From Gemmatimonadota bacterium (GTDB lineage Bacteria; Gemmatimonadota; Gemmatimonadetes; Gemmatimonadales; Gemmatimonadaceae): a DNA stretch of 38,303 bases. This document shows positions 1 to 38,303 of the stretch, piece after piece. A program made the translations under genes and the position numbers. The notes beneath the pieces are model-generated. The model had not been told where the DNA came from. It did no database searches and worked only from the letters and a program-made list of their open reading frames with translations. How positions within the stretch are numbered: the first letter of the stretch is position 1; the number at the start of each line of letters is the position of its first letter. The stretch is from contig QHVE01000045.1 in NCBI GenBank assembly GCA_003223455.1, positions 1 to 38,303 on the forward strand, read 5' to 3'.

Positions 1-188
1 ATCGTGATGCCGCGCGCCTTCTCCTCGGGCGCCTTGTCGATCTGGTCGAACGCCACCTGCTGCGCGAGGCCCTTGGCCGCCTGGATCGATGTGATCGCCG
101 CGGTCAGCGTCGTCTTGCCGTGATCGACGTGTCCGATGGTGCCCACGTTCACGTGCGGCTTCGTGCGCTCGAACTTTGCCTTGGCCAT
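1..188 (-). CDS. tuf: Elongation factor Tu, N-terminal part (cut by window edge)
   Basis: EF-Tu is the GTPase that delivers aminoacyl-tRNA to the ribosomal A site. The first 62 codons are present. They start [20 protein letters not shown] and contain the P-loop GHVDHGKTT and the start of the switch I region (EEKARGITI), both near-invariant in EF-Tu. The ATG at 188 is the only sensible start, because the canonical N-terminus begins there. The gene lies 48 bases downstream of the fusA stop on the same strand and is almost certainly co-transcribed with it, as in str operons. The remaining roughly 340 residues lie outside the window. No strong Shine-Dalgarno is visible in the 48-base gap, which suggests coupling to fusA translation or a weak site. 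The identification is secure. Confidence 0.97.
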
Positions 189-236
189 TGCCCTATCTCG
201 TGATCAAGAGTGTCTGTGACTGATCGCCGTCGGCGA

Positions 237-2342
<2,106 letters not shown>

Positions 2343-2738
2343 GTCTTCCCTTCAGGTGTCAGTCGCGGCGGCCGTCGTGCGGTACGTCAGCGCCAGCGAG
2401 AATGCGCGATTCCGGAAATACAAACGCGGGTGGACCAGGCGCCCGAACCGGGCCGGTATCCATCCGCTGTCGCCAGGGTGTGCTCGCCTCTGCAGCGCGA
2501 GCCGGGACCCAAGGCGCGCCGGCTCGACAAAGCCCGGCGTCAAATTGTCCTGCGTTGCTTCTCGGGAGTGGCACGAAGCCACCGGCCTGAAGAGCCTCGA
2601 CCGGCAAAGGTCCGCCCGGTCGCCCATAGAGATCGGCCGCAGTGAGCCGATAAAATTACCCGTAGCCTTTGGAATTTATTGGAGATAGAGGCAGAGTCAA
2701 CCCTCCCGGAGACAACTCCGTGCACAGCAGTGCCCTCG
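2343..2738. other. Intergenic leader of fusA, 396 bases, no gene seen
   Basis: This is the longest stretch without a convincing gene. Short open frames exist on both strands, but none has recognisable protein character or a good ribosome site. The region is more AT-rich near 2650-2690 than its surroundings, which is where a promoter candidate sits. Between that site and fusA there are about 325 bases of probable untranslated leader. I see no riboswitch or ribosomal-protein binding structure that I can name. The distal end, adjoining the alcohol dehydrogenase stop, should also hold the terminator of the upstream operon, but no clear hairpin with a T-run is visible. Confidence 0.5.
2673..2700 (-). 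promoter_or_regulatory. Candidate sigma-70 type promoter for fusA-tuf
   Basis: Read on the minus strand, a TTGACT box (2695-2700) is followed after 16 bases by TAAATT (2673-2678). These match the -35 consensus in 5 of 6 and the -10 consensus in 4 of 6 positions, inside the only AT-rich patch of the region. It points towards fusA and would give a leader of roughly 325 bases. Position and strength fit a gene that needs high expression, but it is inferred from sequence alone. Confidence 0.4.
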
Positions 2739-3911
2739 CTACGGCCTCATCACCACCTTCGTGCACCCCTCCTTCTTGTCGCAGAAGAGCTCGTAGCCGC
2801 GCGGCGCGTCGTCGAGGGTGAGCCGGTGACTGATGATCGACGTCATGTCGAACTCGCCGGCGAGCACCTTCTCCAGGAGGTCGGGGAGGAACTGCTGAAC
2901 GTCGCACTGCCCCGCGCGCATCGAGAGGCCTTTTCCGAAGAAGGCGCCGATCGGGAACTTGTCGATCACCCCTCCATAGACACCGATCAGGCTCACGCGA
3001 CCACCCTTGGCCGCCGCCTGGATGGTCTGACGCACGACCGTGGGACGGTCCATCTCCAGCCGAAGCGTCTGCTTCAGCCGGTCCGACCGCGATAGCAGGT
3101 CGTGCCCGTGCGCCTCGAGCCCGACGGCGTCGATGCACACGTCCGGCCCCCGCCCCCCCGTCATCTGCTTCAGCAGGTCCACGAGGTCTTCGGTCGCCTC
3201 GTAGTTCACGACCTCGGCGCCGCAGGCGTCGCGCGCGAGGGCGAGCCGCTCGGGGATGCGGTCGATCGCGATGACCCGCTCCGCACCCTGCTTGAACGCG
3301 CTCTGAATCGTGAAGTAGCCCACCGGACCGCACCCCCAGACGGCCACCGTGTCGCCCGATCGGATGTCGCCGCGCAGCGCCGCCTGCCAGCCCGTCGGCA
3401 GGATGTCCGAGAGGAAGAGCACATCCTCGTCGCTGACCCCGTCGGGCACCTTGATCGGACCGACCTCGGCGAAGGGGACTCGAACGTATTCCGCCTGTCC
3501 GCCGGCGTAGCCGCCGTACATGTGCGAGTAGCCGAAGATCCCGGCCGGTGAGGCGCCATACAGCGCCTCGGGCAGCTCGGCGTTGGGGTTGGAGTTGTCG
3601 CAGCAGCTGAAGATCCCGTTGCGGCAGTACCAGCACCGCCCGCAGGCGATCGGGAACGGCACCACGACCCGGTCGCCGAGCTCGAGCCGCCGCACACCCT
3701 TCCCCACCTCGACGACCTCACCCATGAACTCGTGGCCGAGGACATCTCCACGCTGCATCGTCGTGACGTAGTGGTTGTACAGATGCAGATCCGAGCCGCA
3801 GATCGCGGTCGCCGTCACCTTCACGATCACGTCGTCCTGCTGGACGATCTCCGGGTCGGGCACGGTCTCGACCTTCATCTTGCGCGTGCCCTGCCAGGTG
3901 ACGGCGCGCAT
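2739..3911 (-). CDS. Zinc-dependent alcohol dehydrogenase, formaldehyde-dehydrogenase-like subgroup
   Basis: This is a cytoplasmic medium-chain NAD(P)-dependent dehydrogenase of 390 residues. The GroES-like half shows catalytic-zinc ligands C38 (ICGSDLH) and H60-E61 (GHEFMGEVVEVG). The structural zinc site is C90, C93, C96 and C104 (ACGRCWYCRNGIFSCC). The Rossmann half has GCGPVG. The insertion around residues 270-300 and the C-terminal pattern (GVYGG, then a GQCDVQQ segment) are typical of the subgroup that includes glutathione-independent formaldehyde dehydrogenases, but the natural substrate cannot be read from sequence. It is the last gene of a compact operon: its ATG is two bases after the stop of the SRPBCC gene (3914), so the two are probably translationally coupled. 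A role in detoxifying an aldehyde or alcohol is an inference. Confidence 0.9.
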   Translation of the reverse strand: MRAVTWQGTRKMKVETVPDPEIVQQDDVIVKVTATAICGSDLHLYNHYVTTMQRGDVLGHEFMGEVVEVGKGVRRLELGDRVVVPFPIACGRCWYCRNGIFSCCDNSNPNAELPEALYGASPAGIFGYSHMYGGYAGGQAEYVRVPFAEVGPIKVPDGVSDEDVLFLSDILPTGWQAALRGDIRSGDTVAVWGCGPVGYFTIQSAFKQGAERVIAIDRIPERLALARDACGAEVVNYEATEDLVDLLKQMTGGRGPDVCIDAVGLEAHGHDLLSRSDRLKQTLRLEMDRPTVVRQTIQAAAKGGRVSLIGVYGGVIDKFPIGAFFGKGLSMRAGQCDVQQFLPDLLEKVLAGEFDMTSIISHRLTLDDAPRGYELFCDKKEGCTKVVMRP

Positions 3912-3913
3912 CG

Positions 3914-4762
3914 CTATGCCCGCGGCGTCGAGCCGACGTATGCCGAGTCCTCGATGCGGCGCGCCGAGGTCGTGATCTCGCCCGTTTCCATGAGCTGCTT
4001 GAACTTCCGCAGATCCTCGCGGATCTGATGCTCGGGCTCCTCGGAAAAGAAGTGCGACAGCATCGCACCGACACGTCCCGCGGGCGGCTCGTAGTCGAGT
4101 ATCACGCGGACGATCGTCCCGCGATCGCCCGGTGCATCCGAGAAGTGCACGGAACCGGCGTTCGCGACGTCGGGCTCACCGACGCTCTTCCAGGCGATGA
4201 TCTCGTTCGGCACCTCGTTCACGATCTCCGCATCCCACTCGACGGTCCGACCGGCGGGCGCCCTCGCCTTCCAGCGCGTGCGCGTCGGAGACTCGACGCG
4301 CACCGAGACGAGATGCTCCATGAAGCGCGGCAGATTTTCGAAGTCCCGCCAGAATGCGAAGAGCTCTTCGCGCGGCCGCTCGATCGTCACGGAGCGCTCG
4401 ACCTTCACCGCCCTGCGCGCGTTCACCGTCGCTGCGCGGCTCGTCACGTCGTCGCGGGCTGTCGCGCGGAGCACCGTGTCCGCGGCGCCGGTGCTGACAC
4501 CGAGCGCCCGATAGACGACGCAGCGGCCGGTGGCACCTCGCGTGATGAAGTAGCCGCCGAACAGCGCCGCGACGAGTCCCGCCGGATCGCGGCGACGGAG
4601 ACCGAGTCCCACGAGCGCCGTGCCGAGCGCGACGGAGCCGATCCGTTCCCCCCTCGCGACGTTGTGGCGCTCATCTCCGGGAGGATCGAACGACTCCCAG
4701 TCGATGTCGTCCTTGGTGGCAGCTTCGCTGACCCGGCGCGGACCTCTGGTGGCGAGTACCAT
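3914..4762 (-). CDS. Membrane-associated SRPBCC (polyketide cyclase/COQ10-like) protein
   Basis: A protein of 282 residues with two parts. Residues about 41-80 form two hydrophobic stretches separated by a short RRRDP turn, resembling the small DUF2892 (YgaP-like) membrane module. Residues about 118-262 form an SRPBCC hydrophobic-ligand domain, seen in the pattern KVERSVTIERPREELFAFWRD, then FENLPRFMEHL and a WDAEIVNEVPNEIIAW segment. Domains of this type bind lipids, quinones or other hydrophobic molecules, and this pairing with a membrane module is common in uncharacterised bacterial proteins. The gene follows the metallo-hydrolase gene after 46 bases and precedes the dehydrogenase by two. 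Its ligand is unknown. An internal start is possible, but the ATG at 4762 keeps the whole acidic N-terminus and fits the operon spacing. Confidence 0.82.
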   Translation of the reverse strand: MVLATRGPRRVSEAATKDDIDWESFDPPGDERHNVARGERIGSVALGTALVGLGLRRRDPAGLVAALFGGYFITRGATGRCVVYRALGVSTGAADTVLRATARDDVTSRAATVNARRAVKVERSVTIERPREELFAFWRDFENLPRFMEHLVSVRVESPTRTRWKARAPAGRTVEWDAEIVNEVPNEIIAWKSVGEPDVANAGSVHFSDAPGDRGTIVRVILDYEPPAGRVGAMLSHFFSEEPEHQIREDLRKFKQLMETGEITTSARRIEDSAYVGSTPRA

Positions 4763-4808
4763 TGGGCGTCCCTCCTCGAGTGGGTCGATGTCCGTGTCCA
4801 GCGAACGG

Positions 4809-5930
4809 TCAGCGCGCGTCGATCTCCGACACGCTTTCGTTCAGCGTCTGCGCGAGCAGTGACACGTCGCCCGCACGAGCGCCAGCGCCGTTACCATCCG
4901 CCGCGTCGTGCGCGTCGTCGTCGCTCGCCGTCGACGAGAGTCGTGCGATCTCGTCGGCGCGACGCTCCTCGTCCTCGTCTCGCCTGCCGATGCTGGAGGC
5001 GACGGCGATGGCCGCGCCGATCGCGAGTCCCGCGAGCAGCACCGTGCGGGTGCTCACCTGGGGGGGTGGCACGTCGACGACCCCCGAGCCATCGGTGATC
5101 GCCGCATGATCGCGGTAGCGGCCGTGCGCTGGACGCGCCGCGACGTCGAAGTGAGTGGAGAGGTAGCGCAATCCGTCCTGCAGCCGCTCACCGCGGAGGG
5201 GCGGTCCGTGTCCCGTGATCGCCGCGGTCGGTGCATAGTCCGCGAGGTGCTTCAGCGAGGCGCGCGCGCGATCCCAGTCGGGGGTGAAGTACATCGGCGG
5301 TCCATGGATCTCGGCGCGCTGCGTGAGCGCGGCGATCAGCGACTCCTGCTTCGTCGTCGTGAACGCGTCGCCCGCGACGACGGTACGGTCCGAGTCGCGC
5401 AGCAGCGAGATGTGACCCGGTGAGTGCCCCGGCGTCGGGATCCACCGCCAGCCAGGTGCGCCCGGCACGCTCCCGTCCGCGGGGAGCTCGTGCGCGTGCC
5501 GACCGAGATCGATCGGTCGTTTGGGAAAGAGCACGGACATGAGGCTCATCGCACCACCGCCGACGAGCGGATCGGGGGGCGGATACGACGACTGGCCCGT
5601 GAGGTACGGCAGCTCGAGCTCGTGCGCGTACACGGGCACGTCCCATTCGTGCGCGAGCGTGTGCACCGCGCCGATGTGATCGAAGTGACCGTGCGTCAGC
5701 ACGATCGCCGCAGGTCGCGACTCCTCGCCGAACAGACGCGCCGCCGCGCGCCGGATCCTGGACGCCGAGCCAGGCAACCCGCAGTCGATGAGCGTCCACC
5801 CTCGGTCGGCAGCGCCTGGCGCGCCGATGAAGCAGACGTTGACGATCCGGTCGAGCAGATAGGAGAGCTCAGGCGCGACGTACTTCGGTGTGTCGCCGTT
5901 CGCGTCGCGATGCATGACGGAGTCGGACAT
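4809..5930 (-). CDS. Metallo-beta-lactamase-fold hydrolase with C-terminal membrane segment
   Basis: A 373-residue protein of the MBL superfamily. It has the metal-binding motif THGHFDH (residues 79-85), a further ligand H169 (PTPGHSPGH), bridging D188 (VVAGDAF) and H241 (TGHGPP). This set is typical of glyoxalase II-like hydrolases of thioesters or other esters. After the catalytic domain there is a single hydrophobic segment (about residues 296-315, VLLAGLAIGAAIAVASS) followed by a charged tail of about 58 residues. The enzyme is probably attached to the inner membrane, with the catalytic domain most likely cytoplasmic because no signal peptide is present. The ATG at 5930 was chosen although the frame stays open upstream, because the upstream part overlaps the amidoligase gene. 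The gap to that gene is 53 bases. The substrate is unknown. Confidence 0.88.
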   Translation of the reverse strand: MSDSVMHRDANGDTPKYVAPELSYLLDRIVNVCFIGAPGAADRGWTLIDCGLPGSASRIRRAAARLFGEESRPAAIVLTHGHFDHIGAVHTLAHEWDVPVYAHELELPYLTGQSSYPPPDPLVGGGAMSLMSVLFPKRPIDLGRHAHELPADGSVPGAPGWRWIPTPGHSPGHISLLRDSDRTVVAGDAFTTTKQESLIAALTQRAEIHGPPMYFTPDWDRARASLKHLADYAPTAAITGHGPPLRGERLQDGLRYLSTHFDVAARPAHGRYRDHAAITDGSGVVDVPPPQVSTRTVLLAGLAIGAAIAVASSIGRRDEDEERRADEIARLSSTASDDDAHDAADGNGAGARAGDVSLLAQTLNESVSEIDAR

Positions 5931-5983
5931 GTCCTCTCTCACGGGTGACGAAGCCGCCGGGGTGCGGAACCGGAGCGAGTAGT

Positions 5984-7555
5984 TCAATCGGCATGCCGCG
6001 ATGCATCGTGCGTGGCGGACGGGGGCGCCGTCGTCGGCGCGGGGCCGTTCCCCATCACGCGGCGGACGCGCGGCCCGGACGAGCGCGGCACCGGCACCTC
6101 GCTCTCGGTGCGCGTCCGGCGCGCGGCGCTCCACATCACATCGGTGGCCGCGAGTGTGTCGACGCGCTCCGTCGGCTCTGCCTCGGCGCTCGCCTCCTCC
6201 GCTTCGCGACGGCGACGTTCGACGGCGGCGAGCTGGGCGCGCCGTTCGGCGCGCATGCGCCGTTCGTTCTCGCGCAGCGCCAGCGTGGCGATCCTGCGCT
6301 GCCGCCTGCGGCGATCCGCCGTGCGGTCCCAGGCATCGAGGTGTGTCAGCATCTCGTCCAGCGACATCACGCGCCGCGCGCCGTCGCGCTCGCGGCGGAA
6401 GACGACGTGCGTCCACCCGCGCACGCCGATCGGTCGGTGCCAGCAGCCGTCCATGCGCACGCGTTGGCCCGCGATCGCGTGGCCGAGCACGCGCTCGAAC
6501 CGCGAGCGCGGGAGCAGCGTGATCGGGAACAGATCGTTCCATCGGCACAGCCGCCCGACGTCGTCGTACGCGGGAGGACGATCCGGGAGCTCGAGCAACG
6601 ATGGCGCACGGCCGTCCATCACCGCGGCGATGAGCTGAAGCGAAAGTGGATCGCCGAGCGACCGGATCGAATCCCAGAACACGTGCGTCGTGCGCTCCGC
6701 CATCTGCCGCAGCGAGATGCGTCGTCCCTCCGTCGTCGTCCACTCGGACGCATTCACGTCGCACATGAATGGATTGCGCGGAAAGCAGACTTGCCGTGCC
6801 ACCCATCCCTGGCGCGAGCTGTGAACGATCGGGCTGAATCCCTCCATCACGGGGACGCCGCGACGCGTGAGCTCGGCGAGGTCGTAGCTGGGCCACGCCA
6901 TGACGGCGCGCGCGATCCCGACGATCAAGGTCGCCGTCGCCGCCATGAGCCCGGCGTCCGGCGTGAAGTCGGCCGTGACTTCGATGCGATCGCCCCGCGG
7001 CCGAACCCCGACCCCGGTCGATCGACGGTTCGCCGCGAGCAGCATCACCGGAGCGAAGAGGACGTGCGTCAACAGGTACGCGAGCCGCGCCGCCGTTCGA
7101 CCGTTCGCCGATTTGCCAGCCGGGACGTCGAACGAGACGTTGTAATGCGTGCTGAAGCCAACGAGACGCACGGTGCGCGTGTGTCGGCCCTCCCAGGCAT
7201 CGAGCTCTTCGCGCAGGAAGCCGAGGTTCTCCCACAGCGCGCGCGTTCCTCGCGCGCCGCAGCCGCGCTCGATCTCGATCATCGGCGTGGCGAGCTCGAT
7301 GACTCCGGTATCGAAGTAGACGGCGCCGCCGGTGGGGAGGTGGTACGAACGCCCGGTGCGATGCACCATCGGTCCGCGCACGATGCGCCGCGGCGAACCG
7401 AATGCATCCTCCGGTCGGACGGCCACGTCGTCGACGATCGTCGCGAACTCCGCCTCGATCCCGATCGCCGGCAGCCCTTCCGTACGGGCGCGACGGGCGG
7501 CGCGCGGGGCCCGGTCGCTGCGTCTGGGACGCTTCAACTGAACGTCGATGCTCAT
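5984..7555 (-). CDS. Glutamate-cysteine-ligase-like amidoligase (GCS2/carboxylate-amine ligase type)
   Basis: A 523-residue protein resembling the glutamine-synthetase-fold carboxylate-amine ligases that join an amino group to a carboxylate using ATP. Evidence is the early acidic motif GIEAEF (residues 32-37), a segment with HLPTGGAVYFDTGVIELATP that fits the substrate/metal-binding strand pattern, a later basic-acidic segment RIEVTADFTPDAG and an R-rich middle region. The last roughly 110 residues are a highly charged Arg/Glu-rich helix followed by a low-complexity tail, not part of the usual fold. There is no signal peptide, so it should act in the cytoplasm. The ATG at 7555 lies 55 bases after the stop of the M15-like gene; an open frame continues to 7726 but would overlap that gene. 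The family assignment rests on motif pattern only. The substrate is not predictable, and glutathione synthesis is only one possibility. Confidence 0.72.
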   Translation of the reverse strand: MSIDVQLKRPRRSDRAPRAARRARTEGLPAIGIEAEFATIVDDVAVRPEDAFGSPRRIVRGPMVHRTGRSYHLPTGGAVYFDTGVIELATPMIEIERGCGARGTRALWENLGFLREELDAWEGRHTRTVRLVGFSTHYNVSFDVPAGKSANGRTAARLAYLLTHVLFAPVMLLAANRRSTGVGVRPRGDRIEVTADFTPDAGLMAATATLIVGIARAVMAWPSYDLAELTRRGVPVMEGFSPIVHSSRQGWVARQVCFPRNPFMCDVNASEWTTTEGRRISLRQMAERTTHVFWDSIRSLGDPLSLQLIAAVMDGRAPSLLELPDRPPAYDDVGRLCRWNDLFPITLLPRSRFERVLGHAIAGQRVRMDGCWHRPIGVRGWTHVVFRRERDGARRVMSLDEMLTHLDAWDRTADRRRRQRRIATLALRENERRMRAERRAQLAAVERRRREAEEASAEAEPTERVDTLAATDVMWSAARRTRTESEVPVPRSSGPRVRRVMGNGPAPTTAPPSATHDASRHAD

Positions 7556-7610
7556 CTGGACACCTTCTCGGACCGCCCGGAGACGGCCTGGCCTTTCATC
7601 GCCGCGTCCG

Positions 7611-8252
7611 TCACAACGGATCGCCGGCGAGCTTGAGGTTGTAGGTCTCGCCCGGCGCCTCGCGCGGCACGGACACGACGTAGCCGAGATCGAGGTGCAG
7701 GTGATCATCGGTGAGCGCGCGCTCATCGCCGAGCGGCCGCGTCCAGACGGTGGGGATCACCTCGCGCGCGATCGACGCGTAGCGCCGGATCATCTCCGGC
7801 GTGTCGAGGTACGTGTCACCGATGCGATAGACGTTCGCCGCGGTGCCCCAGCAGTGCGGTGATGCACCGCCCGTTCCCTTGTGCTTCGGCGAGCAATAGC
7901 CGCCATTGGCGCCAATGAACACGTACGTGCCGACTGCCTCGCGCAGCTGCTCCAGGGCGAAGGCGAGCAGAAGCGTCGCGCACGGGATGTAGCGCGGGAA
8001 GACGCGCAGCGGAGGCGCCTCCCGGACGTCGGTGTGGATGAACTCGGAGATGGTGAAGTGCCGCGAGAGGTGAGTGTCGCGCGCCTGATCCCACGACGTC
8101 ACCTCATAGAAGTAACGCGGCAAGACGCGCGCGCGACCGGCGTGGTCGCACAGCATTCCTCCGGGCATCAGCACATCCCGATAACGCTGCTCGAGCCGCC
8201 GCCCGTCAATGAGACGAAGGGGGAAGTTGGAGAACGTGACGTCAGCCGTCAT
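7611..8252 (-). CDS. Peptidase M15-like protein with altered metal site
   Basis: A 213-residue protein with the layout of M15A-type D,D-peptidases, zinc enzymes that act on cell-wall or small D-amino-acid peptides. It has LSRHFTISEF (residues 62-71, the usual entry motif of these domains), a central helix, then SPHCWGTAANV (131-141) where the family has S-x-H-x-x-G-x-A-x-D, and DDHLHLDLG (182-190) supplying the last histidine. The first histidine (H133) and the terminal histidines (H184/H186) are present, but the aspartate ligand is replaced by N140. The enzyme may therefore be inactive, bind metal differently, or be a binding protein. No signal peptide is evident. Its ATG (8252) lies upstream of the end of the serine hydrolase gene, an overlap of 11 bases, so the two proteins are probably made together. 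Confidence 0.68.
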   Translation of the reverse strand: MTADVTFSNFPLRLIDGRRLEQRYRDVLMPGGMLCDHAGRARVLPRYFYEVTSWDQARDTHLSRHFTISEFIHTDVREAPPLRVFPRYIPCATLLLAFALEQLREAVGTYVFIGANGGYCSPKHKGTGGASPHCWGTAANVYRIGDTYLDTPEMIRRYASIAREVIPTVWTRPLGDERALTDDHLHLDLGYVVSVPREAPGETYNLKLAGDPL

Positions 8253-9129
8253 CGCCCCGATCTCCGATGAGCGCTGCATAGCCGATGTACGAAGCGGCAG
8301 CGATGGTCGTCGAGCGTCCGGTCGCGGACGGCTCCCATTCGGTGAGCACGGCGATCGCGTACGGTTTTCGGTCGGGCAGGTACACGAGTCCCGCATCGTG
8401 CGCCACCGTGGAGATGTCACCGGTCTTGTTGGCCACGCGCGCCTCGCGCGGCAAGCCCGCGGGAATCCCGCTTCGGAATTGCTGACGATGGAGGATGTCG
8501 AGCATCTGTCGCGACAGCTCCGGCGTGAAGGCCCGCTCCTCCCCCATCAGGCGCAGCAGTCCGACCAATCCTCGTGCCGTGACACGATTGCTGATCCCGT
8601 GCTCGAAGGCGGCCTCGTCCTCGACCCCTCGGCGGAGGTCGATTCCTTGTAGGCCGAATTCCTCCAGCGTGCGCTGCAGCACGTCGAGGCCGACGAGATC
8701 CAGCAGCAGATTCGTCGCCAGGTTGCTGCTCGAGATGATCATGTGCTCGGCCAGCTCGGAGACGCGAAGCGTCCGTCCGATCTCCCGGTGCACTTCGCCG
8801 TTGGCGTCCCGGTCGACGCGCACGCGATAGGGAGAGCCGTCGAACGCGCTGAGGAACCGGTTGCGCACGTGGACGCGCGACTGGGGCAGCAGATCGCCGC
8901 GATGGATCGCGCCATAGACGCCGACGAGCACGGCGAGCTTGATGGTGCTCGCGGCGTGGAACCAGCGATCGGCGTGGTAGGCGAAGTCGTGCCCGGACTC
9001 GAAGTCGGAGATGGCGATCGCGAGCGCTCGTGCTCCGCTCAACGCCTCGAGCTCAGCGAACCTGGCCTCGAGCTCGGTGGGTGAGCGAAGCGAGGGGACG
9101 GGAGGTCGGCGGGGAACGCGAGTCGGCAT
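8242..9129 (-). CDS. Class A beta-lactamase-fold serine hydrolase
   Basis: A 295-residue protein of the penicillin-binding/class A beta-lactamase superfamily. The three active-site elements are visible: S61-x-x-K64 (STIK), the S-x-N loop at 134-136 (SSN) and K235-T-G (KTGD). A clear equivalent of the class A general base Glu166 is not seen: the segment before NRVTARGLV has acidic residues but not the expected E-x-x-L-N. A true antibiotic-degrading lactamase is thus less likely than a peptidase, esterase or other acyl hydrolase. The N-terminus is Pro/Arg-rich with no hydrophobic signal peptide, which is unusual for this family and suggests a cytoplasmic location. It lies 45 bases after the histidine kinase stop and overlaps the M15-like gene by 11 bases. 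The start could be slightly internal. Confidence 0.88.
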   Translation of the reverse strand: MPTRVPRRPPVPSLRSPTELEARFAELEALSGARALAIAISDFESGHDFAYHADRWFHAASTIKLAVLVGVYGAIHRGDLLPQSRVHVRNRFLSAFDGSPYRVRVDRDANGEVHREIGRTLRVSELAEHMIISSSNLATNLLLDLVGLDVLQRTLEEFGLQGIDLRRGVEDEAAFEHGISNRVTARGLVGLLRLMGEERAFTPELSRQMLDILHRQQFRSGIPAGLPREARVANKTGDISTVAHDAGLVYLPDRKPYAIAVLTEWEPSATGRSTTIAAASYIGYAALIGDRGDDG

Positions 9130-9174
9130 GGCGGGCGAGACAGTCGCAATGCGAATGCCGGACCCTTTTACGGC

Positions 9175-11478
<2,304 letters not shown>

Positions 11479-11651
11479 CGAGCGCACATGCGCAGGGGTG
11501 CGGCGAGAGAAGACGAGGCCGGCGTACGGGTCATCGGTCGCACGGGTGGTTGTCGACGGCGCGAGCGCACGATGATAGAGAGACGTGGAAATGGACGCCA
11601 GAGCGCCGAGCCCGGCTGGCCACGCGGGGTGTCCCATAGTATTGTCGGCCG

Positions 11652-12614
11652 ATGTCGCCGACTGCTGCAGCACCCCGTCTCGTCGCGCTCGATTGGGGGA
11701 CGACGTCGCTGCGCGCCTACCTGCTCGGTGACGGCGGTATCGTGCTGGAACGGCGAGCGGAGCCGTTGGGGATTCTGAACGTACCGGAGCGGGACTTCCG
11801 CGCGGTCTTCGACCGGATCGTCGCCGAGTGGCGCGGCAGCGATCCGATGTTGCCTTCGATTGCGTCCGGGATGATCGGGAGCGCCCAGGGATGGATCGAG
11901 GCACCATACGCGAGCCTCCCCGCGGACCTCGGCTCCGTGGCCAGGTCGCTCGCCATCGTGCCGACGGTCGGCCTGAGGATCGTGCCGGGTCTCGCGCAAC
12001 GCGGACGCGCGCCGGACGTGATGCGGGGCGAGGAGACGCAGCTGTTCGGCGCGATGGCCCAGTCGGCCACGCTTTCCTCGGGCGGCGTGGCGGTACTGCC
12101 GGGTACACACGCCAAATGGGCTCGCATCGCCGGCGGCCGCGTCGAAGGGTTCACCACCTATATGACGGGAGAGCTGTTCGCGGTCCTGGCCCACCACTCG
12201 ATCCTCGGCCGGCTTGCCGGCGCGACCGGTTCAGACGCCGCGCCGGGCGAGGCGTTCGCCCGCGGCGTGCGTCACGCGCGCGATGCGGACGGGGGGCTGT
12301 CCAGCCTCATCTTCTCCGCGCGCTCGACGGTGCTCGTCGGCGAGCTGCGCGCCGAGGACAGTCTGGAGTACCTGTCGGGCGTGCTGATCGGCGACGAGGT
12401 GCGCGCGGGACTGGCTTCGGGGGATCGACCGCGGGTGCTGATCGGCGAGCCGGCCCTCTGTGCGCGTTACGCAACTGCACTTGGCGAGTTCGGCGTCGTC
12501 GACGTCGACTCCCTCGGCGACACCGCGGCGGCGGGTCTGTGGCAGATCGCCCTCCATGCCTTTCCCGAGCTCCAACGAGCGGACGGGTCGTCGCGTAGAT
12601 CAGTATCCGCGTGA
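11652..12614 (+). CDS. dgoK: 2-dehydro-3-deoxygalactonokinase
   Basis: DgoK phosphorylates 2-keto-3-deoxygalactonate with ATP, the second step of D-galactonate breakdown. The 320-residue protein begins with the sugar-kinase phosphate-binding motif VALDWGTTSLRAYLL and has the family-specific SGMIGS, MRGEETQ and LPGTHAKW segments. It is slightly longer than the E. coli enzyme (292). It is the first gene of a plus-strand group with the aldolase, dehydratase and transporter of the same pathway, which confirms the assignment. The likely promoter lies in the space shared with the divergent histidine kinase (11479-11651), but I cannot point to convincing boxes, and no GntR-type regulator gene is present here. 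Confidence 0.93.
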   Translation: MSPTAAAPRLVALDWGTTSLRAYLLGDGGIVLERRAEPLGILNVPERDFRAVFDRIVAEWRGSDPMLPSIASGMIGSAQGWIEAPYASLPADLGSVARSLAIVPTVGLRIVPGLAQRGRAPDVMRGEETQLFGAMAQSATLSSGGVAVLPGTHAKWARIAGGRVEGFTTYMTGELFAVLAHHSILGRLAGATGSDAAPGEAFARGVRHARDADGGLSSLIFSARSTVLVGELRAEDSLEYLSGVLIGDEVRAGLASGDRPRVLIGEPALCARYATALGEFGVVDVDSLGDTAAAGLWQIALHAFPELQRADGSSRRSVSA

Positions 12615-12726
12615 ATTCGTCAGGCTGGTTGCCCAACTCGGTCACCGCGCGCATTCTCATCTCGGACGCCTGGATCCGAACGCACGCCTCGGTCGCTCGC
12701 CCATCCACACCGCTGCCCACCGACCC

Positions 12727-14226
12727 ATGAGCACTTCACGTCGCACATTCCTGAAGACCTCGGCGCTGGCCGCCGCAGGGACCGTCCTTCCCGCCCGCTC
12801 CTGGTCCAAGGTGCTCGGCGCCAACGACGACATTCGCGTCGCGGTGATCGGCCTTCACGGCCGCGGCATGAATCACGTGTCCAGCCTGTCGAAGATCTCG
12901 GGAGTGCGCATCGTCGCGCTTTGCGATCCCGACACCGCGGTGCTCGACATGGCGCAGAAGAAGGGCAACCTGCCCGACGCGAAGCGCTACACCGATATCC
13001 GGGAGCTGCTGGCGAACAAGGACATCGATGCGGTGACGATCGCGACGCCGAATCACTGGCATTCGCTCGCCGCGATCTGGGCGGTGCAGAACGGCAAGGA
13101 CGTCTACGTCGAGAAGCCCGTCTCGCACAACGTGTGGGAAGGGCGCCAGCTGGTGAACGCGGCGAAGAAGTACAACAAGGTCGTGCAGGCGGGCACGCAG
13201 ATCCGCTCCGGCGAGGGACTTCGCGAGGCCGTGCAGTGGATTCAGGCCGGCAACCTCGGCAAGATCACGGTGGCACGCGGTTTCTGCTACAAGCGCCGCG
13301 ACAGCATCGGCAAGACGACGGGCCCGCAGCCGATCCCAGCGACGGTCAACTACGACCTGTGGACGGGACCGGCGCCGCTCGTGCCGCCGCACCGCAACAA
13401 CCCGAAGAACGGTCCGATCCACTACGACTGGCACTGGGTGTATCTCTACGGCAACGGCGACGTCGGCAACCAGGGGATCCACCAGATGGACGTCGCGCGC
13501 TGGTTCCTCGGGGAGTCGGGACTGCCGCGCCACTCGCTGAGCATCGGCGGACGGCTCGGGTACATCGACGACGGCGACACGCCGAACACGCAGGTGGTCA
13601 TCCACGACTACGCGACCGCACCGCTCATCTTCGAGGTTCGCGGTCTGCCGAAGAAGGCGGGCATCGCCAGCGCGGGCGGCGACCCAGCGCTCAATCAGGG
13701 CGGCGGGGGCGGCGACATGGACAAATACCGCGGCGTCGACATCGGCAACGTGATCGACTGCGAGGGCGGGAGCCTCATCACCACCCAGTACTTCAGCGCC
13801 GTGGCTGTGGACAAGAACGGGAAGACCGTCAAGGAGTTCAAGGGCAACGACCGCCACATGCAGAACTTCATCGACGTCATCCGCAACAGAAAGATGGAAG
13901 AGCTGTACGGTCCGATCGAGGAGGGCAACACGTCGAGCGCGCTCTGCCACCTCGGCAACATCTCGCACCAGATCGGGACGCAGGCGGGTCCGGCGAAGAT
14001 CGCGTCCCGCATCAAGTCCGACGCGAAGCTGTCCGAGGCGTACGGCCGGATGGTCGAGCACCTGCACAACAACAACGTCGATCTCGACAAGACACCGCTC
14101 ACGCTGGGTGTCCCGCTCATCGTCGACGCGAAGAACGAGCGGTTCCTCGGTGCGGACGCGGCACGCGCGAACAAGATGCTGAGCGCTCAGTACCGCGCCC
14201 CGTTCACCGTGCCATCGATCGCCTGA
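12727..14226 (+). CDS. Tat-exported Gfo/Idh/MocA family oxidoreductase
   Basis: A 499-residue NAD(P)-type oxidoreductase. It starts with a twin-arginine signal (SRRTFLKTSALAAAG, arginines at residues 5-6), so it should be folded with cofactor and exported to the periplasm. The Rossmann part shows VAVIGLHGRG, ATPNHWH and the family signature EKPVSHN. A conserved WHW and a GDVGNQG-HQMD-W segment match the long exported subgroup common in Planctomycetes, Bacteroidetes and Gemmatimonadota, some of which oxidise the 3-hydroxyl of sugars. It sits between dgoK (112 bases upstream) and dgoA (52 bases downstream), which suggests it works on galactose, a galactoside or galactonate outside the cytoplasm. 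The exact substrate is not readable. The start is set by the Tat signal. Confidence 0.9.
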   Translation: MSTSRRTFLKTSALAAAGTVLPARSWSKVLGANDDIRVAVIGLHGRGMNHVSSLSKISGVRIVALCDPDTAVLDMAQKKGNLPDAKRYTDIRELLANKDIDAVTIATPNHWHSLAAIWAVQNGKDVYVEKPVSHNVWEGRQLVNAAKKYNKVVQAGTQIRSGEGLREAVQWIQAGNLGKITVARGFCYKRRDSIGKTTGPQPIPATVNYDLWTGPAPLVPPHRNNPKNGPIHYDWHWVYLYGNGDVGNQGIHQMDVARWFLGESGLPRHSLSIGGRLGYIDDGDTPNTQVVIHDYATAPLIFEVRGLPKKAGIASAGGDPALNQGGGGGDMDKYRGVDIGNVIDCEGGSLITTQYFSAVAVDKNGKTVKEFKGNDRHMQNFIDVIRNRKMEELYGPIEEGNTSSALCHLGNISHQIGTQAGPAKIASRIKSDAKLSEAYGRMVEHLHNNNVDLDKTPLTLGVPLIVDAKNERFLGADAARANKMLSAQYRAPFTVPSIA

Positions 14227-14278
14227 GGCACAGAGCGTCGCCCGATCGGGCGGGCGACGCCGAACGTACGTCACGCGC

Positions 14279-14941
14279 ATGGAGACGTCTCGCGGAGCCA
14301 CGGCAGCGATGCTCGAACCATTTCTCGACCGGCTTCCCCTCGTCGCGATCCTGCGCGGCGTCGCGCCCGAGGACGTCGTCGGCGTGGGCGATGCCCTCGT
14401 GGACGCGGGCTTCGCCATCATCGAGGTGCCGCTCAACTCGCCGCGCCCCCTCGAGAGCATCCAGCGACTGCACGCGAGATTCGGCCAGGCGATCCTGATC
14501 GGCGCCGGCACGGTCACGTCGCCGGACCAGGTGCGCGAGATCGCGGCGGCGAGCGGGCGGCTGATCGTGATGCCGCACGGCGACGCCGACGTCGTGCGCG
14601 CGGCCAAGGCGGCCGGCCTGGCGTGCATTCCCGGTATCGCCACGCCAACGGAGGGCTTCGCCGCCCTCGCCAACGGCGCCGACGCGCTCAAGCTGTTCCC
14701 CGCCGAGCTGCTCACGCCGTCTGTTCTCAAGGCGATGCGGACCGTGTTTCCGTCCGGGACGCGGCTCCTGCCCGTCGGGGGGATCACTCCCGACGCGATG
14801 GCGAGCTATGTTGCCGCCGGCGCGGCGGGGTTCGGCCTGGGCGGTGCGCTGTATCGCCGCGGCGACGACCCGTCGCGTGTCGCAGCGAACGCGCGCGATT
14901 TCGTCTCCGCCTGGAAGCGCCTGCGGAGCGTCGCCAGCTGA
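14279..14941 (+). CDS. dgoA: 2-dehydro-3-deoxy-6-phosphogalactonate aldolase
   Basis: A class I aldolase of the KDPG/KDPGal family that splits 2-keto-3-deoxy-6-phosphogalactonate into pyruvate and D-glyceraldehyde-3-phosphate. The 220 residues show every family landmark: VAILRG (about 22-27), catalytic E49 in [24 protein letters not shown], the Schiff-base lysine K138 in ALKLFPAE, and the phosphate-binding PVGGI. The length matches the E. coli domain (about 205). Within this operon, following dgoK and preceding dgoD, the galactonate isomer is favoured over KDPG of the Entner-Doudoroff route. The start could instead be the ATG ten codons in (14309). Confidence 0.94.
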
Positions 14942-14975
14942 CGCTCGCATCCCTCGACCACCGATCGGAGCATCG

Positions 14976-16124
14976 ATGAAGATCACCGCGCTCACCACGT
15001 TCATCGTCCCGCCGCGGTGGTGCTTCCTCAAGATCGAGACGGACGAGGGAATCACCGGATGGGGGGAGCCGGTGCTCGAGGGGCGAGCGCACACGGTCGC
15101 CACCGCGGTCGACGAGCTGGCCGACTATCTGATCGGCAAGGACCCGGCGCTCATCGAGGACCACTGGACGGTGCTCTTTCGCGCTGGCTTCTATCGCGGC
15201 GGCGGCGTGCACATGAGCGCACTCGCCGGCATCGACCAGGCACTGTGGGACATCAAGGGCAAGGCGCTCGGCGTTCCGGTGCACGCGCTGCTGGGTGGCC
15301 AATTGCGCGATCGGATCCGGGTCTACTCGTGGATCGGCGGCGACCGGCCAGGCGACACGGCGACGATGGCGCGCGAGTGCGGGGCGCGTGGCTTCTCGGC
15401 CGTGAAGATGAATGCGACCGAGGAGATGCAGATCGTCGATTCGCACGCCAAGATCGACGCGGTGCTCGCGCGCGTGCAGGCGATCCGCGACGCGATGGGG
15501 CCGGACTTCGGCATTGGTGTCGACTTCCACGGCCGGGTGCACCGGCCGATGGCCAAGGTCATCGCGAAGGAGCTCGAGCCGTTCCGGCTGATGTTCATCG
15601 AAGAGCCCGTGCTCTCGGAACATGCGGAAGCGCTGAAGGAGATCGCCAACCACTGCGCGACACCGATCGCGCTCGGCGAGCGGCTGTACTCGCGGTGGGA
15701 CTTCAAGCGCATCCTCGCCGATGGCTACGTCGACATCGTGCAGCCCGATCCATCGCATGCGGGCGGCATAACGGAAACGAGAAAGATCGCCGCGATGGCC
15801 GAGGCGTACGACGTCGCGCTCGCGCTGCACTGTCCGCTCGGGCCGATCGCGCTCGCGGCCAACCTTCAATTGGACGCGGTGTGCTACAACGCGTTCATCC
15901 AGGAGCAGTCGCTCGGCATCCACTACAACACGACGAACGATCTGCTCGACTATCTCAAGGATCCGTCGGTGTTCGCGTACCGCGAGGGGTTCGTCGCCAT
16001 TCCGCAGGGGCCCGGGCTCGGCATCGAGATCGATGAGGAGGTCGTGGAGCGGATGGCGCGAACGGGCCACCGCTGGCGCAATCCCGTGTGGCGCCACGCT
16101 GACGGGAGCTTCGCCGAGTGGTAG
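14976..16124 (+). CDS. dgoD: D-galactonate dehydratase
   Basis: An enolase-superfamily enzyme that dehydrates D-galactonate to 2-keto-3-deoxygalactonate, the first step of the De Ley-Doudoroff pathway. The 382-residue length equals E. coli DgoD and the residue numbering agrees: Mg ligands D183 (VDFHGR), E209 (FIEEPV) and E235 (LGERLY), and catalytic H185 and H285 (HCPLGP). The C-terminus ([16 protein letters not shown]) is characteristic of the family. A GGAG ribosome site (14967-14970) stands five bases before the ATG. The stop overlaps the GTG start of the transporter, so the two are coupled. Confidence 0.96.
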
Positions 16125-17449
16125 GCGAGGGAGCGGACGGGGCGCTCGGTGGCGTCCGTCCGACGCGGACGCGGTTCGCGATCATGGTGCTCCTGTTCGT
16201 GAGCGTCACGATCAACTATCTCGACCGGAGCAACCTCTCGATCACCGCGCCGGCGATGCGTGCGGCCCTCGCGCTCGACACGGCGCAGATGGGCTACGTG
16301 CTGTCGGCGTTCGGGTGGACGTACGCGCTCTGCCAGATTCCGGGCGGCTGGCTCGTCGACCGCGTCGCGCCGCGCGTTCTGTTCGCCGTGCTCATCGTCG
16401 CGTGGTCGATCGCCACCATCTCCCTCGGCTTCACGGCGGGCGTGGCCGGCCTGATGGCGGTGCGGATGCTCGTCGGAGCGCTCGAGGCTCCGTCGTACCC
16501 GATCAACAACCGCGTGGTGACGACCTGGTTCCCGGAGCGCGAGCGCGCGACGGCGATCGCGTTCTACACGTCGGGGCAGTACGTCGGCATCGCGTTCCTC
16601 ACCCCGGCGCTCGTCTGGATCCAGACGCGGTTCGGATGGCACATGGTGTTCGTCGTCACCGGAGCGCTCGGGATCGTGTGGGGTCTCGTGTGGTACGCCA
16701 CGTACCGCCCGCCGCACGAGTTCCCGGGCACGAACGCGGGAGAGATCGATCAGATCCGGCGCGGCGGCGGTCTCGTGGACCTCGACCGCACGCAGCGCGA
16801 GCGCCGTTCCTTCTCCGGCGCGGACCTCGCGCACGTGCTCAGCTCGCGAAAGCTCTGGGGAGTCTACCTCGGTCAATTCGCGCTCACTTCCACGCTGTGG
16901 TTCTTTCTCACCTGGTTCCCGACATACCTCGTGCAGGCGCGGGGGATGAGCTTCGTGAAGGCCGGGTTCTTCGCCTCGCTGCCCTTTCTCGCCGCGTTCG
17001 TCGGCGTGCTGAGCTCCGGGCTCCTGTCCGACGCGATGGTGCGACGCGGCGCATCGCTGGGAACGGCGCGCAAGGTGCCGATCGTCACGGGACTCCTGCT
17101 GTCGACCAGCATCGTCGGCGCGAACTTCGTGAACGAGCCTGCGATGATCGTCGGCTTCCTCGCCCTTGCGTTCTTCGGCAACGGGCTGGCGTCGATCACC
17201 TGGTCGCTCGTGTCGGCGATCGCACCGGAGCGACTGCTCGGGCTCACCGGCGGCGTGTTCAACTTCTTCGGCAACCTGTCGGGGATCACCGTGCCGATCG
17301 TCATCGGCTATCTGGCGCGCGACTACGGCTTCTCCGCGGGGCTCGCGTACATCGCGCTCCTCGCCCTGCTGGGCGCGATGTCCTACGTGTTCATCGTCGG
17401 GCGGGTCGAGCGGCTGCCGGATCGCGATGTCGCGCTCGTCGCACGATAG
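16118..17449 (+). CDS. dgoT: MFS transporter, D-galactonate/hexuronate type
   Basis: A 443-residue major facilitator protein of the anion:cation symporter subfamily (DgoT/ExuT-like), with about 12 hydrophobic segments. Visible landmarks are the first helix containing [10 protein letters not shown], the loop [21 protein letters not shown], and a [15 protein letters not shown] segment in the second half. These are typical of transporters that take up sugar acids with protons. The GTG start (16118) overlaps the last codons of dgoD by seven bases. Its operon position makes D-galactonate the likely substrate. The following 187 bases before the next gene show no clear terminator. The specific gene name is supported by context more than by sequence. 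Confidence 0.9.
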
Positions 17450-17636
17450 ATGCGCCAAGCCAACGCAACCATCGGCGCGAGTGTCACGTAGTCACTGCGC
17501 GGGACCCCTCGGGCCGAGGCCGCCGGATTGCCGGTTCTGGCGCACCCGTCAAACTTGAGTCAGCTCGCCGACGCCACCGGGTCGCGCGCCCGATGAGTCC
17601 CCGGACGTCCAACCTCCCCCTTCGGTACAGTCCACG

Positions 17637-20600
17637 ATGCGTCTTCAACGTACGAATCGCGCTTTCCTGGCGCGGCTGACCTCGGTCGGCGCCGTCGGAA
17701 TGCTGACGGCACTCGCCTGTCAGTCGGTACCGGTGCCCGAGCCCGCTCCGGCACCCGCTGCCTCGTCCTCCTCCACTCCGGTCCGCGCGCTCGTTTCGGT
17801 GCCGGTGCCGCCGTTCACGCCCACGACGGTGCGGCTGTCGCCGGATTCGGCAACGAAGCTGAGCCAGGCCGGACGCGCAGCGGTGTCCGCCCCGCTTGCG
17901 TCGGGGCTCGAGCTGAGCCTGTGGGCGCCCGAGGGAATGGTCGCCGACCCGATCGGCATCTCGTTCGACGACCGCGGGCGGTTGTACGTGACGCAGACCG
18001 CGCGCACCGACCGCGACGAGATCGACATTCGCGGCCATCAGGACTGGATGGTCTCGTCGATCACGTTCAAGGACATCGAGGACAAGCGCGCCTTCTATCA
18101 GCGCGTGCTCGCGCCGGAGAACAGCGCGAAGAACCAGTGGCTGAAGGACTGGAACGGCGACGGCTCGCGCGACTGGAAGGACCTCACCTTCCACAAGGAA
18201 AAGCTCTGGCGGCTGGAGGACACGAACGGCGACGGCGTGGCGGATCAATCGCAGCTCGTGCTCGAGGACTTCAACGACCTCGTGAGCGACGTGCTGCACG
18301 ACGTGCTCGCGTACAAGAACGACGTGTACGTCACCATCTCGCCCGACCTCTGGCGGCTGAAGGACACGAACAACGACGGCGTGTTCGACGCGAAGGAATC
18401 GCTGTCGCACGGCTCGGGGGTCCACATCGGCTTCGGCGGTCACGGCCACTCGAGCCCTCTCGTGGGACCCGACGGCCGGCTGTACTGGAAGCAGGGTGAT
18501 CTCGGCGTGAACATCACGACGCGTGAGGGCCGGCACCTGTCGAACCCGAACAGCGGCGTGATCCTGCGCGCGAACCTCGACGGCACGGAGGAGGAGATCT
18601 TCGCGCGAGGGCTGCGCAATCCGCAGGACTTCGACTTCGACGAGTACGGCAACCTGATCTCGCCCGACAACGACGGCGATCATCCCGGCGAGACGGAGCG
18701 CGTCGTCTACATCGTCGACGGCATGGACAGCGGCTGGCGGATCAACTGGCAGTTCGGGAAGTACGTCGATCCGGACAACAACACGTACAAGGTCTGGATG
18801 GAAGAGAGCATGTTCAAGCCGCGCTTCCCGGGTCAGGCAGCGTGGTTCACCCCTCCCATCGCGGCGTGGCACTCCGGACCATCGGGATTCCATCACAATC
18901 CCGGCACCGCGCTGAACGACCGGTGGAAGGGCTACTTCTTCAACTCGGTGTTCACGGGCGCGCCGGCTCGCGCGAGCATCCAGGCGTTCAAGGTGGCGCC
19001 GCAGGGTGCGGGCTTCCGCGTCACGGACGACACCGCGGTGGTGCAGAACCTTCTCGTTACGGGCGTGCGGTTCGGACCCGATGGCGCGCTCTATCTCGCC
19101 GACTGGATCGAGGGTTGGGAGCCGAAGGACCGCGGGCGCATCTGGAAGGTCGACGTTCCCGCCGCCGCGGCGAACCCGCTGCGCGCCGAGACGAAGACGT
19201 TGATCGCCGCGGACTTCAAGGCGAAGTCGATCGCCGAGCTGAGCGCGCTCCTCCGCCACGCGGACATGCGCGTGCGCACGAAGGCGCAGTTCGAGCTCGT
19301 CGACCGTGGTGCCTCGGCGGAGTTGCTCGCCGCGACGAAGCAGACCGACAATCAGCTCGCGCGCATTCACGGCATGTGGGGCATCGGCCAGCTCGCGCGC
19401 AGGGATTCGCGGCAGGCCGCCGCGCTCGTTCCATTGCTGAAGGATGGCGACGCCGAGATCCGCGCTCAGGCAGCGAAGCTGCTTGGCGATGTCCGGTACG
19501 GCGCGGCCGCGCCGGCGATCGTGCCGATGCTGCGTGATGCCTCGCCGCGGGTGCGCTTCTTCGCCGCCGAGGCGCTCGGCCGCGACGCCTACCGGCCGGC
19601 GTTCCAGCCGATCGTGGAGATGCTGGCGGCCAACAACGAGGAGGACGTCTACCTCCGTCACGCCGGCGCGCTGGCGCTCTCGCGCATCGGACCGGCCGCT
19701 GCGATCGCGAGCCTGGCGACGAATCCCAACCGTGCCGTACGGATCGCGGCGGTCGTCGCGCTGCGCCGGTTGAAGGACGCTGGCGTCGCGCCCTTCCTCG
19801 CCGATCAGGACGAGTACATCGCCACCGAGGCGGCACGCGCCATCAACGACGATGGTGGCATCACTGCCGCGCTGCCGCAGCTCGCCGCGGCGCTCGAGAG
19901 CAAGGTCACGAACGAGCCGTTCGTGCGCCGTGCGCTCAACGCCAATCTGCGCGTCGGTACCGCCGACGCCGCACGCCGCGTCGCGGCGTACGCCGGCGGT
20001 AGCGCGGGCAACGACGAGATGCGCGCCGAGGCGATCTCGGTGCTCGGCGTGTGGCCGAAGCCGTCCGTCCTCGATCGCGTCGATGGCACGGCGATCGGCC
20101 CGATGGAGCGCGACTCGGCCATCGCGCGCGCGGCAATCGCCACGCTCGTGCAGCCGATCTTCGCCAGCGGCAGCACCGCGCTGCAGGTCGCACTCGCGGA
20201 TGCCGTCGGTCGGCTGCGCGTGATGGAAGCCGGCCCGATACTCCTCACCAAGCTCCAGTCGTCTCCGGCGACGGAGATCCGCATCGCCGCGCTGCGTGCG
20301 CTCGTCGCCATGCGGCACGAGCGCGTGGCCGAGGCGGTGCGCGGCGCGCTGCAGGACAAGGAGCCCACGGTGCGCATGGCGGCGCTCACGGCCATTCCGG
20401 GACTACACCTGCCCGAAGCCACGACTGCCGAGCTGCTGTCGTCGGTGATCGGCAAGGGGTCGATCGCCGAGCAGCAGTCGGCGCTCCAAGCGATGGGCGA
20501 GGTGCCCGGCGCGACGGGCCGCGAAGCGATGACGCGTCTCGTCGAGCAGCTCGAGCAGGGAAAGCTGGCTCCCGAGATCCAGCTCGACGTCGCCGAGGCC

Positions 20601-21116
20601 GCGCGCGCGTCGAAGGATCCGGCGCTCGTCGCTCGGCTCGACAAGCTGGCGGGCCGGCCCGGCGCGAAGCCCGTCGAGCTGTATGCGGATGCACTCCATG
20701 GCGGCGACGCGCGGCGCGGGGCCCGCGTCGTGTTCCAGGCACCCGCTGCCCAGTGCACACGCTGTCACAGCTTCGGCGGTCCGGGCGCCAACGTCGGGCC
20801 GAACCTGTCGGGGGTCGCGTCGCGGCTCCAGCGCGAACAGCTGCTCGAGGCCCTCGTCGATCCGAGTGCGCGCATCTCGCCAGGCTACGGCCCCGTACAG
20901 CTCACGCTCAAGAACGGAAAGAAGCTGTTCGGCACGCTCAAGGACGAGACCCCGACGCACGTCGTGGTCGATGCCGGTGGCGATCAGCGCGTGCCGAAGT
21001 CCGACATCGCGCAGCGCGTCAACGGTCCGTCGGCGATGCCGCCGATGGGCAGCCTGTTGACACGCCGCGAGATCCGCGACGTCGTGGAGTATCTGAGCAC
21101 GCTCAAGGCGCCCTGA
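17637..21116 (+). CDS. Large lipoprotein: dehydrogenase-like propeller, HEAT repeats and cytochrome c domain
   Basis: A 1159-residue protein with the architecture of the Planctomycetes-type membrane-bound dehydrogenases (DUF7133-like). It has a lipoprotein signal ending LTALAC (C28) and a Pro-rich linker. A beta-propeller of about 400 residues follows, with WxxNxDGxxD-like acidic loops (DTNGDGVAD, DTNNDGVFD) that may bind calcium and the signature NPQDFDFDEYGNL. Next come many HEAT-like helical repeats (about 520-980), and a C-terminal cytochrome c domain with CTRCH at 1040-1044 and a probable methionine ligand in SAMPPMGSLLT. It should sit in the periplasm, tethered to a membrane, and pass electrons from an oxidised substrate (perhaps a sugar, by analogy) to the haem. 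The gene stands alone and is the last on the plus strand before a convergent inverted repeat. Confidence 0.88.
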   Translation: MRLQRTNRAFLARLTSVGAVGMLTALACQSVPVPEPAPAPAASSSSTPVRALVSVPVPPFTPTTVRLSPDSATKLSQAGRAAVSAPLASGLELSLWAPEGMVADPIGISFDDRGRLYVTQTARTDRDEIDIRGHQDWMVSSITFKDIEDKRAFYQRVLAPENSAKNQWLKDWNGDGSRDWKDLTFHKEKLWRLEDTNGDGVADQSQLVLEDFNDLVSDVLHDVLAYKNDVYVTISPDLWRLKDTNNDGVFDAKESLSHGSGVHIGFGGHGHSSPLVGPDGRLYWKQGDLGVNITTREGRHLSNPNSGVILRANLDGTEEEIFARGLRNPQDFDFDEYGNLISPDNDGDHPGETERVVYIVDGMDSGWRINWQFGKYVDPDNNTYKVWMEESMFKPRFPGQAAWFTPPIAAWHSGPSGFHHNPGTALNDRWKGYFFNSVFTGAPARASIQAFKVAPQGAGFRVTDDTAVVQNLLVTGVRFGPDGALYLADWIEGWEPKDRGRIWKVDVPAAAANPLRAETKTLIAADFKAKSIAELSALLRHADMRVRTKAQFELVDRGASAELLAATKQTDNQLARIHGMWGIGQLARRDSRQAAALVPLLKDGDAEIRAQAAKLLGDVRYGAAAPAIVPMLRDASPRVRFFAAEALGRDAYRPAFQPIVEMLAANNEEDVYLRHAGALALSRIGPAAAIASLATNPNRAVRIAAVVALRRLKDAGVAPFLADQDEYIATEAARAINDDGGITAALPQLAAALESKVTNEPFVRRALNANLRVGTADAARRVAAYAGGSAGNDEMRAEAISVLGVWPKPSVLDRVDGTAIGPMERDSAIARAAIATLVQPIFASGSTALQVALADAVGRLRVMEAGPILLTKLQSSPATEIRIAALRALVAMRHERVAEAVRGALQDKEPTVRMAALTAIPGLHLPEATTAELLSSVIGKGSIAEQQSALQAMGEVPGATGREAMTRLVEQLEQGKLAPEIQLDVAEAARASKDPALVARLDKLAGRPGAKPVELYADALHGGDARRGARVVFQAPAAQCTRCHSFGGPGANVGPNLSGVASRLQREQLLEALVDPSARISPGYGPVQLTLKNGKKLFGTLKDETPTHVVVDAGGDQRVPKSDIAQRVNGPSAMPPMGSLLTRREIRDVVEYLSTLKAP

Positions 21117-21140
21117 GGTTCCTTACGACGTCGAACGACC

Positions 21141-21219
21141 GTCATCCCGAGCGAGCGTAGCGAGTCGAGGGATCTGTACTTGTTGAGAGTACAGATCCCT
21201 CGACTTCGCTCGGGATGAC
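21141..21219. repeat. Long inverted repeat between convergent genes, with bulged arm
   Basis: The left arm (21141-21180) and right arm (21188-21219) pair over 14 plus 18 bases without a mismatch, around a seven-base loop (21181-21187). The left arm carries eight extra bases (GCGTAGCG, 21155-21162) that would bulge out. The element lies 24 bases after the stop of the large lipoprotein gene and 67 bases before the end of the convergent DUF4406 gene. It could act as a two-way transcription terminator or be one copy of a dispersed palindromic element. There is no T-run typical of an intrinsic terminator. Confidence 0.9.
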
Positions 21220-21229
21220 AGGTCCCGGG

Positions 21230-21252
21230 CTCTCGATTTCGCTCGGGATCAC
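21230..21252. repeat. Degenerate extra copy of the inverted-repeat arm
   Basis: A 23-base stretch matches 20 of 23 bases of the right-arm segment that ends at 21219 (CTCTCGATTTCGCTCGGGAT against CCCTCGACTTCGCTCGGGAT). It shares the orientation of the right arm. A shorter echo (GGATCCCTCGAA) follows near 21259. These look like decayed copies produced by local duplication of the same element. Confidence 0.7.
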
Positions 21253-21286
21253 GGGTGCGGATCCCTCGAACGGGGCGCCGTTCTCA

Positions 21287-21655
21287 TCAGGCACAGCCCG
21301 GCACTTCGGAGAGCGCGTGATAGACGGCGAGGCCGCGTACCCGCGCGAGCTCCACCATGTGATCGGCGCCGTGCGAAGGGCCCCCGACGCGCAGCACCGC
21401 GTCGCACCGCATGAGCAGTCGGATGGCGATCGGATGGAAGATCTCCTCGAACGCCGCGTCGCCGACGCGGCGCGAGCCCGCCAGCCCGACGAGCGGCAGC
21501 GCGAGCCACTCCCCGACGACCGGGATGTGCCCTGCCCGAAAGAGCGGCAGGGCGCAACTCTCCATCGCGTGCACGTTCGCCGCCATCTTCTCGGGGTCGT
21601 CGTTCGTGCCGGAGCGATAGGGTCCGGCGATGAGGATCATCAGGGAAGTGGTCAT
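21287..21655 (-). CDS. DUF4406 protein (nucleoside deoxyribosyltransferase-like fold)
   Basis: A 122-residue cytoplasmic protein that begins MTTSLMILIAGPYRSG. This strand-plus-loop is typical of the nucleoside 2-deoxyribosyltransferase-like DUF4406 group, followed by GHIPVVGEWLALPL, RLLMRCDAVLRVGGPSHGAD and ARVRGLAVY. Family members are short, single-domain and mostly uncharacterised; related folds cleave N-glycosidic bonds of nucleosides. Its ATG overlaps the stop of the upstream channel gene (ATGA at 21652-21655), so translation is coupled. Function in this context is unknown. The gene ends close to the convergent inverted repeat. Confidence 0.82.
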   Translation of the reverse strand: MTTSLMILIAGPYRSGTNDDPEKMAANVHAMESCALPLFRAGHIPVVGEWLALPLVGLAGSRRVGDAAFEEIFHPIAIRLLMRCDAVLRVGGPSHGADHMVELARVRGLAVYHALSEVPGCA

Positions 21656-22245
21656 GGTTCCGTGGGATGTTGCGCCGCGAGCACCCGCTCGATGCGCTTG
21701 TCGGGGACGAGCCAGATCAGCGCGACGGTGGCGTACAGCGCGCCGGACAGTCCCGGGTGCACGAAGGCGGCGAACACCGCGAGCAGGTAGAGGACGGGCG
21801 AGAGCCTTCCCTTCTTGTCCTGGCCGACCGCTGCGGCGAGGATGGAGCCCGGTCCCTGACTCCGGATGATCGTCTGCTGCAGCACGTAGTACGAGATGGC
21901 GCAGGCAAGCAGCACGGCGCCATACACCGAGGTCGGCACGGCGGCGAAGTGCGTCTCGCCCATCCATGCCGTCGTGAACGGCGTGAGCGAGAGCCAGAAC
22001 AGCAGATGCAGGTTGGCCCAGAGAATTCCGCCCGTCACGCGCCGCGTGAGATGCAGCATGTGATGGTGGTTGTTCCAGTAGATCCCCAGATACACGAAGC
22101 TCATCACGTAGCTGGTGATCACGGGCCAGAGCGGTCCCAGCGCCGCCCACGTCGGCTCATGCGGGGGGCGCAGCTCGAGCACCATGATCGTGATGATGAT
22201 CGCGATCACACCGTCGCTGAACGCCTCGACACGATTGGGCGTCAT
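21652..22245 (-). CDS. TMEM175-family (DUF1211) potassium channel-like membrane protein
   Basis: A 197-residue integral membrane protein. The first helix carries the family signature R5-x-x-x-F9-S-D-G (RVEAFSDGVIAI), which defines bacterial TMEM175 channels. About six hydrophobic segments follow, including YVMSFVYLGIYWNNHHHMLH, another hallmark with histidines after the third helix. Known bacterial members form tetrameric potassium channels lacking the usual TVGYG filter. Length and topology fit a complete protein. The last four bases overlap the start of the DUF4406 gene. It lies 96 bases downstream of the TonB-receptor-like gene on the same strand, so the three may be co-transcribed. Confidence 0.92.
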   Translation of the reverse strand: MTPNRVEAFSDGVIAIIITIMVLELRPPHEPTWAALGPLWPVITSYVMSFVYLGIYWNNHHHMLHLTRRVTGGILWANLHLLFWLSLTPFTTAWMGETHFAAVPTSVYGAVLLACAISYYVLQQTIIRSQGPGSILAAAVGQDKKGRLSPVLYLLAVFAAFVHPGLSGALYATVALIWLVPDKRIERVLAAQHPTEP

Positions 22246-22341
22246 ACGGCGCGCACCGAGGACGGACGTATGGCTCGTTCGGACTGGAGCATGCCGAACT
22301 CTACCTGGCCGTCCTCGGTTGCGCCAAGCGGCGCTCGTGCG

Positions 22342-25300
22342 CTACGGAACCGTGCGATTCGTCGTCGACGACCCGGGTGCCCCTTTCGCCGCGCTCGTCG
22401 GCGGGGGCGTCAGCGTGACCGGGAAGCCGAACTGAAACTGGCTGTTCTCCCGATCCTTCTTCGTGACGTCCAGCATGTGGCGCAGCATCGGCCAGAGCTC
22501 TTTCTGCGTCGGCGTGACGAGGCTGTCGGCGATCTCCGGCTGCTCCCAGAAGATGCGCCAGTAGGCCTTCTTCGACGTGTTCGCGCTGTCCATCTCCGCC
22601 TTCCCCGCCGCGCCGTTGCCACGGGCGAGATACTCGCCGAGCGGGCGATACACGTCTCGGACCCTCGCGGAGAACGCCGAGTCGGCCCGCTCGAGCGCGG
22701 TCACCTGCGCGCGCGTGAGGAAGAGCGAGTCGCTCTCGTGGAGCAGGGCCTTGTACACGTCCGACGTGTTGGACATGTAATACGCCGCGATCGAATCAGC
22801 CGTGCGACGGCGCCAGCCCTCGTCCGTCTTCACCGGCTCGACGGCGCGGCGAAGCTCCTGGAGACCGTAGTCGGTCGAGAGCTGCAGCGAGAAGTCGATC
22901 ACGATGCGGAACGGCTCGCGCAGCAGGGTGCGGTTCGGCCGCGTATCGGCGAAGCGCGGGTTGACGTCGTATCGGAAGCGCTGCGCGCCGGCGTCGAAGC
23001 CGCGCGGCACGAACAGCACCGGATCCGGCGTCGCCGACGAGCCCCAGCCGCGCATGTTGCCGCCGCCGTGCACGAGCTGATCGAATCCCGCGAGGATATT
23101 CTGGAAGTACACGGCCGGCGTGACGCGTCCTCCCCATCGACGCGGCATCACTGGACGGTACTGCACGTTCAGCGACTGCGTCCACGGGCCTCGGCACCCG
23201 TTTCGCTCGGCGACTCGACCGAGGTATGCCTCGAGACAGCGCTTTGCGGTCGGCGAGCCCGTGGCGAGCAGCGTTCGGACCGACGCCGCCACGGCGGGAT
23301 CGGACTCCCCCGCCGGATCGGGGATGAACGCGCGGTCGAAGCCGCGGCCATCGCCGTTCACGTCGCCCTGCACCACGGGGGTGAACGGCAGCCCCGATTG
23401 CGCGCGGCCGAACAGCGTGATCACGCCGATCTTTTCGTGGCGCACGCCGCCGGTGACCACCACTACGTGCCGCGCATCGTTCTGGTTCGGTGCCCACTCC
23501 ACCTCGCGAGGATCGCCGAACCCCGCGCCGTCGAAGCCGCGGTACTGCCGCCGGCTCGACTGCAGCGTGTAGTTGAGCGAGGTGAACAGGCCGTACCGAT
23601 TACGGAACCTGAACACGTCGGGCGAGAGACCGAGCGTGAGCTGCCCGCCGTAGCCGCGCAGATCGCTCACCCGCTGCGCGACGCGGCCGAATTCCGAGGC
23701 TCGGCGCGACTCCGATGCGGACACGGCTCCCGTCGCCGGATCGATCGACGCTGCCGTCACGAACACCGGGCGGTTGCCGTCGTTCGCCAAGACGAGCTTC
23801 TGCATGCCGGCGAAGTTCGCGTCGACGGTGCCGGGCTGGGAGAGATCGTAGGACACGAGGCCGCCGACCTTGACCAGCAGCTTGTGCACCGCGGTCGTCC
23901 ATTCCAGCGACGAGCGCCAACTCCGCGGCACATCGTATCCCGGATCGATCAGCGTCACGGACGACGCACGCTCCGCGAGCGCGCCGCCGCCGTCGAGGCA
24001 TTGCGACGGAGAGCTGCCGGAGTCGAACGTAAGCCAATCGGGCTGCGGCACCGCCGTGCCGACACACGACAGACTGAGCGTACCGCCCGGGAGTCCGGTG
24101 GCGGCCGAGGCGTCGGCCAGGATGCCGGGCCGCAGCAGGTCGCGGAACTCGCCGATCCCGCCGCGCAATGTTCCCACCGGCAGGCGGTAGAATCGCCCGA
24201 TGGGATTCTGGGACGTTCCGCTCCCGTTCTCGCGGTCGCGATTGTAGGTGTACGTGATGCCCACGCGCGGGCTCACGTGCACGCGCGCCGGCGCCACCCC
24301 CGTGCGTACGCCGAGCGCGCGCTCGAGGGCCGGATTGCTGGCCGGCGCGCTCGCGAAGCCGTCGGCCTCGAGGCGCGCGCCGTACATCACGCCGAGGAAG
24401 CGCGATGGCGCGTACGTGTGCACGAACGCCGTCGCGGCGTTCCACACTGCGCCCGACCGCTCGGGCTGTACGACGGTGCGCGAGTAGCTCGACGCGCGGC
24501 CGGCCGAGAAGTCGGCGAGGGAGCTGAAGGTGTACGTCCCGAGCGCGTTGCTCGTCCCCTCTTGCCGTAGGCCGTCGGCCCTGCCCCACACCGTCGCCTT
24601 GAAGCGATGACGTCGACCATTGGCGTTCCAGCCGGTTTCGTTGGATCCCTCGATCGTCCAGCGATCGTCCGTCGTTGCGCTGTTCGAGCCGCCGAGCGAC
24701 AGGCTCGAGATGGCGACGGTCGCGTCCTCGAACGCCGAGCGGACCTGCACGTTGGCCGACGGCAGGGCGCGATAGGGCGCGACATCCGTGTGCACGCCGC
24801 TCGCCGCGATCCGCGTCTCGGTGAGCACTCGATGCCCGGGGCCGACGAACGCCCCGAGCGTGAGCTGCGCGCCGAGCGTCCGCTCGCGTCGCTCTCCGGC
24901 GGCGGCCGGTGCGGTGAGCGGGCCGAAACCGATCGCGCCGTCTCTCGTGATGCCGACGAAGCTCGTCAGCGCGCGTGTCTGGAGCGTGTCGCGGGTGTCG
25001 TCCAGTCGGCCGAGCCAGCTCACCGACGTGCGCTCGCGATTCGACGGCACGCCCTGACCGGTGAGCGGGATGCCGAGTGGCGTCGCGATCGCGACGAGCC
25101 GCGCGACGGAATCGGGCGAGACGCCGGCGCGAAGCAGTGCGTCGGCGTCGGCGCTCGTGAGCGTCGACGGCTCGCTGGACGAACGGCTCACGTCGAGCGC
25201 CACATTGTACGTCAATGCACGGCGGATGATCTCGCCATCCGCGCCGACGCTGCCGCGGAACCCACCGGACGTCGTGCCGAGCGAGCGGCTCACGGCGTCG

Positions 25301-26088
25301 GTGAACTGCAGCTGCGGCGGGTCGAAGGTGATGAATGCGTTCCGCTGCTGATACCTCCGGCTGCCGGGACCGAGGCGGACGTCGATGTTCGCTCCCGCGA
25401 ATCCGCCACGCGTCGCATCGAAGGTGGCGCCCGTGACGCGCGTCTCGGTGTTCGCCGCGCGAGGGATGCTGCCGGCGGCGAGCCCCATCCCATTCAGCGT
25501 CGTCAGATTGGATTCGCTCCCCGAGCCGAGGATCGAGGCGCCGCCCGCACCCATCGTCACGTTCGACATCGTGCTCGCCGTCGCCGTGAGGTCGCCCGTG
25601 ATGGAGGGGGAGACTTGCCCGTTGACCCCCTCGTTCCATCTGTCGTTCGAGCCCGGCTCCGGGTCGTTGGCTCGCACGGTGTTCGACGCACGCTCCGGCC
25701 GCGCGGCGGTCACCTTCACCGCGGCAAGGAGCGTGAGGTCTCGCGCGAGCTTGAAGTCGGCCACGAGCTCGCGCTCCGTGGCTTGGCGCTGCACGCGGCG
25801 GCGCTCGGCCTTGAACCCCGTCGCGCTCACGTAGACCAGGTAGTCGCCCGTGCCCTGCTCGAAGCGCGAGCTGAAGGCACCGCTGCTGTCCGTCGTCGTC
25901 TGCTGGGTGAGGCGATCTGGTCCGCGCGTGATCATCACCGTCGCGCCCACCACGGCACGCGACGAATCGTCGGTGACGCGACCGCGGACGACGTCGGGCT
26001 CCGATTGGGCGGCGGCGCGGCCTGCGGCCAGGGTTATCGAGAGAAGAGCGGCGAGGAAAGAAAGAGCCCGTGGCCGGAGCGAAGGCAT
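22342..26088 (-). CDS. TonB-dependent-receptor-like outer membrane protein with carboxypeptidase-regulatory domain
   Basis: A 1248-residue exported protein. It has a signal peptide (about 1-28, ending AAAQ), a carboxypeptidase-regulatory-like beta-sandwich (about 32-115, GRVTDDSSRAVVGATVMI), a plug-like region (about 120-240, with NLTTLNGMGL and a glycine-rich segment), and a long beta-barrel of alternating residues. Such receptors import large substrates such as siderophores or glycans across the outer membrane using TonB energy. A typical TonB box is not obvious. The C-terminal part is odd: after a clear strand (FRIVIDFSLQLSTDYG, about 1060-1075) there are roughly 140 charged, helical residues, then a last strand-like segment (FQFGFPVTL). 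The ATG at 26088 begins the signal peptide; the frame is open further but without export signal. No SusD-like partner is seen. Confidence 0.88.
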   Translation of the reverse strand: MPSLRPRALSFLAALLSITLAAGRAAAQSEPDVVRGRVTDDSSRAVVGATVMITRGPDRLTQQTTTDSSGAFSSRFEQGTGDYLVYVSATGFKAERRRVQRQATERELVADFKLARDLTLLAAVKVTAARPERASNTVRANDPEPGSNDRWNEGVNGQVSPSITGDLTATASTMSNVTMGAGGASILGSGSESNLTTLNGMGLAAGSIPRAANTETRVTGATFDATRGGFAGANIDVRLGPGSRRYQQRNAFITFDPPQLQFTDAVSRSLGTTSGGFRGSVGADGEIIRRALTYNVALDVSRSSSEPSTLTSADADALLRAGVSPDSVARLVAIATPLGIPLTGQGVPSNRERTSVSWLGRLDDTRDTLQTRALTSFVGITRDGAIGFGPLTAPAAAGERRERTLGAQLTLGAFVGPGHRVLTETRIAASGVHTDVAPYRALPSANVQVRSAFEDATVAISSLSLGGSNSATTDDRWTIEGSNETGWNANGRRHRFKATVWGRADGLRQEGTSNALGTYTFSSLADFSAGRASSYSRTVVQPERSGAVWNAATAFVHTYAPSRFLGVMYGARLEADGFASAPASNPALERALGVRTGVAPARVHVSPRVGITYTYNRDRENGSGTSQNPIGRFYRLPVGTLRGGIGEFRDLLRPGILADASAATGLPGGTLSLSCVGTAVPQPDWLTFDSGSSPSQCLDGGGALAERASSVTLIDPGYDVPRSWRSSLEWTTAVHKLLVKVGGLVSYDLSQPGTVDANFAGMQKLVLANDGNRPVFVTAASIDPATGAVSASESRRASEFGRVAQRVSDLRGYGGQLTLGLSPDVFRFRNRYGLFTSLNYTLQSSRRQYRGFDGAGFGDPREVEWAPNQNDARHVVVVTGGVRHEKIGVITLFGRAQSGLPFTPVVQGDVNGDGRGFDRAFIPDPAGESDPAVAASVRTLLATGSPTAKRCLEAYLGRVAERNGCRGPWTQSLNVQYRPVMPRRWGGRVTPAVYFQNILAGFDQLVHGGGNMRGWGSSATPDPVLFVPRGFDAGAQRFRYDVNPRFADTRPNRTLLREPFRIVIDFSLQLSTDYGLQELRRAVEPVKTDEGWRRRTADSIAAYYMSNTSDVYKALLHESDSLFLTRAQVTALERADSAFSARVRDVYRPLGEYLARGNGAAGKAEMDSANTSKKAYWRIFWEQPEIADSLVTPTQKELWPMLRHMLDVTKKDRENSQFQFGFPVTLTPPPTSAAKGAPGSSTTNRTVP

Positions 26089-26236
26089 CACGAAAGGGGC
26101 AGTCGGTGATCGGGGCGCGCGTTCGTCGTCCAACTCTCGTACGGCATGTCCGCCGGAAGGTGTCGGCGATAATCTATGGACACTGGCCTGTGGCCCAGGG
26201 TTGCGCCCCGTCCCTTCCCCTCCACTCCGCGCTCCC

Positions 26237-27310
26237 ATGCTCAAGAGCCTGCGCGTCCCCGAACGACTCTTTCAGCTCGCCGGATGGGCCGTCTCGATCG
26301 TCTTCGCCGGCTTTCTCATCGGGCTCGGTGGCAAGCTCGTCGGCGAGCTCCCCGGCGTGGACAAGTACACCACGCTCGAGCAGTACATGGATCGGACGCG
26401 CACGAGACGCGTGAGGGTCGCGAGCGACTCGCTGGTGCGACTCGAGCGGGATCTCTCGGCATCGCAGGAGCGGGCGAGACTGACCCTCACGGCTGCGTCG
26501 AACGCGTACCGCTCCCGGCGCGAGAGCTTCGACAACTGGATCGCCACGCGAGTGGCGACGACCGACCCGCGGCAGGATCCCGAAGTGGTGCGCCGCACCG
26601 CGGAGCTCGATCAGCTCAAGGCCGGCGAGCGCGCGGCGCAGTCCGAGGTCGAGCGACTCGACGCGTCGATGCTCCGCGCATCGCAGTCGCTCGAGGCACA
26701 GCGCGAGGAGGAAGCACGACTCGCCGAGGCAGCGCGAGGACAGTACGAGCGCGCGCGCTTCCGACAGGAGCTCCGCGTGTTCGGTATCCGGCTCGCCCTC
26801 ACTCTGCCCTTCCTGCTGCTGGCGGTGTGGCTCGTCGTGCGGCGGCGGCACAGCCAGTACTGGCCCCTCTTTCGCGGCTTCGTGTTGTTCGCGCTGTTCG
26901 CCTTCTTCTTCGAGCTGGTGCCGTACCTGCCGAGCTATGGCGGCTACGTGCGCTATGGCGTCGGCGTGATCCTCAGTGCGCTCGCCGGCCTCTACGTCAT
27001 CCGCGCCATGCGGCGCTACGTGGCGCGCCGCGCCGAGGTGGAGCAGCAGACGGAGTCCGAACGGCGGCGCAGACTCGGCTACGAGGAAGCGCTGAAGCGG
27101 ATGGCCGGCGGCGTCTGCCCCGGCTGCGAGCGACCGATCGCGGCGTCCACCACCGATGCGCCGTCGAACTTCTGCGTGCACTGCGGGATGACGCTGTTCG
27201 ACCACTGCCAATCGTGCCACGCCCGGAAGAATGCTTTCTTCCAGTACTGTCCGGCATGCGGCACGCCGGCCGCGGGTGTCGCGCCGCCCGCCGAGCCCGC
27301 GGTTGCCTAG
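26237..27310 (+). CDS. Membrane protein with coiled coil and paired zinc ribbons
   Basis: A 357-residue protein I cannot assign to a named family. It has an N-terminal membrane helix (about 14-34), then an acidic/basic coiled coil of about 115 residues (60-175) containing heptad-like Glu/Arg runs. Three further hydrophobic segments follow (about 182-201, 211-231, 238-256), then a charged helix and two zinc-ribbon-like knuckle pairs. The cysteine pairs are C294/C297 with C313/C316, and C324/C327 with C338/C341 (CPGC, CVHC, CQSC, CPAC). The coiled coil, lying between the first and second membrane segments, is probably periplasmic and the zinc ribbons cytoplasmic, but the topology is inferred. 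It is divergent from the receptor gene (148 bases apart) and its stop shares a CTAG with the stop of the convergent PLP gene. Confidence 0.8.
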   Translation: MLKSLRVPERLFQLAGWAVSIVFAGFLIGLGGKLVGELPGVDKYTTLEQYMDRTRTRRVRVASDSLVRLERDLSASQERARLTLTAASNAYRSRRESFDNWIATRVATTDPRQDPEVVRRTAELDQLKAGERAAQSEVERLDASMLRASQSLEAQREEEARLAEAARGQYERARFRQELRVFGIRLALTLPFLLLAVWLVVRRRHSQYWPLFRGFVLFALFAFFFELVPYLPSYGGYVRYGVGVILSALAGLYVIRAMRRYVARRAEVEQQTESERRRRLGYEEALKRMAGGVCPGCERPIAASTTDAPSNFCVHCGMTLFDHCQSCHARKNAFFQYCPACGTPAAGVAPPAEPAVA

Positions 27311-28716
27311 CGCGCCAGCTCGGCGATCGCGCGCTGCGTCGCCGCGATCGTGCGGGCGACGTCGGTCTCGTTCGTCCGCCAGTTCACGACGCTCACGCGC
27401 ATCGCGCGGCGACCATTCCACGTGACGCCGGCGAAGAACGCCTCGCCCGTCGCGTTGATCGCGGTGATGACCGCATCGGTGCGCGCGTCGTGGTCGGCGT
27501 CCGTCGCCCCCGGTCGCGGGTCGAGGAAGCGCACGAGCCCCTGATCGAGCTCGGGCTCCCACAGCATCTCGGCGCCCGGCAGCGCGCCGATGCCGGTGAC
27601 GATCGCATGGCAGTGCGCACAGCATCGGTCGATCAACGTCGACAGCCCCTCGCGCCCCAGCTCGCGCAGCGCCGCGTACAGCGCGAACCCTCGTGCGCGG
27701 CGCGAGAACTCGGGATTGTAGTCGATCTCGTCGCGCACCTCGTGCGAGGCCTCCAGATACGACGCGTGCACGGTCATCGCGTTGTAGTGCGCCTCGCGAT
27801 CCCGCACGATCGCCACGCCGCTGTCGTAGGGTACGTTGAGCCATTTGTGCGCGTCGGCGGCCCAGCTGTCCGCCAGATCGACGCCGTCCAGCATGTGCCG
27901 CTTGGACTTGCTCGCGCGCGCCATCAGTCCGAACGCGCCGTCCACGTGCACCCACGCCCCCGCCGCCTTGGCGATCGGGATCAGCGTTCGGAACGAGTCG
28001 AAGACGCCGGTATTCAGATCGCCCGCGGCCAGCACGACGATCGTCGGTCCCGAGTCAGCCTCGAGCGTCGAGCGCAGCGACGCCTCGGTCACGCGACCAT
28101 CGCCGTCGGTGGGGATCTCGATCAACGCGCGCTCGCCGATGCCCAGAAAGCGCAACGCCCGGTCGACCGAGTCGTGACGCGTCGCGTTGGCGAGCACCCT
28201 GATTCGCGGCGCGCCGAACAGACCATCCTGCGTCGCATTCCACCCCGCGTCGCGCAGAACACCTTCTCTCGCCGCGGCGAGCGCCGTGACGTGCGCCATC
28301 TGGCAGCCCGTCACGAACGCGAACGAGGCATCGCGCGGCAGCTCGAGCAGGTCGAGCAGCCACGCCCCCGCGACCTCCTCGGCGACCGCCGAGGCGGGCG
28401 AGGTGGCGAACAGCCCGGCGTTCTGGTCCCACGCCGACGTGAGCCAGTCCGCCGCGAGCGCCGACTGCAGCGTGCCGCCGATGACCCACGCGAAGAAACG
28501 TCCACTCGGCGAGCCGAGCAGCCCGCCTTCGGTCGCCGCAGCGAGATCATCGACGATCTGCACCGGATCCGTCCCATGCTCTTCGAGCGGGACGCCGAGC
28601 CGGGCGCGCATCTGCTCGAGCGTGGCGGTGGCGTTGACGGCACGGGTATCCAGCCCCTCGAGCCAGCGCGCGGCGTGCTCGTGTGCGCGATCGAGCGCGG
28701 GGTGATTCTGCGTCAC
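27307..28716 (-). CDS. PLP-dependent group II decarboxylase-like enzyme
   Basis: A 469-residue fold-type I PLP enzyme of the aromatic-amino-acid/glutamate decarboxylase group. It shows the PLP-contact region VTGCQMAHVTALAAAR, the aspartate in HVDGAFG and the Schiff-base lysine in ADAHKWLNVPYDSG, plus a C-terminal RVSVVNWRTNE that is common to the group. It probably decarboxylates or otherwise transforms an amino acid; substrate choice is not readable. The start is GTG at 28716, whose last three bases overlap the stop of the DUF1080 protein (GTGA), which suggests coupled translation. No ATG upstream gives a better fit. Its place behind extracellular sugar-type genes is unusual. Confidence 0.88.
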   Translation of the reverse strand: MTQNHPALDRAHEHAARWLEGLDTRAVNATATLEQMRARLGVPLEEHGTDPVQIVDDLAAATEGGLLGSPSGRFFAWVIGGTLQSALAADWLTSAWDQNAGLFATSPASAVAEEVAGAWLLDLLELPRDASFAFVTGCQMAHVTALAAAREGVLRDAGWNATQDGLFGAPRIRVLANATRHDSVDRALRFLGIGERALIEIPTDGDGRVTEASLRSTLEADSGPTIVVLAAGDLNTGVFDSFRTLIPIAKAAGAWVHVDGAFGLMARASKSKRHMLDGVDLADSWAADAHKWLNVPYDSGVAIVRDREAHYNAMTVHASYLEASHEVRDEIDYNPEFSRRARGFALYAALRELGREGLSTLIDRCCAHCHAIVTGIGALPGAEMLWEPELDQGLVRFLDPRPGATDADHDARTDAVITAINATGEAFFAGVTWNGRRAMRVSVVNWRTNETDVARTIAATQRAIAELAR

Positions 28717-30497
28717 GGGAGCCGCTCGAACACGAAGACGCCTTTCTTGCTCGAGCTCACGATGTCCGCACGCCCGTCGCCCGTGACGTCCTGGATGACG
28801 ATCTGAAGACCGATTCCCGCGTCGCCGTCGATCAGGTACGGCGTGAACATCGCGTGCCCCGTGGTATCGCGTCCGCCGCGGTACCAGAGCAGCACCGACG
28901 GGTCGTACTCGCCAGGGTCGTTGCCGTTGTGCGCGAGGAACCGCTTTCCCGTCACGAGGTCCATCGCGCCGTCCCCATCGAGATCGCCCGCGGCCAGCGC
29001 ATGCATCACGGAGACGCGATCGTCGATCGTGTGGTTGACCCAGCGTGTCGCGCCGGCAGCATCGCGCACCTGCTCGTGCCACCACAGACCGTAGTTGTGG
29101 GCCGAAGAGGATACGACGTCGCGGTCGCCGTCGCCGTCCACGTCGAACGCGTACATCTGCGCGGCGGGTGCGCCAAGATCGGCCAGGTGCTCTTCCCACA
29201 CACCGTCGGCCCGGGCCGGCGCGCGGTACCACGCGTCGATCGAGAACACGTCGGCGCGACCGTCGCCGTCCACGTCTCCGACGCCGAGCCCGTGCGGCAG
29301 GGCGCGGTCACGCGCCGGCGGCAGCGGCTCGCCGATCGCGTGCCGCGTCCACGTCGTGTCGCCGGCGCGCGCGGGCGCCTCCATCCACACCATCTGCCGC
29401 GCCGAGGCGTCGACGAACAGGAGATCGGCGCGCCCGTCACCGTTCACGTCGGCCAGCTGCGGCGACTCGCTCGCCACGGCGGGATGCACCACGCGCCGCA
29501 CCCACGCGCCGTCGCGACCCTGCGGATTCTCGTACCAGTAGCCGGCACGCCCGGGGAAGTCGAACTGCACCACGTCTGGCCAACCGTCGCGGTTCACGTC
29601 GAGCGCGAAGTCGAGGAAGGAGTCGCTGTAGCCTCGGTGCACCGAGAACGTCTTCACGGGCCGGAGCTCGTGCGCACGCCAGCTCGGTGCCTCGAACCAC
29701 AGCGCGCCCGCGACGACGTCCACGTCGCCATCGTGGTCCACGTCCGCCACGGCGACCCCTTCCGACACGAAGTCGTGGCTGAGGACGTGCTTGCGAAAGC
29801 GCACGGTGGCCGATGGCGACGCGAGCGGCCCCTCGGCACGCGGCGTCAGCTCGCGAATCTCGATCTCGCGAAGCCGGACCGTGTCCGACGTCTCGCTGCC
29901 GCCCCGGATGCACACCACCCCCGCGCGCGGAAGCGCCTTCACGCGATCGATGTGGTCCGACAGCAGCCGTCCGTTCACGAACAACCGCACCTGACCGCCG
30001 TTGGCGTACATCGCGTGGTCGAGCCATTGCGCCGTGTCGCTGATGCGCGCGAGGACGTCCGCGTCCCCGCGCGCGAGCACGCGGCCTCGCGCGTCGCGCA
30101 GCGAGCCGGCGCTCGCGAGCGCGATGCTCGTGGCAGGACCGCTGGCGCTCCGTCCATCACTGCCTGTCTGCGCGCGCAGGAGCACGTCGGACCGTGCCCT
30201 GCTGCTCGACGCGTGGGCGCGGAAGCGCAGCACGAAATCCCCGTACGACTGCTCGGTGCACAGCGCGTCCGACGGATTGCCGCCGCGCAGCACCAGCGCG
30301 CCGTCCTCGATTCCGTACTGCGCCGCGCCCTTCCAGCCAGCCAGGGAACGCCCGTCGAAGAGCGGCGTCCAACCGTGCGCCGCCGCGGGCTGCTGTGCCG
30401 CCGCGGACGCCGTCGCCAGTGCCTGCGCGATCGCGGCTGCGAGGAGAGCGTGAGTTCGGCGGCGAGTCGATGCGACGGACAGTCTCGATGTCGGCAT
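28713..30497 (-). CDS. Secreted DUF1080 (3-keto-disaccharide hydrolase-like) and FG-GAP/VCBS repeat protein
   Basis: A 594-residue exported protein. A signal peptide (about 1-35, ending SAAAQ) is followed by a DUF1080 domain (about 42-215), recognisable by GWTPLFDGRSLAGWKG, then YGDFVLRFRA and a WLDHAMYANGGQVRLFVNGR-type strand pattern. Members of this family hydrolyse or eliminate 3-keto-glycosides. The rest is about seven FG-GAP/VCBS blades, each with a D-x-D-x-D-G-D loop (ADVDHDGDVDVV, DVNRDGWPDVV, DVNGDGRADLL, DVDGDGRADVF, DVDGDGDRDVV, DLDGDGAMDLV, DVTGDGRADIV), which should fold as a calcium-binding propeller. The ATG directly follows the stop of the cytochrome-c protein (30498), with no gap. 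Which enzymatic residues are intact cannot be judged by eye. Confidence 0.88.
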   Translation of the reverse strand: MPTSRLSVASTRRRTHALLAAAIAQALATASAAAQQPAAAHGWTPLFDGRSLAGWKGAAQYGIEDGALVLRGGNPSDALCTEQSYGDFVLRFRAHASSSRARSDVLLRAQTGSDGRSASGPATSIALASAGSLRDARGRVLARGDADVLARISDTAQWLDHAMYANGGQVRLFVNGRLLSDHIDRVKALPRAGVVCIRGGSETSDTVRLREIEIRELTPRAEGPLASPSATVRFRKHVLSHDFVSEGVAVADVDHDGDVDVVAGALWFEAPSWRAHELRPVKTFSVHRGYSDSFLDFALDVNRDGWPDVVQFDFPGRAGYWYENPQGRDGAWVRRVVHPAVASESPQLADVNGDGRADLLFVDASARQMVWMEAPARAGDTTWTRHAIGEPLPPARDRALPHGLGVGDVDGDGRADVFSIDAWYRAPARADGVWEEHLADLGAPAAQMYAFDVDGDGDRDVVSSSAHNYGLWWHEQVRDAAGATRWVNHTIDDRVSVMHALAAGDLDGDGAMDLVTGKRFLAHNGNDPGEYDPSVLLWYRGGRDTTGHAMFTPYLIDGDAGIGLQIVIQDVTGDGRADIVSSSKKGVFVFERLP

Positions 30498-33400
30498 CTA
30501 GCGCAGCGTGCCGAGGTAGGCGATCAGATGGTGCAGCTCCGGCTCGGCGATGACGTCCATGAAGTTGTTCGGCATCAGCGTGTACGGCGTGATCCGCCGC
30601 TGCGCGATCTGCGACTTCGGCACGCTCACCTCCTTGCCGTCCCGGTCGACGAACGTGACGCTCACTCCCTGCTCGCGGCGATAAAGTCCCGTGAACACGT
30701 CGCCGTTCCTCAGGATCACCGTCTCGTAGCGGAACGCCGGCGCGACGTTGCGGTTCGGCGCCAGCACCTTCGCCAGCAGATCGGCCGGCGCACGATGGCC
30801 GACACCGTCCAGCTGTGGACCGACCTGTCCTCCCTCGCCGCGCGCGGAGTGACAGGGCGCGCAGTTGGCCGCGAACACCCGCGCGCCCTGCTCCGGCGAG
30901 GCCGTACGCACGTCGAGCCGGCGCGTGATCGCATCGATGCGGCTCTGCCGCGTCGACTCCGCCGAGGAGTCCGCACGCGCCAGGTCGGCGACCGCAGCGC
31001 GGATCGACTCCGGCTTGCCGGCGACGAGTCGCTCGCGAAGCGTCGGGTCGGCCACCGCCTGCGCTGATACGCGCCCGCTCCGGACGGCATCGAGCAGCAG
31101 CTCGGCGCCCGCGGCGCTTCCCGCGAGCGCGTACGTGATGCGCTCGCGCACGCGCGGGGAGGCCGCATCGACCGCGCGCGCGAGATGAGGCAAGCCTTCC
31201 GGCGCGGCGGCCGCGAGGACGCCGACGAGCTCTTCGCGCATCGGTGCGGGCGTCGTGCCGTCGGTCAGCGCGCCACCGACGAGGGCGAGGTGCCGCGATC
31301 GATCGAGCGCCAGGAGCGCGCGCCCCGCCGCGACGCGCGCCGCGGGCTCGGATCTCGGATCGGCGAACAGCACGAGCAGGGTCGGCTCGGCCGATCGCAT
31401 TCGCAGATCGCCGGCGATGCGCGCCGCCTGCTGCCGGCGCAGGCTCACGTCTCCCGGCTTGAGCCCCGCCCCGTACGCCGGATCGAGGTAGTGCGCGACC
31501 AGCGACTCGCTCCACGCGCGCATCGTCGCCGGTGCCGCCTCGCCGCGCTCCGCGATGCCCGCCCGCGCCACCTCGTGCAAGTCGATCTGCAGATCGAGAT
31601 CGGTCGGCACGCTGCGCTGGACGAGCCCGGGCAGAGGCTCGGTCTCGGCGGCCGGCGCGTAGCGCGCGACGTGCCGCAGGTAGTGGATCATCCGCTCGCG
31701 CGGCTCCGACACGCGCTGCAGATGCGCCAGCAGCAGGCGGGCCGCACCCGCCGTGGGAATCCCGCTCGCTGCGTCGGCGATCGCCCTCGAGTCGCTCTCG
31801 GTCCACTCCGTCGCGCGCGCCCGATCGAAGATCGCGGGATCGCGCAGATGATCGCGCAGCGCCACGCGCACCGTGTACAGGAGATGCGTGTCTTCCGGCG
31901 GCACCTGACTGCGCAGCTCCAGCAGCGGTCGCATCGCGCTCCACGCCGGATGCCGGCCCAGCGCCTCGACGGCGACTCGACGCACGTGCGGGCTCGCGTC
32001 GCGCAATCCGCGCTCCGCGACCGTGCGGTCGGCATCGGAGAGCGATCGCGCCTCGCCCATGATTCGCAGCGCGTGCACGCGCACGAGCTCCTCGCGATCG
32101 CTCGCGGCCTCGCGGAGCCGCTCGGGAGGCAGCGCACCAAGCCGCGCCAGGACCCACAGCCCGCTCGCGCGTTGCTCGGGTGTCGCCGAGCGTCGGGCGA
32201 CGATGCGCCGCACCGCATCGGTGACGGCGGGTCCGCCGCGGTCCGCGAGCTCGTTGGTGGCCAGCAGGCGTACGGCCACGTTCGCGTGCGCCAGGTCGTC
32301 GATGAGCTCCTGCGTCGTGGCGCGCGTCCAGTCGCGGCGCGGCATTCTCGCCGGCGAGCCGACCCCTTCGCCCGTGTACACGATCCGCCAGATGCGCCCA
32401 CTTCGCCGGTCGCGACGCGGGTCGTCGAGCGGGAACTCGTAGTGCCCGATGATCGGGTTGTAGAAGTCGGCCACGTACAGCGCGCCATCGGGACCGAGCT
32501 CGATGTCGACCGGGCGGAAGTTCGGATCGTCGCTCACGACGAAGTCGGGCTGCTCGACCGCCTCGGGCGAGCTCCCATGCCACCGGAGCGTGTTCCGATT
32601 GATCCGGTTCGTGACGACGTTGCCGCCGAAGAAGTTGTCGCGATACGCGGCGGGGAAGTGATCGGCCTCGTACAGCACCACACCGGCGATCGCCGTCGAG
32701 CCATGCAGATGCTCCATCATCGGCGGGCCCCAGCCGATCCCGCTCGGCAGCCGGCCGAAATGCGGATACTCGGCGCCGCGGATCGGCTGGTAGATCGGCT
32801 TCGTGTGCGAGTCGGACGAGTAGAAGTAGCCGAACCGGTCGACGAACATCCCGAACGGGTTGACGCGTCCCCACGTGAGCTGCTCCACGCGCGTGCCGTC
32901 GTCGCGGAAGCGGAACGTGTTGCCCGAGACCATGCGGATGCTGTCGCCGTCCGTGCCGGCCACCGTCGACCGGTTGCTGAATCCATGGCCCGCGTGGATC
33001 CATCCGTCGAAGCTGCGCAGCAGACTGTTCACCATCCCGTGCGTGTCGTCGTACTCGAACGGCCCGTAGAGCACGCGGCGCTCGTCGGCGTGTCCGTCGC
33101 CGTCGTGGTCGACCATGCGATACACGTTCGGGATGCTGTAGACGATCGCGCCGTCGCGCATCGGCACGATCCCGATCGAGATGTTCAGGCTGTCGGCGAA
33201 CGTCGTGAATCGGTCGGCGCGGCCATCGCCATTCGTGTCCTCGAGGATGGAGACGCGGTCGCGCCCTGCACCGGCTGCCGCCGCGATCGGATACTCGCGC
33301 GAGTGCGTCACCCACAGCCGTCCGCGTGCGTCGAACGCCAGGTTCATCGGCTTGTCGATGTCCGGCTCGGCGGCGACGAGCTGCACCTCGAACCCGGGCG

Positions 33401-33548
33401 GCACGTGCAGTGCTGTCCGCTCCGCCTCGGGGGTGCGCCAGCTGGAATCCGGCCCGATACCGAGTGGGGGCTGGGCCGGGCCGTCACCCCCTCCTCCCGA
33501 CACCAGGGCGAGCACGGTCAGTGCGGCGACGCCGTGGAGAAGACGCAT
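30498..33548 (-). CDS. Second dehydrogenase/HEAT/cytochrome c protein (Planctomycetes-type)
   Basis: A 1016-residue exported protein related in design to the one at 17637. After a signal-like N-terminus it has a propeller (about 40-390, FEVQLVAAEPDIDKPMNLAF, EDTNGDGRAD, NPFGMFVDRFGYFY), HEAT-like repeats, and a C-terminal cytochrome c domain with CAPCH at 896-900 and a methionine-bearing tail (YTLMPNNFMDV). Unlike its relative the signal lacks a lipobox cysteine, so it may be a periplasmic soluble or uncleaved protein. It is likely a haem-linked oxidase or dehydrogenase of a sugar or alcohol. It sits 26 bases after the small lipoprotein gene and abuts the DUF1080 gene without a gap. The ATG at 33548 begins the hydrophobic signal. 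Confidence 0.87.
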   Translation of the reverse strand: MRLLHGVAALTVLALVSGGGGDGPAQPPLGIGPDSSWRTPEAERTALHVPPGFEVQLVAAEPDIDKPMNLAFDARGRLWVTHSREYPIAAAAGAGRDRVSILEDTNGDGRADRFTTFADSLNISIGIVPMRDGAIVYSIPNVYRMVDHDGDGHADERRVLYGPFEYDDTHGMVNSLLRSFDGWIHAGHGFSNRSTVAGTDGDSIRMVSGNTFRFRDDGTRVEQLTWGRVNPFGMFVDRFGYFYSSDSHTKPIYQPIRGAEYPHFGRLPSGIGWGPPMMEHLHGSTAIAGVVLYEADHFPAAYRDNFFGGNVVTNRINRNTLRWHGSSPEAVEQPDFVVSDDPNFRPVDIELGPDGALYVADFYNPIIGHYEFPLDDPRRDRRSGRIWRIVYTGEGVGSPARMPRRDWTRATTQELIDDLAHANVAVRLLATNELADRGGPAVTDAVRRIVARRSATPEQRASGLWVLARLGALPPERLREAASDREELVRVHALRIMGEARSLSDADRTVAERGLRDASPHVRRVAVEALGRHPAWSAMRPLLELRSQVPPEDTHLLYTVRVALRDHLRDPAIFDRARATEWTESDSRAIADAASGIPTAGAARLLLAHLQRVSEPRERMIHYLRHVARYAPAAETEPLPGLVQRSVPTDLDLQIDLHEVARAGIAERGEAAPATMRAWSESLVAHYLDPAYGAGLKPGDVSLRRQQAARIAGDLRMRSAEPTLLVLFADPRSEPAARVAAGRALLALDRSRHLALVGGALTDGTTPAPMREELVGVLAAAAPEGLPHLARAVDAASPRVRERITYALAGSAAGAELLLDAVRSGRVSAQAVADPTLRERLVAGKPESIRAAVADLARADSSAESTRQSRIDAITRRLDVRTASPEQGARVFAANCAPCHSARGEGGQVGPQLDGVGHRAPADLLAKVLAPNRNVAPAFRYETVILRNGDVFTGLYRREQGVSVTFVDRDGKEVSVPKSQIAQRRITPYTLMPNNFMDVIAEPELHHLIAYLGTLR

Positions 33549-33574
33549 GGGCGTGGGGCTGGGGTCGGGACGTG

Positions 33575-33943
33575 CTAGTCGCGCGTCAGTGCGATTCCTT
33601 CGCCCGTGAATCCGCCGCCGGTGAGCGTTCCCACCATCGTATTACCGCTTTCCACAATGGCGGTGAGCGTGATCGCCGACGCGCCGCTGGGGGTGAGCGT
33701 GCCTGAGAAAGCTGGCGGATTGAACGTCCCGGAGATCGAGAGACTGCGGGTGCCCGCCGCGGTGCTCGTGATGGTGCCGGTTCCCGCGACGGCCGCGTTG
33801 GACTGCTGCAGGTTGAGGACGAACGATTGGCCCGTGGATGTCCCGCGCCAAGTGCCGGTCACGGTGTTGTCGCGCAGGGCGGAATCGATGCTGCTGCAGG
33901 CAGCGAGCGTCGAGAGCGTGACGACGGCGAGGAGTCGGCGCAT
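33575..33943 (-). CDS. Small secreted lipoprotein, unknown function
   Basis: A 122-residue protein with a lipoprotein signal ending LSTLAAC (about residue 16). The mature part is small and rich in Thr, Ser and Gly, with alternating hydrophobic residues typical of a beta-barrel or beta-sandwich (GTWRGTSTGQSFVLNLQQ, then repeated GTGTITST-like strands). No family name comes to mind. It is the first gene of the minus-strand group that continues with the cytochrome c and DUF1080 proteins (26 bases to the next). The divergent 286-base space to the kinase gene (33944-34229) should hold promoters for both, but none stands out. Confidence 0.7.
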   Translation of the reverse strand: MRRLLAVVTLSTLAACSSIDSALRDNTVTGTWRGTSTGQSFVLNLQQSNAAVAGTGTITSTAAGTRSLSISGTFNPPAFSGTLTPSGASAITLTAIVESGNTMVGTLTGGGFTGEGIALTRD

Positions 33944-34229
33944 CGGGCCTCTGAAGAGTGGAGTGGACGGGCGAGTACCTGAGTGGCACGCGGCCCCCCG
34001 CTCGACGCAATCTCGTCCAGCGGGGCACACCGATGCAATGCCGACACCCTGGGTCTCCGGCGGCGTGCAGGCTATCTGGCGACGGCCGGATCCGGGCTCT
34101 ATGATGGGGCAGCCGTTCGGAACGCAGCGGACGCCACGCGCCATTCCTCCTTCCGGTGCGCGTGCCTGAGCAAGTCACGACGTCATCGGCGGCCCGCAGG
34201 ATGGGGTTCGTCCACCTCGACCGGTTGCG

Positions 34230-37118
34230 ATGTCGCCCTCGGAACATTCCGATCTCTGGGACCGCCTCCAGTCGCTGCTCGGCGACGGCTATCGTGTGGA
34301 GCGCGAGCTTCCCAGCGGAGGGATGAGTCGGCTCTTCCTGGCGACCGATCTCTCGCTCGGCCGTTCCGTCGTCGTGAAGGTCCTGCCGCCCGAGCTCGCG
34401 GGAGAGGTCAGCGCGGCTCGATTCCAGCGAGAGATCGCCGTCGCCGCGCATTTCCAGCATCCGCACATTCTCCCGATCCTCAGCGCGGGCGCCGACGAGT
34501 CGCTGCTCTACTACACGATGCCGTTCGTCGACGGCGAATCGCTGCAGCAGCGCATGACGCGCGAGGGCCGGCTTCCTGCGTCCGACGCCTACCGCTACCT
34601 CGCGGAGATCGCCGACGCGCTCGCGTACGCGCACGCGCACGGCGTCATCCATCGCGACGTCAAACCCTCCAACATCATGATCGCCGGCGAGCACGCCGTG
34701 CTCGTCGACTTCGGTGTCGCGCAGGCGATGGTCGAAGCGGCGATCGACGTCAGGATCACCGGCACCGGCACCTACGTCGGCACGACGCAATACATGGCGC
34801 CCGAGCAGTTCGCCGCATCGTCGGACGTCGATGCGCGCGCCGACGTGTACTCGCTCGCGGTCGTCGTCTTCGAGGTGCTCACCGGAAGCTTCCCCAGCAC
34901 CGACGGCACTGGTGGTGTGGTGGCGCAGTCACGGACGCAGCGGGCGCCACGCTCGCTCGCCGCGTTGCGGTCGGAGGTTCCGCACGCGCTGAGCGATCTG
35001 ATCGAGAGAGCGCTGGCACCCGAGCCGGAGCAACGCCTGGCCAGCGCCGCCGAGCTCCGCGACGGACTCGCCGCCGCCCTCGTGCAGCCGTCGCGGCCCT
35101 TCTATCGACGACCGCTCGGCGTTCTCGCGCTCCTGGCCGGCGCGATCGTCCTCGCGGTGCTCCTCTGGCGTCGCGGCTCGAGACCTGCCGTCGACGACGA
35201 TCGCGTCGCCGTCGCGCCGTTCGAGGTCGTGCAGGGGGAGAATGCGCTCTGGCGCGAGGGGTTCGTCGACGTGCTGTCGGCGAATCTGGATGGCGCCGGT
35301 CCGCTCCGCACCGTACCGCCGTCCGTCGTGATGCACCGGTGGGATGGTCACGCCGACGTCGAGTCAGCCGTCGCCTTCGGGAAGCGCACGGGAGCGCGCT
35401 TCGTCGTGCTCGGCCGCGTGCTCGAAGCCGGGCGCGATTCGGCGCGCGTCACGGCGTGGCTCGTGGACGTCGTGACGGGGCACCGTGCCGAGCCGGTCGA
35501 GCTGCGCGACGCCACGGAGCGGATGGATCGCATCGCCGATTCGCTCACGATCGCGCTGCTCCGCGACATCGGCCAGGTCCAACCGGTCGGCGCGGTCCGG
35601 CGTGCGTCCATGAGCTCCGCCTCCCTCCCGGCGCTTCGCGCCTTCCTGACGGGCGAGCAGTACCTCCGCCGCACCGAGTGGGACTCGGCTCGCGTCGCGT
35701 ACGAGCGAGCGATCGCGCTCGACAGCACCTTCGCGCTCGCGCAGTCGCACATCGGGCTCACCTATGGCTGGTCGCGGTTCGGCACCGACTCGCTGGCTCG
35801 CGAGCACTGGCTCCGCGCGGGCGCACTCAACGTCGGACTCGGCGCGCGGGACAGCTTGCTCATCGTCGCCGACTCGCTGCGCAGCGTCGCCTATGCGTAC
35901 GGCGGAGATCCACGATATCGCACGCACGTCGTGCGTCTCTTTGCCACGCTCCGGAGGGCGAGCAGCCGATACGAGCAGGATGCCGAGACTTGGTATCGAC
36001 TGGCCGACGCGTACTTCCACTTCGGGATCGGGCCGGGGCTCGGAGTCCCCGAGGCGGACATTCTTCACACCTTCGATCGCTCGATCTCCCTCGACTCCGC
36101 CTTCGCCCCGGCCTACATCCATCCGATCGAGCTGGCGTTCTCGATCGGGGACTCCGCCCGCGCACTTCGCTACGCGCGACGGTACTTCGCCCTGCTGCCC
36201 GGCGACGTGAGTGCGGAGGGAACGCGGCTGGCGGCGCACTTGATGGGCGGAGCGAGTGACGTGCTCGAGGCACGCCAGACCATCGACACGGCGTCGAAGG
36301 ACCTGCTCTTTCAGGCATACGCCGCGGCCCGGCGGGCCCTCGACCCGCGCGCCGCTGCCCTCGAGTTGCTGCGGGCGATGTCACGTGCGCCCCGCGCCGT
36401 CTCTCCACAGTTCGCCGACCCTGCATTCGCGCGCCAGCGGCTCGCGCTCCAGCTCTCGTTTCGCGGGAAGTTCGGCGAGGCGTTGGCGCTCCCCGAGACG
36501 CGGCTGAGCGGCGTGCTGGGCGAGATGGTGTTGGCGAATCGGAGTGTGGAATCGCAGGGACGACCGGTGTTCGCCGAATGGCTGCGGACCGACCCACGCG
36601 AGCCTGTGTACCGATCGCCGGTGCTCGTCGCTGCCGGTGCCTGGTGGGCGCAGCAGCACGACACGCTCTCCCTTCGCGAGATGATTCGTCGCACCGGGAC
36701 CGTCTCGCCTCGTGGCGCCGCCGACGCTTCGATCGCCGCGTATTCCGGCGCGGTCGCGGGCGCCTACCTCGCACTCGCGCGAGCCGACACCGTCGAAGCG
36801 CTCCGGCGGTTCGCTGCGTTGCCCGACTCGCTCTGTCAGCTGTGTGCCGTGCCGCGCCTGGTCTATGCTCGGCTCCTCTCCTCGCGCGGGCAGTTGCGCG
36901 AAGCCGCGTCGATCCTCGACGATCGAGCCACACTCCTGCCCTCCGCGATTGACGTGCTCTGGGCACTCGAGCGCGCGCGCGTCGCCGACCGGCTTGGCGA
37001 CCGACTCACGGCGCGCCAGGGTTATGCCCTGGTTGCGGGGGCGTGGCAGGACGCGGACCCCGAGCTCGCGCCCGTCGTCGAAGAGGCGCGCACCGCGCTG
37101 CGGCGACTGGGGCGCTAG
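34230..37118 (+). CDS. Membrane Ser/Thr protein kinase with TolB-like and TPR-like tail
   Basis: A 962-residue bacterial Hanks-type kinase. The N-terminal kinase domain (about 20-285) has the glycine loop LPSGGMSRLF, K50 in VVVKVL, the catalytic HRDVKPSN (141-148), DFG (160-162) and APEQ. One membrane helix (about 295-313) follows. Next is a periplasmic domain (about 325-445) with TolB-N-like pattern (VAVAPFEVV, FVDVLSANLDG, GARFVVLGRVL), then a long helical region with TPR-like units (for example YLRRTEWDSARVAYERAIALDSTFALAQSHIGLTY). This build is common in Gemmatimonadota and Acidobacteria, where such kinases are numerous. Its ligand and targets are unknown. It is a single gene, and its stop is directly adjacent to a small convergent frame. 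Confidence 0.92.
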   Translation: MSPSEHSDLWDRLQSLLGDGYRVERELPSGGMSRLFLATDLSLGRSVVVKVLPPELAGEVSAARFQREIAVAAHFQHPHILPILSAGADESLLYYTMPFVDGESLQQRMTREGRLPASDAYRYLAEIADALAYAHAHGVIHRDVKPSNIMIAGEHAVLVDFGVAQAMVEAAIDVRITGTGTYVGTTQYMAPEQFAASSDVDARADVYSLAVVVFEVLTGSFPSTDGTGGVVAQSRTQRAPRSLAALRSEVPHALSDLIERALAPEPEQRLASAAELRDGLAAALVQPSRPFYRRPLGVLALLAGAIVLAVLLWRRGSRPAVDDDRVAVAPFEVVQGENALWREGFVDVLSANLDGAGPLRTVPPSVVMHRWDGHADVESAVAFGKRTGARFVVLGRVLEAGRDSARVTAWLVDVVTGHRAEPVELRDATERMDRIADSLTIALLRDIGQVQPVGAVRRASMSSASLPALRAFLTGEQYLRRTEWDSARVAYERAIALDSTFALAQSHIGLTYGWSRFGTDSLAREHWLRAGALNVGLGARDSLLIVADSLRSVAYAYGGDPRYRTHVVRLFATLRRASSRYEQDAETWYRLADAYFHFGIGPGLGVPEADILHTFDRSISLDSAFAPAYIHPIELAFSIGDSARALRYARRYFALLPGDVSAEGTRLAAHLMGGASDVLEARQTIDTASKDLLFQAYAAARRALDPRAAALELLRAMSRAPRAVSPQFADPAFARQRLALQLSFRGKFGEALALPETRLSGVLGEMVLANRSVESQGRPVFAEWLRTDPREPVYRSPVLVAAGAWWAQQHDTLSLREMIRRTGTVSPRGAADASIAAYSGAVAGAYLALARADTVEALRRFAALPDSLCQLCAVPRLVYARLLSSRGQLREAASILDDRATLLPSAIDVLWALERARVADRLGDRLTARQGYALVAGAWQDADPELAPVVEEARTALRRLGR

Positions 37119-37253
37119 TCACCGCGTGGCGATCGACATGTACGGCGCGACATTGTCGGCGATCGCCCGAAACTCCTCCCGCGTCAGCGGGAGCTCCTCC
37201 CCGATTGTCCGTCTCGCATCGCGCGCCACTCGCTCCCGCCACCAGTGCTGCAT
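37119..37253 (-). CDS. Possible 44-residue coupled ORF, unknown function
   Basis: A short frame that fills the space between the prolyl oligopeptidase stop and the kinase stop. Its ATG overlaps the upstream stop as TGATG (37251-37255 read on the minus strand), a classic coupling arrangement, and its stop abuts the kinase stop. The product (MQHWWRERVARDARRTIGEE at the start) looks like a single amphipathic helix with mixed charges and two tryptophans. Comparison with related genomes would decide. It could be chance, so the confidence is moderate. Confidence 0.4.
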   Translation of the reverse strand: MQHWWRERVARDARRTIGEELPLTREEFRAIADNVAPYMSIATR

Positions 37254-38303
37254 CACGGGACCACGGTTGGACGCATCCCCATGTTCTGCGCCGCGAATGC
37301 CCACTGGTCCGCGAGCTCGGCGATCCGCTTGTCCGTCGGGAGGTAGCCGTGCGAGCCTTGTGTCTGCACCTGGACGAGAATCGGTTTGTCGCAGCCCTGC
37401 GCCTCCTGCAGGGCAGCCGTGAACTTGAACGTGTGGCTCGGGACGACGCGGTCGTCGTGATCGGCCGTCGAGAGAAGCGTCGCGGGATAGCAGGTTCCAG
37501 CCTTCACGTTGTGGAGCGGCGAGTACTTGATGAGATAGTTGAACGCCGTCGAGTCGGTCGACGCTCCATACTCCGCTGACCAGGCGCGCCCACCGGTGAA
37601 CTTGTCGTAGCGAAGCATGTCCATGACGCCGACGCCCGGGAGCGCGACGGCGAAGAGGTCTGGACGCTGCTCCTCGACGGCGCCGACGAGCAATCCGCCG
37701 TTGGATTCGCCCTTGATGCCAAGATGCGCTGGCGACGTGTACTTCTCGCGGACGAGGTACTCGGCCGCCGCGATGAAATCGTCGAATACGTTCTGCTTCT
37801 TCTCGAACATCCCGGCCCGATGCCAGTCCTCACCGTACTCCGCGCCACCCCGCATGTTCGCCGTCGCGTAGAGCCCGCCTTGCTCGAGCCACGCCAGCAC
37901 GTCGGGGCTGAAGCGTGGCGTCAGGCTGACGTCGAATCCACCATACCCGTAGAGCAGTGTCGGGTGGGATCCATCGAGCGCGAGGCCTCTCTTCATCGTG
38001 ATGAAGACCGGCACCTTCGTGCCGTCCTTCGATGTCGCAAAGACTTGACGCGTCTCGTAGCCAGCGGGATCGAACGCTCTGAGCTTTGGTGGTGAGATCG
38101 CCGTGCTCTTTCCGGTCGCCGGATCGTAGCGGAACGCCGTCGACGGATAGAGCGGCGACGTGAACCGATAGAACAACTCGGGCGAATCCGCGCGCGCCGT
38201 CATCCCCGCGAGCGAGCCGATGCCGGGAAGCTGCAACGCGCCGAGCGGCTTGCCGTCGAGGGCGAAGAGCTGGATGTTGGATTTGACGTCGTCCAGGTAG
38301 TTC
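37253..38303 (-). CDS. Prolyl oligopeptidase (S9A), C-terminal half, cut by window edge
   Basis: A serine peptidase that cleaves short peptides after proline. The window contains the last 349 residues, so the gene continues past 38303 in the same frame (usual length about 680-730). Visible are the end of the propeller, the start of the alpha/beta hydrolase domain (PTLLYGYGGFDVSLTPRF, ANMRGGAEYGEDWHRAG), the catalytic Ser in KGESNGG, Asp in ADHDDRVVP and His in GSHGY. The signal region lies outside the window, so export cannot be judged. The remainder of any operon is upstream and unseen. Confidence 0.92.
   Translation of the reverse strand, partial: NYLDDVKSNIQLFALDGKPLGALQLPGIGSLAGMTARADSPELFYRFTSPLYPSTAFRYDPATGKSTAISPPKLRAFDPAGYETRQVFATSKDGTKVPVFITMKRGLALDGSHPTLLYGYGGFDVSLTPRFSPDVLAWLEQGGLYATANMRGGAEYGEDWHRAGMFEKKQNVFDDFIAAAEYLVREKYTSPAHLGIKGESNGGLLVGAVEEQRPDLFAVALPGVGVMDMLRYDKFTGGRAWSAEYGASTDSTAFNYLIKYSPLHNVKAGTCYPATLLSTADHDDRVVPSHTFKFTAALQEAQGCDKPILVQVQTQGSHGYLPTDKRIAELADQWAFAAQNMGMRPTVVP

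Follow-up and report, generated by a model that had tools for sequence, protein, structure and literature searches.

REPINs comprise two inverted REPs and a spacer. In the GTAG REP/BIME system of E. coli, which is associated with the transposase TnpA-REP (RAYT), the repeats are short tagged imperfect palindromes with a conserved internal mismatch, and BIMEs join y with z1 or z2 REPs, unit types of unequal length in inverted pairs (PMC8266576). A further kind, the CGTC-tagged REPs, was surveyed in 2013; in the passages cited from that survey these repeats are reported from five phyla, with an extragenic bias and without an associated transposase, and display (i) an unpaired CGTC or TGTC tag, CCTC also being allowed, (ii) AT as the opening two bases of the stem, (iii) a stem of 8-9 bp, (iv) a loop of 4-5 nt and a CCA-like tail, and (v) heterodimers whose units differ in loop or stem, for which loss of close perfect palindromes has also been proposed (Di Nocera et al. 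2013, PMC3733652).

The window, the whole stretch of 38,303 nucleotides analysed here (contig QHVE01000045.1, Gemmatimonadota bacterium), contains at 21141-21269 a related repeat. By size, number and place it is a REP, being a palindrome of 20-40 bp with many dispersed copies, mostly extragenic. The window pair resembles a REPIN in comprising two inverted REPs with a spacer; unlike in REPINs, most units of this type have no inverted partner, and no cognate RAYT was found. With the GTAG REP/RAYT system the repeat shares the short tagged imperfect palindrome, the conserved internal mismatch and unit types of unequal length in inverted pairs, but the tag is GTC and the RAYT of the same genome has another repeat (PMC8266576). 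The nearest known kind is the CGTC-tagged REPs, with which the repeat has in common the unpaired tag, the AT at the first stem positions, the extragenic bias, the occurrence in several phyla without an associated transposase, and the heterodimers; it differs in that a tandem G-A mismatch breaks the stem, in loop and tail, and in its presence in more phyla than the five printed (PMC3733652). Since the tag and first stem bases match those REPs whereas the stem, loop and tail as printed do not, the window repeat is a variant of them. The reading we prefer, at a probability of roughly 70%, is that of a mobile-type REP heterodimer with a CGTC-style tag, kept imperfect because close perfect palindromes get lost.

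Architecture and surroundings of the window locus

The inverted repeat comprises two sets of fully paired arms, 21141-21154 with 21206-21219 (14/14) and 21163-21180 with 21188-21205 (18/18), and eight unpaired bases, GCGTAGCG, at 21155-21162 of the left arm only; a direct copy at 21232-21254 is identical to 21199-21221 at 20/23 positions (own count). The 32 paired bases, the one-sided excess and the direct arm copy are thus as the original prediction had described them. The inverted repeat is a facing pair, long and short, of units of a dispersed palindrome, followed by a decayed third copy. Unit 1, of the long form (39 nt), occupies 21141-21179 on the minus strand and matches R1, a covariance model from 18 units, at 48.6 bits; the underlying alignment, A1, omits seven of the 25 extracted units, five of them duplicates and two outliers. 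The CGTC tag of unit 1, read off the sequence at 21140-21143 (plus strand), is unpaired in that unit's own hairpin, and within the eight extra bases (21155-21162, plus strand) the long form's inner GNA mini-hairpin, GCGTAGC, occupies 21155-21161. A 9-nt spacer in model coordinates (21180-21188), whose first and last bases prolong the arm pairing, leads to unit 2, of the short form (31 nt; 21189-21219, plus strand; R1 match of 53.6 bits), with a TGTC tag read off at 21217-21220 on the minus strand. Unit 3 (21232-21254, plus strand) is decayed, only its tag-side half being recognisable, and is absent from the R1 matches, and a further, truncated unit at 21255-21269 on the same strand retains the tail-side half only, with 87% identity to 21189-21203 over 15 positions.

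The whole structure folds far better than expected from its composition, the RNA fold of 21135-21265 having a z of -8.5 and the DNA folds of the two strands of 21139-21221 z values of -11.3 and -13.2, each better than 200/200 dinucleotide shuffles. For a single unit, nearest-neighbour DNA energies come to only about -2 to -3 kcal/mol and do not surpass those of shuffled sequences. An Rfam scan of the window gave no match at gathering score, and hence no known RNA family.

Two genes converge on the pair, their ends (21116 and 21287, home-made gene calls) enclosing 170 bases. The gene at 17637-21116 (plus strand), which ends 24 bases before unit 1 and whose start the home-made caller sets at 17799, encodes a PVC-type haem-binding CxxCH/HEAT-repeat/cytochrome c protein; its product scores 117.6 with the PVC-type N-terminal model, below the cut-off of 122.2, and 91.9 with the C-terminal haem domain (cut-off 68.15). 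The convergent neighbour was called by the same means at 21287-21640 on the minus strand, and its reading at 21290-21658 yielded zero matches in Pfam and NCBIfam. A TMEM175-type potassium channel gene (PF06736) is located at 21652-22245.

A dispersed, mostly intergenic hairpin

The units form a conserved small hairpin that is dispersed, mostly intergenic and patchily distributed. The 14-base arm, TCGCTCGGGATGAC, occurs at 53 places in the 4.96 Mb own assembly with up to one mismatch, compared with three for the reversed control, and R1 finds at least 39 matches, which bears out the suggestion of a dispersed palindromic element; model-search counts here and below are lower bounds, up to 150 candidates being scored per genome and up to 44 in the phylum survey. 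Among same-genus genomes the distribution is patchy at E 0.1, with at least 135 matches in genome G007, at least 20 and at least 10 in two others, seven weak ones in a fourth, and none in 5/10. At least 22 of 150 genomes of the phylum, own genome included, have matches. An exact pattern of the unit is carried by at least 119 stretches from named genomes, holding 280 units, 144 of them distinct, and the 80 listed pattern-bearing records span at least 14 phyla, as read from record titles. Multiple copies were found in each of the 22 named genomes tested (4 to at least 150 matches), among them the same-genus G050 (locus L092, record JAEKKK01, Gemmatimonadetes bacterium isolate SH_69_11). Literature searches with strings of the motif returned only unrelated papers, judged by titles and abstract openings, and among the matches listed for Gemmatimonadetes with repeats none named the phylum.

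The hairpin comprises the C/TGTC tag, an ATNNN/NNNAT stem of 5 bp, a conserved tandem G-A mismatch and then 1-2 bp, including a G-C pair. The 119 stretches were picked by exact pattern, which favours conserved positions such as the base before GTC (C in 55 and T in 194 of 280 units, 249/280 together), the first stem pairs (A-T in 128/144, T-A in 134/144) and the tandem G-A mismatches (139/144 and 138/144); this choice leaves the compensated changes unexplained. These number 105 over four pairs, the three of the middle stem and the G-C above the mismatch, against 23 one-sided and three non-pairing double changes in the 144 distinct units, with cells of G-T type and of C-A type at eight each (own sum). 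The C11-G1 pair considered for the short form has no covariation support, with 129 conserved, 10 one-sided, one compensated and four non-pairing cases.

The long form contains an additional inner mini-hairpin, a heptamer NN-GNA-NN in 41 of the 55 distinct inner sequences of 9 or 11 bases, Watson-Crick paired at outer and inner pairs alike in 50/55, and in our reading of the sequences it would correspond to the short form with a GA-GC module on each side. The long form has a 3-nt loop, mostly GNA, and in the short form the G-C pair encloses about 6 nt. GNA loops are known in extraordinarily stable DNA mini-hairpins (Yoshizawa 1997, cited in PMC6479982). Past the stem, a C followed by TGCAC is present in 14/25 own units, and no CCA tail is among the 12 commonest tails of the 280 units.

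The position of copies relative to gene ends was counted for 25 sites, a subset of the 39 units, with the home-made gene caller: 17 are intergenic, seven lie inside called genes and one is at a contig edge, coding sequence making up 87% of the positions of these loci. Nine of the 25 fall between convergent gene ends, a setting that covers 2% of the same sequence, and four between divergent genes.

Close inverted pairs are almost always non-identical

Two lengths predominate among the units: 31 nt, which accounts for 18 of the 39 own-genome matches and 29 of the 135 in G007, and 39 nt, which accounts for 12 and 86. The '8-base bulge' of the window is therefore the long form minus the short form; the extra bases are real, but the insertion event postulated for them is ruled out, both unit lengths being common in the family. 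If matches of up to 33 nt are classed as short and those of at least 36 nt as long (the latter including a few odd partners of 41, 45 and 77 nt), every inverted pair within 150 bases combines the two classes, in 7/7 cases in the own genome and 13/13 in G007 (permutation p 0.039 and 0.001); of the 14 direct pairs, 10 are short/short, three mixed and one long/long. These 20 inverted pairs involve a minority of the 174 units of the two genomes, most units having no inverted partner within 150 bases. Thirteen of the pairs have tags inward and seven outward; the outward arrangement of the window pair is the rarer one in the own genome (1/7) and in G007 (6/13), and the common one in named genomes of other groups (81/88 pairs).

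These 88 inverted pairs, a second set from 116 of the 119 named-genome loci (L092, L095 and L097, from a same-genus genome, were omitted here and kept in the covariation count), highlight the role of distance. At spacers of up to 20 bases, measured from the shorter cores in this set and from unit ends in the own genome and G007, 11 pairs are long/short and three same-length, compared with 28 and 44 at longer spacers (p 0.008); pooled over all spacers, long/short pairs are not in excess in other phyla (39 versus 47 same-length, two unclassed). Identical unit cores follow the same trend, with 0/14 pairs at spacers of up to 20 bases, 1/57 at 21-60 and 4/17 above 60. Close perfect pairs do occur, if rarely: the L048 pair is perfect at a core spacer of 22, and its arms extend to 36 bases around an 18-base spacer. 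The few same-length pairs and few identical cores at short spacing fit a loss of close perfect palindromes, and the spacer-dependent scarcity of identical arms provides a natural experiment on the palindrome closeness that bacteria tolerate.

Direct arrays in G007 (C42:2865-2969, C54:2374-2478 and C247:55-175), spaced by about 37 bases for short or 45 for long units, suggest local amplification. In a related genus, G017:C262:15510-16236 displays an array of longer units, 51 nt on the plus and 45 nt on the minus strand.

Inheritance, mobilisation and competing explanations

A G007 stretch is apparently syntenic with the window, its downstream gene having 73% identity and its upstream gene being recognised by its last bases only, at a contig end. 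A single decayed long unit persists there and carries the GTACA variant, which is found in 2/25 own units, both of the window pair, and in 1/44 G007 units. As GTACA is private to both window arms and to this decayed unit, a unit has apparently been present at the locus for some time, so that the recent copying read from the perfect pairing holds in part only. Elsewhere, an orthologous long/short pair is present in the own genome and G007, with a stem change compensated in place (L174 versus L248), and G007 lacks a unit of the own genome immediately past a conserved hairpin, with divergence on the far side, which makes a one-sided empty site (L168 versus L214); copies are thus partly old and partly gained or lost.

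A search for a REP-type transposase, proposed with the original prediction, found one in the own genome, a Y1 match to NCBIfam REP_Tyr_transpos at 80.1 bits (cut-off 80; L031, 1335-2368), but its link to the window repeat is ruled out: direct and inverted copies of a different repeat, GGGGTCAGACTCCTTGAAAA, flank it, and L031 has no R1 match. Among 35 Y1 loci (33 distinct), a subset of all Y1 matches, none is flanked on both sides by the window-type repeat and two contain a unit; in one of them the adjacent transposase has different inverted repeats of its own, and in the other the unit is a weak match. Genomes G018 and G023 (100% and 98% complete) have at least 53 and at least 22 repeat matches and no Y1 match, and 10 of the 22 repeat-bearing named genomes, two of them Bifidobacterium strains, likewise gave no Y1 transposase match; one such genome is that of Bifidobacterium aquikefiri, with at least 116 repeat matches. 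No transposase is among the 25 most shared of 223 families built from 139 proteins neighbouring 25 own and 30 G007 loci, redundant neighbours being dropped and single occurrences not excluded. The Y1-locus and neighbour-protein searches thus found no mobilising enzyme for the repeat, and the later papers listed, judged by titles and abstract openings, name none for CGTC-type repeats.

Under the preferred heterodimer reading, units would spread in the form of single-stranded DNA hairpins, on which an enzyme encoded elsewhere acts, inverted pairs would arise via local duplication or insertion, and close perfect palindromes would be cut or deleted by an SbcCD-type loss, leaving mainly imperfect pairs; the 8-base bulge would then allow the window pair to persist. 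An SbcD-like protein of the own genome scores 60.9, below the curated cut-off of 77.65. For the presumed palindrome loss, the main alternative is that short-read assembly loses close perfect palindromes. A different account, which we consider doubtful, makes the long/short dimer itself the mobile entity, its distinct ends being recognised by the enzyme as in REPINs or BIME y-z pairs, so that heterodimers reflect recognition. The exclusively long/short inverted pairs of the own genome and G007 speak for it, as does the joining of y with z1 or z2 REPs in E. coli (PMC8266576), but most units are unpartnered, both orientations occur within the genus, and same-length pairs make up 44/72 elsewhere at spacers above 20 bases.

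That the repeat acts as RNA, as a bidirectional terminator or 3'-end stabiliser of two convergent transcripts, is improbable. The convergent setting of the window copy, the enrichment of such sites and the large RNA hairpin agree with this idea; a search for intrinsic terminators (G+C stem then T-run) in 20900-21500, however, gave no site, the copies inside called genes and between divergent genes do not suit it, the equal G-T and C-A cells lack the one-strand wobble bias expected of RNA, and next to its unit the syntenic-looking G007 stretch contains a distinct GC hairpin with a terminal TTT. The terminator foreseen for the locus is therefore rejected as its main role, and a secondary effect on the 3' ends of flanking transcripts is possible. 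The dRS3 repeats of Neisseria serve as phage integration site. They constitute one CGTC-1 family (PMC3733652), which favours a view of the repeat as a site targeted, or left behind, by a known insertion sequence or phage integrase; this is very unlikely, as the window copy has no IS-size insert, none of the 35 Y1 loci is flanked on both sides, and a 36-base short-unit query at E 1 matched none of 50,697 phage and 72,556 plasmid records. Fourteen IMG/VR stretches match the repeat.

The survey, in the passages cited, left CGTC-type repeats without a mobilising enzyme (PMC3733652), and a near-exact pattern across many phyla narrows the search. Given that this pattern occurs whether or not a genome has Y1 transposases, what is recognised is probably the G-A/GNA DNA hairpin, and the enzyme is probably encoded away from the repeat. 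More tentatively, one single-stranded DNA hairpin, with a GTC tag, a tandem G-A mismatch and a stackable GNA mini-hairpin module, may be common to much of the bacterial domain, where a host enzyme unlinked to the repeat would spread or maintain it, the number of modules giving the long and short forms that pair when close.

A separate element sits at gene ends in the own genome and G007, in which tandem GAGTTGGT-like repeats precede a GC hairpin of the form AACGGCCTCGGGA...TCCCGAGGCCGTT or close to it, as in L168 (about 1430-1500), L181 (reverse) and L214.
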